From Geothrix oryzae (GTDB lineage Bacteria; Acidobacteriota; Holophagae; Holophagales; Holophagaceae): DNA of 64,000 nucleotides. The number at the start of each line of letters is the position of its first letter. Position 1 is the stretch's first letter. Below, piece by piece: positions 1-64,000 of the stretch. The stretch is taken from positions 2,914,001 to 2,978,000 of the forward strand of contig NZ_AP027079.1 of NCBI RefSeq assembly GCF_030295385.1, read 5' to 3'. Position numbers and translations under genes: made by a program. Below the pieces are notes generated by a model, which was not told where the DNA came from, made no database searches, and worked only from the letters and a program-made list of their open reading frames with translations.

Positions 1-1122
<1,122 letters not shown>

Positions 1123-1155
1123 TCAGGATTCGTCGGGAAGGAATGCGGAAGGAGA

Positions 1156-5550
<4,395 letters not shown>

Positions 5551-5923
5551 GGTTCGCTCCAGATGCAGTTGGCGGAACCTTCTATGGACGACACGCGGCG
5601 ACATGAGACGATGCTGCGTGCCCTAAGCAAAGACGGTAGAGCCTCCGGAACCTCGGCCCCGGAGAAGGGGATCAGTAAAGGGTCTGAGGAGGAATGCCAC
5701 CCGCAGGCGCACCGATGGCCCCTCCCCCACCCATCGGCGGAAGGAGCGGCCCAGCAAGGTGATTGGCGCTGCGGCGGGAGGTTGTTCGCAACCAGGAGCC
5801 TTTGAAGAGGCATCGACCACCCGGGATTCGGGCGGAAGGAATAATCGTACCATGTCCAGACAAAATCGCAAAGCGCAAGGTGCGAAACGCACCCTACGCT
5901 TTGCGTTAGTGCTGTAAGAAAAA
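5551..5923 (-). other. Long rplL-rpoB intergenic leader without a gene
   Basis: These 373 bases separate rplL from rpoB. I find no convincing coding frame; open frames here are short and lack similarity. The rplL-proximal end holds a strong nested stem-loop (separate entry at 5867-5905). A long rplL-rpoB gap with RNA structure is known in other bacteria, where part of transcription is attenuated so that polymerase subunits are made at a lower level than L7/L12; the same role is inferred here. Confidence 0.6.
5867..5905 (-). promoter_or_regulatory. Nested stem-loop between rplL and rpoB (attenuator or processing site)
   Basis: An outer 9-bp perfect stem (CGCAAAGCG at 5867-5875 with CGCTTTGCG at 5897-5905) encloses an inner 6-bp stem (5879-5884 with 5888-5893, AAA loop on the plus strand). 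In the direction of transcription it is followed by ATTTTG, only a weak U tract, so partial termination or an RNase III-like cut are both possible. Confidence 0.6.
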
Positions 5924-6301
5924 CTACTTGACCTCGACCTTGGCGCCGGCGGCCTCGAGCTTTTCCTTGATCTTGCCAGCCTCGTCCTTCGAGATGCCTT
6001 CCTTGACGGCCTTGGGAGCGCCGTCGACCAGGTCCTTGGCTTCCTTCAAGCCCAGGCCGGCGACGATCTCGCGGACGGCCTTGATGACATTGAGCTTGTT
6101 GGCACCGGCCTCGGTCAGGATGACATTGAACTCGGTCTGCTCTTCGGCAGCGGCGGCCGGGGCGGCACCGCCAGCGGCGGGAGCGGCCATGGCGGCAGCG
6201 GACACGCCGAAGCGGTCCTCGAGGGCCTTGACCAAGTTGGCCAGGTCAAGGACGGTCATGGTTTCGATTTCAGCGATGAGCTGATCGGCAGTGAGAGCCA
6301 T
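5924..6301 (-). CDS. rplL: 50S ribosomal protein L7/L12
   Basis: A 125-residue stalk protein that recruits translation GTPases. The N-terminal dimerisation part ([15 protein letters not shown]) is joined by an Ala/Gly-rich hinge (about residues 38-52) to the C-terminal factor-binding domain (EKTEF-type block [13 protein letters not shown], then [16 protein letters not shown]). Length is normal. The MALT start was chosen over a four-codon longer frame because it matches the family. It sits 55 bases after rplJ, as usual, so that L10 and L12 are made from one message. Confidence 0.97.
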
Positions 6302-6356
6302 GATGGCCTCCAAAAATTCGAAAATGGGTTTTGGGTTCGGGGTTGAGCAGCTGGTC

Positions 6357-6845
6357 CTACTCGCCGGCCTTCTGCTTGCGGATGCCCTCGAGGGCGACCG
6401 CCAGACCGGAGATCGGGTAGGTCATGAGATAGAGCAGCTTGGCGATCAGGACATCGCGGCTCGGCAGTTCGGCAAGAACCTGGAGCTGCTGGGCGTTGAT
6501 CAGCTTGCCATCCATGACGCCGGCCTTGAAGGTCGCGGCGGGGTTGTCCTTCAGGAAGCCATTGACGGCCTTCGCCAGGGCGACCACATCTTCGCTGGTC
6601 GTGGCGATGGCGCTGGATCCCTTGAAGGAATCGCCCAGGGCCTCGAAGGAAGTGTCCTTCACGGCCAGGCGGAGCAGGGTGTTCTTGCTGACACGGTACT
6701 GGGCCTTGCTCTCCCGAACGCTCTTGCGGAAGGCAGTGTCCTTGGTGACGACGAGCCCCTTGAATTCGATCACGACGGCCGAGGTGGCGGACGCGAAGGT
6801 TTCCTTGAGTTCGGCGACTTCGGCGATCTTCTGATTCTTTTCCAT
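6357..6845 (-). CDS. rplJ: 50S ribosomal protein L10
   Basis: A 162-residue protein that anchors L7/L12 dimers to the ribosomal stalk. The N-terminus [17 protein letters not shown] and the block [15 protein letters not shown] (the usual RNA-binding part of L10) are recognisable; the C-terminal helix that binds L12 is at the end. The ATG is preceded by GGAGGCTGACC and lies about 10 bases after the rplA stop, so the two are translationally close. L10 is a common autoregulator of this operon in other bacteria; no specific L10 leader was identified here. Confidence 0.96.
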
Positions 6846-6855
6846 GGTCAGCCTC

Positions 6856-7548
6856 CTACTTCTCAACGCTTGTGGTGTTGAGGGTGACCGAGGGGCCCAT
6901 GGTGGAGGCGATGTACATCGTCTTCACATATTTACCCTTCGCCGTGGCGGGCTTGGCCTTGTGGACGGCATCAATGAGCGCCTTGGCGTTCTCTTCCAGC
7001 TTCTCGACGCCGAAGGAGAGCTTGCCGACCGGCGCGTGGATGATGCCGGTCTTGTCGACGCGGTACTCCACCTTGCCGGCCTTGATCTCCTTGATGGCCT
7101 TGACCACATCGAAGGTCACGGTTCCGGTCTTGGGGTTGGGCATGAGGCCACGGGGGCCGAGCACCTTACCAAGCCGGCCGACGCCCTTCATCATGTCGGG
7201 GGTTGCGACGAGGGCATCGAAGTCGAGGAATCCGCCGGCGATCTTCTCGACCAGCTCGTCCCCGCCCACGATCTCGGCGCCCGCAGCTTCCGCTTCCTTG
7301 ATCTTCTCGCCGCCTGCGATGACCGCCACCCGCATCGTCTTGCCCGTTCCGTGGGGCAGTACGATGGTGCCGCGGACCATCTGGTCCGCGTGACGGGGGT
7401 CGACGCCGAGCCGCATGTGGACTTCAACCGTCTCGTCGAACTTGGCGTAAGCCGTGTCCTTGACGACGGTGAGGGCGTCCTTCAGCTCGTAGGGGCGATC
7501 TTCGATCTTGGCCGCGGCAGCCCGGTACTTCTTTCCAGGTTTTGCCAT
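6856..7548 (-). CDS. rplA: 50S ribosomal protein L1
   Basis: A 230-residue protein of the mobile L1 stalk, which helps release deacylated tRNA. The start [16 protein letters not shown] and the signature block around [15 protein letters not shown] (about residues 126-140) identify it. The open frame extends 36 codons upstream, but that part overlaps the rplK-rplA stem-loop and has no family similarity, so the internal ATG with an upstream GGAG-type site is preferred. L1 is a translational repressor of rplKA in E. coli; whether that holds here cannot be seen. Confidence 0.97.
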
Positions 7549-7630
7549 ATTGGCTCCATCCGAACGATCTCCCGCGATGACGGTCGCGGTGGCCGGGATT
7601 GCCGCACGACGCAGCTCTCCAACAAAAACG

Positions 7631-7658
7631 CCTTGCGCGGGCCGAAGCCCGCGCAAGG
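7631..7658 (-). terminator. Terminator-like stem-loop with UUCG loop between rplK and rplA
   Basis: A perfect 12-bp GC-rich stem (CCTTGCGCGGGC / GCCCGCGCAAGG) closes a TTCG tetraloop on the transcribed minus strand and is followed at once by CGTTTTTG. This has the form of an intrinsic terminator, yet it lies inside the ribosomal operon between the rplK stop (7664) and the rplA start (7548). Partial read-through must occur unless rplA has its own promoter. Confidence 0.75.
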
Positions 7659-7663
7659 GAAGG

Positions 7664-8095
7664 TTAATCGATGACGTCGACGCCCATGGAGCGCGCCGAG
7701 CCGGCGATGGAACGGACGGCGGCCTCGAGGCTGCCGGCGGTGAGGTCGGGCATCTTCACCTTGGCGATCTCGGCGAGCTGCGCCTTGGTGATCTTGCCGA
7801 CCTTCTGCTTGTTGGGCGTGGGGCTGCCCTTCTCCAGGCCGAGCTTCTTCATGATCAGCACGGCGGCGGGAGGGGTCTTCAGGATGAAGCTGAAGCTGCG
7901 GTCGGCGTAGACGGTGATGACGACGGGGAGGGTGGTGCCCTTCTCGACCGCGCCCACGGACTTCGCGTTGAACTGCTTCACGAACTCCATGATGTTGACG
8001 CCGTGCTGGCCCAGCGCGGGACCGACGGGAGGGGCCGGGGTGGCCTCGCCCGCGGGCAGCTGCAGCTTGATGTAGCCGGTGATCTTCTTTGCCAT
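7664..8095 (-). CDS. rplK: 50S ribosomal protein L11
   Basis: A 143-residue protein of the GTPase-associated centre. The start [16 protein letters not shown], the proline-rich linker ([17 protein letters not shown]) and the C-terminal RNA-binding block ([22 protein letters not shown]) are all canonical. It follows nusG by about 64 bases. The gene is immediately followed by a terminator-like hairpin, an unusual position within this operon. Ten additional upstream codons in frame were left out because MAKK is the conserved N-terminus. Confidence 0.97.
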
Positions 8096-8159
8096 GTCTT
8101 GTTCTCCCGCGACTGATTCCGGCACATGCCGGCGACGGCCGCCTTGAAGGGTGGATCAG

Positions 8160-8798
8160 CTAGCGCTTCTCCACCTGGATGAAGTCGAGCTCCACGGGGG
8201 TGCTGCGACCGAACACCGTCACCATCACCTTGATGGTGGAGCGTTCTTCGTGGATCTCATCCACATCCCCTTCGAAATTGGCGAAGGGGCCATCAATGAT
8301 ACGGACCTTTTCGCCCTTCTCAAAGTGGTATTTGGGCTTGGGCTTCTCCTGGGTCTCTTCCGTGTGGTGCATGATCTGGCGGACCTCGTCGTCCGTCAGG
8401 GGCGTGGGCCGCTTCTTGTTGGCCCCCACGAAGCTGGTCACCTTGGGGGTGTTCCGCACCAGGTGCCAGTCCGCATCCGCCATCTCGACGGAACCCTCGG
8501 GCTTGCTCTCCACCTGGATCTGGACCAGCAGATAGCCCGGGAAGGACTTGCGCTTCTTGACGACGCGCTCCTTCTTGCCGGACTTGGCGTCGACCTTCAT
8601 TTCCTCATAGGTCTCCTCGGGGATCTGGATGTCCCCGAAGCTGCCCTCGCGCTCTTCCATCTTGATGCGCTGACGCAGATGCTCCATCACCTTGGCTTCG
8701 TAGCCCGAATAGGTGTGGATGATGAACCACTTCAACTCGCGCCCCTGCGGCTGAGCCGGGGTCGCCGTGTCTTGTGCGGTGCTCACGAGATCGGTCAT
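8160..8798 (-). CDS. nusG: Transcription termination/antitermination factor NusG
   Basis: A 212-residue NusG. The NGN domain begins at KWFIIHTYSGYEAKV (about residue 23) and the C-terminal KOW domain has the motif EKGEKVRIIDGPFANFEG. It binds RNA polymerase, suppresses pausing and links it to Rho or to ribosomal S10. It is somewhat longer than E. coli NusG (181) because of an N-terminal tail of about 22 residues and a charged insertion in the NGN domain (KMEEREGSFGDIQIPEE and following), as in many non-proteobacteria. GGAGGCAGCC precedes the ATG; secE ends 13 bases upstream. Confidence 0.97.
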   Translation of the reverse strand: MTDLVSTAQDTATPAQPQGRELKWFIIHTYSGYEAKVMEHLRQRIKMEEREGSFGDIQIPEETYEEMKVDAKSGKKERVVKKRKSFPGYLLVQIQVESKPEGSVEMADADWHLVRNTPKVTSFVGANKKRPTPLTDDEVRQIMHHTEETQEKPKPKYHFEKGEKVRIIDGPFANFEGDVDEIHEERSTIKVMVTVFGRSTPVELDFIQVEKR

Positions 8799-8811
8799 GG
8801 CTGCCTCCGGC

Positions 8812-9006
8812 TCAACGGGCCTTCAGGAAGAAGTACGCGAAGCCCTTGGAGAGGAACCAGTCCACGGACCACAGGAAGGCCCCGACGAACACCGAGACGA
8901 TCACCACAGTCCAGGTGGAGGTCAGCACTTTCTCCTTGCTGGGCCAATCCACCCGGTCGAGCTCTGCGAACAGATCTCTGGCCTGTTGTTTGATGGCTCC
9001 GATCAC
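8812..9006 (-). CDS. secE: Preprotein translocase subunit SecE
   Basis: A 64-residue single-membrane-segment SecE that clamps the SecY channel. The amphipathic helix with the conserved WPSKEKVLTSTWTVV block leads into one hydrophobic segment (about residues 31-55). The start is GTG (9004-9006); no in-frame ATG is available nearby. It sits between tRNA-Trp and nusG, the classical secE-nusG arrangement. Confidence 0.95.
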   Translation of the reverse strand: MIGAIKQQARDLFAELDRVDWPSKEKVLTSTWTVVIVSVFVGAFLWSVDWFLSKGFAYFFLKAR

Positions 9007-9072
9007 GATGGACCCCGTGGAAAGGATTCGGTCTGAAAAACCCGGCCCCGAGCGAGATCGCCGGGGCCGGAA

Positions 9073-9148
9073 TGGCAGGGGAGACAGGGTTCGAACCCGC
9101 GACCTGCGGATTTGGAGTCCGCTGCTCTACCAGCTGAGCTACTCCCCT
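9073..9148 (-). tRNA. tRNA-Trp (anticodon CCA)
   Basis: Cloverleaf on the minus strand: acceptor AGGGGAG/CTCCCCT, D arm GCTCAGCTGGTAGAGC, anticodon loop CTCCAAA (CCA), T arm GCGGG-TTCGAAC-CCTGT. Discriminator G is followed by an encoded CCA end. It lies between rpmG and secE. Confidence 0.97.
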
Positions 9149-9202
9149 GTGGGACCGCCCGGCTTCTGGTGGGAGCCGGGCGGGAACCCTCGGGACCGGA
9201 GG

Positions 9203-9352
9203 CTACTTCGCCTCGCGGTGAACCCGGTAACCGCCACAGAAACGGCAGAACTTGTTGAATTCAAGCTTGCCCGTGGTGGTCTTCTTGTTCTTGGTGGTGC
9301 TGTAGTTCTTGCGCTTGCAGTCTTGGCACTGCAAGTGGATGATGTCGCGCAT
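9203..9352 (-). CDS. rpmG: 50S ribosomal protein L33
   Basis: A 49-residue protein, too short for common ORF cut-offs. Translation begins MRDIIHLQCQDCKRKNYST and contains two CxxC knuckles (CQDC near residue 9 and CRFC near residue 36), so this is the zinc-binding (C+) form of L33. The ATG is preceded by GGAGGTCCCA. It is located between tuf and tRNA-Trp/secE, the standard position for rpmG. A C+ L33 implies zinc dependence and, in other bacteria, often a zinc-independent paralogue elsewhere. Confidence 0.95.
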   Translation of the reverse strand: MRDIIHLQCQDCKRKNYSTTKNKKTTTGKLEFNKFCRFCGGYRVHREAK

Positions 9353-9385
9353 TGGGACCTCCTAAGTCGGAGGGCGGACTGGTTT

Positions 9386-10579
<1,194 letters not shown>

Positions 10580-10631
10580 GGGTGCCTCCTGAAAGGTGGG
10601 AGAGAAGATGAAGGGGAACTGTGCGAAAGGG

Positions 10632-10706
<75 letters not shown>

Positions 10707-10771
10707 TTTGAACCTTCCCGCCGCGAGGCGGGGGGCCTTGCCGTCAGCCGGGGTTCGGCAGACGGGGAGGG

Positions 10772-10848
<77 letters not shown>

Positions 10849-10899
10849 GTGGAATCCCGAGAACAGGATCCAGCGATCTGGAACGGGTTCCAGTTGGAC

Positions 10900-10986
10900 T
10901 GGTGCCGAGAGAAGGATTCGAACCTCCGTAACGCGTTGCGTGGCAGATTTACAGTCTGCTGCCATTAACCACTCGGCCATCTCGGC
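10900..10986 (-). tRNA. tRNA-Tyr (anticodon GTA)
   Basis: A class II tRNA of 87 bases with CCA: acceptor GCCGAGA/TCTCGGC, anticodon loop CTGTAAA (GTA), long variable arm (ACGCAACGCGTTACG region), T arm GGAGG-TTCGAAT-CCTTC, discriminator A and encoded CCA. First gene of the tRNA-tuf operon. Confidence 0.96.
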
Positions 10987-11118
10987 ATGTTTGTCCGGCG
11001 CCCCTCCCGGGGCTTGTCAATCATCCCTGGAGCGCCCCTGGAGGCGTCCCTCGAAGCTCCTTGCGGAGCCGCGTGTCAGGGTCACTGCGAGGCAGGGCTT
11101 TCCTGACAGGGAACTCGA

Positions 11119-11147
11119 AAGATATCACGCCCCCAGAGCCCCCTCAA
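11119..11147 (-). promoter_or_regulatory. Probable promoter of the tRNA-tuf-secE-nusG operon
   Basis: On the minus strand TTGAGG (11142-11147) and TATCTT (11119-11124) are separated by exactly 17 bases, close to the sigma-70 consensus, with the tRNA-Tyr 5' end about 130 bases downstream. It overlaps the very end of rlmB. The match is by eye; start-site data are lacking. Confidence 0.5.
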
Positions 11148-11890
11148 GGGGAAACTTCGGGACTGGCCTGCCCGCGGCGCGCGATCACGCGGAAGAGCGT
11201 GACCGCAGCGGCCGCCGAGACATTGAGGCTCTCGATGCCGCCGGGCATGGGGATGTGCAGCAACCCATCGCAGCGCTCGCGGATCTTCTGGTGCAGGCCC
11301 TCGCCTTCGGCCCCCATCACCAGCACCGTCGCGCGATCGAAGGACTCCTTCAAGTAGTCGCGGCTGCCCTCGCCTGCGGCCAGGCCGTAGATCCAGCCCC
11401 CGGCCTCCTTCAGGTCGTCCAGGGCGCGCCCCAGGTTCACCACCCGGCAGACCGGCACGCGGCCCGCCGTGCCGGCGCTGGCGCGCACCACCGTATCGTT
11501 CACCGCCGCCGAGCGCCGCTCGGGAAGGATCACGCCGTCCACCGCGGCGGCGGCGGCGGAGCGCAGGATAGCGCCCAGGTTGTGGGGATCGGTGACGCCG
11601 TCCAGGGCGAGGATCAGCGCGGCATCGCCCTTCTCCTTCACGGCGGCCAGCACATCCTCGAACTCCGCGTAGGCGAAGGCGCCGCCCTCGCCCAGGACGC
11701 CCTGGTGGCGCTGCCCCTGGCTGCGCCGGTCGATGCCCTCCATGGGTTCGCGGTGAACCACCACGCCCGCGGCGCGGGCCTCGCCCACGAACTTCGCCAG
11801 CCGCCCGAAGGCCGCGGGCGCGATCCAGACCGTGTGCAACTCGCCGCGGGACAGGGCCTCCTCGCAGGCATGGGGACCGAGATAGCGCAT
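11144..11890 (-). CDS. rlmB: 23S rRNA 2'-O-methyltransferase RlmB-like (SpoU family)
   Basis: A 248-residue SPOUT methyltransferase. The N-terminal substrate-binding domain (to about residue 85) is followed by the SpoU catalytic domain with its three motifs: LDGVTDPHNLGAILRSA (motif 1, Asn and Arg present), VLVMGAEGEGL (motif 2) and IPMPGGIESLNVSAAAAV (motif 3). Members methylate G2251 of 23S rRNA or, in the TrmH subgroup, tRNA G18; the context of translation genes and the N-terminal domain favour RlmB. The gene lies 2 bases after the start-side neighbour's stop (the FadL-like gene), so they are probably cotranscribed. Confidence 0.85.
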   Translation of the reverse strand: MRYLGPHACEEALSRGELHTVWIAPAAFGRLAKFVGEARAAGVVVHREPMEGIDRRSQGQRHQGVLGEGGAFAYAEFEDVLAAVKEKGDAALILALDGVTDPHNLGAILRSAAAAAVDGVILPERRSAAVNDTVVRASAGTAGRVPVCRVVNLGRALDDLKEAGGWIYGLAAGEGSRDYLKESFDRATVLVMGAEGEGLHQKIRERCDGLLHIPMPGGIESLNVSAAAAVTLFRVIARRGQASPEVSP

Positions 11891-11892
11891 GG

Positions 11893-13260
11893 CTAGAAGG
11901 TCTTCTTGAAGCCGAGGGCCAGGAGATGCCCCATGCCCTCCATGCGCACGCGGGTGCCCGTGGCGCGGAAGCCCGCGGCACTCCAGACACCGTCAAGGCG
12001 GCGGGTGTCCTGGTCCTCGCTCTGGCGGTACTGGTAGCCGAGGCTCAGCTCGCCGCCCCAGGTCCGATACCCGGCGCCGATGGAGAAGGCGGCCGTGCGC
12101 GAGCCTCCCAGCAGGGGTTCGGCGGCCGACTCTTCCACCGAGCGCTGATCGAGGGAGAGGCCCCCCCGCACGGTCCAGAACTTGCCGAGCTCCACTTCCA
12201 CGGAGGCGCCGAGGCCCAGGTGGCTCTTGCCCTGGGGCAGCTCCGACGGGGCCGACACGGGTCCACTGGGGGTGGAGACCGCCGCGAAGGCCGGCATGCG
12301 CAGGCCAGCGGAGGTCCAGCGGAGGTCCGCCTCCCAGGTGATCATCGGCGTGGCGCGATGCCGGAAGCCCACGGAGGTCTGCGAGGGCAGCTCGAGCGTC
12401 CGGCTGCCGGCCTGCACGGGGGTCGAGGCACCCAGCAGCGCCGTGGCCCGCGGGGCGGTGCCCAGGGGCGCGATGCTCAGACCGTCGTTGGCGTAGAGGC
12501 CCAGGTTGGCGTCGCGGAAGCCCGCGCTGAGCTTCAGGTCGCCCTTGAGCCCGGACTGGTGCGCCGCGCCCAAGGTCCAGCGGGGATTGATGGCCCAGCG
12601 CAATCCGAGCGAATAGCTGGGGACCGTCTTGTTCCCCGACTGGGCGACCCGCTGCTCGACCAGCCCCTGCACGGGATTGATTCCGGAGGTGGGCTGCGAG
12701 GGATCGAGCGGCACGCCGAACCGCATGACGCTGCTGGATTCGAAGCTCAGGCGCGCAGCCCCGAGTCCCAGGCCGAAGGACACATTCGGGCTGAGGGCCC
12801 AGGCCATCTGCCCTTCCAGGCGGCGGGCCGACAGGTCGAGGCCGTCCCCGAGAAAGCGGCTGGGCGCGTCATCCCGGAGGCGTCCGTGGCGCATGAAGGG
12901 TTCATCCAGCTTCAGGCCGAGGCTGAAGGCGGGCGAGAGGCGGAAGGCCGCGCCGAAGGCGCCGATGCCCCGGTTGCGGTCCGTGCTGAAGGTGGTGCGC
13001 TGATTGGATTCCAGGCTCTGCTGGGTGGAGGCGAGGTCGAGTCCGGCCGCAAGGTAGAAGCCCCGGTTCTCCCGCAGGGAGGCCAGCAGCGCGGGATTGG
13101 TCGACGCCGCCTCCAGGCTGTAGCCGTAGGCCACCTGGGCGCCGCTGCGGGCGATGCCCACGGGATCCGCGGCTGGAAGGGCCAGGCTTTGGGCCGCCAT
13201 GGGCAGGGCGGCCGCGCCCAGCATCAGTCCCGCCATCACACCACGAACCGCCTGCGCCAT
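11893..13260 (-). CDS. FadL/OmpP1-type outer membrane protein
   Basis: A 455-residue predicted outer-membrane beta-barrel. It begins with a signal peptide (MAQAVRGVMAGLMLGAAALPMAAQ) and the mature start SLALPAADPVGIARSGAQVAYGYSLEAASTNPALLA matches the plug of FadL-like hydrophobic-compound porins, in which NPA is conserved. The rest alternates polar and hydrophobic residues and ends in a C-terminal aromatic (GFKKTF), as barrels do. The start with GGAGG 10 bases upstream was preferred over a seven-codon longer one. The substrate cannot be told from sequence; fatty acids or aromatic compounds are usual for the family. Confidence 0.75.
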   Translation of the reverse strand: MAQAVRGVMAGLMLGAAALPMAAQSLALPAADPVGIARSGAQVAYGYSLEAASTNPALLASLRENRGFYLAAGLDLASTQQSLESNQRTTFSTDRNRGIGAFGAAFRLSPAFSLGLKLDEPFMRHGRLRDDAPSRFLGDGLDLSARRLEGQMAWALSPNVSFGLGLGAARLSFESSSVMRFGVPLDPSQPTSGINPVQGLVEQRVAQSGNKTVPSYSLGLRWAINPRWTLGAAHQSGLKGDLKLSAGFRDANLGLYANDGLSIAPLGTAPRATALLGASTPVQAGSRTLELPSQTSVGFRHRATPMITWEADLRWTSAGLRMPAFAAVSTPSGPVSAPSELPQGKSHLGLGASVEVELGKFWTVRGGLSLDQRSVEESAAEPLLGGSRTAAFSIGAGYRTWGGELSLGYQYRQSEDQDTRRLDGVWSAAGFRATGTRVRMEGMGHLLALGFKKTF

Positions 13261-13394
13261 ATCGCCACGCCTCCGAGACACGCTACTTGAATGGCCCGAA
13301 CCCCGAAAGGGTTCAAGCCCAAGGCTCCAGGATCACCAAAAGCGCCCGATTCACCAAGAGGCGTTTCCGGCCGGGGCCGGTCCGAAACGGAACC

Positions 13395-13685
13395 CTACCG
13401 CTCCGACTCCCCCATGAAGCGCACCAGCACCCGATCCACCAGCTCCCAGACCTCCAGCAGGGCGGCCAGGCACATGACCAGGCCGAAGCCCAGGGCCAGG
13501 GCCCGTCCCCAGGGGCCCATGAGGGCCCGGCACAGCTCGGGCCAGTGCCAGAACGCGGGCGGCAGCTTCAGGCGGCCGTAGAACGCCAGGGTCGACAACA
13601 GCATCCCGCCCCAGAGCAGGTAGAAGAATCGCAACGCTCGGAAGAGGATGTCCCAGGCGAAGGGACGAGGGCGAGAGGCGGGCAT
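13395..13685 (-). CDS. Small membrane protein, unknown function
   Basis: A 96-residue protein starting MPASRPRPFAWDILFRAL, with two clear hydrophobic segments (about residues 20-36 and 62-84) and a charged C-terminus ending FMGESER. I do not recognise a family. It lies between a sensor kinase gene (13715 onward) and the FadL-like gene, same strand, and the frame is clean with a proper start and stop. Function unknown. Confidence 0.6.
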   Translation of the reverse strand: MPASRPRPFAWDILFRALRFFYLLWGGMLLSTLAFYGRLKLPPAFWHWPELCRALMGPWGRALALGFGLVMCLAALLEVWELVDRVLVRFMGESER

Positions 13686-13714
13686 GGAGGGACCAGCATA
13701 ACCTGGGTCGGGGA

Positions 13715-14905
13715 TCATCCGCCCGGAAGCATGATGAAGAACCGCGTGCCCTCCTCCCAGCCGGTGGTGAAGCCCACCTTCCCGCCCAGCACCGTCTCGC
13801 CCAGCACCTTCATCCCGTAGGTGCCCAGCCCCCGCCCGCGGGCCGCCTTGGTGCTGAAGGACCGTTGGAACACCCGATCCGCCACCTCCGGCGGCATGTA
13901 CCCCGGGTTCTGGACCACGAAGGTGGGCTGGCCGGACCGCAGCTCGAACCAGAGCCGGGCCTGCCCTCCCACCGGCATCGCCTCCAGGGCGTTCCTCACC
14001 ATGTTCGTGAGAATCCGGTTCAGGAGCGCCGGATCCGTCCGCAGGGTCGGGGCATCCGGCGCCGGCGTCAGGCAGATCAGGCGCGCCAGGGACTCCGCAT
14101 CGAGCGACCCCGAGAGGTCCTCGATCAGCTTCCCGGGCGTCGTCTCGCGGAGATCCGGCACCAGTTCGTTCCGCTCCGCCAACAGCAGGCGCCGCTGCGA
14201 CTCCACCTCCTCCGTGAGGCAATCCGTCATCTCGAGGATCCGCGCGGCGATGGCCGTCGCGTCGGAACCGCTGCCCTGCAGCATCTCCGTCCATCCCTGC
14301 AGCCCGTGCAGGGAGTTCACGAGGTCGTGGATGAAGATGTGCTCGAGGGACTCCCGCCGTTTCTGGGCGCTGATGTCCTTGAGCGTGAGCAGGACGAGCC
14401 GGTGCCCCGCCACCACCAGGGGGCGGGCCCGCACCGAGAACTCCCGGGCCTCCCAGCGGCCCTCCCGCTGGAGGCTGAGGAGACATTCCCCCGAGGAGGG
14501 CTGCTGCGAGTCCTGGGCGGCCAGCACGGCGAGGAGGGCCCCGCAGCCCAGGCAGGCCCGGGAGGAACCGCAGCCGTCCGGTCCCTCGGCCCGGTGGACG
14601 CAGTGGAACGCCTCGCCCACCCTCAGGCCGAGGAAATCACCGGGATTCTCCTTCACGATCCCCTCGAGGAGCAGAGGGTTCGCGGCGAGGATCTGGCGCT
14701 GCGCATTGAGCACCACCGCGTAGCTGTCCACGGCCTCCAGCATCGCGTGGACCAGGGGATCGTCCAGGCAGAAGGTCGCCTGATCCCGCAGCTCCAGAGG
14801 CATCGCCCGTCCGGAAGGGACGAAAAAGCTCGCCTTCCCCTGCCCTTCCTCTCCTTTTTTCACGGTGGCCTCGTGCCGGGAGTATGCCCTGCGCGCCAGC
14901 CCCAT
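13715..14905 (-). CDS. PAS-domain sensor histidine kinase with Cys-rich PAS region
   Basis: A soluble histidine kinase of up to 396 residues. A PAS domain (about 50-180) contains four cysteines in the pattern C102, C112, C118, C121 (GCGSSRACLGCG), a pattern seen in some PAS sensors and suggestive of metal or redox sensing. The phosphoacceptor block is HIFIHDLVNSLHGLQG (His193), followed by the N box (LTNMVRNALEAM) and the glycine-rich ATP lid (RGRGLGTYGMKVL). No membrane segment is present, so the signal is probably cytoplasmic. No response regulator is adjacent. The true start is uncertain; MPLELRD at 14803 is an alternative, since residues before it look non-conserved. Confidence 0.85.
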   Translation of the reverse strand: MGLARRAYSRHEATVKKGEEGQGKASFFVPSGRAMPLELRDQATFCLDDPLVHAMLEAVDSYAVVLNAQRQILAANPLLLEGIVKENPGDFLGLRVGEAFHCVHRAEGPDGCGSSRACLGCGALLAVLAAQDSQQPSSGECLLSLQREGRWEAREFSVRARPLVVAGHRLVLLTLKDISAQKRRESLEHIFIHDLVNSLHGLQGWTEMLQGSGSDATAIAARILEMTDCLTEEVESQRRLLLAERNELVPDLRETTPGKLIEDLSGSLDAESLARLICLTPAPDAPTLRTDPALLNRILTNMVRNALEAMPVGGQARLWFELRSGQPTFVVQNPGYMPPEVADRVFQRSFSTKAARGRGLGTYGMKVLGETVLGGKVGFTTGWEEGTRFFIMLPGG

Positions 14906-14931
14906 TCAAAGCTGCAATATCTTCCCCTCGA

Positions 14932-15705
14932 TCAGGAGAACAGGACTTGCCAACCCAGGCGGAGAATGAGGGCCCCCACCACCGCGATGAAGAGGCCGCG
15001 GACCCAGCCGCTGCCGCGATTCAGCGCCACATGGGCCCCGAGGTAGCCCCCCACCCCGTTGGCCGCGGCCATGCCGAGGGCCACCGAGGGGATCCAGCTG
15101 CCCTGCCAGACGAAGAGGCCCATGGAGGTGATGTTGGAGGCCCAGTTCACGCTCTTGGCCAGGGCTGATGCCCGCAGGAAGTCGAAGCCCAGCACCGCCA
15201 CAAAGAGGAAGATCAGCAGCGAGCCGGTGCCCGGACCGAAGAACCCGTCGTAGAAGCCCAGCGCCAGTGCGATGACCGCCGCCAGGCCCCGCTGGTGGCT
15301 GAGGCCGTAGCGGGGTGCGTGCAGGCTGCCCAGCTCGGGCTTCAGCAGCGTGAAGGCCAGCATGGCCACCAGCAGGATCAGCAGCAGCGGCCGCAGGAAA
15401 TCCCCGTGCATCCGGTAGGTGAGCCACACCCCCGCCGAGGCTCCCGCGGCAGAGGCCAGGACCGGGCCCACCATCTCGCGCCAGGCCAGCGTCCCCGAAC
15501 GCAGGAACTTGCCCGCGGCCATGGTGGTGCCCGTGACGGCCACCACCTTGTTGGTGCCCAGCAGCGTGGGCAGCGGCGTGCCTGCCGGCAGCCCCAGCAT
15601 GAGGGCCGGCACCGTGATCAGTCCGCCTCCGCCCACGACCGCGTCGATGAAGCCTGCCAGCAGGGCGGCAAGCATGAGGAGGAGGAGTTTGGGGAGGCTC
15701 AGCAC
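14932..15705 (-). CDS. TauE/SafE family sulfite exporter-type permease
   Basis: A 257-residue integral membrane protein with about eight hydrophobic segments. The N-terminal AGFIDAVVGGGGLITVPAL and the internal repeat GFYDGFFGPGTGSLLIF are the two signature motifs of the TauE/SafE (DUF81) family, which exports sulfite, sulfoacetate and similar organosulfur anions. The likely start is GTG (15703-15705), four bases after the frr stop. Substrate cannot be predicted; no sulfur-metabolism gene is adjacent. Confidence 0.88.
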   Translation of the reverse strand: MLSLPKLLLLMLAALLAGFIDAVVGGGGLITVPALMLGLPAGTPLPTLLGTNKVVAVTGTTMAAGKFLRSGTLAWREMVGPVLASAAGASAGVWLTYRMHGDFLRPLLLILLVAMLAFTLLKPELGSLHAPRYGLSHQRGLAAVIALALGFYDGFFGPGTGSLLIFLFVAVLGFDFLRASALAKSVNWASNITSMGLFVWQGSWIPSVALGMAAANGVGGYLGAHVALNRGSGWVRGLFIAVVGALILRLGWQVLFS

Positions 15706-15709
15706 CGGC

Positions 15710-16285
15710 TCAGACTTTGAGGATCTCCGCTTCCTTGTGCTTCATGGCCTCATCGACCTCCTTGATGTGGGCGTCCGTGAGCTTCTGGATGTCGTCCAGG
15801 GCCTTCTTCGCGGCGTCCTCGGAGATGTGGCCCTCCTTGAGCTTCTCGAGCTTCTTCACATCCTCGTTGGCGTCCCGGCGGATGTTGCGCACGCCGGTCT
15901 TGATCTCCTCGCCCAGGCGGTGCAGCACCTTCACCAGCTCCCGGCGGCGCTCCTCCGTGAGCATGGGGATGGGCAGGCGGATCACATTGCCGTCGTTGCC
16001 GGGGTTGATGCCCAGCTCGGACTTGAGGATGGCCGTCTCCACGGCCTTGATGGCGCTCTTGTCGAAGGGGGTCACCACCAGCATCCCCGCCTCGGGCACG
16101 GACACGGTGCCCATCTGGTTCAGGGGCACCATCGAGCCGTAGTACTCCACATGCACATTGTCCAGCAGGCTGGCGTTGGCCCGGCCGGTCCGGATGGTGG
16201 CCATCTCCTTCTTCAGCGCCTCCACAGACGCGTGCATGCGGCGCTTGGTCTCCTGCAGGATGGCATCGGGGGTCTGGGCGGTCAT
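15710..16285 (-). CDS. frr: Ribosome recycling factor
   Basis: A 191-residue RRF that, with EF-G, splits post-termination ribosomes. The three-helix-bundle sequence is typical: RTGRANASLLDNVHVEYYGS near residue 30, PFDKSAIKAVETAI and the C-terminal KEVDEAMKHKEAEILKV. The ATG at 16283-16285 has GAGGTG six bases upstream and was chosen over a two-codon longer GTG start. The usual neighbour pyrH/tsf is not in this window. Confidence 0.96.
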   Translation of the reverse strand: MTAQTPDAILQETKRRMHASVEALKKEMATIRTGRANASLLDNVHVEYYGSMVPLNQMGTVSVPEAGMLVVTPFDKSAIKAVETAILKSELGINPGNDGNVIRLPIPMLTEERRRELVKVLHRLGEEIKTGVRNIRRDANEDVKKLEKLKEGHISEDAAKKALDDIQKLTDAHIKEVDEAMKHKEAEILKV

Positions 16286-16377
16286 GAGCACCTCGAAAGA
16301 GCGGGAAGCCTTCCTTTATACCCCATGAATCGCCGGGTTCCACGCGTGCTAGAGTGGGGCACTTCCCCGAGGTACCC

Positions 16378-17235
16378 ATGCGCATGCTCCGCCTGCTGGC
16401 CCCCTTGGCATCCCTGGCCCTGACATTGGCCGCCGCCCCCGCCTCCACGGAGATGGCCCTCACGAGCGCCGATGGCTTCGCCCTCAAGGGCACCCTCACC
16501 CTGCCCGCCGCGAAGGGCAAGGCCCCCGTGGTGATCCTGGCCCACCAGTTCGGCGCGGCCCGCTCCGGCTGGGCGCCCCTGGCCGAGCGCCTGGCCGCCC
16601 GCGGCATCGGCACCCTGGCCCTGGACCTGCGCGGCCACGGCGCCAGCACCCTCAAGGACGGCGCCGAGGTGAAGGTCACCGGCGACTTCATGGCCTCCGC
16701 CAAGGCCGTGGGCTTCGACAAGATCCCCGCCGACCTGGCCCAGGCCGCGGCCTGGCTGCGGAAACAGCCCGGCGTGGACAGCCGCCGCATCGGCCTCGCC
16801 GGCTCCAGCGTCGGCGCCTTCTCGGTGCTCCTGGCCGCGCCCGAGGTCAAGCCCGTCGCCATCCTCAGCCTCAGCCCCGCGGGCACCGGCGCCTTCGGCG
16901 AAGGCTCCCGGGAAAGGTTGAAGGCCGCCCTGCTGCGGGGCCGGGCCTCCACCCTGGTGCTGGCCTCCGCCGGCGACAAGGACGCCTTCGAGAACGCCCA
17001 GACCGTGAAGGACCTGCCGGGCGTGGCCGTGAACATCAAGGACGGCGACGAGCACGGCTTCGCCTACTTCAAGGAGCGCGCCGACCTCATGGCCGTCTTC
17101 TTCGGCGAATACCTCATCTACCATCACACGGGGCAGGCCTACGCCGCCGCCGCCGCGAAGCCGGCCGCCCCGGCGGGGACCGTCATCAACGACAAGACCC
17201 TCGCCGACAAGAAGGCCGCGGACGCCTCGAAATAG
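16378..17235 (+). CDS. Alpha/beta hydrolase, secreted
   Basis: A 285-residue protein with a signal peptide (MRMLRLLAPLASLALTLAAAPAS). The alpha/beta-hydrolase fold is seen in VVILAHQFGAARSGWAPLAERLAARG, LDLRGHGAS and the nucleophile elbow GLAGSSVGAF (Ser, GxSxG); the likely acid is in the ASAGDKDAFE segment and the histidine in GDEHGF. It resembles dienelactone-hydrolase-like enzymes. The C-terminus is an Ala/Lys-rich tail. It is transcribed away from frr and ends just before aceA, which runs the other way. Substrate unknown. Confidence 0.8.
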   Translation: MRMLRLLAPLASLALTLAAAPASTEMALTSADGFALKGTLTLPAAKGKAPVVILAHQFGAARSGWAPLAERLAARGIGTLALDLRGHGASTLKDGAEVKVTGDFMASAKAVGFDKIPADLAQAAAWLRKQPGVDSRRIGLAGSSVGAFSVLLAAPEVKPVAILSLSPAGTGAFGEGSRERLKAALLRGRASTLVLASAGDKDAFENAQTVKDLPGVAVNIKDGDEHGFAYFKERADLMAVFFGEYLIYHHTGQAYAAAAAKPAAPAGTVINDKTLADKKAADASK

Positions 17236-17265
17236 CGCACCCGCGGCCCCTTCTGCTTCGAGCGC

Positions 17266-18540
17266 CTAGTGGAACTGCTGGGCCTCGGTGGAGCCCGCCA
17301 GCGCCAGCGTGGAGGCCAGGCCGCCGCTGATGGCCTGGGCCACCTCGTCGAAGTAGCCGGTGCCCACTTCCCGCTGGTGCTTGGTGGCGGTGTAGCCCTT
17401 CTCCTCGGACGCGAACTCGGCCTCCTGCAGCCGGGCATAGGCCGTCATGTGCTCGGTGCGGTAGGCGTTGGCCAGCTCGAACATGCCGTGGTTGAGGCTG
17501 TGGAAGCCCGCCAGGGTGATGAACTGGAACTTGTAGCCCAGGGCCCCGAGTTCCCGCTGGAAGGCCGCGATCTCGTCATCGCTGAGCTTCTTCTTCCAGT
17601 TGAAGGAGGGCGAGCAGTTGTAGGCCAGCAGCTTGCCGGGGAACTCGGCGTGGACGCCCTCGGCGAACGCGCGGGCCTCCTTCAGGTCCGGCGTGGAGGT
17701 CTCGCACCAGATCAGGTCGGCGTAGGGCGCGTAGGCCTTGGCCCGGGCAATGGCCATGGCCAACCCGCCCGTGATGCGGTGGAAGCCCTCGGGCGTGCGC
17801 TCCCCCGTGAGGAAGGGCTGGTCCCGCTCGTCGATGTCGGAGGTGATCAGGCGGGCCGAGTCCGCATCCGTGCGGGCGATGATGAGGCTGGGCACATCCA
17901 TGACATCGGCCGCCAGGCGGGCCGCCACCAGGGTGCGGATGAAGTGGCCGGTGGGGATGAGCACCTTGCCGCCCAGGTGGCCGCACTTCTTCTCGCTGGA
18001 GAGCTGGTCCTCGAGGTGGACGCCGGCGGCGCCCGCCTCGATCATGCCCTTCATGAGTTCGTAGGCGTTCAGGGGGCCGCCGAAGCCCGCCTCGGCGTCG
18101 GCCACGATGGGAAGGAACCAATCGCGGCTGATGCCGCCCTCGCCGTGCTCGACCTGGTCGGTGCGCTGGAGCGCGTTGTTCAGGCGCTTGACCAGGGCCG
18201 GAACAGAGTTGGCCGGATACAGGCTCTGGTCGGGGTAGGACTGGCCCGAGAGGTTGGCGTCCGCCGCCACCTGCCAGCCGGAGCAGTAGATGGCCTTGAG
18301 CCCGGCCCGGGCCATCTGCACGGCCTGGCCCCCGCTGAGGGCGCCCAGGGCCCGGGTGGGCTCGTCGTTCTGGAGGAGCTTCCAGAGCTTGCGGGCGCCC
18401 AGCCGGGCGAGCGTGTGCTCGATGCGGAGGCTGCCGCGGAGCTTCTTCACCGTCTCGGCGGTGTAGGGCCGGGTGATGCCCTCCCAGCGGTGGGCGGAGA
18501 AGTCGTCCTCGATGGGGGGGACAGGGAACTTGGGGGTCAT
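17266..18540 (-). CDS. aceA: Isocitrate lyase
   Basis: A 424-residue isocitrate lyase, which splits isocitrate to succinate and glyoxylate in the glyoxylate shunt. The catalytic loop KKCGHLGG (Cys186) and metal-binding LEDQ (about 177) and [10 protein letters not shown] blocks are intact, and the C-terminal domain is the short bacterial type. GGTGATTC precedes the ATG. The divergent neighbour is a ScfR/RamB-type regulator, a family that controls glyoxylate-shunt and short-chain fatty acid genes, so growth on acetate or fatty acids is implied. Malate synthase is not in the window. Confidence 0.96.
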
Positions 18541-18581
18541 GAATCACCTCGGGGAAGTTGGGGAGTGGCGTTGTGTCAAAG

Positions 18582-18607
18582 ATTGACTTATTCTTTAGCG
18601 AGTCAAT
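18582..18607. promoter_or_regulatory. Inverted repeat in aceA-regulator intergenic region
   Basis: ATTGACT (18582-18588) and AGTCAAT (18601-18607) form a 7-bp inverted repeat with a 12-base AT-rich spacer, about 45 bases upstream of the aceA start. It is a candidate operator for the divergent regulator; by-eye evidence only. Confidence 0.4.
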
Positions 18608-18633
18608 GAACAGCTGATTTGATAGGGGTTGAA

Positions 18634-18646
18634 CTGAAAATTTCAG
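18634..18646. promoter_or_regulatory. CTGAAAATTTCAG palindrome upstream of the regulator gene
   Basis: A 13-base perfect palindrome centred on an A, roughly midway between aceA and the regulator. Shortly after it, TGTAAA occurs twice nine bases apart (within 18664-18682), next to the regulator start. Both are candidate operator elements for autoregulation. Confidence 0.4.
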
Positions 18647-18691
18647 TCAATCATCTCTTTGGATTTTGTAAATTTATGTAAACGAGGTCCC

Positions 18692-20149
18692 ATGCCCTCT
18701 GCCGCCCCCACCAAGCCCGCCGCCCGCCTTGGCGCCAAGATCCGCCTGCTCCGCCGCCAGGAGGGCCTCAGCCAGGTCCAGCTGGCCGAGGCCCTGGGCA
18801 TCAGCCCTAGCTATCTCAACCTCATCGAAGGCAACAAGCGCCCCCTCACGGCCCCCCTGCTCATCCGGCTGGCCCAGCAGTTCAAGCTCGACCTCAAGGC
18901 CCTGGCGCCGGAGGAGGACCAGCGCCTGTCCGACGACCTCATGGAGGCCTTCGGGGACCCCCTGTTCGAGCCCCTGGGTCTCCAGGCGCAGGATGTCCGC
19001 GAACTCGTCCAGAACAACCCCCAGCTGGCCCGGGGGGTCTTCGAGCTGTACCGCGCCTACCAGCACGCCCAGGACGGTCTCGGCACCCTGGCCGCCAAGC
19101 TCAGCGACGGCCAGGGCTTCGATCCCGAGGCCACGCGGCTGCCGTCCGAGGAGGTCGGCGACTTCATCCAGCAGGCCATGAACCACTTCCCGGAGCTGGA
19201 GCTGGCCGCCGAGACCCTGTGGATCAGCGCCGGCCTGGAGGCCGATGCCCCCTACCCCGGCCTGGCGGCCTGCTTCGAGGCCCGGGGCATCGCCGTACGC
19301 ATCCACCGCGTGTCGGAAGGTCCCGGCCTGTTGCGCCACTTCGACCCGGACCGCCGCATCCTCAGCCTGTCTGAGCTGCTGCCCCAGCGCAGCCGCACCT
19401 TCCAGCTGGCCCACCAGCTCGCCCTGCTCGACCACAGCGACCTGCTGGACAGCCTCACCACCCACCCGCTGCTCCGCACAGGCGCCTCCCGCGCCCTGGC
19501 CCGGGTGGCGCTGGCCAACTACTTCGCCAGCGCCGTGCTCATGCCCTATGACCGCTTCCTGAAGGCGGCCCGGACCGAGCGCTACGACATCGAGATCCTG
19601 GCCCGCCGCTTCCAGGCCAGCTTCGAGCAGGTCTGCCACCGCCTGACCACGCTGCGCAGGCCGGGCGCCGAGGGTGTGCCCTTCCACTTCCTCCGCATCG
19701 ACATCGCCGGCAACATCTCCAAGAGCTTCTCCGCCTCGGGCATCCGCTTCGCGCGCTTCTCCGGCGCCTGCCCCCGCTGGAACGCCCACGCGGCCTTCCT
19801 CACGCCGGGCCTGATCCGCACCCAGATCAGCGAATTTCCCGATGGCCGCCGCTACTTCTGCATCGCCCGCACCCTGCAGAAGGACACCGGCGGCTACCGG
19901 GGCCAGCACGCCATGCAGGCCGTGGGGCTGGGCTGCGAGATGGGGCATGCCAAGGATCTCATCTACGCCGACGGCCTGCGCCTGGACCAGCCGCCCGTGC
20001 CCGTGGGCGTCACCTGCCGCCTCTGCGAGCGCACCGACTGCGAGCAGCGCGCCTTCCCGCCCCTGCAGCAGGCCTTCAAGGTCGAGGAGAACCTGCGCCG
20101 CACCAGCTTTTACGCACGGATCGAAGGAGAGGGCCGGGCCCGAAGCTAA
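18692..20149 (+). CDS. XRE-family regulator of the ScfR/RamB type
   Basis: A 485-residue transcription regulator. An N-terminal helix-turn-helix (about residues 13-70, EGLSQVQLAEALGISPSYLN) is followed by a large domain with an IrrE-like stretch (FQLAHQLALLDHSD) lacking the full HExxH zinc motif, and a C-terminal part ending in the conserved CRLCERTDCEQRAFPP. This layout is that of RamB/ScfR proteins, which repress or activate isocitrate lyase, malate synthase or propionate genes and may bind acyl-CoA. It is divergent from aceA with a shared 150-base control region, supporting such a role. Confidence 0.85.
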   Translation: MPSAAPTKPAARLGAKIRLLRRQEGLSQVQLAEALGISPSYLNLIEGNKRPLTAPLLIRLAQQFKLDLKALAPEEDQRLSDDLMEAFGDPLFEPLGLQAQDVRELVQNNPQLARGVFELYRAYQHAQDGLGTLAAKLSDGQGFDPEATRLPSEEVGDFIQQAMNHFPELELAAETLWISAGLEADAPYPGLAACFEARGIAVRIHRVSEGPGLLRHFDPDRRILSLSELLPQRSRTFQLAHQLALLDHSDLLDSLTTHPLLRTGASRALARVALANYFASAVLMPYDRFLKAARTERYDIEILARRFQASFEQVCHRLTTLRRPGAEGVPFHFLRIDIAGNISKSFSASGIRFARFSGACPRWNAHAAFLTPGLIRTQISEFPDGRRYFCIARTLQKDTGGYRGQHAMQAVGLGCEMGHAKDLIYADGLRLDQPPVPVGVTCRLCERTDCEQRAFPPLQQAFKVEENLRRTSFYARIEGEGRARS

Positions 20150-20225
20150 AGGTTCGGAGCTGGGGACCCGCGACGCCCCTCCCCCGACCGGCATCCCATT
20201 TCGCACCCCTCTCCCGGAGCCAGCC

Positions 20226-20684
20226 ATGAGCGATGCCCCCTCCACCGTCCGCTTCCATCGGGTGCTCCGCGCGACGCCCGACAAGGTCTACCGGGCCTTC
20301 CTCGACCCGGACGCCATGGCGAAGTGGCTGCCCCCCTACGGATTCACCGGGAAGGTCCACCAGATGGACGCCCGGGTGGGCGGCGGGTACCGCATGTCCT
20401 TCACCAACTTCGGCACCGGCGGCACCCATGCCTTCGGGGGCACCTATCTGGAGCTGGTGCCCGCCCGGCGGCTGCGCTACGCCGACCGCTTCGACGATCC
20501 CAACCTCCCCGGCGACATGCAGGTCACCGTCAACCTGCGCCCCGTGAGCTGCGGCACGGAAGTGGACATCGTCCAGGAGGGCATCCCCGCCGTCATCCCC
20601 CCGGAGCTCTGCGTCCTCGGCTGGCAGGAGTCCCTGGCCCAGCTGGCCCTGCTGGTGGAGCCGGTCATCCCCGACGGGGCCTGA
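20226..20684 (+). CDS. SRPBCC (AHSA1-like) domain protein
   Basis: A 152-residue START-like protein. Typical features are RVLRATPDKVYRAFLDPDAMAKWLPP at the N-terminus (first two strands and helices), the GGGYRMSF strand and the C-terminal helix GWQESLAQLALLVE. Such proteins bind small hydrophobic ligands or act as stress-related factors; the role here is unknown. The ATG is preceded by CGGAGCCAGCC. It stands alone after the ScfR-like gene. Confidence 0.8.
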   Translation: MSDAPSTVRFHRVLRATPDKVYRAFLDPDAMAKWLPPYGFTGKVHQMDARVGGGYRMSFTNFGTGGTHAFGGTYLELVPARRLRYADRFDDPNLPGDMQVTVNLRPVSCGTEVDIVQEGIPAVIPPELCVLGWQESLAQLALLVEPVIPDGA

Positions 20685-20822
20685 GAGGCCAGCTCCCGGC
20701 GAGGGTTCCCAACGCACCGGCGCTTTTGACCCCCGTCAAGACCTACCCGCTGCATCTAAACCACGGCCAGGGCCGACCGATCTCCCAGGTATGCGCCGCG
20801 TACGGCGCCCCCCGGAGATGCC

Positions 20823-21284
20823 ATGCATCCAAGCAAGTTGATCGTCCTTCTCGCCGCCCCGGCCCTGGTCTCCACCGCTGGCGCCCAGACCCTCAAGCAC
20901 GAAGATGCCGTGGCGTTCCTGAAGGAAGCCGTCGCCTACTACCAGACCCACGGACGGGCCGCAGCCCTGCGCGAATTCACCCTCCCCAGCGGCAAGTTCC
21001 GGCGCGCCGGCGGCGAGCTGTACATCACGGTCTACGATCAGAGCGGGAAGTGCTTGGCCCATGGCCAGGAGCCCGCCAAGGTGGGCGTGGACGCCCTGAA
21101 CTCCAAGGATCCCGACGGCAAGCCCTTCATCCGGGAGCGCATCGAGACCGCCAAGGCCAAGGGTAAGGGCTGGCAAGACATCCAGTACAAGGATCCCAGG
21201 ACCGGCCGCCCCGCCCCGAAGGCCATGTACTTCGAGCTGCATGACGGCCTGGTGTTCGGCACCGGCATCTACAAGAAGGGCTGA
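20823..21284 (+). CDS. Periplasmic single-Cache domain protein
   Basis: A 153-residue exported protein with signal peptide MHPSKLIVLLAAPALVSTAGA. The mature part looks like one Cache_2-type sensor domain (HEDAVAFLKEAVAYYQTHG, GGELYITVYDQSGKCLAHG, DPDGKPFIRERIETAK, AMYFELHDGLVFGTGIY). No membrane anchor or output domain follows, so it is a free ligand-binding domain, as found near methyl-accepting or transport proteins elsewhere. A GGAGATGCC site precedes the ATG. Confidence 0.75.
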   Translation: MHPSKLIVLLAAPALVSTAGAQTLKHEDAVAFLKEAVAYYQTHGRAAALREFTLPSGKFRRAGGELYITVYDQSGKCLAHGQEPAKVGVDALNSKDPDGKPFIRERIETAKAKGKGWQDIQYKDPRTGRPAPKAMYFELHDGLVFGTGIYKKG

Positions 21285-21331
21285 GGCCCTGAACCCGAGG
21301 AAAGGCGCTGACCTGCAGATCGACCTGCGGG

Positions 21332-22390
21332 TCAGCGCTTTTCTTTGGGCCGCCCCAGGCGCCCCAGGGGTTCTTCGATCCAGCGGTGCGCCCCGGCCGC
21401 GGCGAGGATGGCCAGCGCCAGGGCCAGGCTGAATCCCAGGCGACCCGTCCAGTGCGGCGCCACCAGCTTCATGGTGAAGGGGTGCAGTAGGTAAAGGCCG
21501 TAGCTCCAGGCGCCGAGCCGCGTGAGGCCCTTCCCGAACCACCCCGGCTCGCCGTCCCGCGTGAAGGCCGCCAGGGCCACGAGGCCTGTCACCACCAGCA
21601 GGTAGCGGTAGCGGAGCCAGCCCGTCAGGACCGCCAGGTGATCGAAGAACTGGGGCGTGGGCTTGACCAGCAGCCACACCAGCGGCAGGGCCAGCAGCAG
21701 GGCCACCTTGGGCTCGAGCCGCTGCTCCGTGCGGGCGTGCAGCCCCGCCAGCAGGGCCCCCCAGGCCAGAAGGAAGAGCTGGTTGGGGGCCATGACATAG
21801 GTGTGGAAGCGGTTCCACGGCTCCTGCGCCATGACGCCCTCGAGGGTGGAGGGCAGGCTCCACGCCCACAGGCCGAGGGCCAGGGCCGCCAGGAAGACGA
21901 GCCCACCCCGAGGCCCGCCCTTCTCCCGCAGCCAGGCCAGGGCCGGATAGGCGAAGTAGAGCAGGGCCACGAGGCCCACATACCAGCCCCCCGTCACCAG
22001 CGCATGGTTCGGGTGGATGGCGCCGAAGGTCAACGACAGGTTCTCGGCGATGAACCGCCAGGACGGCTCCGGCCCCATGCCCAGATGGAACGCCACATTC
22101 AGGGTGCAGACCACATAGAACACCGGCGCCAGGCGCAGGAAGCGGCGCAGCCAGAAGCGCGCGGGGCCCTCCTTCTGAAGACGGGGCCAGGGCGTGGTGC
22201 GGAACAGCACAAAGCCGCTCAGCACGAAGAAGGCCGACACGCTGTAGTTGCCCAGGCGCGCCATGGCGATGTTCGCGCCGCCGCCCGACTGCGAGATGTC
22301 GAACCACACCCCCAGGTGGTACACCGCCACGCAGAGGGCCAGGATGCCGCGCAGGGGATCCAGCAGGCCGAGGCGGGGAGGCGCTTTCAC
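21332..22390 (-). CDS. Acyltransferase 3 family membrane protein
   Basis: A polytopic membrane acyltransferase of about 352 residues with some ten hydrophobic segments. The N-terminus LLDPLRGILALCVAVYHLG (catalytic His of the R..RG..AL.V...H motif) and SVSAFFVLSGFVLFR are typical of O-acyltransferases that modify surface polysaccharides. The start is uncertain: a GTG at 22388-22390 is used here because the longer frame (to 22504) gives residues that do not resemble the family. Intergenic repeats lie upstream. Confidence 0.82.
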   Translation of the reverse strand: MKAPPRLGLLDPLRGILALCVAVYHLGVWFDISQSGGGANIAMARLGNYSVSAFFVLSGFVLFRTTPWPRLQKEGPARFWLRRFLRLAPVFYVVCTLNVAFHLGMGPEPSWRFIAENLSLTFGAIHPNHALVTGGWYVGLVALLYFAYPALAWLREKGGPRGGLVFLAALALGLWAWSLPSTLEGVMAQEPWNRFHTYVMAPNQLFLLAWGALLAGLHARTEQRLEPKVALLLALPLVWLLVKPTPQFFDHLAVLTGWLRYRYLLVVTGLVALAAFTRDGEPGWFGKGLTRLGAWSYGLYLLHPFTMKLVAPHWTGRLGFSLALALAILAAAGAHRWIEEPLGRLGRPKEKR

Positions 22391-22436
22391 GGGCACTTCG
22401 GCCAAAGATCCTCCACCGTCATGGGCACTAGAAGCA

Positions 22437-22546
22437 GAACACCGATCAAATATTGATGAACACCGATCAGGATAGGGCCCAAAACCGCAGCTCAGCCCCT
22501 TCATTCTCGGCGGTCATCATTCCATTCGCGGTGTTGATCGGCGTTC
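22437..22546. repeat. Three copies of GAACRCCGATCA between purM and the acyltransferase gene
   Basis: GAACACCGATCA occurs at 22437-22448 and again at 22458-22469; a one-mismatch inverted copy (GAACGCCGATCA) is at 22535-22546. Between the two direct copies is the palindromic ATCAAATATTGAT. The role is unknown: a regulator site array or a remnant of a dispersed repeat. Confidence 0.5.
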
Positions 22547-22559
22547 CGCTCGGGTGTCG

Positions 22560-23594
22560 CTAGCGGTAGGCCACCACGCCCGAACCCTTCACCAGGCGCC
22601 CCAGCACCCAGGCGGGCTCTTCGGCGGCGTGGAGGTCGGCCAGCACTTCCTCGGCCCGGTCGGCCTTGGCCACCAGCACCATGCCCACGCCCAGGTTCAG
22701 GGCCTGGCGGGCGTCGTCGATCCCCAGGCCGCCCTTGGCCATCAGGAAGCGGAAGAGGGCCGGGATCTCCCAGCTGGCGGTGTCGATCTCGGCATTGAGG
22801 GTCTTGGGCAGCACGCGGGGGATGTTGTCGGTCAGGCCGCCGCCGGTGATGTGGGCCATGGCCACGAGCTTGTGGGCCTTCACCAGGGGCATCACCGGGG
22901 CCAGGTAGCTGCGGTGGATGGCCAGCAGGGCGTCCGCCACCGTGCGGTCGGTGCCGGGCAGCGTGTCGGTCACCTGGAGCTTCTCCAGCTCGAAGCAGAC
23001 CTTGCGGGCCAGGGAGTAGCCGTTGGTGTGCAGCCCGGAGCTGGGCAGGCCGATCAGCACCTCGCCCTCGCCCATGGCGTCGAGGCGCGGCAGCAGGTCA
23101 GCTTCATCGACCACGCCCACGATGGTGCCGGCCACATCGACCTCGCCCTCGGCATAGACGCCGGGCATCTCCGCCAGCTCGCCGCCAATGAGGGCCGAGC
23201 CTGAATTTTTGCAGGCCGTGGCCATGCCCTTGACGATCTGCTCGATGACTTCCGGTTCCAGCTGCTGGGCCGCGATGTAGTCCAGGAAGAAGAGGGGCCG
23301 GGCGCCCTGTACGAGAATGTCGTTGATGCAGTGGTTCACCAGATCCTGGCCCACCGTGTCCCAAATACCGGCCCGCCGGGCCACCTTCATCTTGGTGCCC
23401 ACGCCGTCCATGCTGCTGACGAGGATGGGCTTGGCCTCGGGAAACCGGGCATCAAAGAGGCCGCCGAACAGGCCGATGTCGCTGCGGACGCCCGGGGTCT
23501 TGGTGGCCTTCACCAGGGGCTTGATGCGCTTCAGGGCCTCGTCCTGGCGGTTGATGTCCACGCCGCTGGACGCGTAACTGACCTTCTCGCTCAT
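22560..23594 (-). CDS. purM: Phosphoribosylformylglycinamidine cyclo-ligase
   Basis: A 344-residue AIR synthetase of purine biosynthesis, converting FGAM to AIR with ATP. The start MSEKVSYASSGVDINRQDEA, the ATP-binding/dimer block SSMDGVGTKMKVA, GGELAEMPGVY and the C-terminal HITGGGLTDNIPRVLP are canonical. GGAGGGGTC precedes the ATG, which excludes the 18-codon longer frame. It stands alone; no other pur gene is adjacent. Confidence 0.97.
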   Translation of the reverse strand: MSEKVSYASSGVDINRQDEALKRIKPLVKATKTPGVRSDIGLFGGLFDARFPEAKPILVSSMDGVGTKMKVARRAGIWDTVGQDLVNHCINDILVQGARPLFFLDYIAAQQLEPEVIEQIVKGMATACKNSGSALIGGELAEMPGVYAEGEVDVAGTIVGVVDEADLLPRLDAMGEGEVLIGLPSSGLHTNGYSLARKVCFELEKLQVTDTLPGTDRTVADALLAIHRSYLAPVMPLVKAHKLVAMAHITGGGLTDNIPRVLPKTLNAEIDTASWEIPALFRFLMAKGGLGIDDARQALNLGVGMVLVAKADRAEEVLADLHAAEEPAWVLGRLVKGSGVVAYR

Positions 23595-23684
23595 GACCCC
23601 TCCGCAATCGACCATGATCCCACAGGGGCCTTTCCCGGCCGATGCCAAACCTCCCGGCGGAAACGGCCTATCTTGGGGGGTGCC

Positions 23685-24386
23685 ATGGATGCCCTCTCGG
23701 TCAACGCCCTCGGCCCGGCCACCCTCGGTGCGCTGAGCGCCCTGCGGCCCGTGCCGCCCGTGGCCGCCCCCCCCGCCCTGGATGGAACGGCTTCCGCGGC
23801 CACCCTTTCCGTTCAGGATCTGGCCCAGGCCCTGTTCCAGCGGGCCCTCCAGACCGCCGTCCTGTCCCCCCTGGCGGAGCCCAGTGGCGGCAGCCTCGGC
23901 CTGGTGCAGGAAACCGCCGCCCCGCTGCTGGCGGCCCTGACCGCCCCCCAGGCGGCCGCGACCCCCACCGCGGCGGCGGATGCCACCACCTCAGCCATCA
24001 CCCCGGCCATCACCCCACCGGCCGCCGCCACCGAGACCTCCACCACGGCCCCTCCCGCCAACCCGCCCGCGGCCGTCCCCGCGGAAGCCCCGGCCACCCA
24101 GGATGCCTTCGCCCAGGGCTCGAGCCTGGAGTTCGCCCTCCAGACCGCGCTGCGCTTCGGGGCCGGGGTCGGCGCCCCGGCGGCGCCGGCCTTGGCGGCC
24201 ACCCCGGGGGCCGAGCTGGTGCGCGATGCCGCCGCGGTGCTGCGCACGGGCAACCTGCAGCCCCACGCCGGCGGCCCCGGTCCCGAGGCCTTCGCCCGGC
24301 CCCAGGCCCCCCTCCACCAGGTGCTGCGGAGCTACCAGGTCGTCCCGGCCGCCGAGGCCTCGGTGGGTCTGGATCTCACAGCCTGA
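23685..24386 (+). CDS. Ala/Pro/Thr-rich protein of unknown function
   Basis: A 233-residue protein of strongly biased composition (Ala, Pro, Thr). Residues 1-40 and the C-terminal third (SLEFALQTALRFGAG, LVRDAAAVLRTGN) look like short helices; the middle (about 80-145) is a low-complexity Ala/Pro/Thr linker. No signal peptide is obvious and I recognise no family. The next gene (24477) has similar composition and orientation, suggesting a pair. Function unknown; because of the high GC content a spurious frame cannot be fully excluded. Confidence 0.45.
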   Translation: MDALSVNALGPATLGALSALRPVPPVAAPPALDGTASAATLSVQDLAQALFQRALQTAVLSPLAEPSGGSLGLVQETAAPLLAALTAPQAAATPTAAADATTSAITPAITPPAAATETSTTAPPANPPAAVPAEAPATQDAFAQGSSLEFALQTALRFGAGVGAPAAPALAATPGAELVRDAAAVLRTGNLQPHAGGPGPEAFARPQAPLHQVLRSYQVVPAAEASVGLDLTA

Positions 24387-24476
24387 CCCGGCTGTATTTA
24401 CCGGTCTTGTCCCGGCCTCCCGGGCGCCTCATCCTTGCGGGTGCGCCGGCCGATGAGGCGGTGGGAAGGGGAAGGC

Positions 24477-24953
24477 ATGGACATGAGCGTCACGGGCGTC
24501 CTCAGCGCCTACGCCTACCAGAACACCCTCGCCCGGACCGGGAGCGCCAGCCAGGCCCTCAGTCAGGGCATGGCCGTGGGCCAGTCCCAGGCTGCCCAGG
24601 CCGCGACCCTGCTGAGCAGCGCCGGGACGGTGGACCCGGCCTCCGCCTTGAGCGGAGGGTCCAGCAGCCAAGCCCTAGTGTCCCTCGCCTATGGCGCTTC
24701 GGCTTCCTCTGGGAACGGCCCCGAAGCCGTGCAGGCCATGCTGGCCTCTCTGGGCGGCGGCACCTCCGCGCTGCTGGCCCCTTCGACGGACGGCCTGCCG
24801 GTGTCGGCGGCGGCCCTGACGCCCGCTTCCGCCACGGCCGCCCTGGTGCGCTACGCCTACGACCAGAGCCAGGATCCCAAGGCCGCCGAGCAGCAGGCCA
24901 TCACCGCCGGCCAGCAGGCGCTGCTGAGTTCCGGTCTGAACCTGCTGGGGTGA
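24477..24953 (+). CDS. Ala/Ser-rich protein of unknown function
   Basis: A 158-residue protein (MDMSVTGVLSAYAYQNTLA...). It is rich in Ala, Ser, Gly and Gln, with predicted helices and no membrane segment or signal peptide. GGAAGGGGAAGGC gives a strong ribosome site before the chosen ATG, so translation is likely. It follows the Ala/Pro-rich gene by 90 bases. I recognise no family; the start reminds of small structural or flagellar-associated proteins, but nothing specific supports that. Confidence 0.55.
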   Translation: MDMSVTGVLSAYAYQNTLARTGSASQALSQGMAVGQSQAAQAATLLSSAGTVDPASALSGGSSSQALVSLAYGASASSGNGPEAVQAMLASLGGGTSALLAPSTDGLPVSAAALTPASATAALVRYAYDQSQDPKAAEQQAITAGQQALLSSGLNLLG

Positions 24954-25050
24954 AGGCCCCTGACCGGGTCTGGCGGGGCCTGGCCGGACTTGGCTGGGTC
25001 CGGCTGGGCCTGACCGGGCTGGGCCCGGCTGGGCGTAGACTGACCGGACC
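24954..25050. repeat. Degenerate CTGG/GGGCCTGAC-type simple repeat
   Basis: The whole gap before folE consists of imperfect iterations such as CTGGCGGGGCCTGG, CCGGCTGGGCCTGAC and CGGGCTGGGCCC. A short relative (GGCCTGACGGGCCTGACC) occurs at 48227-48244. No coding or RNA feature was seen in it. Confidence 0.55.
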
Positions 25051-25629
25051 ATGCCCGATCCCATGCCGTCCGATCTCATGCCCCCATCCTTCGATCGTGC
25101 CGCCGCCGAGGCCGCCGTCCGCGCGCTGCTGCGGAGCTTCGGCCAGGATGCGGACGCGCCGGAGCTGAAGGACACGCCCGCCCGGGTGGCCGAGTTCTGG
25201 ACCGAGCGGCTGGCGGGCTACGGCATCGACCTGGCCACCGAGCTGAAGCCCCTGCCCGGCGACCTCTCCCCCGTGCCCGTCATCCTCGAGCGCATCCCCT
25301 TCGTGAGCACCTGCGAGCACCACCTGGCGCCCTTCGAGGGCCACGCCACGATCGGCTATCTGCCAGGAGCCGGCGGCACCGTGGGCCTCAGCAAGCTCGT
25401 GCGCGTGGTGCAGGCCTATGCCTGGCGTCTGCAGGTGCAGGAGCGCATGGCCCAGCAGATCGCCGACGCCCTGCGCACCCACCTGCGCCCCGCCGCCTGG
25501 GGCGTGCAGCTCGTGGCCGTGCACACCTGCATGGGCCACCGCGGCGTAAAGACCCCCGGCGTGCCCGTGCGCACCACCCTCATGGGCGGCGCCTGGGAGC
25601 AGCAGCCTCCCGTCCCCTTCCGCCTCTGA
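25051..25629 (+). CDS. folE: GTP cyclohydrolase I
   Basis: A 192-residue enzyme making dihydroneopterin triphosphate, the first step of folate (and some pterin or queuosine) synthesis. The zinc ligands are present in STCEHHLAPFEG (Cys and His) and in HTCMGHRGV (second Cys), and the substrate block GLSKLVRVVQAYAWRLQVQERM is intact. It is of the zinc-dependent FolE1 type. It is followed at 8 bases by the STAS-like gene. Confidence 0.94.
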   Translation: MPDPMPSDLMPPSFDRAAAEAAVRALLRSFGQDADAPELKDTPARVAEFWTERLAGYGIDLATELKPLPGDLSPVPVILERIPFVSTCEHHLAPFEGHATIGYLPGAGGTVGLSKLVRVVQAYAWRLQVQERMAQQIADALRTHLRPAAWGVQLVAVHTCMGHRGVKTPGVPVRTTLMGGAWEQQPPVPFRL

Positions 25630-25637
25630 GCGCCGCC

Positions 25638-26021
25638 ATGTTCCGCGTGACCTCCGATCCCCACCGGAACCGGCTCTACATCACGCTGTCGGGCCATCTC
25701 GAAGGCACCGAGCGCCAGGAGAGCCTGAAGGCCATCCTCGCCGAGGCCAGCCGTCTGGATCCGGGCTTCGGCGTGGTCACCGACATCTCCGCCCTCCACC
25801 CCTCCGACCAGGAGGGCTTCAAGGACTTCCTCCGCGCCAAGTCCGCCCTGAAGCTCCGGGGCGTCGGCCCCATCGTCCGCGTGGTGAAGATCCCCCTCAG
25901 CCGCCTGCAGGTGACCCGCGTCTCCGAGGCCGCCGGGTACGAAGCCCACAGCGTGGACAGCCTCGAAGCCGCCGACCGGCACCTGGATGCCCTGCAGGCC
26001 GGATCGGGCCCCGAGGCTTGA
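25638..26021 (+). CDS. STAS-like domain protein
   Basis: A 127-residue protein with a beta-strand start RNRLYITLSGHLEGTERQESLKAILAEA and a DISAL segment, resembling SpoIIAA/STAS-type or the related DUF of acidobacterial and myxobacterial genomes. The usual phosphorylatable serine is not clear. It lies 8 bases after folE and may be cotranscribed; its function is not indicated. Confidence 0.55.
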   Translation: MFRVTSDPHRNRLYITLSGHLEGTERQESLKAILAEASRLDPGFGVVTDISALHPSDQEGFKDFLRAKSALKLRGVGPIVRVVKIPLSRLQVTRVSEAAGYEAHSVDSLEAADRHLDALQAGSGPEA

Positions 26022-26088
26022 TCCCCGGTCGGGGGATTGGGCGCATCATGATGTCCAAACGAACCTCGATTCATGGATGGGCGCGCGC

Positions 26089-26493
26089 ATGAAAGCAATC
26101 CTGCGATCTCTGGGGGCGGTGGCGGCCGGCCTGGCGCTGGCCTTCGTCCTGGTGATCGGCGTCGAGCTGCTCAGCTCGGTGGTCCACCCCTTTCCCGTCC
26201 CCTTCGATGGCGACATCCCCGCCCATGTGCGGCGCTACCCGGGCTGGGTGCTGAGTGGGGTGGTCTTCGCCTGGGGGGCGACCTTCGTCCTCGCCACCGG
26301 GGTCGCCTCCCGGATCGGAAACCGGATGACGGGGGCGGTCGTCGGGGGCCTGCTGGCCTGCGCGCTGCTCTTCAACCTGGCCATGCTGCCGTATGCGCCG
26401 TGGTTCAAGGTCGCCATGCTCCTGGCGTGCCCCTTCGCCTGCTGGGCGGGCGTCCGCCTGGGCCAGGCGCGCGCCGCAGCGGACGGATCATGA
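26089..26493 (+). CDS. Small integral membrane protein
   Basis: A 134-residue protein with four likely membrane segments (about residues 8-30, 50-72, 80-100, 105-122). The periplasmic loop HPFPVPFDGDIPAHVRRYPGW is reminiscent of a recurrent acidobacterial/planctomycete membrane family, as is that of the next gene. The start is uncertain; a Met four codons upstream is possible. The next gene (26561) encodes a protein of the same build, so the two may be paralogues in tandem. Confidence 0.6.
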   Translation: MKAILRSLGAVAAGLALAFVLVIGVELLSSVVHPFPVPFDGDIPAHVRRYPGWVLSGVVFAWGATFVLATGVASRIGNRMTGAVVGGLLACALLFNLAMLPYAPWFKVAMLLACPFACWAGVRLGQARAAADGS

Positions 26494-26560
26494 GGGCCCG
26501 ATGAGGATCAGCCCCCACCCGCGGGCCGAACCCTCGGCTCCTGCCCCCTGGAGACCCCTC

Positions 26561-26995
26561 ATGGCCAAGGTTCTTCGCCTGCTCCTCGCGGTGCTGCTCG
26601 GGTTCGTCGTCGGCAGCCTCGTCAACGGGGGGCTCATCCTCCTCAGCGGCAAGGTCATCCCCCCGCCGGCCGGGGCCGATGTGACGACCACCGAAGGGTT
26701 GAAGGCCTCCCTGCACCTCTTCGAGGCGAAGCACTTCATCTTCCCCTTCCTGGCCCACGCGCTGGGAACGCTTTCCGGCGCCTTCGTGGCGGGCCTGCTG
26801 GCGCCCCGCCGATCCGCCCTTCCCGCCTACACCGTGGGCGGGCTCTTCCTGCTGGGCGGCCTGGCCAGCGTCCTCATGCTCCCGGCCCCGGCCTGGTTCA
26901 GCACCCTCGACCTCGTGCTGGCCTACCTGCCCGCCGCGTGGCTCGGGCAGGCTTTGGCGATTCAAATTCAAAGTGACCGAAATAGTGACGACTAA
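26561..26995 (+). CDS. Small integral membrane protein
   Basis: A 144-residue protein with four likely membrane segments, beginning MAKVLRLLLAVLLGFVVG. The layout (helix, soluble loop with GLKASLHLFEAKHFIFPF, then three helices with HALGTLSGAFVAGLLAPRR between) mirrors the preceding gene, suggesting an old tandem duplication. No family name can be given with confidence. Confidence 0.6.
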   Translation: MAKVLRLLLAVLLGFVVGSLVNGGLILLSGKVIPPPAGADVTTTEGLKASLHLFEAKHFIFPFLAHALGTLSGAFVAGLLAPRRSALPAYTVGGLFLLGGLASVLMLPAPAWFSTLDLVLAYLPAAWLGQALAIQIQSDRNSDD

Positions 26996-27033
26996 GTTTT
27001 TATTAGGCCTATTCTCTGTGAGGATTTCGTATT

Positions 27034-27429
27034 ATGAATCAGCCAAGCGACAAGAATACTGGTATCGAACATGAGTTCCGCCAACTTGAGCATGTCTACA
27101 GCACCTATCTCAATGCGAAGATCACAGCGTCAAACAAATATTCATTGGATGATCCAAGGAGGGTCGAGGCTGATCTAAGCGAGTTAGAAAAGGCTCATTT
27201 GCATCTTCTACAGAGCAAACTCAGCGCGACAATTGCGCAAGAAAAATTAAAAGGTATGGCTAGGACTGCCGCAGAAAATGCTAATTTTAGCAAAATATTG
27301 TTAATTCTTAACCTTGTCATAGCCACTGCAACAATAGTTTATGTCTGGATTACATGGCGGTCGGTCTCGGCAATGCAAGAGAACAACGAGATTCAACGGC
27401 AACTCCTTCAGCTCCAAAAGTCTAAATGA
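27034..27429 (+). CDS. AT-rich orphan protein with one membrane segment and coiled coil
   Basis: A 131-residue protein (MNQPSDKNTGIEHEFRQLEH...). A charged N-terminal region likely to form coiled coil (about residues 10-80) is followed by one hydrophobic segment (about 88-108) and a short Gln-rich tail. Its codons are AT-rich (AAA, TTA, ATT, AAT) in strong contrast to every neighbour, so it is probably a recent acquisition. A AGGATTTCGTATT leader holds a weak ribosome site. Function unknown; such proteins are often components of mobile-element cargo. Confidence 0.6.
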   Translation: MNQPSDKNTGIEHEFRQLEHVYSTYLNAKITASNKYSLDDPRRVEADLSELEKAHLHLLQSKLSATIAQEKLKGMARTAAENANFSKILLILNLVIATATIVYVWITWRSVSAMQENNEIQRQLLQLQKSK

Positions 27430-27715
27430 ATTTTTATGATACCAAATCACACTTTAAATTTTGATTCAATATGCATTATCGCCCTTTCTTTTATTTTCTC
27501 TACCTCTCAGTTCATTACTTTGATGCAGGCTGGGTCGTTACATCCCCATTGCCAGGCCTGGCAAGGCTTGATCATTTGGCACTGATCTTGTTCATGAGCC
27601 CACAACGGCTTGATTTCATCCCCTAACCGCCCCCATTCCCTCTTCCGCCGTTGCAAGTCGCCCTTCAACCATGGCTTTCTGCATCGTTCTCTTCTTCTGC
27701 AGGACTGGAGGTCAC
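27430..27715. other. AT-rich non-coding patch
   Basis: These 286 bases continue the low-GC composition of the preceding gene for about 100 bases and then return toward the chromosomal norm. I see no credible gene, inverted terminal repeats or tRNA. It probably marks the right end of an acquired segment. Confidence 0.4.
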
Positions 27716-28183
27716 ATGAGAGGGATGGCGGCAGGACTGAGCCTGGGGTTGGGCCTGGGATTGATGGTGGGCTGTTCGGTCACGGCGAAGCTCTATCCGG
27801 TCCAGACCGCACCGGTGTCTGCGCCGGAGCCGTCCGCCCAGCCCCTGGTCGCGGAGCTGGTGTTCGCCGGGCTCGGCAAGTCGGGCACGGTCACGGTGCC
27901 GGTGGCCGCGGGCGAGGTGTGCCGGGGCCCCTATTCCTTCATGGAACCCAACCCCGCCACGCTGGACAAGAACACCCTTTCGGCGGCCTGGGACCAGGTC
28001 TACGGGCCGGGCTACTATGTGGCGCATGTCCTGGGCATGTACCACGCGGTCACGGAACTGAGGGGCAGCCAGGGCACCATCCTGTGGATGGATTTCTACC
28101 GGACGCCCGGCGAGGGGCGGGGTTCCCAGATCCTGGGCGTGGCCAAGGACAATCGGTCGAACCTCTACAAGGTCGTGTTCTGA
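27716..28183 (+). CDS. Lipoprotein of unknown function
   Basis: A 155-residue predicted lipoprotein: the signal peptide ends in LMVGC (lipobox). GGAGGTCAC precedes the ATG, deciding the start. The mature part has PLVAELVFAGLGKSGTVTVPV and YYVAHVLGMYHAVTELRGSQG, which I do not recognise. Composition is normal for the genome, in contrast to the AT-rich patch upstream. Role in the envelope unknown. Confidence 0.65.
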   Translation: MRGMAAGLSLGLGLGLMVGCSVTAKLYPVQTAPVSAPEPSAQPLVAELVFAGLGKSGTVTVPVAAGEVCRGPYSFMEPNPATLDKNTLSAAWDQVYGPGYYVAHVLGMYHAVTELRGSQGTILWMDFYRTPGEGRGSQILGVAKDNRSNLYKVVF

Positions 28184-28247
28184 TCTCCCGGTCCGAGCCG
28201 CGGCGCCCGGTCCGAGCCCCCGCCTTCACCGAGTTCCTGGAGCCCCC

Positions 28248-28649
28248 ATGCTGACCCGCCTCTCCCCCAGGACCGCCGCCCGCGCGCTGACCGAGTTCTG
28301 GTCGCCCCGCGTGATCGGCGAGCTTGATGATGCGTATGTGAAGGTGGCCAAGCTGCACGGCTCCCTGACCTGGCACAGCCACGAGCACGAGGACGAGCTG
28401 TTCTTCATCCTCAAGGGGCACCTGCGGATCGAGCTGGAGGACGGGGTTGTGACGCTTGGCGAGGGCGACCTGTTCATCGTGCCCAAGGGCACGCGCCACA
28501 ACCCGGTCGCCGAGGAGGAGTGCCATGTCCTGCTCGTCGAGCGCAAGACGACCCTGCACACCGGGGAGGTGACGACGGAAAAGACCCGCACCCTCGCCGA
28601 GCAGCTGCGCCCCCTGCCGCTTCCGGGCGCCGGAGGCGACGGGTCTTGA
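28248..28649 (+). CDS. Cupin domain protein
   Basis: A 133-residue single-domain cupin. The metal-binding motif 1 is seen as HSHEHEDELFFILKGHLRIE (two His, Glu, later His) and motif 2 as GDLFIVPKGTRHNPVAEE. Such cupins bind small ligands or act as mannose-6-phosphate isomerase-like or auxin-like proteins; the role is not specified by sequence. Its stop overlaps the start of the glycosidase gene by one base (TGATG), so they are translationally coupled. Confidence 0.82.
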   Translation: MLTRLSPRTAARALTEFWSPRVIGELDDAYVKVAKLHGSLTWHSHEHEDELFFILKGHLRIELEDGVVTLGEGDLFIVPKGTRHNPVAEEECHVLLVERKTTLHTGEVTTEKTRTLAEQLRPLPLPGAGGDGS

Positions 28650-29695
28650 TGCGGGCCGCCCGGGGAGTCGCCTGGGGAGCCGCCGGATGGGGCTGGGCGT
28701 TCCTCCAGAGGCTCCGGGTGTTCCGGCCTGAGGCGACACGGCTCGAAACCCCGCCGGCGGTGGGCCTGGGGGTGGACCTGGGGGAGAGCTTCCTCCTGGG
28801 CGCGAACCTCCCCTGGCTCTCCTGCGGCAACGATTTCGGAAGCAACGCCTGGCATCCCGAGGGGGGGATCGCGGCGCCGGGAAACCTCGCGCGAACCCGG
28901 CAGGCCTTCGCCGCGCTGCAGCGGGACGGGATCACCTGCCTCCGCTGGTTCCTGTTCGCGGACGGGCGCTCGGGCATCGCCACGGATCCGGCCGGGCGGC
29001 CCCTGGGCCTGGATTCCCGCGTCTTTCCCGACCTTGACCTGGCCTTCGCCCTGGCCGCCGACCACGGCCTTCGCCTCCTGCCCGTCTGCTTCGATTTCCT
29101 CCTGTGCGGGCCGGAGGCGTGGACCCATGGGGTGCAACTGGGCGGCCGGAGCGAATGGCTCCGCGATGCGGCCCAATGGCAGACCCTGGAAGAGGAGGTG
29201 CTGGCGCCCGTGTTCCAGCGGTACGGAACGCACCCCGCCCTCCTCGCCTGGGACCTCTTCAACGAGCCGGAGTGGGCCGCGTTCGGGATGGGGTGGGAGG
29301 GGGCCGGCGTTCAGCCCTGGACGCTCCGGGCCCGCCTCCGGCGGATGGCCGCACTGGCCCATCGCCACGGGGACCGGCCCGTGACCGTGGGGCTCGGCAC
29401 CACCCGGGGGCTGCCCCTGGTGCGCGGCATCGGCCTGGACCTCTATCAGATCCACTGGTACGACCAGCACGATGCGGCCTCCCCCTTGGACCGCCCCGTG
29501 GCGCGCCTGGGCCTGGACCGGCCCCTGCTGCTGGGGGAATACCCCACCCGGAATTCCCGCCTGAGCCCGGCCCAGATCGTGGCGCTGGCCCGCCAGCATG
29601 GCTACTGCGGGGCCCTGGCCTGGTCGGTCCTGGCAGAGGACGCCTCCTCGGGTTTGCCCTCGACGGTCCGGCCCGCCGGCGCGCCGCCCTCCTGA
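28649..29695 (+). CDS. Glycoside hydrolase family 5-like protein
   Basis: A 348-residue (beta/alpha)8-type glycosidase. The acid/base is in LAWDLFNEPEW (Glu206 in NEP) and the likely nucleophile in PLLLGEYPT (Glu297); LYQIHWYD before it is typical of GH5 (cellulase/mannanase clan). No signal peptide is evident, so it may be cytoplasmic or use another route. It is coupled to the upstream cupin gene by a TGATG overlap. Activity against a specific polysaccharide cannot be told. Confidence 0.72.
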   Translation: MRAARGVAWGAAGWGWAFLQRLRVFRPEATRLETPPAVGLGVDLGESFLLGANLPWLSCGNDFGSNAWHPEGGIAAPGNLARTRQAFAALQRDGITCLRWFLFADGRSGIATDPAGRPLGLDSRVFPDLDLAFALAADHGLRLLPVCFDFLLCGPEAWTHGVQLGGRSEWLRDAAQWQTLEEEVLAPVFQRYGTHPALLAWDLFNEPEWAAFGMGWEGAGVQPWTLRARLRRMAALAHRHGDRPVTVGLGTTRGLPLVRGIGLDLYQIHWYDQHDAASPLDRPVARLGLDRPLLLGEYPTRNSRLSPAQIVALARQHGYCGALAWSVLAEDASSGLPSTVRPAGAPPS

Positions 29696-29754
29696 AGCTC
29701 GGAGGCCCAGGGAGTGGACACGCCCTGGCGCATCGCTTCCGGTAGCATGGCCCC

Positions 29755-30072
29755 ATGTCCCTCCCCACCCCGGAACTCAGGCTCGGCTACGAGCTGTTCT
29801 CCAAGCTGCTGACCTGGGCGGCGGGCAAGCGCCAGTCCAAGCGGTTGGAGGCGCTGAAATCCGCGGCCTTCCAGGAGCTGTTGAAAGGCGAGGGGGCGGA
29901 CCTGGAGCTGGTGGCCTCGGTGCTGAAGGAGATCCACAAGGCGGCGGACACCTCAGCCAAGGCCATCCGCCTGGAGAGCCTGTACGACAGCGCCACCCAG
30001 CCCCCCGCCAAGGCCAAGAAGCCCGAGCGGCGCCGAAGGGCGGCCAAGAAGGAGCCGGGCCCCAAGGGTTGA
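29755..30072 (+). CDS. Small basic-tailed protein, unknown function
   Basis: A 105-residue protein with a helical N-terminal two thirds (ELRLGYELFSKLLTWAAGKR, LVASVLKEIHKAADTSAKAI) and a Lys/Arg/Pro-rich tail (KPERRRRAAKKEPG) of the type that binds nucleic acid. I recognise no family. It stands alone, convergent with the CPBP protease gene. Confidence 0.55.
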   Translation: MSLPTPELRLGYELFSKLLTWAAGKRQSKRLEALKSAAFQELLKGEGADLELVASVLKEIHKAADTSAKAIRLESLYDSATQPPAKAKKPERRRRAAKKEPGPKG

Positions 30073-30099
30073 AGATCTGAGCCCGAGATTCGAGTCCGT

Positions 30100-30996
30100 C
30101 TAGGCGGACTCGGGATGCCAGGGCTCCGGCATGGTGCTGATGGGAGCCGCGCCGCGGCCCTTCCAGCGCCAAAGCAGGACGATGCCCACCAGGACGGCGA
30201 TCACGCCTAAGACGCTGGCTTCCAGCCCGAAGGCCCCGCCGCTCACCCACTCCGGCCGGCCATGGAAGACCGGCCGCACCCAGCCGTGCTGGGCCGCGGT
30301 GCCGCTGACCCCGAAGCCGAGAACCGTGCCTTGGGTCCAGTTCCAGCCCAGGTGAATGCCGATGGGCAGAGCCAGGCTGCGGGTGCGGAGGTAGCCCAGG
30401 CCCAGGAACACGGCGGCGAGGGCGATGTCGAGGGTGGCCCAGAGCTTCGTCGCGCCGTGCATGCCGGGGTTGCCCCAGTGGGCGAACCCGAAGAAGAGCG
30501 CGAGGATCACCTGCGCAGGCCAGGCGCCCACGCCGTCCAGCAGACGCTGGAAGACGAAGCCTCGGAACAGGTTCTCCTCCCAGCAGGCCACCAGCGCGAA
30601 CACCACGAAACCCTGGCTCAGGGCCCGGAAGCTGCGGGCGGGATCCAACTCCCAGGTCACGCCGCCCACACCCCAGAGCAGGCCGGCCGCCAGCACCATC
30701 ACGCCGACGCCCAGCAGGGTGCCCCAGGCGAATTCCCCGGCCCACCGGCCGTCCAGCCGCCACCCGGTGCTGGCGAGGGACTCCTTGCGCAGCCGCGTGC
30801 AGATCCAGGCCGCCAGCAGGGACACCCCGAAGAGCAGCCCCACCACCCAGTCCCCGCTGCGGACGCCGAGCCGCTTGAGCCCGGGGACCAGAAGCAGCTG
30901 GAAGCCGGCGAGGCAGCCCGCCAGGAGGGCCAGGTAGATGAGCGCCCACCATCCGTTTCGAAGACCCTTGTCTTCATTGAAAAAAAGGGACTTCAT
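30100..30996 (-). CDS. CPBP family intramembrane metalloprotease
   Basis: A 298-residue membrane protein with about eight hydrophobic segments. The Abi/CAAX-type motifs are present: WEENLFRG (Glu140, Glu141), FAHWGNPG (His172) and GIHLGWN (His214), as in Rce1-like proteases that are often linked to bacteriocin self-immunity or membrane protein processing. Its partner here is not evident. It is convergent with the small basic-tailed gene. Confidence 0.85.
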   Translation of the reverse strand: MKSLFFNEDKGLRNGWWALIYLALLAGCLAGFQLLLVPGLKRLGVRSGDWVVGLLFGVSLLAAWICTRLRKESLASTGWRLDGRWAGEFAWGTLLGVGVMVLAAGLLWGVGGVTWELDPARSFRALSQGFVVFALVACWEENLFRGFVFQRLLDGVGAWPAQVILALFFGFAHWGNPGMHGATKLWATLDIALAAVFLGLGYLRTRSLALPIGIHLGWNWTQGTVLGFGVSGTAAQHGWVRPVFHGRPEWVSGGAFGLEASVLGVIAVLVGIVLLWRWKGRGAAPISTMPEPWHPESA

Positions 30997-31043
30997 GCGG
31001 GTCTCCGGGCTGAAGTTGAGCTACGCCCGGGAGCTGGGATCGT

Positions 31044-31415
31044 TTACGGGCGCTCGACGAAGGCCCGTAGGCGGCTCAGGGCATCGTCCCACTGCCGCGA
31101 AATGCGCTCGAGGTACCGATGCGCATCGTCGAGCCGCTTGGGTTCGAGCTCCCAGATGCGCTCGCGCCCCTGGCGGCGGCTCCGCACCAGGCCGGCCCCG
31201 GACAACACGCCGAGGTGCTTGGTGATGGCCTGCCGGGACACGGCGGCGGAGCGGCTCAGGCCCGCGATCGAGAGGGGCCCGCCGGCGCACAGGCGGGCGA
31301 CCAGCTGCAGCCGCGTCCGGTCGCCCAGGGCCGCGAAGAGCGGGGCGGCCTCCCGGACGGGGATTGGGGCGGGGATCCGGGCGGGGGCGTTCAAGCCGCC
31401 CTCACCCGGCGACAT
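31044..31415 (-). CDS. ArsR family transcriptional regulator (SRPBCC-associated)
   Basis: A 123-residue winged-helix regulator: LFAALGDRTRLQLVARL and the recognition helix SRSAAVSRQAITKHLGVL are typical. It lacks the cysteine metal site of arsenic-type ArsR. It overlaps the SRPBCC gene upstream by 14 bases, a frequently conserved pair in which the ArsR controls the operon. A GCAAC-N6-GTTGC repeat lies upstream of the pair. Confidence 0.86.
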   Translation of the reverse strand: MSPGEGGLNAPARIPAPIPVREAAPLFAALGDRTRLQLVARLCAGGPLSIAGLSRSAAVSRQAITKHLGVLSGAGLVRSRRQGRERIWELEPKRLDDAHRYLERISRQWDDALSRLRAFVERP

Positions 31416-31860
31416 GGCGCTGAAGGTTGCCCAGCTGCTCGGCCCACCCTCCGCTGTTCATCCGGAAGGCCGCCTCGCGCCGGTTCGCGGGGATCTGGTC
31501 GAAGCCCGATTCGACCACCGTGAGCCGCGTCCCCTCGGCCACCGCTTCGAGCCAGAACTCGACGAGCGTGGTGGGCTCGCCCGAGTAGTCCACCTCCGGA
31601 TCGACCGAAGCCGGGTGCCAGCGGAACGAGAACAGCGTCTGGGCGACCATCTGCTCCACCCACACCTCCATGGTGAGGTGTTCGTAGCCCGGGTAGGTGA
31701 TCGAGCCCCGGGTGCGCCGGCCGGGCAGGAAGGGGCCCTCCAGCTTCACCCGGAACCAGGCGCCGAAGGCCTCGGCGTCCACGAGCGCCTGCCAGACGCG
31801 CGCTTGCGGCGCCCGCAGCAGGATCTCCTTCTCGATGCGATCGAGGCTCGATGGGCCCAT
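31402..31860 (-). CDS. SRPBCC (AHSA1-like) domain protein
   Basis: A 152-residue START-like protein: IEKEILLRAPQARVWQALVD, AFGAWFRVKLEGPFLPG and the C-terminal WAEQLGNLQRHV helix are family features. The ATG after GGAGGTTGCCC was chosen. It forms a coupled operon with the ArsR-type gene. The ligand is unknown. Confidence 0.83.
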   Translation of the reverse strand: MGPSSLDRIEKEILLRAPQARVWQALVDAEAFGAWFRVKLEGPFLPGRRTRGSITYPGYEHLTMEVWVEQMVAQTLFSFRWHPASVDPEVDYSGEPTTLVEFWLEAVAEGTRLTVVESGFDQIPANRREAAFRMNSGGWAEQLGNLQRHVAG

Positions 31861-31902
31861 GGGCAACCTCCGGATGGCAGGTTAATCCGCGCCTCACCAA
31901 GC

Positions 31903-31918
31903 GCAACCAAGGAGTTGC
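31903..31918. promoter_or_regulatory. GCAAC-N6-GTTGC inverted repeat (probable ArsR-type operator)
   Basis: GCAAC (31903-31907) and GTTGC (31914-31918) form an inverted repeat about 43 bases upstream of the SRPBCC-arsR operon start. Similar GCAAC-type operators are known for SRPBCC-linked ArsR proteins, so autoregulation is plausible. A GGCGCGATCGCGCC palindrome (32012-32025) lies farther off, near the divergent gene. Confidence 0.5.
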
Positions 31919-32060
31919 ATTATTTCATTCTCGTCTTTTTTTGAACCAATCAAAATATTCACAATAAACAATTTATATAAATAATGCCTCCTACCCTTGG
32001 CAGAATTTACAGGCGCGATCGCGCCGTTGCCTTATGGTTCATTCCACCCAGGGAGGACCC

Positions 32061-32525
32061 ATGCTCGAGGCCCCGAGGATCCTGCACATCGTGGCCCAGT
32101 CCGCCGCCATCATCCGCTTCACCATCCCGCGGGCGGAGATCCAGGCCGTCATGGGCCCCGGCATCGCCGAGCTGATGGCCACCGTGGCAAATCAGGGCCT
32201 CGCCCCCACCGGGGCCCTCTTCTCGCACCACCTGCGGATGGATCCCGAGCGCTTCGACTTCGAGCTAGGGGTGCCGATCAAGGGGACCGTGGTCCCGGCG
32301 GGCCGCGTCATGCCCGGGCACCTGCCCACGGCGACGGTGGCCCGGACGACCTACCAGGGCGGTTACGAGGGCCTGGGATCCGCCTGGCGCGAGTTCGATG
32401 TCTGGATCGCCGCCGAAGGCCACACGCCCGCACCGGACCTCTGGGAGTGCTATGTCGCCGGCCCGGAATCGGGGCCCGATCCGGCCACCTGGCGCACGGA
32501 ACTCAACCGTCCGCTGGTTCGCTGA
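32061..32525 (+). CDS. GyrI-like/effector-binding domain protein
   Basis: A 154-residue protein with a start chosen from GGAGGACCC at good spacing. The pattern RILHIVAQSAAIIRFTIPRAEIQ, then FELGVPIKGTVVPAGRV and YVAGPESGPDPATWRTELNRPL matches the effector-binding domain of AraC/BmrR/GyrI proteins, with the terminal TELNRPL block. Without a DNA-binding part it would act as a small-molecule binder or hydrolase. Unrelated neighbours. Confidence 0.75.
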   Translation: MLEAPRILHIVAQSAAIIRFTIPRAEIQAVMGPGIAELMATVANQGLAPTGALFSHHLRMDPERFDFELGVPIKGTVVPAGRVMPGHLPTATVARTTYQGGYEGLGSAWREFDVWIAAEGHTPAPDLWECYVAGPESGPDPATWRTELNRPLVR

Positions 32526-32655
32526 GGCCGGTCGCGCTTCGGGGCGACCCCGGAAAAATCCTTCCCTCCCCCGGGCACCAAGACGCTCCTCGCCCCATCT
32601 TTATCGGCTAGATGTCGCCCATTCCGGGATCGGTCTTTCTCCCCCGAGGTCCATC

Positions 32656-32961
32656 ATGCATTTCCTTCTGGTCTACGAGGTCGGCGCGGAATATCTGGAA
32701 CGGCGGGCGGAATTCCGGGACGAACACCTCGCCCTCGCGTGGGAGGCCCACGCCCGGGGTGAGCTGCTGCTGGGCGGCGCCCTGGCCGAGCCCGTGGATT
32801 CGGCCCTCCTCCTCTTCCAGGGGGATTCGGCCGCGGCGGCCCAGAAGTTCGCGGCGGCGGATCCCTATGTGCTGCACGGCCTGGTGCGCCACTGGCGGGT
32901 GCGCCCCTGGATCACCGTGGTGGGGACCGAGGTCGGTGCCCCGGTGCATCCGGGCCTCTGA
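32656..32961 (+). CDS. YciI-like protein
   Basis: A 101-residue protein (MHFLLVYEVGAEYLERRAEFRDEHLALAWEAH...) resembling the YCII domain family: a ferredoxin-like fold with a conserved R..EH..L segment and GGAL loop. Members are often small lactonase- or dehalogenase-like proteins; function here is unknown. A CGAGGTCCATC site precedes the ATG. Confidence 0.75.
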   Translation: MHFLLVYEVGAEYLERRAEFRDEHLALAWEAHARGELLLGGALAEPVDSALLLFQGDSAAAAQKFAAADPYVLHGLVRHWRVRPWITVVGTEVGAPVHPGL

Positions 32962-33026
32962 CGGCCGGCAAGCGCGTCTGACCCAAGGGGCTCGCCCCTG
33001 CGGGCGCGTTCAGATTTCCGTCTGCG

Positions 33027-33075
33027 CTGGGCTGGGCTGGGCTGGGGGGAGGAAGGTGGGCGGGGGGGAGGAAGG
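33027..33075 (+). repeat. G-rich GGGCT tract with quadruplex potential
   Basis: GGGCT repeats three to four times and is followed by runs of six, three and seven G separated by GAGGAAGGT-type spacers. Six G-runs of at least three on the + strand meet the usual pattern for a G-quadruplex. It lies in the leader of the DoxX gene. Confidence 0.6.
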
Positions 33076-33112
33076 TGCGAGAATGTCCCCACAACTTCCT
33101 CGGGAGATCCTC

Positions 33113-33499
33113 ATGAAGTGGCTCGGCAAGTATTCGGATGAGGCCTATGCGCTGCTGCGGATCGTCTCGGGCCTGCTGTTCGCCTTCCACGGCGCCCAGA
33201 AGGTCCTGGGCCTGCTGGCCGAACATCAGCCACCGGTGGGATCGCAGATCTGGATCGGCGGCGTCCTCGAACTGGTGGGCGGCCTCGCCATCCTGGTGGG
33301 CTTCCAGACCCGCCTGGCGGCCTTCCTCTGCAGCGGCATGATGGCCGTGGCCTACATGCAGTTTCACTGGAAGTTCCAGTTCGGCGCCGCGTTCTGGCCG
33401 GCCGTGAACAAGGGCGAGCTGGCGGTGGTGTTCTGCTTCCTCTTCCTCTTCATGGCCTGCCGGGGCGCCGGGAAGTGGAGCCTGGACAAGGCGGAGTGA
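33113..33499 (+). CDS. DoxX family membrane protein
   Basis: A 128-residue protein with four membrane segments: LLRIVSGLLFAFHGAQKVLGLL, IWIGGVLELVGGLAILVGFQTRLAAF, MMAVAYMQFHW and ELAVVFCFLFLFMA. These are DoxX-type features; related subunits occur in quinol oxidases and redox-stress membrane complexes. The ATG has CGGGAGATCCTC in front. It is followed at 4 bases by a small membrane protein gene. Confidence 0.85.
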   Translation: MKWLGKYSDEAYALLRIVSGLLFAFHGAQKVLGLLAEHQPPVGSQIWIGGVLELVGGLAILVGFQTRLAAFLCSGMMAVAYMQFHWKFQFGAAFWPAVNKGELAVVFCFLFLFMACRGAGKWSLDKAE

Positions 33500-33503
33500 G
33501 CCC

Positions 33504-33719
33504 ATGCGGCTGAAGCCCCTCGCCGGCCTGATCCTCCTGCTCCTCGGCGCGGCTTCGCTCGCCTGGCCGGAGTTCAGCTACACGAAGGACAGCCATGACG
33601 CCAAGCTGGGCCCCCTGGAGTTCACGGTGAAGGAGAAGGAGACCGTGCGGATCCCCGTCTGGGTCGGCCTGGCGGCCGTGGCCGCGGGCGCGGCCCTCAT
33701 CTGGCGCCGGAAGGCTTGA
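33504..33719 (+). CDS. Small membrane protein (DUF3185-like)
   Basis: A 71-residue protein with an N-terminal hydrophobic segment (LAGLILLLLGAASLAW) and a C-terminal one (VWVGLAAVAAGAALIW), with an exported loop between. The DoxX gene ends 4 bases before it and the FMN reductase gene begins 4 bases after, so the three probably form an operon. Family assignment tentative. Confidence 0.6.
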   Translation: MRLKPLAGLILLLLGAASLAWPEFSYTKDSHDAKLGPLEFTVKEKETVRIPVWVGLAAVAAGAALIWRRKA

Positions 33720-33723
33720 GCCG

Positions 33724-34260
33724 GTGCGCATCCTCGCCCTGTCCGGAAGCCTCCGGGCCCAGTCCCTCAACACACTGCTGCTGCACGAGGCGGCGCGCCT
33801 GGCGCCCCCCGGGCTGGAGATCCGACGCTGGGAGGGTCTGGATGACCTACCCCACTACAGCCCGGAGCGGGATGCGGAGCCCCTGCCAGCGCCCGTGGCG
33901 GACCTGCGGGAGCGCCTGCGCGAAGCGGATGGCCTGCTGATCTGCACGCCGGAGTACATCCACGCCATGCCCGCCGTGCTGAAGAACCTGCTGGAGTGGG
34001 TGGTCTCCTCGGGCGACTGCGTGGGCAAGCCCACCGCCGCCTGGAGCGCCTCCCCCTCCCTCGAGGGGGGAGCCCGGGCCCACGCGTCCCTGGTGCACAC
34101 TCTGGAGGTGATGTCGGCCCAGGTCGTGCCCGAAGCCTCGCTCTCCCTGCCCCTGGCCCGCTCGGGGCTGGATGCCCAGGGCCGGCTGCTCGATCCGGTC
34201 CAGGTCGCCCGGCTGCAGGCCTCCCTGGTGGCCCTCGCGGCCGCGGGGCGGCAGCCATGA
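33724..34260 (+). CDS. NADPH-dependent FMN reductase
   Basis: A 178-residue flavodoxin-like reductase. The FMN phosphate loop ALSGSLRAQSLNTLLLHE (GSxRxxSxN) and the CTPEYIHAMPAVLKNLLEW block are typical of the NADPH-dependent FMN reductase family (chromate/quinone reductases). Translation starts at a GTG. Its stop overlaps the start of the next gene (ATGA), implying coupling. It would supply reduced flavin or detoxify electrophiles. Confidence 0.88.
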   Translation: MRILALSGSLRAQSLNTLLLHEAARLAPPGLEIRRWEGLDDLPHYSPERDAEPLPAPVADLRERLREADGLLICTPEYIHAMPAVLKNLLEWVVSSGDCVGKPTAAWSASPSLEGGARAHASLVHTLEVMSAQVVPEASLSLPLARSGLDAQGRLLDPVQVARLQASLVALAAAGRQP

Positions 34261-34787
34261 GCCAGGTTCCGACGGATGTCCCTGGCAGTTCCGTGCCCGG
34301 TTCCACGCCCAACCTCGCGCCTGGCCCCGCCATCCGCATCTTCGTGGATGCGGATGCCTGCCCCGTGAAGGAGGAGGTCTTCCGCGTGGCCACGCGGTGC
34401 GGGCTGAAGGTGCTGCTGGTCTCCAATTCGCCCCTGCGGGTGCCGCGCAACCCGCTGTTCGAGTCGGTGGTGGTGGCCAAGGGCCAGTTCGATGGTGCCG
34501 ACGACTGGATCGTCGAGCAGATCACGGCCACGGACATCGCCGTGACGGCCGACATCCCCCTGGCGGCCCGCTGCCTCGAAAAAGGGGCCCGGGCCCTGGA
34601 CGCCAAGGGCCGTGTCTATTCGCCCGAGTCCATCGGCGATGCCCTGGCCAGCCGCGAGCTGATGACCCACCTGCGTGCCATGGGCGAGATGGGAACGGGC
34701 CCCGCCCCGTTCACTGCCCGGGACCGCTCTACCTTCCTGCAGCGGCTGGACGACCTCATCCAGGCGCTTCGGCGGACGAGGCGGTAG
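34257..34787 (+). CDS. YaiI/YqxD (DUF188) family protein
   Basis: A 176-residue protein of the YaiI/YqxD family. The motif IFVDADACPVK (Asp ligands of a PIN-like nuclease fold) and DIAVTADIPLAARCLEKG are diagnostic; function in the family is unproven but a nuclease is suspected. The N-terminal 22 residues are a non-conserved extension; the ATG overlaps the previous stop. Confidence 0.86.
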   Translation: MSQVPTDVPGSSVPGSTPNLAPGPAIRIFVDADACPVKEEVFRVATRCGLKVLLVSNSPLRVPRNPLFESVVVAKGQFDGADDWIVEQITATDIAVTADIPLAARCLEKGARALDAKGRVYSPESIGDALASRELMTHLRAMGEMGTGPAPFTARDRSTFLQRLDDLIQALRRTRR

Positions 34788-34839
34788 ACTAAGGTTTCAG
34801 GCTGGATCAGCTGCAACCTCTTTCGTGATCGGACTCGCC

Positions 34840-35031
34840 ATGGCCAGAAAGCCCAACTACAACTTCGAGAAGCGGCAGAAGGACCTGGCCCGGCAGAAGA
34901 AGAAGGAAGAAAAGCTGCAGAAGAAGGCGCTGAAGAAGGATGCCTTGGGCAACGACATCCCGGACTCCGAAGACCAGGAAGGTGTTGAGGGTCAGGACGA
35001 GACCCCCGAGGGCGGCCAGCTGCCCGAGTAG
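34840..35031 (+). CDS. Conserved small charged protein
   Basis: A 63-residue protein beginning MARKPNYNFEKRQKDLARQK. The first half is very rich in Lys and Arg with Gln and Glu, the second half is acidic (PDSEDQEGVEGQDETPEGG). Small proteins with the same ...PNYNFEKRQKEL start occur widely in proteobacteria and acidobacteria, so this is a real but uncharacterised gene. Not coupled to neighbours in an evident way. Confidence 0.7.
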   Translation: MARKPNYNFEKRQKDLARQKKKEEKLQKKALKKDALGNDIPDSEDQEGVEGQDETPEGGQLPE

Positions 35032-35099
35032 ACCGCCGCCTTTCAGCCGGAGTCGAGCGCCCGGTGTCGTGGTAGAAGGGAAGCCTTTACGGGAGCCCT

Positions 35100-35966
35100 A
35101 TGACCTGGACCGTGCTCGCGGCCGTCCTTTTGATCCTGCCTCTCCAGGCGGCGGCGCCGAGTGGGCCGGTTCCCACTGCCGCGGCCCGTTTGGCGGCCCT
35201 GGAAACCCGCACCGGGGGGCGGCTTGGCGTGGCCGTGCTCGATACGGGCTCGGGCCGCCGCCTGGACCACCGGGGCAAGGAGCGCTTCCCCCTGTGCAGC
35301 ACCTTCAAGGTGTTGCTGGCGGGCGCTGTACTCGCCCGGGTGGATGCGGGCCGGGAGAGCCTGGACCGACGCCTCTCCTACGGCCAGGCGGACCTGCTGG
35401 AGTACGCGCCGGTGACCACGGCGCATGTGGGTCAGGGCAGCCTGGCGATCGCGGACCTCTGCGCCGCCGCCGTGGAGGTCAGCGACAACACCGCCGCCAA
35501 CCTGCTGCTCCAGACCCTCGGCGGCCCTGGCGCCATCACCATCTTCGCCCGCGCCCTGGGTGATCCGGTCACGCGCCTCGACCGCACGGAACCCACGCTG
35601 AACACCGCCCTGCCCAATGATCCCCGGGACACCACCACACCCACCGCCATGGTGAATACCCTGCGGGCCCTGCTGCTGGGCCCGGTCCTGACCCCTGCCT
35701 CGCGCCAACGCCTCGAGGGCTGGATGGCGGCCTGCACCACGGGCCAGAACCGCATCCGGGCGGGCCTGTCGACGGATTGGGTCATCGGGGACAAGACCGG
35801 TTCGGGGGAACTCGGCACCGTGAACGATGTGGCCATCCTGCGCCCGCCCCACCGGGCGCCGATCTTCGTCGCGGTCTACTACACCGGCTCCACCGCTCCG
35901 ATGGAGGCCCGCAACGCGGTGCTGGCCGAGGTGGGACGCATCGTCGCCGCCGAATTCAAGGACTAG
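35100..35966 (+). CDS. Class A beta-lactamase
   Basis: A 288-residue periplasmic serine beta-lactamase with a signal peptide (about residues 1-19). All catalytic motifs are intact: STFK (Ser67, Lys70), SDN (128-130), EPTLN (Glu164, the water-activating residue) and KTGSGELG (232 onward). Cys66 precedes the nucleophile as in carbapenemase-type enzymes, but the matching Cys after KTG is Gly, so that disulfide is absent. No regulator is adjacent. It is probably a resident chromosomal enzyme; the base composition matches the neighbourhood. Confidence 0.93.
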   Translation: MTWTVLAAVLLILPLQAAAPSGPVPTAAARLAALETRTGGRLGVAVLDTGSGRRLDHRGKERFPLCSTFKVLLAGAVLARVDAGRESLDRRLSYGQADLLEYAPVTTAHVGQGSLAIADLCAAAVEVSDNTAANLLLQTLGGPGAITIFARALGDPVTRLDRTEPTLNTALPNDPRDTTTPTAMVNTLRALLLGPVLTPASRQRLEGWMAACTTGQNRIRAGLSTDWVIGDKTGSGELGTVNDVAILRPPHRAPIFVAVYYTGSTAPMEARNAVLAEVGRIVAAEFKD

Positions 35967-36025
35967 GCTCCCTCTGCTGGCAGATGGAGGATGATGGATT
36001 GCCCTGCCCTGGAAGGAGTCCGCCC

Positions 36026-36505
36026 ATGGACCCGAACACGGAAGCCGCGCTCCATGCCCTGCTGACCGGCCTCCCGGTGGCTTCCCTGGGTACGTTGCAC
36101 GACGGCACCCCCTACGTGTCCATGGCCCCGGTGATCCCGGCGCCGGACGGCTCGGGCTTCCTCATCCACGTGAGCCGCCTGGCCCAGCACACCCGCGACC
36201 TGCTGGCGGAAATCCGGGTCAGCCTGATGCTCATGGTGCCGCCGGAGGAAGGGCAGGATCCCCTGGCCCTGCCCCGGGTGACCGTGCAAGGTGAGGCCGA
36301 GGAGATCCCCAGGGATTCGGATCGCCACGAGACGGCGGCCGCGGCGTACCTGGCCCGGTTCCCGCAAGCGGAGATGACCCTTGGCTTGGGGGACTTCTCC
36401 TTCTTTCTCATCCGGCCGACGGCCGGGCGCCTCGTCCTGGGCTTCGGCCGGGCCCTCAGCCTGGACGCCGCCCAGATCCGGGACGCCCTGTCCCCGGCCC
36501 CCTGA
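36026..36505 (+). CDS. Pyridoxamine 5'-phosphate oxidase-related (HugZ-like) protein
   Basis: A 159-residue split-barrel flavin-binding protein. The pattern LPVASLGTLHDGTPYVSMAPVI with HVSRLAQHTRDL and the VTVQGEAEEI strand is typical of PNPOx-related and HugZ-type FMN/heme proteins. AGGAG precedes the ATG. It lies between a beta-lactamase gene and the oxidative-stress cluster. Exact substrate unknown. Confidence 0.82.
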   Translation: MDPNTEAALHALLTGLPVASLGTLHDGTPYVSMAPVIPAPDGSGFLIHVSRLAQHTRDLLAEIRVSLMLMVPPEEGQDPLALPRVTVQGEAEEIPRDSDRHETAAAAYLARFPQAEMTLGLGDFSFFLIRPTAGRLVLGFGRALSLDAAQIRDALSPAP

Positions 36506-36540
36506 CCCGGCCTCACCTCTCGACATCTCGTGAATCCGGC

Positions 36541-36556
36541 TCCCGACCGGTCGGGA
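36541..36556. repeat. TCCCGACCGGTCGGGA perfect palindrome
   Basis: A 16-bp perfect palindrome lies 35 bases after the HugZ-like gene and before the rubrerythrin operon. A second, weaker repeat (TGAAT-CC-ATTCA, 36588-36599) is nearer rubrerythrin. No U tract follows, so this is not a classical terminator. Confidence 0.45.
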
Positions 36557-36587
36557 ATCGTTCCGGGCCGCGAGCCTTGGACTTAAC

Positions 36588-36599
36588 TGAATCCATTCA
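36588..36599. promoter_or_regulatory. TGAATCCATTCA repeat upstream of rubrerythrin
   Basis: An imperfectly spaced 5-bp inverted repeat in an AT-rich stretch about 75-85 bases upstream of the rubrerythrin start. It is a candidate operator for an oxidative-stress or iron regulator (PerR/Fur-like). By-eye evidence only. Confidence 0.3.
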
Positions 36600-36672
36600 A
36601 TGATTTGACTTATTGCATTGGCATGGAGATGGCTCTACCTTGATGCCGCCGCTTACGGCCACAGGAGACACC

Positions 36673-37137
36673 ATGTCCTTCCCCGAGTCCAAGACCCACC
36701 AGAACCTCAAAGCTGCCTTCGCCGGCGAGAGCCAGGCGAACCGCCGCTACACCTGGATGGCCCAGGTCGCGGAGAAGGAGGGCCTCCCGGAAGTGGCCGC
36801 GCTCTTCAAGCACAGCGCCGACGGCGAGACGGGCCACGCCCTGAAGCACCTCATGTTCCTGGCGGCGCAGGCCGGCGACCCGGCCACGGGCCTGCCCCTG
36901 GGTGACACCCTGACCAACCTGAAGTCCGCCGTCGCCGGCGAGACCTACGAGTACACGGACATGTACCCCGAATTCGCCCGCCTGGCCCGGGAAGAAGGCT
37001 ACGCCGAGATCGCCGCCTGGTTCGAGACCCTGGCCAAGGTGGAGCGCTTCCACGCCGGCCGCTTCCAGGACGCGCTGACGAAGCTGCAGTCCGGCGGCAT
37101 GGCCGCTCCCGACGCCGACATCGCCAAGCACATCTGA
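36673..37137 (+). CDS. Rubrerythrin-type diiron peroxidase (without rubredoxin domain)
   Basis: A 154-residue ferritin-like protein: GESQANRRYTWMAQVAEKEG, GETGHA and GETYEYTDMYPEFARLA with KVERFHAGRF give the diiron Glu/His ligands. It has no cysteines and no C-terminal rubredoxin domain, so electrons must come from another carrier. AGGAGACACC precedes the ATG. It is the first gene of an operon with a DUF3501 protein and Dps, for peroxide defence. Confidence 0.92.
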   Translation: MSFPESKTHQNLKAAFAGESQANRRYTWMAQVAEKEGLPEVAALFKHSADGETGHALKHLMFLAAQAGDPATGLPLGDTLTNLKSAVAGETYEYTDMYPEFARLAREEGYAEIAAWFETLAKVERFHAGRFQDALTKLQSGGMAAPDADIAKHI

Positions 37138-37144
37138 GGTAACC

Positions 37145-37693
37145 ATGCACCTCGCCTTCGACCCCGCCTCCGAACGCGCCCGCTTCGAGGCCCGCCAGGC
37201 TTTCCTGGCCCGCCAGGCCGCCCTGCGGCTGGAACTGGCGGAAGGGATCACCTTCCAGCCCGAGACCGCCGAGAGCGTCGAGGACCAGGTGGTGGAAACC
37301 CTCTGGGCCGAGGGCATGACCCTGGAAACCGCCCCCGCGGAGGATGTGGCCGAGTCCCGCGCCTCCTTCGCGGTGCTGGCGCCGCGCCGCGAACCCGGCG
37401 GCCTGAGCCTCGTCGCCACCCTGTTCCTGGGCTTCCCGGATGAGGTGCGCGACGCGCGCCTGAGCGCCCTCCAGCGCTTCCCCGATCAGCTCCGCCTGGA
37501 ACTGAGCGATGGCTCCTTCGCCCTGCCCGCGGTGGACCGCGGGGCCGCCGGGCCCGACGATCGCCTGCCCTCCGTGCTGGCGCTGCGCTATCTCATTCCG
37601 GACGGCCGCACCATCGCCGCCCTCGTCTCCAACCACGCCGAGGTGTCCGGCCGCTGGCCCGCGCCCGCCGCATGGACCGCCTGGCCTTCCTGA
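37145..37693 (+). CDS. DUF3501 family protein
   Basis: A 182-residue protein starting MHLAFDPASERARFEARQAF. The stretch ITFQPETAESVEDQVVETLW and the C-terminal SLVATLFLGFPDEVRDARLSALQ resemble DUF3501, a family repeatedly found next to rubrerythrin. It lies 7 bases after rubrerythrin and 9 before Dps. Function unknown but tied by context to peroxide detoxification. Confidence 0.72.
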   Translation: MHLAFDPASERARFEARQAFLARQAALRLELAEGITFQPETAESVEDQVVETLWAEGMTLETAPAEDVAESRASFAVLAPRREPGGLSLVATLFLGFPDEVRDARLSALQRFPDQLRLELSDGSFALPAVDRGAAGPDDRLPSVLALRYLIPDGRTIAALVSNHAEVSGRWPAPAAWTAWPS

Positions 37694-37702
37694 GGAGAGA
37701 CC

Positions 37703-38146
37703 ATGAACCGCACCGTCATCGACCATCTGAACGCCGAACTGGCCACCGCCTTCGTGCTGGCCCTCAACGCCAAGCGCTACCACTGGACCGTCACCGGCCC
37801 CCACTTCCGCGACTACCACCTGCGCTTCGAGGATCTCTACACCGCGGCCGACGGCACGGTGGACGAGCTGGCGGAGCGGATCCGCATGCTGGGCGGTGTT
37901 CCCCTCCACGCCCCGGCACAGATCGAGGCCCAGACCAAGGCGGCCATCTCCAACCCCGCCGCCCGCCTGGATCCCGAAAGCATGCTGAAGGAGGCCCTGG
38001 CCAACGAGGAGGCCACCGTCGCCCTGATGCACGAGGGCATCGAGCTGGCCAACGGCGCCGGCGATCCCGGCACGGCGGACCTGCTCACGCGCTTCGTGCA
38101 GGTCCATCAGAAGGAAGCCTGGTTCCTGCGGGAGATGCTGGGCTGA
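37703..38146 (+). CDS. Dps/ferritin-like DNA-protection protein
   Basis: A 147-residue Dps. The dimer-interface ferroxidase ligands are in RYHWTVTGPHFRDYHLRFEDLY (His, His, Asp, Glu), followed by ADGTVDELAERIRMLGG. It oxidises iron with peroxide and stores it, protecting DNA. It closes the rubrerythrin-DUF3501-Dps operon and is followed by strong hairpins before sodB. Confidence 0.93.
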   Translation: MNRTVIDHLNAELATAFVLALNAKRYHWTVTGPHFRDYHLRFEDLYTAADGTVDELAERIRMLGGVPLHAPAQIEAQTKAAISNPAARLDPESMLKEALANEEATVALMHEGIELANGAGDPGTADLLTRFVQVHQKEAWFLREMLG

Positions 38147-38151
38147 TCTAA

Positions 38152-38200
38152 ACGAGGGGGGACCGCCCGGACGCTTCGCGTCCTCTGCGTCCCCCCTCGT
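38152..38200. repeat. Large stem-loop after dps (REP-like or terminator)
   Basis: ACGAGGGGGGAC (38152-38163) pairs perfectly with GTCCCCCCTCGT (38189-38200), and a second stem GGACGC/GCGTCC sits inside. No U tract follows. A related large stem-loop lies immediately to the right (38209-38241). Confidence 0.6.
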
Positions 38201-38208
38201 GCGCCCCC

Positions 38209-38241
38209 ACGCGGTGTCCGGGCCAAGCCCGGCCACCGCGT
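38209..38241. repeat. Second large stem-loop between dps and sodB
   Basis: Arms of 15 bases (38209-38223 and 38227-38241) pair with a single mismatch around a CAA loop. With the preceding stem-loop it fills most of the dps-sodB gap and may act as a boundary or mRNA-stabilising element. Confidence 0.55.
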
Positions 38242-38342
38242 CTGATACCAGACCCGGGCCTGAACATTGTGCCTGTTTTCTCTGATTTCCGACTTTATTG
38301 GTAAACTAATAATCCGCGCTTCGCGCAGCCAAGGAGATGACC

Positions 38343-38921
38343 ATGGCTTACACCGCCAAGAACTACGACCACCTGAAGGGTGGCGCCCTCAAGGGGCTCA
38401 GCGATTCCCAGCTGGACCAGCACTTCGGCCTCTACAAAGGCTATGTCACCAAGCTGAACGAGATCGAGGAGCGGTTGGCGACGGTCGACAACACCAAGCC
38501 CAACTACTCCTACAACGAATACAGCGAGCTGAAGCGCCGCGAGGCCGTGGCCTTCAACGGCTCCTTCCTCCACGAGCTCTACTTCGAGAACCTGGGCGCC
38601 GACAACCAGATCAGCGCCGGCCTGAAGGCCGCCCTGGATGCCGCCGGCGGCCAGGAGAAGGTGCTCGCCGACCTCAAGGCCTGCGCCCTGGGCGGTCCCG
38701 GCTGGGCCCTGCTCACCCGCAACCGCCGCGACGGCAAGCTGCACACCTACTTCGTCGCCGAGCACCACCTGGGCATGCCCATCGAGCAGGACCTGCTCCT
38801 GGTCGTGGACAGCTGGGAGCACGCCTACATGGTGGATTACGGCACCGCCCGCCCGAAGTACCTCGACATCATTCCAGAGAACATCAAGTGGAGCGAAGTC
38901 AGCAAGCGCTTCGGGAAGTAA
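38343..38921 (+). CDS. Superoxide dismutase (Fe/Mn family, atypical clade)
   Basis: A 192-residue SOD. Metal ligands are identifiable: His in LDQHFGLYKGYV, His in FNGSFLHELYFENLG, and Asp/His in VVDSWEHAYMVDYG. Unlike E. coli SodB the first region lacks the HH pair of HYGKHHQTY and is one residue shorter, a pattern of a divergent clade of Fe/Mn SODs. AAGGAGATGACC decides the start. A strong terminator follows. It complements the adjacent peroxidase cluster. Confidence 0.9.
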   Translation: MAYTAKNYDHLKGGALKGLSDSQLDQHFGLYKGYVTKLNEIEERLATVDNTKPNYSYNEYSELKRREAVAFNGSFLHELYFENLGADNQISAGLKAALDAAGGQEKVLADLKACALGGPGWALLTRNRRDGKLHTYFVAEHHLGMPIEQDLLLVVDSWEHAYMVDYGTARPKYLDIIPENIKWSEVSKRFGK

Positions 38922-38948
38922 GGCGCACGAACCATTCATTGCCCGCGA

Positions 38949-38980
38949 ACGGGCCCCCGCACGGGGGCCCGTCTCGTTTT
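38949..38980 (+). terminator. Rho-independent terminator of sodB
   Basis: A 10-bp perfect stem (ACGGGCCCCC / GGGGGCCCGT) with a GCAC loop is followed by CTCGTTTT. Confidence 0.8.
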
Positions 38981-39014
38981 GGGCGTACTCTGGTGGTGCT
39001 CTCGAGGAGGCGCC

Positions 39015-39716
39015 GTGGCCCCGAAAGAAACCCTCTCCGGACCTGAGAACCCGCTGGGCCCCGCCTTCTTCCGGTTCCTGAAGGATCTGAAGGCCCACAA
39101 CGAGCGCACATGGTTCCAGGAGAACAAGGCGCGCTACGAGGCCGAAGCCCGCGACCCCATGCTGCGGCTCATCGCCGCCTTCAGCGGCCCGCTGGCGTCG
39201 CTCAGCCGCCACTTCATCGCCGACCCGCGGCCCTCGGGCGGCTCCCTGTTCCGGATCTACCGCGACACGCGGTTCTCGAAGGACAAGACGCCCTACAAGA
39301 CTCACCTCGCGGCCCACTTCCCCCACCGGGCCATGCAGGCGGGCGGCGTCCACGGACCCGGCTTCTACCTCCACCTGGAGCCCGGCGGCAGCTTCGCCGG
39401 CGGCGGGCTCTGGCACCCGGATCCCGATTCGCTGCTCAAGGTCCGCCAGGCCATCACCGCCAAGCCCGCGGCCTGGAAGGCCCTCCGGAAGTCGGGGCTG
39501 GAGATCGAAGGGGAGGCGCTCAAGCGGGTGCCCCAGGGCTTCGACCCCGCGCATCCCTGCTCGGAGGATCTCAAGCTCAAGGACTTCTACACCTCCACCG
39601 GATTCACGAACGCAGAGGTGGCGGCGCCCGATTTCGTCGACCAGGTGGCCGCCGCCTGCCGGCAGGCCTCTCCGCTCGTCTCCTTCCTGTGCAAGGCGCT
39701 GGATCTGCCCTACTGA
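39015..39716 (+). CDS. DUF2461 family protein
   Basis: A 233-residue protein whose start is a GTG after GAGGAGG. The blocks FFRFLKDLKAHNERTWFQENKARYE, FRIYRDTRFSKDKTPYKTHLA and GFYLHLEPGGSFAGGGLW are the family signature. It is found widely as a single-copy gene of unknown function (TIGR02453-type). It is convergent with tyrA, five bases apart. Confidence 0.92.
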   Translation: MAPKETLSGPENPLGPAFFRFLKDLKAHNERTWFQENKARYEAEARDPMLRLIAAFSGPLASLSRHFIADPRPSGGSLFRIYRDTRFSKDKTPYKTHLAAHFPHRAMQAGGVHGPGFYLHLEPGGSFAGGGLWHPDPDSLLKVRQAITAKPAAWKALRKSGLEIEGEALKRVPQGFDPAHPCSEDLKLKDFYTSTGFTNAEVAAPDFVDQVAAACRQASPLVSFLCKALDLPY

Positions 39717-39720
39717 TCGG

Positions 39721-40761
39721 CTAGCGCCCCTGGGCCGAACGGGACGCCCGCAGCACGGCGCGGAAGACTTCCTCCACGCCCTGGGCGTCCAGCCCTGCGG
39801 CGTCGGCCCAGGCGCGCCGGGCCTGCAGCTGCGAGGCCTCGCGCTCGGGGTCGTGCACGGGCAGGCCCAGTTCGGCCTTGGCGCGGCCCGCGCGGAGCCC
39901 CAGCTCCGTGCGGCGGGCCAGCAGGGCCACCAGCTCCCGGTCCAGGGCGTCGATGTGGTCGCGGGCCTCCTGCAGCACCGGGGACCGCGTGCCCAGGTCT
40001 GGGATGGACAGCTGTTCGCCGCCCCCGGTTTCCGCCGCCTCGGCTAGGCTCTGGTGGATGGCGGAAAGCGCCTCCAGCAGGCCCTCCCGGGCCCCGGCGG
40101 CGAAGGGATTCTCGTTCTGCAGCGCGGCGAAGAGGTGGCCCGCATCCTCGCGCACGGACTCCAGCGTGCGGGCGATGGCGTGGAACGAGGGCGGCGTGAA
40201 GGGCAGCTCGGCACCGGCGCCCACCGCCAGCAGCCCCTTGGCCACGAAGAAGGTCAGGGCGTGGGTGGTGGCCATCACGCGGTCATGGTCTTCGGGGCTC
40301 TGGCGCAGCACCTCGCAGCCGAGGCTGCGGAACAGGCGCTCCACCCGATCCGCCGCCGCCGGATGCTTCACCGAGGGGCAGAGCACCACGCGCAGGGGCC
40401 TTTCGGCTCGGGCCAGGCTGACGGGCCCGAAGAGCGGATGGGTGCCCGTGTGGGGGATCTCTTCGCCCAGCTGCGCGTCCAGCAGGGCGCAGGGCCCCGC
40501 CTTCACGCTGCCCACATCGAAGACCACCTGGCCCGGCTGCAGGTGGGGCCGGAGGCTCGCCAGCGCGGCCGCCTGGGCGGCGATGGGCACCGCCAGCACC
40601 AGGGCCTCGGAGGCGGCCGCCAGCTCAGGCAGGTCGGTGGCTCGGCATTCCGCGGGAACCCCGCTCATGGGATCCCAGGCCCGATAGGCATGGCCGGCCT
40701 CGTGGAGCAGCTCGCCCAGAGCCCTCCCGAAGCGGCCATAACCCAGGATGCCGATGCGCAT
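39721..40761 (-). CDS. tyrA: Prephenate dehydrogenase-chorismate mutase fusion (PDH N-terminal)
   Basis: A 346-residue bifunctional enzyme of tyrosine synthesis. The N-terminal Rossmann domain (MRIGILGYGRFGRALGELLH, catalytic His in THPLFGPVSLA) is a prephenate dehydrogenase, and the C-terminal part (about 258-346; ARDHIDALDRELVALLARRTELG...) is an AroQ-type chorismate mutase helix bundle. In E. coli TyrA the mutase is at the N-terminus, so the order here is reversed. A short Gly/Pro linker separates the two. Start at MRIGILG. Confidence 0.85.
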   Translation of the reverse strand: MRIGILGYGRFGRALGELLHEAGHAYRAWDPMSGVPAECRATDLPELAAASEALVLAVPIAAQAAALASLRPHLQPGQVVFDVGSVKAGPCALLDAQLGEEIPHTGTHPLFGPVSLARAERPLRVVLCPSVKHPAAADRVERLFRSLGCEVLRQSPEDHDRVMATTHALTFFVAKGLLAVGAGAELPFTPPSFHAIARTLESVREDAGHLFAALQNENPFAAGAREGLLEALSAIHQSLAEAAETGGGEQLSIPDLGTRSPVLQEARDHIDALDRELVALLARRTELGLRAGRAKAELGLPVHDPEREASQLQARRAWADAAGLDAQGVEEVFRAVLRASRSAQGR

Positions 40762-40788
40762 GGGAGTCCCTCGTGGTGTGGGGAGATG

Positions 40789-41019
40789 CTACCGCAGCAG
40801 GTCCCGGATGGCCGCCACCGTGGGCACATGGCCCTGGCTCTTCACGACGCCATCCACCACGAGGCCGGGTGTGGACATCACGCCCCGGGCCACGATGTCC
40901 GGGTACTCGGTGACCTTCACCAGCGTGAAGTCCACGCCCAGCCCCTTCGCGGCCTCCTCGGCCCGTTCCGCCAGCAGCTTGCACTTGGCGCAGCCGCTGC
41001 CCAGCACTTCGATCTTCAT
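40789..41019 (-). CDS. Small thioredoxin-like protein (redox-active disulfide protein)
   Basis: A 76-residue thioredoxin-fold protein with the redox motif GSGCAKCKLL (CxxC) near the N-terminus and cis-Pro STPGLVVDG. It matches the archaeal/bacterial 'redox-active disulfide protein 2' type, which is typically coupled to DUF318 permeases, as here. GGAGGTTCC precedes the ATG. It closes the second arsenic unit and may reduce substrates or partner proteins of it. Confidence 0.85.
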   Translation of the reverse strand: MKIEVLGSGCAKCKLLAERAEEAAKGLGVDFTLVKVTEYPDIVARGVMSTPGLVVDGVVKSQGHVPTVAAIRDLLR

Positions 41020-41027
41020 GGAACCTC

Positions 41028-42101
41028 CTATAGCAGCGCGTTGAACAGGAACCCCACCAGCACGATGCCCCCGGCGACGATGCCCAGGAAAGTGCCCAGC
41101 AGCCGCGGCTTCAGCACCTTCCGCAGGATGACCGTCTCCGGGAGTGAGAGGCCCGTGACGGCCATCATGAAGGCCAGGGCCGTGCCCAGGGCGGCGCCCT
41201 TGGCCAGCAGCACCTGCACGATGGGGATGATGCCGGCGGCGTTGGCGTAGAGGGGCACGCCGATGAGCACGGCCAGGGGCACGCTCCACCAGGCGGACTT
41301 GCCCATGAAGCGGGCCAGCAGCTCCGCCGGAGCGTAGCCGTGCAGGAAGGCGCCCACGGCGATGCCCGCCAGGACGAAGGGCCAGACCTTCCCGACGATG
41401 TCCTTCGTCCCCTGGAGCGCCAGGTCGAGGCGCTTGGCGAAGCCCATGGATGCGTCGGCGGCCTGGGAGGCTTCGAAGGGGATCTCCATCACCCAGGGCT
41501 CCAGGTGGCGCTCCAGGCGCAGCTTGCCGATGATCCAGCCCGAGAGGAAGGCCACGGCCACGCCCGTCACCGCATAGAGCAGCGCGATGCGCCAGCCGAA
41601 GAGGCTCAGCAGCAGGAACAGCGACACCTCGTTCACCATGGGCGCCGAGACCAGGAAGCTGAAGGTGGCCCCCAGGGGGACGCCCACGCGCACGAAGCCG
41701 ATGAACAGCGGCACCGCCGAACAGGAGCAGAAGGGCGTGGCGATGCCCAGCAGAGCCGCCAGCAGGTTGCTCCAGGCCCCGGTGCGCCGCGCCAGCAGGT
41801 CGCGGGTGCGCTCCGGGCTGATGAAGGTCTGCACGAAGGTCACGCCCAGCACTACGGCGCCCAGCAGCATCAGGACCTTGGGCGCGTCGTAGGCGAAGAA
41901 GGCCACGGCCTCCCCCAGGCGGCTGCCAGCCCGCAGGCCCAGGGCCCGGAAGGCCAGCCCATCGGCCAAGGGCTTGAGGGCGAGGTAGAGGGCGATCCAA
42001 GCCGGGAGGGCGGCCAGGAGCCACCCTCCCGATTTCCAGAACCCGCCCCCCGGAGCCGGGGTGGGCGCGGCGCAGGCACAGCCTTTCGAGTCCACGGTCA
42101 T
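41028..42101 (-). CDS. DUF318/ArsP-type permease
   Basis: A 357-residue permease with about ten hydrophobic segments. The family motif ATPFCSCSAVPLF (CSC) and the second-half SLPETVILRKVLKP block are clear; ArsP members export methylarsenite and aromatic arsenicals, others transport different ions. Its position right after arsM (7 bases) supports export of methylated arsenicals. The N-terminus CACAAPTPAPGGG holds two further cysteines. It is followed by the small thioredoxin-like gene. Confidence 0.8.
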   Translation of the reverse strand: MTVDSKGCACAAPTPAPGGGFWKSGGWLLAALPAWIALYLALKPLADGLAFRALGLRAGSRLGEAVAFFAYDAPKVLMLLGAVVLGVTFVQTFISPERTRDLLARRTGAWSNLLAALLGIATPFCSCSAVPLFIGFVRVGVPLGATFSFLVSAPMVNEVSLFLLLSLFGWRIALLYAVTGVAVAFLSGWIIGKLRLERHLEPWVMEIPFEASQAADASMGFAKRLDLALQGTKDIVGKVWPFVLAGIAVGAFLHGYAPAELLARFMGKSAWWSVPLAVLIGVPLYANAAGIIPIVQVLLAKGAALGTALAFMMAVTGLSLPETVILRKVLKPRLLGTFLGIVAGGIVLVGFLFNALL

Positions 42102-42108
42102 CTCCTCC

Positions 42109-42960
42109 TCATCCGCAGCAGCTGGGCGCGCAGCAGGCCTTCACGGTCCTGGTGGCCTCCACCTGGACGCTGAGCACCGAGCTGGCCAGGCGTTCCAGCT
42201 CCTCGGGGCTCATGCCGGGGTAGCGGCGCTTGGCCAGGTCCATGAGCTCGGGCGACAGTTCCGCGAGGCCAAAGCAGCGTTCGGCGGCCACGGTCACCCC
42301 CTCGAAGCCCGCGGCGCGGATGGCGGCCAGATAGTCGTCCTTGAGCATGGCGCCGGACACGCAGGCCGCGTAGGCATCCATGTCCGACCGCAGGGCCTCG
42401 GGCAGGGGCCGGGCCAGCACCAGGTCGGACACCTGGAGGCGGCCGCCGGGCTTCAGCACGCGGAAGGCCTCGCGAAACGCTTTTGCCTTGTCCGTGGTGA
42501 GGTTCACGACGCAGTTGGAGAGGATGACATCCACGGTGGCGTCGGCCACGGGCAGGGCTTCGATGTCGCCCAGGCGGAACTCCACATTCGCGTAGCCGTG
42601 CGTCTTCGCCAAGGTCGTGGCGCGGGCGATCATCTCCGGCGTCATGTCCACGCCGAGCACCCGGCCCTCGGGGCCCACGCGCCGGGCGGCCAGGAAGGCA
42701 TCGAAGCCCGCGCCGGAGCCCAGATCCAGCACGGTCTCGCCGGGCTTCAGCGCGGCCAGGGCCACGGGGTTCCCGCAGCCCAGGCCCAGGTTGGCGCCCT
42801 CCGGCACAGCGGCAAGGTCCTTGGCGTCGTAGCCCAGGTCCAGGCTCGCGTCGCCGGGCGCGCAGCCGCAGGAAGTGGATGGACCACAGCAGCCTTGGTT
42901 GTTCTTCACGAAGCCGGCGTAGCGGTCGCGCACGGCGGATTTGATGGTTTCGGGTTCCAT
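42109..42960 (-). CDS. arsM: Arsenite methyltransferase
   Basis: A 283-residue SAM-dependent ArsM. The SAM-binding motif VLDLGSGAGFDAFL is intact, and the three As-binding cysteines are in place: C62 (LGLGCGNP), C150 (SNCVVNL) and C200 (CVSGA). Extra cysteines sit at the N-terminus (CCGPSTSCGC) and as a C-terminal CCAPSCCG tail, which may bind As(III) or glutathione-like partners. ATG start at MEPETIK follows the ArsR stop by 67 bases. It would convert As(III) to methylated and volatile species. Confidence 0.92.
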   Translation of the reverse strand: MEPETIKSAVRDRYAGFVKNNQGCCGPSTSCGCAPGDASLDLGYDAKDLAAVPEGANLGLGCGNPVALAALKPGETVLDLGSGAGFDAFLAARRVGPEGRVLGVDMTPEMIARATTLAKTHGYANVEFRLGDIEALPVADATVDVILSNCVVNLTTDKAKAFREAFRVLKPGGRLQVSDLVLARPLPEALRSDMDAYAACVSGAMLKDDYLAAIRAAGFEGVTVAAERCFGLAELSPELMDLAKRRYPGMSPEELERLASSVLSVQVEATRTVKACCAPSCCG

Positions 42961-43027
42961 GGTCGGGCCTTTCGGATGGACGGTCCCCGGGACGCCGGCG
43001 GCATCCAGTTCCCAGGGAAGTGGAAGG

Positions 43028-43363
43028 TCAGTCCCTGCGGCAGCAGGGCGAAGGTTGGGGGTCGTCCGCCGCGCCACCGGCGCAGCAGTCCTGCCAGAGG
43101 TATTCGGTCAGCGCCCGCAGCACACCGTAGTCGGCGCGGTAGCGGAGCGTGGTGCCTTCCCGGGCCACCCGCACCAGGCCGGCGTCGGCGAGGGTGGCCA
43201 GGTGATGGCTGAGGGTGGAACCCGGAATGTCCAGGCGCGACTGCAGCTCTCCGGCGGGCGTCCCCGCCTCGGGGCCCTGCACCAGGCGGCGCAGGATGGA
43301 CAGGCGGACGGGGTGTCCGAGGGCCTTCAGCCGCTCTGCCGCCTGTTCCACACGCCCGGTCAT
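43028..43363 (-). CDS. arsR: ArsR family arsenic-type repressor with C-terminal CC pairs
   Basis: A 111-residue winged-helix repressor: ERLKALGHPVRLSILRRLV and PGSTLSHHLATLADAGLV. The As(III) site is not the alpha-3 CxC of classical ArsR; instead the C-terminus holds vicinal cysteines C93-C94 and C107-C108. This is an ArsR variant with a C-terminal site. GGAGGAAACC decides the ATG. A palindrome at 43414-43435 is its likely operator. It heads the arsM-permease-thioredoxin unit. Confidence 0.86.
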   Translation of the reverse strand: MTGRVEQAAERLKALGHPVRLSILRRLVQGPEAGTPAGELQSRLDIPGSTLSHHLATLADAGLVRVAREGTTLRYRADYGVLRALTEYLWQDCCAGGAADDPQPSPCCRRD

Positions 43364-43413
43364 GGTTTCCTCCCGACTTAATTCTAATTTTGTCGAAATA
43401 GCACGCAAGGTCT

Positions 43414-43435
43414 AATTTCGATTTTTTTCGAAATT
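43414..43435. promoter_or_regulatory. AATTTCGA-N6-TCGAAATT operator-like palindrome
   Basis: Eight-base arms with a six-T spacer, between arsC and the second arsR, about 50 bases upstream of that arsR start. The sequence resembles TTCGAA-type ArsR operators; it also overlaps the arsC stop and could act as the operon end. Confidence 0.6.
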
Positions 43436-43866
43436 CATGAAATCCAGCCCCGTTCCCTGCCCAGGGCCTCCAGTCGGCGGGCGATCTCGTCGCGAGCGGC
43501 ACGGAAGCGGGCCCGCAGATCCTCAGGCGTGAGCGAAGGGTCCTCAGATGTGGAATCGGCGGCCGGGTCGGGGATGGGCCAGTGCAGGCGCTCCGCCCGG
43601 CCCAGGAAGGCGGGGCAGACCTCTTCGGCGCAGAGGGTGATGACCAGATCCACCGTGGCCGGATCGATGTCCGACACGGGCTTCGAAGTGTGCGCCGCCG
43701 CGTCGATGCCCCGCTCGGCCAGCGCCTCGAGGGCGTAGGGGTTCACGCGGCTGGGCCGGCTGCCGGCGCTCTGAATGCGGAAACCCGGGAACAGCTGGCG
43801 CGCCAGGCCCTCGCCCAGCTGGGACCGGGCGCTGTTGGCCACACAGAGGAAGAGGATCGAGGTCAC
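43435..43866 (-). CDS. arsC: Arsenate reductase (thioredoxin-coupled, LMW-PTP fold)
   Basis: A 143-residue enzyme reducing arsenate to arsenite. The P-loop [12 protein letters not shown] (Cys8, CX5R) and the redox pair C79/C84 (LCAEEVCP) are present, the mark of the thioredoxin-linked class. The GTG start is used. It is the last gene of the first ars unit; arsN ends 11 bases upstream. Confidence 0.93.
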
Positions 43867-43876
43867 CGCGGCTCCT

Positions 43877-44359
43877 TCACAGCATCCGCTCCCAGAAGCC
43901 CACATCCACCCAGGCACCGAACTTCCAGCCTGCCTCGGTCATGTGGCCCACCTTCTTGAAACCGAGCTTCTCGTGCAGGCGCACGCTGGGATCGTTGGGC
44001 AGGCCGAGACAGCCCAGGGCCGAGTGGAAGCCGCGGTGCTTGAGCTCCGCCAGCAGCGCCTCGTAGAGCGCGGCACCCCGTCCCTTCCCGTGGTGGCCCT
44101 GGGCCAGGTAGACGGTGGTTTCCACGGCGAAGCGGTAGGCGTGCCGGGTCCGCCAGGTCGAAGCGTAGGCGTAGCCCAGGACCGCGCCATCCTCCTCCCA
44201 CACGAGCCAGGGATAGGTGGCCGTCACCTTGGCGATGCGCGCCCCCATCTCCGCCACCGAGACGGGTTCCTCCTCGAAGGTGATGAGGGTGTCGCGCACA
44301 TAGGGGTTGTAGATGGCGGCCAGGGCCGGGGCGTCGGTGGGCTGAACCGGGCGGATCAT
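43877..44359 (-). CDS. arsN: GNAT acetyltransferase, ArsN-like
   Basis: A 160-residue N-acetyltransferase of the phosphinothricin/arsinothricin family: [40 protein letters not shown] and the acetyl-CoA loop [15 protein letters not shown]. In an ars operon this type is ArsN, which acetylates the arsenic antibiotic arsinothricin. The start overlaps the rhodanese-like stop by four bases (ATGA). Context supports the arsenic role; substrate remains inferred. Confidence 0.82.
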
Positions 44360-44769
44360 CGATGGCCTTTCCGGGGGCGCAGGACGCAGGGGCATGCCCC
44401 GTGGAGGAGCGCCGCCGTGTCCGTTGCCACGGGCTGACCCTCCTGGTCCCAGAGGAGCATGCCGCCGTTGAGGCAGGCCACCTGGGCGAAGCCGTGGTCG
44501 AGCAGCAGGTGCGCGGCCTCCTTGGTGTAGACGCCGGCGCTGTCGGCCAGGAGCAGGGGCCGGTCCGCCGGCAGCTCGGAGAGCAGGCCGGGGAGCTCTT
44601 CATGGGGGATGCGGATCGTCTCGGGCACCTGGAAGGCCTTCATCTCCGCCAGTTCGTCGAGGCGGAGGTCCACCAGCAGGGCGCCCTCATTGAGCGCGGC
44701 CAGCGCCTCCTTCGGCGCGAGGAACCGCAGTCCCTGGATCACCATGCCCTTGCCATCGAAGGTGCCCAT
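44356..44769 (-). CDS. Rhodanese-like protein with missing catalytic Cys
   Basis: A 137-residue rhodanese-fold protein: ALLVDLRLDELAEMKAFQVP and the active-site loop region LLLADSAGVYTKEAAHLLLDHG. Where active enzymes have C-x-x-x-x-R the loop reads ADSAGVYT, so the catalytic cysteine is absent. A C-terminal CPC (C126, C128) offers another thiol site. It overlaps arsN (4 bases) and follows acr3 by 3 bases. A sulfurtransferase role is unlikely; arsenic binding is possible. Confidence 0.72.
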   Translation of the reverse strand: MGTFDGKGMVIQGLRFLAPKEALAALNEGALLVDLRLDELAEMKAFQVPETIRIPHEELPGLLSELPADRPLLLADSAGVYTKEAAHLLLDHGFAQVACLNGGMLLWDQEGQPVATDTAALLHGACPCVLRPRKGHR

Positions 44770-44772
44770 CTC

Positions 44773-45879
44773 TCACCTCTTGTCGGGTTCCGTCGCGGGT
44801 CCGGCGGCCGGGCAGCAGGTGACGCCGGAGATCGCCTCTGCGCTGGCCGGGTACCACTTCTTCTTCAACCAGAAGGCCACGCCCACCAGGCTGATGAGCA
44901 CGGGCACTTCCACCAGCGGCCCGATGACGGCGGCGAAGGCCGCCCCGTGGGCGATGCCGAAGGTGGCCACGGCCACGGCGATGGCCAGCTCGAAGTTGTT
45001 GCTGGCGGCCGTGAAGCTCAGGGTCGCGCCCTGGGGGTAGTCGGCTCCGGCCTTCTTGGACAGCCAGAAGCTCACCAGGAACATCACCACGAAGTAGATC
45101 AGCAGCGGGATGGCGATGCGGATGACATCGAAGGGCAGCTTCACGATGGTGTCGCCCTTGAGGCTGAACATCACCACGATCGTGAACAGCAGGGCCACGA
45201 GCGTCAGCGGGCTGATCTTCGGCACGAAGACCCGGTGGTACCAATCCAGCCCCTTGGCCTTCCCGAGCATGAAGCGCGTGAGGAAGCCGGCGATGAAGGG
45301 AATGCCCAGGTAGATGAAGACGCTCTCGGCGATCTGGCCGATGGTGATGTGGACCACCGCGCCCTGGAGGCCCAGCTTCGCGGGCAGCACCGTGGCGAAG
45401 AACCAGGCGTACACGCTGAAGAAGAGCACCTGGAAGATGGAGTTGAAGGCCACGAGCCCCGCGCAGTACTCCGTATCGCCCTTGGCCAGGTCGTTCCACA
45501 CGATGACCATGGCGATGCAGCGCGCCAGGCCGATGAGGATGAGGCCCAGCATGTATTCGGGCCGGTCGCGCAGGAACAGCACGGCCAGCCCGAACATGAG
45601 CAGGGGTCCGATGATCCAGTTCTGGAGGAGCGACAGGCCCAGCACCTTCTTGTTCCGGAAGACCAGGTGCAGCTCCTCGTACTTCACCTTGGCCAGGGGC
45701 GGATACATCATCAGGATCAGGCCGGCGGCCAGCGGCAGGCTGGTGGTGCCCACATTCCAGGCATTGATGGCGCGGTTGAAGCCGGGCACGGCGAAGCCCA
45801 GCAGCACGCCGAGCCCCATGGCCAGGAAGATCCACAAGGTGAGGTACCGATCGAGGAAGGACAGCCGACCCGTGGACAT
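44773..45879 (-). CDS. acr3: ACR3-type arsenite efflux transporter
   Basis: A 368-residue ten-segment transporter. The conserved cysteine is in GLARCIAMV (C121), and the conserved Glu in [13 protein letters not shown]; both are required in Acr3. The C-terminus has an added Cys-rich tail ([10 protein letters not shown]) typical of some families. AAGGAGGTGTCC decides the ATG. It is the pump of the locus and belongs to the ACR3(1)-like group rather than ArsB. Confidence 0.94.
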
Positions 45880-45903
45880 GGACACCTCCTTGCTTGCCGT
45901 GAC

Positions 45904-46239
45904 CTACTTGCAGTCGCAGTCGTCGCCGCAGTCGCCCTTCTGGCCCCCGGCCTCTTCGCAGGCGCAGGTGCCGCCGCAGCAGCCGCCGCCCTCGCCGACC
46001 AGCGCGGTCTGGGCCAGGGCCATGATCTGCGAATGGGGATCGCCCTTCACACGGAGGGCCATGTTCACCGCTTCGATCATGTCGTCGTTGGACACGCCGA
46101 GCTCCGTCAACCGGGCGTGGTGGGCGCGGAAGGCCCGCTCGGCGTTGGCGCCGATGGCCGCCCCCAGGGCGATGAGGTTGAGGGTGGTCTCGCCGAGGCC
46201 GGCCTCGGTGGCGGCTTCGGTCTGGGGCTGGGCGGTCAT
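45904..46239 (-). CDS. AhpD-like protein with Cys-rich tail (arsenic-locus associated)
   Basis: A 111-residue protein. Residues 19-80 resemble the carboxymuconolactone decarboxylase/AhpD fold (NLIALGAAIGANAERAFRAHH, then GVSNDDMIEAVNMAL), but the peroxidase CxxC is replaced by AxxA (A33, A36) while the following His40 is kept. The C-terminal 25 residues add seven cysteines (GGGCCGGTCACEEAGG and CGDDCDCK). The core is thus probably a scaffold and the tail an As(III)-binding or metallochaperone-like module. Its start overlaps the arsR stop by four bases, and acr3 begins 24 bases downstream. Function unproven. Confidence 0.7.
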   Translation of the reverse strand: MTAQPQTEAATEAGLGETTLNLIALGAAIGANAERAFRAHHARLTELGVSNDDMIEAVNMALRVKGDPHSQIMALAQTALVGEGGGCCGGTCACEEAGGQKGDCGDDCDCK

Positions 46240-46625
46240 GCAGGCTCCTTGGGGGTTCGTGAGGGGGGACAGGCAGAGGGATCGCAGGTCTCGCAGCGCA
46301 GGGCGAGGGCCTGGGCCCGGTCGCGGGCCAGGTCGGCTTCGGCCCCGGCCATGAGGGGCCAGAGGGCCTCCAGCAGGGGCGCCGTGGCGGCGGCGTCGGC
46401 CAGGGCCACATGGACCCAGCGGCCCACCTTCCACTCGCGCACCAGACCCGTGCGGCGCAGGCCGGTCAGGTGTTCGGATACGGTGGACGGCGCCAGACCG
46501 AGCACCTCGGCCACCTCGCAGACGCAGAGCTCCCCCGCATGGAGCAGCGCCAGGATGCGCAGGCGCACGGGGTGGGCGAGGGTCTTGAGGGTATCCACGA
46601 GGGGACGGAGGGGGTCGGATGTCAT
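46236..46625 (-). CDS. arsR: ArsR family arsenic-type repressor (classical CxC)
   Basis: A 129-residue repressor with the alpha-3 arsenic site GELCVCEVAEVLGLAPSTVSEHL (C34, C36) and an additional cysteine cluster near the C-terminus (C111, C114, C119). It is the first gene of the first ars unit. Its stop overlaps the next start (ATGA). A TTTCG-N8-CGAAA repeat spans the start codon region, a candidate operator. It would derepress the unit on As(III). Confidence 0.92.
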   Translation of the reverse strand: MTSDPLRPLVDTLKTLAHPVRLRILALLHAGELCVCEVAEVLGLAPSTVSEHLTGLRRTGLVREWKVGRWVHVALADAAATAPLLEALWPLMAGAEADLARDRAQALALRCETCDPSACPPSRTPKEPA

Positions 46626-46642
46626 TTCGCTATTTCCCGAAA
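46625..46642. promoter_or_regulatory. TTTCG-N8-CGAAA repeat at the arsR start
   Basis: TTTCG (46625-46629) and CGAAA (46638-46642) form a short inverted repeat directly upstream of and touching the arsR start codon, in the divergent arsR/peptidase gap. Weak but well placed. Confidence 0.35.
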
Positions 46643-46736
46643 CATCGTCATCATACCGCCCGAGACAGGTCTTGCCATACCTCGTTTTTTGATGTTTGCT
46701 GGCACGAGCCCTTTCCTTTTCCAATCTGGAGTTCCC

Positions 46737-48224
46737 ATGCCGCGGACCCCCGTCGTCCTGCTCGCCCTGTCCCTGGGCGCCCTCCTCCAGGCCCAGGCCC
46801 CCTTCCCGCCGACCGCCCCCGCCCCCTCCCCCGTGCCGGTGATGAAGGATTACCCGGACACCCCGGCCGGGAAGCTGCTGCGGGAGATCAAGGAGCACGC
46901 CGAGGTGGTGGCGCGGGTGGAATACCTCTCGGATCTGATCGGCCCCCGCCTCACAGGCTCGGACAGGCTCCGCCAGGCGCAGGCCTGGGCCAAGGCCGAG
47001 ATGACGCGGCTCGGGGCGGTGAATGTCCACGAGGAAGCCTACGACTTCGGCCTGGCCTGGACCCGCGGCGTGGACAGCGCGCGGCTGCTCACCCACAACG
47101 GCCTGCGCTTCCGGGTGGACCAGCTGGCCTGGACCCCGGCCACCAAGGGCGCCGTGAAGGGCGAGCTGATCCTGGTGGACGCCCGGACCCTCCAGGAGCT
47201 CCAGGCCTTCAAGGGCCAGCTGAGGAACAAGATCCTGCTGCGCACCAACCCCGACGACAAGCGCCCGCCCTTGGGCCGCCGGGGGGGCGACATGGAGGCC
47301 TACCAGGCGGAACAGGCGAGCATGATGCAGTTCCTCCTCGACGAGGGGGCCCTGGCCACCCTGGCCATGTCCGGGCGGAAGAATGGGCTGGGCTTCGCCA
47401 GCGGCGGCCCGGGGCGCGACCCCAAAAAACCCGCGCTCCCCGCGGCCTATGTGCCGCAGGAGCCCTACAAGATGCTGGTTCGCCTGCTGGCCCGGAAGGA
47501 ACCCGTGAAGCTGGAACTGTCCCTGGGCGGCACCTACTCCGCGGCGCCGGTCCAGGCCTACAACCTCGTCGGCGAGATCCCAGGCCGCGAGAAGCCCGGC
47601 GAGGTCGTCATCGTGGGCGGCCACCTGGACAGCTGGGACCTCGGCACGGGCGCCACGGACAACGCCACGGGCAGCTCGGTCGCCTTGGAGGTGCTGCGGG
47701 CCTTGCAGGCCACGGGCCTGAAGCCCCGCCGGACCCTGCGGGTGGTCCTGTGGAGCGGCGAGGAGCAAGGCCTCCTGGGTTCCCGCGCCTACGCCGAGGC
47801 GCACAAGGCGGACCTGGACGCCATCCAGGCCGTACTGGTCCACGACATGGGCACGGGCATGGTGAAGGGCTTCACGCTGCAGGGCCGTGAGAACTGCCGT
47901 GGCCTCATGGCCCAGGCCATCGCGCCCCTCAACGACCTGGGCGTGAAGGAGCTGTCCCTCCGCACCATGAACAGCACCGACCACGCGCCCTTCGACCGGG
48001 CCGGCGTGCCCGCCTTCGCCGCCATCCAGGAGCCCGTGGACTACTTCCTGGGCACCCATCACAGCCAGATGGACTTCCCGGATCATGTGGTGCCCGAGCA
48101 GCTCGTGCAGGGCGCCCAGGCCCTGGCCGTCACCGCCTGGGAGCTGGCAGAGATGGAGGCCCGCCTGCCCCATGGGCGCCCGGTCCGGCCGGCCGGCCCC
48201 GCGGCTCCTTCCGGACGGCCCTGA
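46737..48224 (+). CDS. M28 family zinc aminopeptidase, secreted
   Basis: A 495-residue exported peptidase with a signal peptide (MPRTPVVLLALSLGALLQAQA). An N-terminal region with a PA-like insertion (about 130-280) precedes the M28 catalytic domain: VGGHLDSWDLGTGATDNATG (first His, bridging Asp), LWSGEEQGLLGS (catalytic/ligand Glu), and the C-terminal GTHHSQMD (His). The chosen ATG has GGAG before it. Transcribed divergently from arsR. It would digest extracellular or periplasmic peptides. Confidence 0.92.
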   Translation: MPRTPVVLLALSLGALLQAQAPFPPTAPAPSPVPVMKDYPDTPAGKLLREIKEHAEVVARVEYLSDLIGPRLTGSDRLRQAQAWAKAEMTRLGAVNVHEEAYDFGLAWTRGVDSARLLTHNGLRFRVDQLAWTPATKGAVKGELILVDARTLQELQAFKGQLRNKILLRTNPDDKRPPLGRRGGDMEAYQAEQASMMQFLLDEGALATLAMSGRKNGLGFASGGPGRDPKKPALPAAYVPQEPYKMLVRLLARKEPVKLELSLGGTYSAAPVQAYNLVGEIPGREKPGEVVIVGGHLDSWDLGTGATDNATGSSVALEVLRALQATGLKPRRTLRVVLWSGEEQGLLGSRAYAEAHKADLDAIQAVLVHDMGTGMVKGFTLQGRENCRGLMAQAIAPLNDLGVKELSLRTMNSTDHAPFDRAGVPAFAAIQEPVDYFLGTHHSQMDFPDHVVPEQLVQGAQALAVTAWELAEMEARLPHGRPVRPAGPAAPSGRP

Positions 48225-48260
48225 CAGGCCTGACGGGCCTGACCGGTTCGACCGGGGATC

Positions 48261-50291
48261 TCAGGCGGGTCCGGCCGTCGACTCGCGCCCCAACAGCGCC
48301 TCCGCCTCGTCCAGGGCGGAGGCGCTGCCGCTGAGGGCCAGCAGGTCACCGGGCTGGAGCAGGGCCTCGGGCTTGGGTTCCAGCAGGTGGCCTTCCCGCA
48401 GCAGGGCCACCAGGGCCACCCCGGCGCTGCCGGGCAGATCCAGCTCACCCAGGCTGCGGCCCAGGGAGGGGCAGCGGGCCCCGATGCGCAGCGTGCGCCA
48501 GCCCCCCGGGACGGGCGGGGCCGGGACCTCTTCATCCGCATCCCAGGGATCCCGAGCGTCGGCACCCATCCACCCGGAGTCCGAGGCCAGGTCCCTCTGG
48601 AGGCGCTGGGCCCGCCGCCACAGCAGCAGGGGGATGGCCAGGGCCGTGGCGGCGCCCAGGGCGCCGAGAGAGGCCAGGGGCACCAGCGCCAGCACGGCCG
48701 CCAGGACCGGAAGGCCCGCCAGCAGCAGCACCGCCAGCCGCAGGCCCGTGCGGAAGGCCCGCCGGATGTCCGGCCGGGTGCCCAGGTCGCCAGGGCCGGG
48801 CAGGTCCAGCAGGCCCTCGGCCAGGATCCGGCTGCGGCGCACCATCCGGCTCACCACGAAGACCACCACGACCGCCGCCGCCAGCAGGACCGCACCCTGG
48901 GCCAGGGTGTGCCCCAGGGTGCCCCGCCCTTCGAGCCAGGCCGTGCCCATCCGCATCACCCGAGGCGCCAGCGAGGCCACCAGGCCGATGAGCATGCTGT
49001 CCAGCAGCAGGAACAGGAAGGTCCGCCGGACGGCCGCGCCCGGGGCCTTCCGGATGGCCGGGGCGCGCAGGGTCGCGGCCCACGATTGGTAGAGGCCCAG
49101 GTAGGTCTTGAGGGCCGGAGAGAGTCGCCGCTCCAGCAGCCGGGCCGCGGGTTCCCCGGCGGTCAGCAGGGCCGGGGTGGCCAGGGCCGTGGCCACGCAG
49201 ATGGCGGCCAGCAGGGCGTAGCGGGAAGGGTCCACCACGCCGAGGCCGATGCCGGCACCCAGGAGGATGAACCCGAACTCACCGACCTGCCCCAGGGCCA
49301 GGCCCGCCCGCACGCCGAGGGCCAGGGGCAGGCCCGCCAGGGTGGCCCCCACGGTGACGGAGACGGCGTTCACGGTGATGACCAGGGCCGTGAAGAGCAG
49401 CACCAGATGCCAATCCCGCATCAGGACCGCGGGCTCCATCATCATGCCCACCGCCACGAAGAACATGGCCGCGAAGAGATCCCGCAGGGGATGGACCAGG
49501 TGTTCCACCTTGCGTCCCCGGCCGGATTCGCAGATCAACATGCCGGCCACGAAGGCGCCCATGGCCACGGAGAAGCCGACCCAGGCCGCCAGCTGGGCCA
49601 GCCCGAAGCAGAGCCCGGCCGCCACCACCAGCAGCACTTCGTCCCGGGCGTGATCGGCCACCCATCGCAGGGCGCGCGGCACCACCAGCCGCCCGGCGCC
49701 CACGAGGAGGACCAGGAAGAGCATCAGCTTGAGCAGGGTGCCCGCAATGGCCCCGGCGCTGGGCCCGCCGAGGGAGGCCGCGGCGGTGAGGGCCGCCAGC
49801 AGCAGCACGGCATGGAGATCCTCCACCAGCAGGACGCCCAGGACCGTGTCCTTCAGCGCGCCGCGGAGGCCCCGCTCTTCAAACAGCTTGGCCAGGATCA
49901 TGGTGGAGGCGATGGAGAGGCTGGCCCCGAAGAAGGCGCTCTCCAGCGGGGCCCACCCCAGGAGCCGCGCCACCAGGAAGCCCGCCACCAGCTGGGTGCC
50001 CACCTGGAGGGTGCCTGTGAGCAGGGCCGGGGGGCCCGCGTGGAGCAGCTTCGGAAGGCTGAACTCCAACCCGATGGTGAACATCAGGAGGATGACGCCC
50101 AGCTCGCCCATGATCCGGACATTGCCGAGGTCCGCCACCAGCGGCACCGGCACATGGGGCCCCACGATCATGCCCGCCAGCAGGTAGCCCAGCACCGCCG
50201 GCTGCTTCAGTTTCTGGAACAGGACCGAGGTCAGCGCCGCGACCCCCAGCACCATGGCCAGGTCGAGCAGAAGGCGGTGGTGGGCTTCCAT
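48261..50291 (-). CDS. KefB-type cation:proton antiporter with TrkA-C domain
   Basis: A 676-residue CPA2 antiporter. About twelve membrane segments (residues 10-390) carry FFGASLSIASTMILAKLFEE and LGQVGEFGFILLG, followed by a second hydrophobic region and a C-terminal TrkA-C/RCK domain (GARCPSLGRSLGELDLPG ... EALLQPGDLLALSG). It lacks the central TrkA-N (NAD-binding) domain, which is instead provided on the adjacent channel. It sits 4 bases after that gene, so the pair is one operon for K+ or pH homeostasis. Confidence 0.88.
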   Translation of the reverse strand: MEAHHRLLLDLAMVLGVAALTSVLFQKLKQPAVLGYLLAGMIVGPHVPVPLVADLGNVRIMGELGVILLMFTIGLEFSLPKLLHAGPPALLTGTLQVGTQLVAGFLVARLLGWAPLESAFFGASLSIASTMILAKLFEERGLRGALKDTVLGVLLVEDLHAVLLLAALTAAASLGGPSAGAIAGTLLKLMLFLVLLVGAGRLVVPRALRWVADHARDEVLLVVAAGLCFGLAQLAAWVGFSVAMGAFVAGMLICESGRGRKVEHLVHPLRDLFAAMFFVAVGMMMEPAVLMRDWHLVLLFTALVITVNAVSVTVGATLAGLPLALGVRAGLALGQVGEFGFILLGAGIGLGVVDPSRYALLAAICVATALATPALLTAGEPAARLLERRLSPALKTYLGLYQSWAATLRAPAIRKAPGAAVRRTFLFLLLDSMLIGLVASLAPRVMRMGTAWLEGRGTLGHTLAQGAVLLAAAVVVVFVVSRMVRRSRILAEGLLDLPGPGDLGTRPDIRRAFRTGLRLAVLLLAGLPVLAAVLALVPLASLGALGAATALAIPLLLWRRAQRLQRDLASDSGWMGADARDPWDADEEVPAPPVPGGWRTLRIGARCPSLGRSLGELDLPGSAGVALVALLREGHLLEPKPEALLQPGDLLALSGSASALDEAEALLGRESTAGPA

Positions 50292-50295
50292 CCCT

Positions 50296-51339
50296 TCAGC
50301 CCTTGGCCAGCTGGGTGAGGTTTTCCAGGGCCTCGGCGGGGCCCATCACCAGCAGCTCGTCCCCGGCCTGGAACCGCTCGTCACCGGAGGGGTTGAAGCG
50401 CAGGCCGGCGCCGGGGTGCACCAGGCCCACCAGCAGGGAGCCGGTGGCATGGCGCAGCCGGGCCTCCCGCAGGGTCTGGCCCACCAGGGCCGACTGCGGG
50501 GCGATGGCGATGCGCTCCAGGCCCAGCTCCAGCTGCTCCTGCTGGAGCACGATGTCGAAGAAGTTCATCATCTCCGGCTTGAGCAGCAGCCCCGCCATGC
50601 GGCGCCCGCCGATCTCGTAGGGGCTCACGATGTGGTCGGCACCCGCGGCCCTCAGCTGGCGCTCGGTGCCGAGCTTGGCGCTGCGGGCCACCACGGGCAG
50701 GTCGGGGCGGATCTGCTTGACCGTGAGCGTCACCAGGACATTGTCGGCGTCGGTGGTGAGGGCCGTGATGAGGCCCCGCGCCTGGCGGATGCCGGCGCGC
50801 TCCAGCATCAGCTCGTCCATGGCGTTGCCGTAGAGGATCAGTTCTCCGGCGAAGCGGGGGCTGCGGCCCTTGGAATCGTCCTGCTCGATGATGACGAAGG
50901 GGATGCCGGCCTTCTTCAGCTCCCAGGCGGCCTGGAAGCCCATCTTCCCGAAGCCGCAGACGATGATGTGGTCCTTCAGGTCGTCCAGGCGTTTCTGCAT
51001 GCGGCGCTCCATGATGTAGCCCTTGAGGTCACCCTCCAGGAGCAGGGCGGTCAGGTTCGACAGGGCGTAGGTGGCGACGCCCAGACCGACGATGAGGTAG
51101 AAGATCGTGAAGAGTTTCGTCCGGGCGTTCACTTCGCCCAGTTCTCTGAAGCCCACCGTGAAGAGGGTGGTGATCGCCATGTAGAGGCTGTCCAACGGAT
51201 TCAGGTGCGACAGCCAGTGGTAGCCGAGCCCCCCACAGGCGATGACGGCCGCCAGCAGCGCCATCGTATAGCGCAGGCGCTTCACCGGCCCGTTCTGCTG
51301 GTCGTCCGGCCTCATGGGGAACGGCGTGCTGGCCCTCAT
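50296..51339 (-). CDS. Two-segment potassium channel with RCK domain, unusual filter
   Basis: A 347-residue K+ channel: two membrane segments flank the pore (MAITTLFTVGFRELGEVN), then a TrkA-N Rossmann domain (IIVCGFGKMGFQAAWELKKAG) and TrkA-C domain. The selectivity filter reads TVGF followed by RELG instead of the usual TVGYGD, so ion selectivity may be altered. The thioesterase gene ends 1 base upstream and the antiporter starts 4 bases downstream. The start follows GAGGCTGAG. Confidence 0.85.
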   Translation of the reverse strand: MRASTPFPMRPDDQQNGPVKRLRYTMALLAAVIACGGLGYHWLSHLNPLDSLYMAITTLFTVGFRELGEVNARTKLFTIFYLIVGLGVATYALSNLTALLLEGDLKGYIMERRMQKRLDDLKDHIIVCGFGKMGFQAAWELKKAGIPFVIIEQDDSKGRSPRFAGELILYGNAMDELMLERAGIRQARGLITALTTDADNVLVTLTVKQIRPDLPVVARSAKLGTERQLRAAGADHIVSPYEIGGRRMAGLLLKPEMMNFFDIVLQQEQLELGLERIAIAPQSALVGQTLREARLRHATGSLLVGLVHPGAGLRFNPSGDERFQAGDELLVMGPAEALENLTQLAKG

Positions 51340-51340
51340 C

Positions 51341-51784
51341 TCAGCCTCCGAGCCCAGGCTTGATGGCGAAGTTGGCCGTGCTGAGGGCCACCAGGTGGTC
51401 GCCGCAGGTGAGCCGGCATTCCAGGATGCCGCTGCGGCCGGAGATCCGCACCACCTGGGCCTCTCCGCGCACCTCGCCGCGGGCCGGCTCCAGGTAGCGG
51501 ATGTGCAGGTCGGAGGTGGCGAAGGGCATGGCCCCGTCGAAGGCGGTGCTGAGGGCCAGGGCGCTCACCATGTCCGCCATGGTGGCCAGCACGCCCCCGT
51601 TGACATTGCCACGGCTGCCGTTGATCACGGCCTTGGTGGGCACGAGCACCATGACGGCCAGGCCGGGGTCGATGGATTCGATGGTGAGGCCCCAGCCGCT
51701 GATGAGGGGCCACGGGTGGAACCTTGCGCGCAGACGCTCCAGGAGATCCGGAGCGAGGGTCTCGGGGATCTGCGGCTTAGGCAT
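51341..51784 (-). CDS. PaaI-type hotdog-fold thioesterase
   Basis: A 147-residue single hotdog domain: NGSRGNVNGGVLATMADMVSALAL carries the helix with the conserved Asn/Gly and Asp region of PaaI-like acyl-CoA thioesterases. The N-terminus LRARFHPWPLISGWGLTIES precedes it. It starts the operon with the channel and antiporter genes, an odd functional mix. Substrate unknown. Confidence 0.8.
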   Translation of the reverse strand: MPKPQIPETLAPDLLERLRARFHPWPLISGWGLTIESIDPGLAVMVLVPTKAVINGSRGNVNGGVLATMADMVSALALSTAFDGAMPFATSDLHIRYLEPARGEVRGEAQVVRISGRSGILECRLTCGDHLVALSTANFAIKPGLGG

Positions 51785-51900
51785 GGTCCAGGATAGCCCA
51801 TGTCCGGCCTTGCCGCGCCCCGCGCAGGGTTACGGCGAAGATCCCGGGCCTTCATCGCCTCGTCATCGGCCCGTGGGGGAATGAAGCGGGAGGCTCCCCC

Positions 51901-52938
51901 ATGTCCCTTCGTTCGACCTTCCACACGGCCCTTCTTACGGCCCTTCGTGCTGCTGCGCTCAGCGCTCCGCTTCTGCTGGGCCTGGGCTGCCAGCCTCCCG
52001 AGGAGACGCCCGCCAAGCCGGTCCACGAGGTTCCCACGGTCCCGCGGGAAACCACCCTACAGGCCTACGCGCCGGAACACCCCGTCGCCGGCGAGCTGAA
52101 GAGCGTGGGCTCGGATTCCATGGAGCCCCTGATGGTGCTCTGGGGGGAGGACTTCAAGCGGTTCCATCCACGGATCTCGACGCGCTTCGTCTGCAAGGGC
52201 TCGGGCACCGCCCCCAAGGCGCTGATCGAGGGCAGCACGCTGATGGGCCAGATGAGCCGCGAGATGACCGACCAGGAACTGGCGGCCTTCCAGGCCCAGT
52301 ATGGCTACGCGCCCACCCGCATCCCCGTGGCGGTGGATGCCCTGGTGGTCTATGTGAATGCCAACAACCCCGTCAAGCAGCTCCGCATGCAGGAGGTCGA
52401 TGCCATCTTCTCCACCACCCGCAAGGGCGGAGCGAAGAGCGACATCCAGCGGTGGGGCGATCTCGGCCTCGGCGGCGACTGGAAGCAGCGGGAGATCCAG
52501 ACTTACGGCCGCGACGAGAACTCCGGCACGCGGGCCTTCTTCCGGGAGCATGTGATGAAGAAGGGCGACTTCAAGCCCACCCTGAAGGCCTTCATGGACC
52601 AGTTCGCCGTGGTGGAGGCTCCGGCGGTGGACGGCGGCGGCATCAGCTACGGCCCCCTGCAGTACGCCAACCGCATGGTGAAGGGCGTTCCCATCGCCTC
52701 CTTCAGCAGCGACCGGTTCATCGAGCCGACCCTGGAGAACATCCAGAAGGCCACCTATCCGCTGACGCGGTTCCTCTACATCTATGTGAACAAGGCGCCG
52801 GGACGTGCCCTGGATCCCACGGTGAGGGAGTTCCTCCGCTTCGTGCTCTCCAGGGAGGGGCAGGCCGGCGTGGCGAGCTTCGGCGCCGTCGCCATCCCCG
52901 GGGACTTCGCCGCCCTGAGCGTCGGCAAACTCAACTGA
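51901..52938 (+). CDS. PstS-like phosphate-binding lipoprotein
   Basis: A 345-residue predicted lipoprotein with lipobox LLGLGC (Cys30). The PstS-type ligand pocket is seen in GELKSVGSDSMEPLMVLW and GSGTAPKALIEGSTLMG, with GRDENSGTRAFFRE later, the phosphate-coordinating Thr/Ser/Arg region. No pstCAB permease genes are adjacent, so it may feed a distant transporter or act as a sensor protein. It ends exactly where the convergent mrp gene ends. Confidence 0.85.
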   Translation: MSLRSTFHTALLTALRAAALSAPLLLGLGCQPPEETPAKPVHEVPTVPRETTLQAYAPEHPVAGELKSVGSDSMEPLMVLWGEDFKRFHPRISTRFVCKGSGTAPKALIEGSTLMGQMSREMTDQELAAFQAQYGYAPTRIPVAVDALVVYVNANNPVKQLRMQEVDAIFSTTRKGGAKSDIQRWGDLGLGGDWKQREIQTYGRDENSGTRAFFREHVMKKGDFKPTLKAFMDQFAVVEAPAVDGGGISYGPLQYANRMVKGVPIASFSSDRFIEPTLENIQKATYPLTRFLYIYVNKAPGRALDPTVREFLRFVLSREGQAGVASFGAVAIPGDFAALSVGKLN

Positions 52939-53973
52939 TCAGAGCTTCAGCACGCCCTTGAGGGTGTCCGCCATGTCCTGGAACACCTTGGTCTGAGGGC
53001 TCTGCGGATGCTCCGCCACGAAGGGCTTGCCGCTGTCGCCACCCTCGCGGATGGCGAGGTCGATGGGCACCTCGCCCAGGAAGGGCAGCTCCATGCGGAC
53101 CGCCGCGGCCTTCACGCCCCCGTGGCCGAAGATCTGGGTCTCCTGGCCACAGCCCGGGCAGATGAAGCTGCTCATGTTCTCGATGATGCCGAGTACGGGC
53201 ACCTTCACGGTGCCGAACATGCCGATGGCCTTCTTGGCGTCGAGGAAGGCCACATCCTGCGGCGTGCTGACGATGACGGCGCCGTCCACCTGGGCGTTCT
53301 GGATGAGCGTGAGCTGGACATCGCCCGTGCCGGGCGGCAGGTCGATGAGCAGGACATCGAGGTCGCCCCAGGCCACATCCTTCAGGAACTGCTGGAGGGC
53401 CTTGTTGAGCATGGCCCCGCGCCAGATCACGGGCCGGTCCTCTTCGATGAGCAGCCCCATGGACATGATCTTGATGCCGAACTTCTCGATGGGCAGGATC
53501 TGGCCATCCGGCGTGCCCAGCGGCGAGTCCTTCAAGCCCAGCATCATGGGGATGGAGGGGCCGTAGATGTCGGAATCCAGCAGGCCCACCTTGAGGCCCA
53601 GCTGGGACAGGGCGATGGCGAGGTTCACCGTGACGGTGCTCTTGCCGACGCCGCCCTTGCCCGAGCCCACCACCACGCAGCGCTTGATGCCCGGGATGAG
53701 ATTCTTGAATTCCACCTGGGCGGTCTTCTCCCAGCCGATCTCGATGTCCACGCCCGTGACGCCGGGCTGCTGGCGGATCAGCCCCTCCAGGGCCTCCTTG
53801 ATGACGGCCACGCGATCCCGATAGGCCTCCATGAGCTGGAGGAGCACCGTCACCTTGCCCTCGGTGACATCGATCCCCTTCACGGCCTTGAGGGTGGTCA
53901 GGGTGGCATTGGTCCCGGGGACCGTATAGGCGTTCAGGGCTTCGAACAGGGCGGCGCGGCTGATCTTCGTCAT
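52939..53973 (-). CDS. mrp: Mrp/ApbC-type Fe-S cluster carrier ATPase
   Basis: A 344-residue P-loop ATPase that carries and delivers Fe-S clusters. The N-terminal MIP18/DUF59 domain (to about residue 95) is joined to a MinD-like domain with the deviant Walker A GKGGVGKST (from 105) and a CPGC motif for the cluster (CPGCGQETQIFG). Start at MTKISRAALFEALNAY follows GGAGATCCGC. It is convergent with the PstS-like gene without a gap. Confidence 0.95.
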   Translation of the reverse strand: MTKISRAALFEALNAYTVPGTNATLTTLKAVKGIDVTEGKVTVLLQLMEAYRDRVAVIKEALEGLIRQQPGVTGVDIEIGWEKTAQVEFKNLIPGIKRCVVVGSGKGGVGKSTVTVNLAIALSQLGLKVGLLDSDIYGPSIPMMLGLKDSPLGTPDGQILPIEKFGIKIMSMGLLIEEDRPVIWRGAMLNKALQQFLKDVAWGDLDVLLIDLPPGTGDVQLTLIQNAQVDGAVIVSTPQDVAFLDAKKAIGMFGTVKVPVLGIIENMSSFICPGCGQETQIFGHGGVKAAAVRMELPFLGEVPIDLAIREGGDSGKPFVAEHPQSPQTKVFQDMADTLKGVLKL

Positions 53974-54026
53974 GCGGATCTCCAGCCCATTAGTCTGCCA
54001 CGGGGAATGAATGCCCGACACTCCGC

Positions 54027-54224
54027 CACGCAGCGCGAGCCCCCCCGGAGAAGACTCAGCGAGGCACGGCTTGGCCGGGCCGAGCGCAGGGGTCCGGGGG
54101 GAGGCTCCATCTCCATGAGCCCAAAGGGCGAGTGGGAGCCACGCCCTGCGTGGCGTTAGGTGGAGGCGCGCAGCGCGACCCTAGATCCTCGCAACGCATG
54201 CGTTGCGAGGGGGACCCCCGGAGA
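54027..54224. repeat. REP-like cluster with palindromes between mrp and ppk
   Basis: The gap contains a 24-bp perfect palindrome (CCTCGCAACGCA / TGCGTTGCGAGG, 54187-54210), a GCCACGC-CCT-GCGTGGC stem (54138-54154) and the phrase CGCAGCGCGA near 54030 and again near 54169, each followed by a CCCCCGGAGAA-like run. It looks like repeated extragenic palindromic elements; no coding frame is credible. Confidence 0.6.
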
Positions 54225-54227
54225 ACA

Positions 54228-56360
54228 TCAAATGTCCGGATCCAGCGGTCCCAGCTTCTGGGTGAGGGCACCCACGCCGCTGGCGAGCAGGGTGTGCTCG
54301 TAGATGCGGAGCTGGCTGCGGAGGGGTGGATCTTGGTCATCGAATCCCCGCCGGAGGACATCCCCTTCGGGGCCCAGGACGCGGCCCTTCAGGGTGTCGT
54401 GCAGCTGCATCTCGACCATCTCCATGACCTGGGCAGCCAGGATCGGATCCACCAGAGGGAAGGCCAGCTCCACGCGGCGGTCCAGGTTGCGGGGCATGAG
54501 GTCGGCGCTGGAGAGGAGGGTCTCCGGCTGGCCGTCGTTGGCGAAATGGTAGATCCGCGTGTGCTCCAGGAAGCGGTCCAGGATCGACAGGGTGCGGATG
54601 TTCTCGGACAGCCCGGGCACACCGGGCCGCAGGCAGCAGGTACCCCGCACGATGAGGTCCACCTTCACGCCCTCGCGGCTGGCCTCGTAGAGCATCTGGA
54701 TGATCTGGGGGTCCACCAGGGCGTTCATCTTCAGCACCATGCGGGCCGGCCGCCCATCCTGCGCGTGACCGATCTCCCGCTGGATGCGGGCCTTGAGGGC
54801 CTTCTTCAGGTGCTGGGGCGCCAGCAGGATCCGATGGAAGCGGGGTGGCCGGGTGTAGCCCGTGAGCATGTTGAAGAGGTTTGACAGGTCCTCGCCGAAC
54901 TCGGGCCGGGCCGTGAGCAGGCCCAGGTCCGAATACAGGCGGCTGGTGCGCTCGTTGTAGTTGCCCGTGCCCAGGTGGCAGTACCGCTTGATGCCTCCGA
55001 CCTCCTGGCGCACCACGAGACAGGCCTTGCAGTGGATCTTGTGATTGGGCAGGCCGTAGACCACATGCACGCCGGTCTTCTCCAGGCGCCGCGCCCAGGC
55101 GATGTTGGCCGCCTCGTCGAAGCGGGCCCGCAGCTCCACGATGGCCGCCACCTGCTTGCCGCGCTCGGCGGCCCGCTCCAGGGCCGCCGCCACAGGGCTG
55201 TTGGCCGTCACGCGGTAGAGGGTCATCTTGATGGCCAGGACCTTGGGATCCTCCGCGGCCTCGCGCACGAAGCGAACCACGCTGTCGTCGAAGCTCTGGT
55301 AGGGGTGGTGCAGCAGGATGTCGTTGCGGGAGATGGCGTCGAAGACGCTGCCCGCCTGGTCGAGCTGGGGCACCGGAAGGGGCGGCAGCGGGGTGTCCTT
55401 GAGGCTCGGCAGGTCGAGCTGGCCGTAGAGCTGCATCAGGTCCGAGAAGGCCGTAAGCCCCGAGCAGGGGTAGAGATCCTCGGGGCTCAGCTCCATCTCC
55501 TCGATGATGAGATCCAGCACCTTGGACGACAGGCCGTGCTCGTACTGGAGGCGGACGACGGCGCCGCGGCGACGGTCGCGGAGGCTCTCCTCCACGGTCT
55601 TGAGCAGGTCCTCGGAGGGATCCTCCTCCACCGGCAGGTCGGAATCCCGGGTGACGCGGATGGCGTGGCAGCACTTCACCGTGTAGCCCAGGAAGAGCCG
55701 CGACAGGTGGTGCCGCACCACATCTTCGAGCATGACGAAGGCGTGGGCGCCCGGGGCCGAGGGCACCCGCAGGAAGCGGGAGGCCAGGCCCGTGGGCACA
55801 TGGATGAAGGAGAGCTCCGAGGCCGGCAGATCCCCGTCCAGCAGGTCCTCGTCCGGTTCCAGCTCCACCACCAGCACCAGGGCCCGGTTCCCCAGGCGGG
55901 GGAACGGGTGGCCCGTGTCCACCGCCAGCGGCGTGATGAGCGGCAGGAGGCTGCGCTCGAAGTAGTCGAGGGTGAAGGCGCTCTGCGCCTCGTCCAGCCT
56001 CCTGGGATCCAGGATGGCGATGCCCGCCGCCTCCAGCTGCGGCTCCAGGATGGCGTGGAAGAGCTCGTGCTGGCGGGCGGAGTAGGCGTGGATCCGCGAT
56101 GACACCCGCTCCAGCAGCTGCCGGGGGGTCAGGCCATCGGGCCCGGGCTGGGTGATTCCCGCGTCGATCTGCCGCCAGATGCCCGCCACCCGCACCATGA
56201 AGAACTCATCCCAGTTGCTGGAGACGATGCTGAGGAACTTCACCCGTTCCAGCAGCGGCACCGTGGGATCCTCCGCCTCTTCCATGACCCGGGCGTTGAA
56301 ATCCAGCCAACTGAGCTCGCGGTTGAGCAGTTCCTCGGGGCGGGGGATGGGGTGGAACAC
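54228..56360 (-). CDS. ppk: Polyphosphate kinase 1
   Basis: A 710-residue Ppk1 that makes polyphosphate from ATP. The start is GTG with AGAGGTCCCCT before it; the first residues FHPIPRPEELLNRELSWLDFN are the family's. The two catalytic phosphorylation histidine regions are present (GLPNHKIHCKACLVV and YCHLGTGNYNERTSRLY), with the conserved Arg/Arg blocks. Normal length. It faces rplY across a 219-base control region. It would supply polyphosphate for stress and storage. Confidence 0.95.
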   Translation of the reverse strand: MFHPIPRPEELLNRELSWLDFNARVMEEAEDPTVPLLERVKFLSIVSSNWDEFFMVRVAGIWRQIDAGITQPGPDGLTPRQLLERVSSRIHAYSARQHELFHAILEPQLEAAGIAILDPRRLDEAQSAFTLDYFERSLLPLITPLAVDTGHPFPRLGNRALVLVVELEPDEDLLDGDLPASELSFIHVPTGLASRFLRVPSAPGAHAFVMLEDVVRHHLSRLFLGYTVKCCHAIRVTRDSDLPVEEDPSEDLLKTVEESLRDRRRGAVVRLQYEHGLSSKVLDLIIEEMELSPEDLYPCSGLTAFSDLMQLYGQLDLPSLKDTPLPPLPVPQLDQAGSVFDAISRNDILLHHPYQSFDDSVVRFVREAAEDPKVLAIKMTLYRVTANSPVAAALERAAERGKQVAAIVELRARFDEAANIAWARRLEKTGVHVVYGLPNHKIHCKACLVVRQEVGGIKRYCHLGTGNYNERTSRLYSDLGLLTARPEFGEDLSNLFNMLTGYTRPPRFHRILLAPQHLKKALKARIQREIGHAQDGRPARMVLKMNALVDPQIIQMLYEASREGVKVDLIVRGTCCLRPGVPGLSENIRTLSILDRFLEHTRIYHFANDGQPETLLSSADLMPRNLDRRVELAFPLVDPILAAQVMEMVEMQLHDTLKGRVLGPEGDVLRRGFDDQDPPLRSQLRIYEHTLLASGVGALTQKLGPLDPDI

Positions 56361-56413
56361 AGGGGACCTCTGATCCAGGAGGGTACAGCCTGGGTGTAAC
56401 GGCCTGATGGTAC

Positions 56414-56429
56414 AGACGATCGATCGTCT
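56414..56429. promoter_or_regulatory. AGACGATCGATCGTCT perfect palindrome between ppk and rplY
   Basis: A 16-bp perfect palindrome lies about 55 bases upstream of the ppk start in the shared divergent region. It is a candidate operator or regulator binding site for ppk. A possible rplY promoter (TTGTTT-N17-AGAATC) lies a little downstream at about 56446-56474. Confidence 0.45.
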
Positions 56430-56579
56430 CGCCCGAACAACTTCCTTTGTTTTCGGGGCTTTTTCGGGCAGAATCGATGGTTCGGCCCTCCACGGGGAGG
56501 ATCCGTACGGTCCGCCCGGACCCATCACCAACGAGAGGGCAGCCAGGCCCATGCCGGGGCTGCCAGGTAGGAGGAACCC

Positions 56580-57221
56580 ATGTCCCAGGAAGTCCTGATC
56601 GTCCCCAAGCGCGAAACCTTCGGCAAGGCCGCCATCCGCGACCTGAAGAAGAGCGGCATGATCCCGGCCGTGGTCTACGGCCTGAACGAGCCCCCCATCG
56701 CCATCGCCATCAGCCCGAAGGCCGTGGCCCGCGTGCTGGCCAGCGACGCCGGCATGAACTCCGTGATGTTCCTCCAGCGCGAGGGCACCGACATCAAGCG
56801 CCATGTGATCATCAAGGATCTGCAGCGCGATCCCATCACCAGCCGCCTGCGCCATGTCGACTTCATGCGCGTGGACATGACCCACAAGGTGCGCGTGAAG
56901 GTGCCCGTGCGCCTGGTCGGCACCTCCATCGGCGTGAAGAGCATGGGCGGCGTCCTCGACTTCACCCACCGCGAGATCGAGATCGAGTGCCTCCCCAGCA
57001 TCATCCCCGGCCACATCGATGTGGATGTGAGCAACCTCAACATCGGCGATAGCATCCGCTTCGAGCAGATCGCCCTTGTGCCGAACATCGTCCTCATCGG
57101 CGACGCCCACCAGACGGTCTGCTCCGTCCGCGGCAAGGCCCCCGAGGAGGAAGTTGCCGCCGCCCCCGCCGCCGCCGAGCCCGAGGTGGCCAAGAAGGGC
57201 AAGAAGGAAGAGAAGAAGTAG
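56580..57221 (+). CDS. rplY: 50S ribosomal protein L25/Ctc
   Basis: A 213-residue long-form L25 (Ctc/TL5 type), which binds 5S rRNA. The N-terminal L25 domain (MSQEVLIVPKRETFGKAAIR, AVVYGLNEPP) is followed by a C-terminal TL5 beta domain (VKVPVRLVGTSIGVKSMGG) and a Lys/Ala-rich tail. GGAGGAACCC precedes the ATG. It is followed by a clear intrinsic terminator. pth lies downstream after two other genes, the rplY-pth link being common. Confidence 0.94.
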   Translation: MSQEVLIVPKRETFGKAAIRDLKKSGMIPAVVYGLNEPPIAIAISPKAVARVLASDAGMNSVMFLQREGTDIKRHVIIKDLQRDPITSRLRHVDFMRVDMTHKVRVKVPVRLVGTSIGVKSMGGVLDFTHREIEIECLPSIIPGHIDVDVSNLNIGDSIRFEQIALVPNIVLIGDAHQTVCSVRGKAPEEEVAAAPAAAEPEVAKKGKKEEKK

Positions 57222-57234
57222 TTCTAGATCCCCC

Positions 57235-57267
57235 AAAAAACGGGCGCCTCGCGGTGCCCGTTTTTTT
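57235..57267 (+). terminator. Rho-independent terminator of rplY
   Basis: CGGGCGCC-TCGC-GGTGCCCG forms an 8-bp stem (one mismatch) with a seven-T tract and an A-run on the other side, so it may work in both directions. Confidence 0.88.
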
Positions 57268-57273
57268 GGGCTT

Positions 57274-57301
57274 GACTGAAAGTAACTACTTACTTACAGT
57301 C
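57274..57301. promoter_or_regulatory. TetR operator: 12-bp arms around CTAC, directly upstream of tetR
   Basis: GACTGAAAGTAA (57274-57285) and TTACTTACAGTC (57290-57301) are inverted repeats matching at 11 of 12 positions, separated by four bases. It ends 5 bases before the TetR start, overlapping a TTGACT -35-like element at 57273. Autorepression by the adjacent TetR protein is very likely. Confidence 0.7.
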
Positions 57302-57306
57302 GAACC

Positions 57307-57900
57307 ATGGCCCGATCGCCCCTGGAACTCACCCCCAAGCGCACCGAAATCGCCGATGCCGCCCTTCGCATCATCGGTGAGCGGGGCATCGCCGCCCTGA
57401 CCACGAACGCCCTGGCCCAGGAACTGGGCGTGAGCAGCGGCGCCCCCTTCCGCCACTTCGCGGATCGCAGCGAGATCCTGGAGGCCGTGGCCCTCCGGGT
57501 GGAGGAATTGATCCTCGAAACCTTCCCCCCCGACACGGACCCGCCCCTCCAGCGGCTGCTGGCCCTGCTCCGGGCCCGGGCACAGGTGATCGGCGGCCGT
57601 CAGGGCATCGGGCGCCTCATGCTCTCGGAGCAGTTCGCCATGGCGCTGCCGGATCCGGCCGCCCGGCGCCTCCGGGGTCTCGTCACCCGGACCCGGGCCT
57701 TCCTCCTCGCGGCGCTGGAGGCCGCCCAGGCCCAGGGGGCCATCCGGTCGGACCTCACCTCCAAGGCCCTGCTGCCCGTGGTCTTCGGTGTCCTCATGAA
57801 CCTGGTCTTCTCCCAGGCCACGGGGGGGGCCCGCAGCGCCGAGGCCGACGAAGCCTGCGACACCCTCCTCGTCCTCCTGGGTCCCCCGCCCGTCCCTTGA
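57307..57900 (+). CDS. TetR family transcriptional regulator
   Basis: A 197-residue regulator. The helix-turn-helix is AALTTNALAQELGVSSGAPFRHF, with the preceding RTEIADAALRIIGERG. The C-terminal ligand domain contains no recognised signature. It is preceded by an obvious operator and followed by the DUF6448-type gene 32 bases downstream, which it may control. Ligand unknown. Confidence 0.9.
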   Translation: MARSPLELTPKRTEIADAALRIIGERGIAALTTNALAQELGVSSGAPFRHFADRSEILEAVALRVEELILETFPPDTDPPLQRLLALLRARAQVIGGRQGIGRLMLSEQFAMALPDPAARRLRGLVTRTRAFLLAALEAAQAQGAIRSDLTSKALLPVVFGVLMNLVFSQATGGARSAEADEACDTLLVLLGPPPVP

Positions 57901-57932
57901 GCCCCTACGGTCCTCCGCACGAAAGGAACGCC

Positions 57933-58550
57933 ATGCGACTATCCCCTCTTCCCGCGCTGTTGGCCGCCGCCCTGCTGGGCCTCTCCGCCTGGCCACTCCA
58001 GGCCCATTGCGACGCCCTCGACGGCCCCGTGGTCGTGGCCGCCCGGAAGGCCCTCGCCAAGGGCGAGGCGGGCCCGGTCCTGGTCTGGGTGAAACCGGAC
58101 GACGAGCCCCAGATCCGCGCCGCCTTCGCGCGCACCCTCGCCGTCCGCGCCCTCGGGACCGAGGCCAAGGACCTGGCCGACGCCTATTTCTTCGAGACCC
58201 TCGTCCGGGTCCACCGCGCGGGCGAAGGCGCTCCCTACACGGGCCTCAAGCCCGCGGGCCTGGACCTCGGCCCCGCCATCCCCGCCGCCGACAAGGCCCT
58301 GGCCTCCGGCGACTTGAAGCCTGTGTTCGATCTCATGCACGGCGTCCTCAAGCCCGGCCTCGAGGCCCGCTTCAAACAAGCCCGCGCGACCCGGGGCCAG
58401 GCATCAGCGGACCTGGCGGAGGGCCGCCAGGCCGTGGCCGCCTATGTGGACTTCCTCCACTATGTGGACGGCGCCTACCGCGCGGCGGCCGGCGGCGCCC
58501 ATGCCGAGACCGCCGAGGCTCCCAAGGCCGAGTCCCACCACCAGCACTGA
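57933..58550 (+). CDS. DUF6448 family protein, exported
   Basis: A 205-residue protein with signal peptide MRLSPLPALLAAALLGLSAWPLQA. The mature start HCDALDGPVVVAARKALAKG and the ELADA/YFFETLVRVHRAGEGAPYTGLKPAG blocks match DUF6448, a family of small periplasmic proteins rich in conserved His, Asp and Glu. The C-terminus HHQH may bind metal. It is downstream of the TetR gene. Function unknown. Confidence 0.72.
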   Translation: MRLSPLPALLAAALLGLSAWPLQAHCDALDGPVVVAARKALAKGEAGPVLVWVKPDDEPQIRAAFARTLAVRALGTEAKDLADAYFFETLVRVHRAGEGAPYTGLKPAGLDLGPAIPAADKALASGDLKPVFDLMHGVLKPGLEARFKQARATRGQASADLAEGRQAVAAYVDFLHYVDGAYRAAAGGAHAETAEAPKAESHHQH

Positions 58551-58640
58551 GTGTGAAGGTCCCTTCCCCGGGTGGGCGCCTTGCGGCGCCCACCGCGTTT
58601 GCTGAAGACTGGGACCTCACGACTCGGGATGCATCAGCTC

Positions 58641-59249
58641 ATGTGGACCTTGGTACCCCTCGGAAATCCGGGCCCTGACTACCAGGACACCCGTCACAAC
58701 CTCGGCCGCCTGCTGCTGCAGCGCTGGATGGCGGACCGGAATCTGGCTCCGGCGCCCTCGAGACGGTTCCCCTCCGGCGCCCTCTATCCCCTGACGGACC
58801 GCCTGCAGGCCCTGGTCCCCAACACCTACATGAACCTCTCGGGCGAGGCCTGCGCCCAGGCGGAGAGCGCCGGGATCTACCCCCGCCGCCTGATCCTGCT
58901 CTACGACGACAAGGACCTGCCCCTGGGCACGGGCCGCTTCCGCCTGAACGGCTCGGATGGCGGTCACAACGGCCTGCGTTCGGTCTTCGAGTGCCTGGGC
59001 ACCCAGGACATCGCCCGCCTGCGCCTGGGCATCGGGCCCTTCCAGCGGCCCCTCGTGGATTTCGTGCTTGGACACTGGACCGACCCCGAATGGGAGCGCA
59101 TCGAGGCCCAGGACGCGCCCTTCGCCCGCTTCCTGGAACGGCTGGGCGCCACCGAGGACCTGGGCGGTCTGGCGAACCAGGTGAATCCGGCGGAGTTCTG
59201 GGGGCAGTCGGGGAACCCGGGCCCGGGGTCCGGAGACGAAACCGCTTGA
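58641..59249 (+). CDS. pth: Peptidyl-tRNA hydrolase
   Basis: A 202-residue hydrolase that releases peptides from peptidyl-tRNA dropped off the ribosome. Signature LVPLGNPGPDYQDTRHNLG (catalytic His), the NTYMNLSGE block and the DDKDLPLGTGRFRLNGSDGG loop are intact. The ATG at MWTLVPLG matches the usual short N-terminus better than the upstream ones. The usual rplY link is conserved nearby. Confidence 0.92.
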   Translation: MWTLVPLGNPGPDYQDTRHNLGRLLLQRWMADRNLAPAPSRRFPSGALYPLTDRLQALVPNTYMNLSGEACAQAESAGIYPRRLILLYDDKDLPLGTGRFRLNGSDGGHNGLRSVFECLGTQDIARLRLGIGPFQRPLVDFVLGHWTDPEWERIEAQDAPFARFLERLGATEDLGGLANQVNPAEFWGQSGNPGPGSGDETA

Positions 59250-59459
59250 ACCGGAGCGACCGCCCCGCCCCCAGCGGTCCAAAGTCAAAACAAGGGCGCG
59301 ACCCGCAGGGCCGTCGCAGGAAGCCGCACCTCCAGACTCCAGACTTTCCATTGATCTCCAAGCCTTTCCACGCGAAACTGTTCCTTCGCGTCCTCCGCTG
59401 GAGGGCTCTTCCTTGCTCCCTGGAATCCATAGGGGGCTTCACATCCACAAGGAGGACAG

Positions 59460-59849
59460 ATGCGTCATTACGAGACCATCTTCATCGCCTCCCCCACGCT
59501 GACGGACGAGCAGAGCGATGAGCTCGTCAAGCAGTTCGAGGGGATCATTGCCGAGCAGGGTGGCGAGCTGCTCAAGACCGACAAGTGGGGCCGCAAGAAG
59601 CTGGCCTACGAAGTCCAGAAGTTCAGCGAGGGCTACTACACGCTCTTCGAGATGAACGCCGGACCCGACCTCATCGCCGAGCTCGAGCGCCGCTTCCGCA
59701 ACCACGATTCGGTCATCAAGTACCTGAGCGTCCGCATGGACGAGGCCGAAAAGGCCGCGGGTCGCGCCAAGCAGCGCATCGAGCGCGAAGCCAAGCGCAA
59801 GGCCCAGGCCGGGATCAAGGAACGCTCCGCTGAAGAGGTGATGGGATGA
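59460..59849 (+). CDS. rpsF: 30S ribosomal protein S6
   Basis: A 129-residue S6. The start [18 protein letters not shown], then [11 protein letters not shown] and the Lys/Arg-rich C-terminal tail are typical. AAGGAGGACAG precedes the ATG. S6 pairs with S18 on the 30S platform and their genes overlap here (ATGA). In some bacteria the S6:S18 complex represses its own leader; a hairpin leader was not identified with confidence. Confidence 0.95.
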
Positions 59850-60112
59850 AGCGCCGCGCCGATGCCAAGAAGGGCAAGCCCAAGAAGAAGAAGGCCTTTG
59901 GGGGACGACGCGCCAAGTTCTGCAAGTTCTGCGTCGAGAAGTCCCTCATGATCGACTACAAGGATGTGAAGACCCTCCAGGCCTTCACCCCCGAGCGCGG
60001 CAAGGTGCTGCCCCGCCGCACCAGCGGTGTGTGCGCCGTCCACCAGCGCGCCCTTGTGGAAGCCATCAAGCGCGCCCGCAACATCGCGCTGCTCCCCTTC
60101 GCCACGGATTAG
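59846..60112 (+). CDS. rpsR: 30S ribosomal protein S18
   Basis: An 88-residue S18 with a long basic N-terminal extension ([20 protein letters not shown]) and the core [20 protein letters not shown] and the [22 protein letters not shown] signature. Two cysteines in KFCKFC near residue 26 and one in GVCAVH suggest a zinc-type site (C+ form). It overlaps rpsF by four bases. The usual rplI/ssb neighbours are absent here, and a strong terminator follows. Confidence 0.95.
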
Positions 60113-60130
60113 TCCGAGGCGCTGAATGGC

Positions 60131-60163
60131 GAAAAAGCGGGGGCTCCGGCCCCCGCTTTTTCG
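60131..60163 (+). terminator. Rho-independent terminator of rpsF-rpsR
   Basis: AAAAAGCGGGGGC-TCC-GGCCCCCGCTTTTT: a long GC stem flanked by A and T runs, likely bidirectional. Confidence 0.88.
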
Positions 60164-60207
60164 TAAAGAGAGAAGGTGAGCCGGGCTAAATGGTTTCGCT
60201 CAACCCG

Positions 60208-60238
60208 CAAAAAAGCGGGGGCCGGAGCCCCCGCTTTT
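60208..60238 (-). terminator. Terminator of dctA, mirror copy of the rpsR terminator
   Basis: AAAAAAGCGGGGGCCGGAGCCCCCGCTTTT is the reverse complement of the rpsR terminator apart from flanking runs. It sits at the 3' end of the minus-strand dctA gene. The two copies face each other about 50 bases apart. Confidence 0.85.
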
Positions 60239-60255
60239 CATCCAGACCTGAAGGC

Positions 60256-61569
60256 CTACTCCATCTCGTTGGCCAGGACGGGGATCTCGGCCACGGGGGC
60301 GGCAGCGGCCTCGGCGGGCTTGCCGAGGGTGGCGTGGAACTTGTCCCAGTCCAGCTCCTTCTCCCAGCTGGCCATCACGACGGCGGCGATGCAGTTGCCG
60401 ATGTGGTTGGTGATGGCACGGGCCTCGGACATGAACTTGTCGATGCCGAGGATGAGGGCCATGCCAGCCACGGGGATGCCGGGAACCACCGCCAGGGTGG
60501 CGGCCAGGGTGATGAACCCGGAGCCGGTGACGCCGGCGGCCCCCTTGCTGGTGATCATCGCCACCACGAGGATGCCCATCTGCTGGCCCAGCGTGAGCTC
60601 GATGCCCAGCGCCTGGGCGATGAAGAGCGACGCCAGCGTCATGTAGATGTTCGTGCCGTCCAGGTTGAACGAGTAGCCGGTGGGGATCACCAGCCCGACG
60701 ATGGACTTGGAGAGGCCCAGCTTCTCCATCTTCTCCATCAGGGGGATCAGTGCGGACTCGGAAGAGCTGGTGGCCATGACCAGCAGGAGCTCGTCCTTGA
60801 TGTAGCCCACCACCTTGAAGATGTTGAAGCCCGCCAGCCGCGCGATGAGCCCGAGCACCAGGAAGATGAAGACGGCGCAGGTCGCGTAGAAGAGGAAGAT
60901 GAGCTGCGCCATGGGGATCAGCGACTTCAGGCCGAACTTGCCGATGGTGTAGGCGATGGCGGCGCCGGCGCCGATGGGGGCGAGGTAGAGGATCTGGTGC
61001 ATGACGCCGAAGAACATCTTGCTGACATTCTCCAGGAAGCCGATGAGGGGCGCCTTGTGCTTCTCGCTGAGGGCCGCGACGGAGAACCCGAGCAGCACGG
61101 AGATCAACAGCACCTGTAGGATGTCGCCATCGGTGAAGGCGCTGAACATCGTCTTGGGGATCATCTTCAGGAGGTGATCCGTGATGGTCAGGTGCTGCGC
61201 CTGGGCGACATAGCCAGCCACCAGCTTGGGATCGAGCTTGGAGGGGTCGGCGTGGAAGCTCCGGCCGGGCCCGAACACATTGGCCATGACGAGGCCGATC
61301 ACCAGCGCCAGCGTGCTGACGATCTCGAAGTACAGGATGGCCTTCCCGCCCACGCGCCCGGCCTTCTTGATGCTTCCGGAGCCCGCGATGCCCAGCACCA
61401 CGCTGCAGAGGATCACCGGCGGGATGAGCATCTTGATGAGGGCGATGAAGCCGTCGGCCAGGGGCTGCATTTTCACGGCCACGCTGGGGTAGAAGTGCCC
61501 CAGCAGCGCGCCGAGAACGATCATGAGCGCGACCCAGTTGTACAGTTTTGAAGCAGCTCGCTTGAACAT
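60256..61569 (-). CDS. dctA: C4-dicarboxylate:cation symporter DctA
   Basis: A 437-residue glutamate/aspartate-type (DAACS) symporter for succinate, fumarate and malate. Eight membrane segments, the serine-rich VMATSSSESALIPLME, the GYSFNLDGTNIYMTLA block and the SKGAAGVTGSGF loop are intact. It is preceded upstream (by transcription) by the response regulator gene and its sensor, so induction by dicarboxylates is expected. The start MFKRAASKLYNWVAL is used. Together with the isocitrate lyase system it fits growth on organic acids. Confidence 0.95.
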   Translation of the reverse strand: MFKRAASKLYNWVALMIVLGALLGHFYPSVAVKMQPLADGFIALIKMLIPPVILCSVVLGIAGSGSIKKAGRVGGKAILYFEIVSTLALVIGLVMANVFGPGRSFHADPSKLDPKLVAGYVAQAQHLTITDHLLKMIPKTMFSAFTDGDILQVLLISVLLGFSVAALSEKHKAPLIGFLENVSKMFFGVMHQILYLAPIGAGAAIAYTIGKFGLKSLIPMAQLIFLFYATCAVFIFLVLGLIARLAGFNIFKVVGYIKDELLLVMATSSSESALIPLMEKMEKLGLSKSIVGLVIPTGYSFNLDGTNIYMTLASLFIAQALGIELTLGQQMGILVVAMITSKGAAGVTGSGFITLAATLAVVPGIPVAGMALILGIDKFMSEARAITNHIGNCIAAVVMASWEKELDWDKFHATLGKPAEAAAAPVAEIPVLANEME

Positions 61570-61774
61570 GTGGATGGTCCTTTCAGAAGATCCAGGCATG
61601 GGTGATAGGCGGCCCCGATGAGGCCGGATGGAAACGCGGTGGGAAAGATGCCGGAGGTCGAGGCGAAGACCGGGGAGGGCCCCGATTGCCGAGCAGGCGC
61701 ACTGCTCACATGACCGACGGGTAGGTTTCCCAATTCTGAATGGCCCGGACGGGGCACGGCCGTTCTGGAAGTTG

Positions 61775-61785
61775 ATTCCGGGAAT
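61775..61785. promoter_or_regulatory. ATTCCGGGAAT palindrome in the dctA upstream gap
   Basis: An 11-base palindrome within the 249-base gap before dctA. It could be the DctR-like regulator site, but the match is short and unsupported by an alignment. No other clear feature was seen in the gap apart from a GAGCAG-N5-CTGCTC stem near 61688. Confidence 0.3.
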
Positions 61786-61818
61786 TGGAACTTTTGAAAG
61801 CGAAGCCTGGGAAGCGGC

Positions 61819-62535
61819 TCACAAGAACCGCTGGGCCTCCCGCAGGTAGGCCTTCTGAAGCTGGAAGCGGTGGACCGGGCGCCCGCCCGTGCCGTATCCG
61901 GGTTCCATGCGCAGCACTTTCAGCGTGCCGAGGAATTCGAAGTACTTCCGCACGGAAACCCTGGAGATGCCCACCTGCTGGCCGATCTCCTCGGCGGTGA
62001 ACCAGGGGGACTGCTCCGGCCACGCGCCGATGGCCTTCAGCACCTTGTCCAGAGTGTTCCGGTCGAGCCCCTTGGGAAGCCCCTCTGCCTTCCGGTCCTC
62101 CAGGGGCCGCCGGCCCAGGCGCCGGTCCAGCGCGCTCTGGTCCAGGCTCTCCCCGCGCCGGATCATGTGCCGGGTCTCGCGGTAGTGTTCGAGCGCCTGC
62201 TTGAGACGCTCGAACTCGAAGGGCTTGATGAGGTAGTCCACCGCACCCAGCTTCAGGGCCCGGTCGATGGTCGCCGTGTCTCGGGCGGCGGTCACGAAGA
62301 TCACATCCGCATCCAGGGCCTGCCTCCGGATTTCACGCATGAGGTCGATGCCACTCTGCCCGGGCATGAAAATGTCCAGCAGCAGCAGGTCCACCGGACG
62401 CTCCTGGAGCAGCGCCAGTGCCTCGGGGGCGCTGCGCACGGACGCCACGATCTCGAAGCCGCCCATCCGGCTCAGGTACATCCGGTTCAGCTCCGCCACC
62501 ATCGGATCGTCTTCGACCAACAGCACCCGGATCAT
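61819..62535 (-). CDS. Response regulator of the DcuR/CitB type
   Basis: A 238-residue regulator. The receiver domain has the phosphoacceptor LLLDIFMPG (Asp54), acidic pair EDD and LIKPF (Lys104). The C-terminal DNA-binding domain (about 165-215; EEIGQQVGISRVSVRKYFEFLG) is of the CitT/DcuR type. Its start overlaps the sensor stop by four bases (ATGA). It would activate dctA in response to dicarboxylates. Confidence 0.92.
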   Translation of the reverse strand: MIRVLLVEDDPMVAELNRMYLSRMGGFEIVASVRSAPEALALLQERPVDLLLLDIFMPGQSGIDLMREIRRQALDADVIFVTAARDTATIDRALKLGAVDYLIKPFEFERLKQALEHYRETRHMIRRGESLDQSALDRRLGRRPLEDRKAEGLPKGLDRNTLDKVLKAIGAWPEQSPWFTAEEIGQQVGISRVSVRKYFEFLGTLKVLRMEPGYGTGGRPVHRFQLQKAYLREAQRFL

Positions 62536-64000
62536 GGTTCCTCCCCCGGAAACAGGTTCAGTGAGGCGGTGAAGACCGCGCCCCCCTCCTCCCGGTTCCG
62601 GCCCACCAGCCGGCCACCCCGGGCCTCAATGGTTCGGGCGGCCTGCCACAGCCCGAAGCCGCGGTTCTCGCCCTTGGTGGAGAACCCCAGCGTGAAGGCT
62701 CGGGCCAGGACCTCCTCGGGCAGGCCGGGGCCGCTGTCCTGGACGGACAGGTGCAGCTGGGTGCCCTCCGGCCGGAGGGAGACCTGGATCTCCCGGCGGG
62801 GTCCTTCTCCGATGGCCTCGACCGCGTTCTCCAGCAGGTTGCCGAGGACCGTGACGAGGTCATGGGAGACCGAATCGTCCGGGCAGGGGGGTAGTGAGGC
62901 GTCCTGATCCAAGGTCATGAGGATGTTCTGCTCGCGCGTCGACGAGAAGCGGGCGAGCAGGAAGCCCGCGACGACGGGATCCTTGATCCGCTGGACCACG
63001 AAGCCCACCTCGTCATCCAGCCGGCCGGCCACGCCGGTGATGAAGGTCTTGAGCCGCTCGTACTCCTCCAGCCGCACCAGACCGAGGATCACATGCAGCT
63101 TGTTCATGAACTCGTGGGTCTGGGCCCGGAGGGCATCGGCATAGAAGCGGACCCCCGTCAGCTGCTCCGCCAGCCGGTTCATCTCCGTGATGTCGCGGAA
63201 AGTGGCCAGGGCCCCGGTGATGCGCCCCTCGACCACCACCGGGACCCGGTTCGTCAGGATCTTCAGTCCCAGGATGTCGCCCTCCTGGTCGTACTCCGCC
63301 TGCCCTGTCTCGATCACGGTGCGGAGCCTCGAGCTGGGGAGGACCTCTTCGACCGGATGGCCCACCAGCTCGCCGCGGCTCCCCGCCAGCGCGAACAGCC
63401 GCAGGGCCTCCTCGTTGACGATGGTGACCACCAGGTCCCGGTTCACCCCGATGATGCCCTCCCGCACCGAATGCAGCATGGCGCTGCGCTGCTGAAGCAG
63501 GGTCGAGATCTCCTGGGGCTCCATCCCCAGGAGGATCTTCTTGATCCGGCCCGCGAGGTACATGGCACCCAGGATCCCTGCCGCGAAGCCGATGATCCCC
63601 CCCAGGACGATGCGCTTCCGCACGCTCACGACCGTGCGGTCCACGCCCGACTGGAGGATGCCCACGGCCACGGCCCCCACCTGCCGGTCCCCCTTCCATA
63701 CGGGCGTGAAGGCCCGCAGGGAGATGCCCAGCGTGCCCTTGGCGACGGACAGGTAGGAGCGTCCCTGGTAGACGCCCGCATCATCCCCGCCGGCGAACCG
63801 GGCACCGAGGAGCGCGCGGTTGGGGTGCGAGAGCCGCAACCCAGTCATGTCGATGACCACGACATAGTCCACGCCGGCCTCGGTCCGGATGCGTTCGGCG
63901 TAGGCCTGCACCTCGTCCGGGGGACGGAGGCCCGCCAGGCCATCGCGCACCACCTCGGCCTCGGCCGTGATCCGGGACAGCAGGATGACCTTGTCGCCCA
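62532..64000 (-). CDS. Sensor histidine kinase of the DcuS/CitA type (partial)
   Basis: At least 489 residues; the N-terminus is beyond the window edge. An extracytoplasmic PDC/Cache-like sensor domain (VVIDMTGLRLSHPNRALLGARF) is followed by a membrane segment (about residue 118-135 of the visible part), a PAS domain, and the kinase core: HEFMNKLHVILGLVRL (phospho-His), NLLENAVEAI (N box), SGPGLPEEV and GFGLW. It belongs to the DcuS/CitA/DctS type that senses C4-dicarboxylates or citrate. It overlaps the response regulator gene. Confidence 0.92.
   Translation of the reverse strand, partial: GDKVILLSRITAEAEVVRDGLAGLRPPDEVQAYAERIRTEAGVDYVVVIDMTGLRLSHPNRALLGARFAGGDDAGVYQGRSYLSVAKGTLGISLRAFTPVWKGDRQVGAVAVGILQSGVDRTVVSVRKRIVLGGIIGFAAGILGAMYLAGRIKKILLGMEPQEISTLLQQRSAMLHSVREGIIGVNRDLVVTIVNEEALRLFALAGSRGELVGHPVEEVLPSSRLRTVIETGQAEYDQEGDILGLKILTNRVPVVVEGRITGALATFRDITEMNRLAEQLTGVRFYADALRAQTHEFMNKLHVILGLVRLEEYERLKTFITGVAGRLDDEVGFVVQRIKDPVVAGFLLARFSSTREQNILMTLDQDASLPPCPDDSVSHDLVTVLGNLLENAVEAIGEGPRREIQVSLRPEGTQLHLSVQDSGPGLPEEVLARAFTLGFSTKGENRGFGLWQAARTIEARGGRLVGRNREEGGAVFTASLNLFPGEEP

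Follow-up and report, generated by a model that had tools for sequence, protein, structure and literature searches.

This locus raises the question of what a small protein resembling the CMD/AhpD family can be doing in an arsenic resistance operon when the redox motif of that family is missing and a dense run of cysteines is found at its C-terminus. The gene, here called CMD-Cys, was analysed in its setting in a 64,000-nucleotide stretch of Geothrix oryzae DNA (the window). Its ATG overlaps the stop codon of arsR1 (ATGA) and acr3 is the next gene downstream; the layout given in the original prediction, i.e. coupling to arsR followed by acr3, was therefore confirmed, for acr3 by a profile match. 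The island continues with the order arsR1, CMD-Cys, acr3, rhodanese, arsN1b, arsC-like, arsR2, arsM, arsP and a small thioredoxin-fold protein (Table 1); arsA is absent from it. Terminal thiol motifs set the island apart from its surroundings: a CC or CxC lies at most 30 residues from a terminus in 7 of 9 island proteins (ArsR1 being counted by its sensor site, not by a tail) versus 0 of 65 window proteins outside the island.

Table 1. Features of the CMD-Cys locus in the G. oryzae window, and related fusion genes in other loci (L numbers)
Feature	Position	Strand	Basis or setting
CMD-Cys, 111 aa: CxxC-less CMD/AhpD-fold domain and Cys-rich tail	45904..46239	(-)	Sequence, Pfam, predicted structure
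Codons of A33-E-R-A36, equivalent in position to the AhpD CxxC (C130/C133 of 1knc)	46132..46143	(-)	Sequence, alignment, structural offset
Cys-rich C-terminal tail, residues 85-111: CC-GGT-C-A-C ... C-GDD-C-D-C (two CxxxCxC units)	45907..45987	(-)	Sequence, Cys statistics, dN/dS
arsR1, ArsR/SmtB repressor, CVC sensor-type motif (ELCVCEV)	46236..46625	(-)	Profile match
TTTCGGGAAATAGCGAAA, inverted repeat resembling an operator; overlaps the arsR1 start codon and is conserved across the genus	46625..46642	(-)	Pattern scans, alignment
acr3, ACR3-family arsenite efflux transporter, C-terminal CC	44773..45879	(-)	TIGR00832, 450 bits
Rhodanese-domain protein, C-terminal CPC	44356..44769	(-)	Domain match
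arsN1b, arsinothricin-resistance type acetyltransferase	43877..44359	(-)	NF040504, 227.6 bits, cut-off 210
arsC-like, low-molecular-weight phosphatase type arsenate reductase, under curated cut-off	43435..43866	(-)	Profile match
TTTCGAAAAAAATCGAAA, the other operator-like repeat, before arsR2	43416..43433	(-)	Pattern scans
arsR2, ArsR/SmtB repressor, two CC pairs near the C-terminus	43028..43363	(-)	Profile match
arsM, arsenite methyltransferase, CC motifs at both ends	42109..42960	(-)	PRK11873, 330.7 bits
arsP-family permease, N-terminal CxC	41028..42101	(-)	PF03773, 228.7 bits
Small thioredoxin-fold protein (Thioredoxin_3, GCAKC), adjoins arsP	40789..41019	(-)	PF13192, 89 bits
ArsD-CMD fusions, CxxC kept, most with CC-ending tails	L009:6456-7082, L030:5731-6342, L123-L130, L136		ars operons, Acidobacteriota and phylum of G396

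The similarity of the core to CMD/AhpD proteins was examined at the levels of sequence and predicted structure. Against Pfam PF02627, CMD-Cys scores 20.1 bits (E = 6.6e-4), under the cut-off of 23; an unlinked relative in L027 (Geothrix rubra) passes with 23.5 bits, and the sister domains fused to ArsD (described below) reach 28–38 bits. An AlphaFold2 model, computed from a 29-sequence alignment, has a confident helical core (pLDDT >90 for residues 21–60). The best Foldseek matches of this model in the PDB belong without exception to the CMD/AhpD family (probability about 1.0, E only 0.05), and a structural aligner gave Z = 8.6 with 3bey (rmsd 0.8 over 53 residues) and Z = 8.3 with RclX (7y4r). 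The predicted structure agrees with a sequence match that is itself sub-threshold and supports a CMD helical fold, so that the core likeness claimed at the outset withstood this check.

Structural alignment pairs residues 12–66 of CMD-Cys with 109–163 of Mycobacterium tuberculosis AhpD (1knc), at equal length. By this offset E118, C130, C133 and H137, which we take to be the working residues of that enzyme, correspond to N21, A33, A36 and H40. Three of the four (Glu118, Cys130 and Cys133) are lost in CMD-Cys; the equivalent of His137, H40, is kept and is invariant in the family alignment. The A33-E-R-A36 stretch and the retained His40 are exactly as originally described, and the proposed loss of the redox site was borne out, with the Glu118 position lost in addition. 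Neither cysteine of the CxxC is present in any of the 46 family members. The Glu118 position carries His in the rubra clade and still carries Glu in genera other than Geothrix; the CxxC may therefore have been lost before the Glu. Judging from these residues, CMD-Cys is probably catalytically dead as an AhpD and peroxidase function is not expected.

The seven cysteines attributed to the C-terminus (C87, C88, C92, C94, C104, C108 and C110) are all in place within the last 25 residues, and they are conserved and under selection. The Geothrix-type tail follows the pattern CCGGxCxCE...KGDCGDDCxC, with cysteines that are near-invariant across 41 relatives; in six of these relatives the tail unit is duplicated, which brings the total to ten Cys. 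Tails from the other genera vary in their details and retain the CxC style and 7–8 Cys. Pooled Nei-Gojobori dN/dS in the near clade is 0.65 at the N-terminus, compared with 0.159 in the core and 0.164 in the tail, i.e. the tail is under selection as strong as that on the core; in a clade without ars neighbours the values are 0.29 for the tail versus 0.17 for the core (five sequences). Among 274 predicted proteins drawn from the window and the retrieved loci, a density of 7 Cys per 25 residues is reached by the CMD-Cys family alone, the next protein having 4; these statistics, together with the near-invariance in relatives, rule out a chance run of Cys. Selenocysteine read-through of TGA in relatives was also considered and set aside, the flagged TGAs lying at or just past the normal ends. 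In the AlphaFold2 model the tail has pLDDT <60 and is predicted to be disordered.

A first scan identified 29 Holophagaceae relatives, nearly all from Geothrix, and one more distant match. A survey of 396 Acidobacteriota genomes yielded further relatives, and the family now comprises 46 distinct Holophagaceae proteins: 41 are of the Geothrix type and 5 come from other genera. The gene order in Geothrix is ApbC, TrkA, (KefB, M28 peptidase, arsR1) CMD-Cys (ars genes) TyrA, DUF2461, SOD, Dps, rubrerythrin, where the bracketed segments are variably present and the site of CMD-Cys is fixed with or without the island. In counts affected by some contigs ending close to CMD-Cys, 31 of the 41 Geothrix copies directly follow arsR1 (with the ATGA overlap in the near clade), 33 have some ars gene downstream and 27 have acr3 within 4 kb, most of them in the order arsR-CMD-acr3. 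The linkage to ars genes that had been expected of homologues is thus common, but it is not general: no ars neighbour is present for 7 of the 41 Geothrix copies or for any of the 5 from other genera, and these copies still possess at least seven Cys. Unlinked homologues were among the results that the original prediction had named as refuting it. An exclusive role in arsenic resistance is accordingly not supported.

In the protein tree of the family, which is built on a short protein and weakly resolved, the basal branches are the other genera and an unlinked clade of five proteins (support 0.92). For this reason the ars linkage looks younger than the tail, and an origin of CMD-Cys inside an ars operon is not favoured. 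Every checked genome with an unlinked copy encodes acr3 at another locus, in an operon that lacks CMD-Cys, which rules out that these organisms had simply lost arsenic resistance. No plasmid relatives of CMD-Cys were found; there are weak CMD matches on plasmids, and the one examined has catabolic-looking, not ars, surroundings.

Regulation was approached through a TTTCG-N8-CGAAA repeat present before both arsR genes of the window. An alignment of the upstream regions of 31 loci shows the copy before arsR1 to be conserved apart from slight variation. When the whole genome was scanned allowing at most one mismatch, three sites were found: before arsR1, before arsR2 and one elsewhere. According to a reversed-pattern control the third is at chance level, and the two arsR sites alone exceed chance. 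In 618 kb of Geothrix loci every one of the 47 sites is found at the same fixed distance ahead of arsR1 or arsR2, although they are not all independent because the set combines overlapping genome sets and includes some genomes twice. No such repeat was found before the unlinked CMD-Cys copies in the loci scanned. Since the repeat is essentially confined to sites before arsR1 and arsR2, CMD-Cys of G. oryzae is very probably in the same transcription unit as arsR1 and under ArsR control. In one relative (L007, about 5770–5930) arsR1 is missing and its promoter-like stretch apparently still precedes CMD-Cys.

CMD domains are tied to arsenic genes in a second form, as sister domains fused to the arsenite chaperone ArsD in arsRDA-acr3 operons of two phyla. 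In three Geothrix loci (L009, L011 and L017) CMD-Cys is followed by a protein that unites an ArsD domain with a CxxC-bearing CMD domain, and then by ArsA; both domains of the fusion (PF06953 and PF02627) score over their Pfam cut-offs. Such fusions also occur in other Acidobacteriota (L065, L066 and L075) and, with CC-ending tails, in 8 of 195 genomes from the phylum of G396 (whose record carries the label Deltaproteobacteria), a ninth having a partial copy. In that phylum they lie in ars operons with arsA, mostly with acr3 or arsC in view. These fusions connect the branch of the fold to which CMD-Cys belongs with arsenite trafficking. One of them (L064:5482-6054) has no CxxC (SDQA in its place) and retains the CC tail, which suggests that the CMD fold can serve without redox chemistry; because its CMD domain falls outside the CMD-Cys clade, CxxC has apparently been lost at least twice, independently, in CMD domains. 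In L068, ArsD, CMD and ArsA are encoded by separate neighbouring genes. No description of the ArsD-CMD fusion was found in the open-access papers searched, where absence is not proof; a search for ArsD with carboxymuconolactone decarboxylase returned one unrelated match only.

Our best explanation, offered tentatively and with a nearly even chance of being right, is that CMD-Cys has become a catalytically dead CMD scaffold whose thiol tail serves to buffer As(III), in this strain under the control of ArsR, and perhaps soft metals in general. Its function would have moved from the dead CMD/AhpD domain to the thiol tail, whose two CxxxCxC units, carried on a flexible arm, would be cytosolic binding sites for As(III) or a comparable soft metal ion. 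Arsenite would lift ArsR, CMD-Cys would be made together with ArsR1 and Acr3, and the protein, possibly as an oligomeric scaffold, would hold free arsenite until export or methylation. Probably, CMD-Cys was at first an independent metal-buffering gene that was then taken into an ArsR operon in most Geothrix. The ligand for which the tail is selected may be other than arsenite, because the unlinked, operator-less copies keep at least seven Cys.

The main rival to buffering of As(III) is a general soft-metal buffer (for Zn, Cu, Cd or Fe), that is, a metallothionein-like tail on a CMD scaffold with no preference for arsenite, which came to lie beside ars genes mostly through the accidental landing of an island. 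The constancy of the chromosomal site, whether or not the island is there, is in its favour, as are the unlinked copies devoid of the operator and the occurrence of the same tail type in other genera, where the gene adjoins nitrogen or regulator genes. However, the preponderance of copies directly behind arsR1 (31/41), the ATGA overlap in the near clade and the fusion of sister domains to ArsD all argue against an accidental neighbourhood, and we consider this rival rather unlikely. The same fusions, and the arsR-CMD-acr3 order seen in most copies with acr3 nearby, would instead fit a dedicated chaperone docking on Acr3 and handing arsenite over to it, as ArsD does to ArsA. This had been the function proposed originally, and the comparison of genomes does not support it: acr3 operons elsewhere in the family, including those of the genomes with unlinked copies, do without CMD-Cys, some CMD-Cys copies have no acr3 nearby, and the three Geothrix loci mentioned above hold both CMD-Cys and an ArsD-CMD protein with ArsA. 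A hand-over to Acr3 is in our judgement improbable.

Arsenate reductase, rhodanese and ArsM need thiol reductants, and the Cys pairs of the tail could in principle substitute for the CxxC and pass electrons to one of these proteins. AhpD proteins are known biochemically to act in thiol redox reactions, an arsC-like gene and arsM are in the same island and a thioredoxin-fold protein is encoded nearby. A redox role is nevertheless improbable in view of the loss of the Glu and of both active Cys, the predicted disorder of the tail and its maintenance in copies without any ars enzyme nearby. Finally, CMD-Cys might act on ArsR1 itself, by stripping As(III) from it or by co-repressing with it; ArsD has been reported as a weak second repressor (PMC6205960). 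The pairing of arsR1 with CMD-Cys is retained with no acr3 within 4 kb in five loci (L020, L022, L023, L026 and L029; the contig of L022 ends soon after the gene), as modulation of ArsR1 would lead one to expect. Unlinked copies, however, have no arsR1 partner at their locus and, to our knowledge, the CMD fold has no DNA-binding role, which makes this the most remote of the readings considered.

Four known systems come closest to CMD-Cys. With the CMD/AhpD family (PF02627; 1knc, 3bey, TM1620 1vke and RclX 7y4r) CMD-Cys shares superposable core helices and the second active-site His, but it lacks the CxxC and the catalytic Glu and has gained a Cys-rich tail. It resembles ArsD (PF06953) in being a small ars-operon protein with vicinal thiols and in having CMD sister domains fused to ArsD, whereas its fold is different, no PF06953 match was found in it with Pfam and its island has no arsA. 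An AhpD domain is likewise tied to an arsenic protein in NF041537 (arsenite methyltransferase/AhpD domain selenoprotein), the AhpD part of which CMD-Cys matches weakly (18.2 bits); that protein, listed in a review as an ArsM-AhpD domain selenoprotein, has CxxU in its CMD domain (PMC13188914) and is fused to ArsM, in contrast to the free, CxxC-less CMD-Cys. Dense CxC and CC motifs are reminiscent of bacterial metallothioneins, but no sequence relation to these was found and the Cys of CMD-Cys all lie in a tail of 25 residues attached to a folded domain. A more general proposal, which we regard as unlikely, is that CMD-fold rings with multi-Cys tails make up a class of their own among proteins that carry or store arsenite, with a free form that lacks CxxC (the CMD-Cys family) and an ArsD-fused form in which CxxC is either kept or lost. 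Such rings would display a large number of thiols together and supply Acr3 or ArsA.

When a CMD-family gene lies near ars genes, it is annotated as peroxidase-like and given no further attention. The CMD-Cys family is evidence of at least one lineage that has lost the redox site and in which the thiol tail is the selected part. The ArsD-CMD fusions tie the fold directly to arsenite trafficking in a way that can be tested, and may prove the observation of wider use; cultured Geothrix strains are available. Two further proteins were noted in the course of the analysis. An ArsD protein in L134 (1375-1830) keeps the CC-rich tail and lacks the CMD helices that surround the CxxC. A third CMD paralogue of Geothrix (L070:6122-6403, L071:5868-6152 and L072:5429-5713), located away from ars genes, has an intact CxxC and a short Cys tail, and in L071 and L072 it adjoins a gene for an ECF-type sigma factor.
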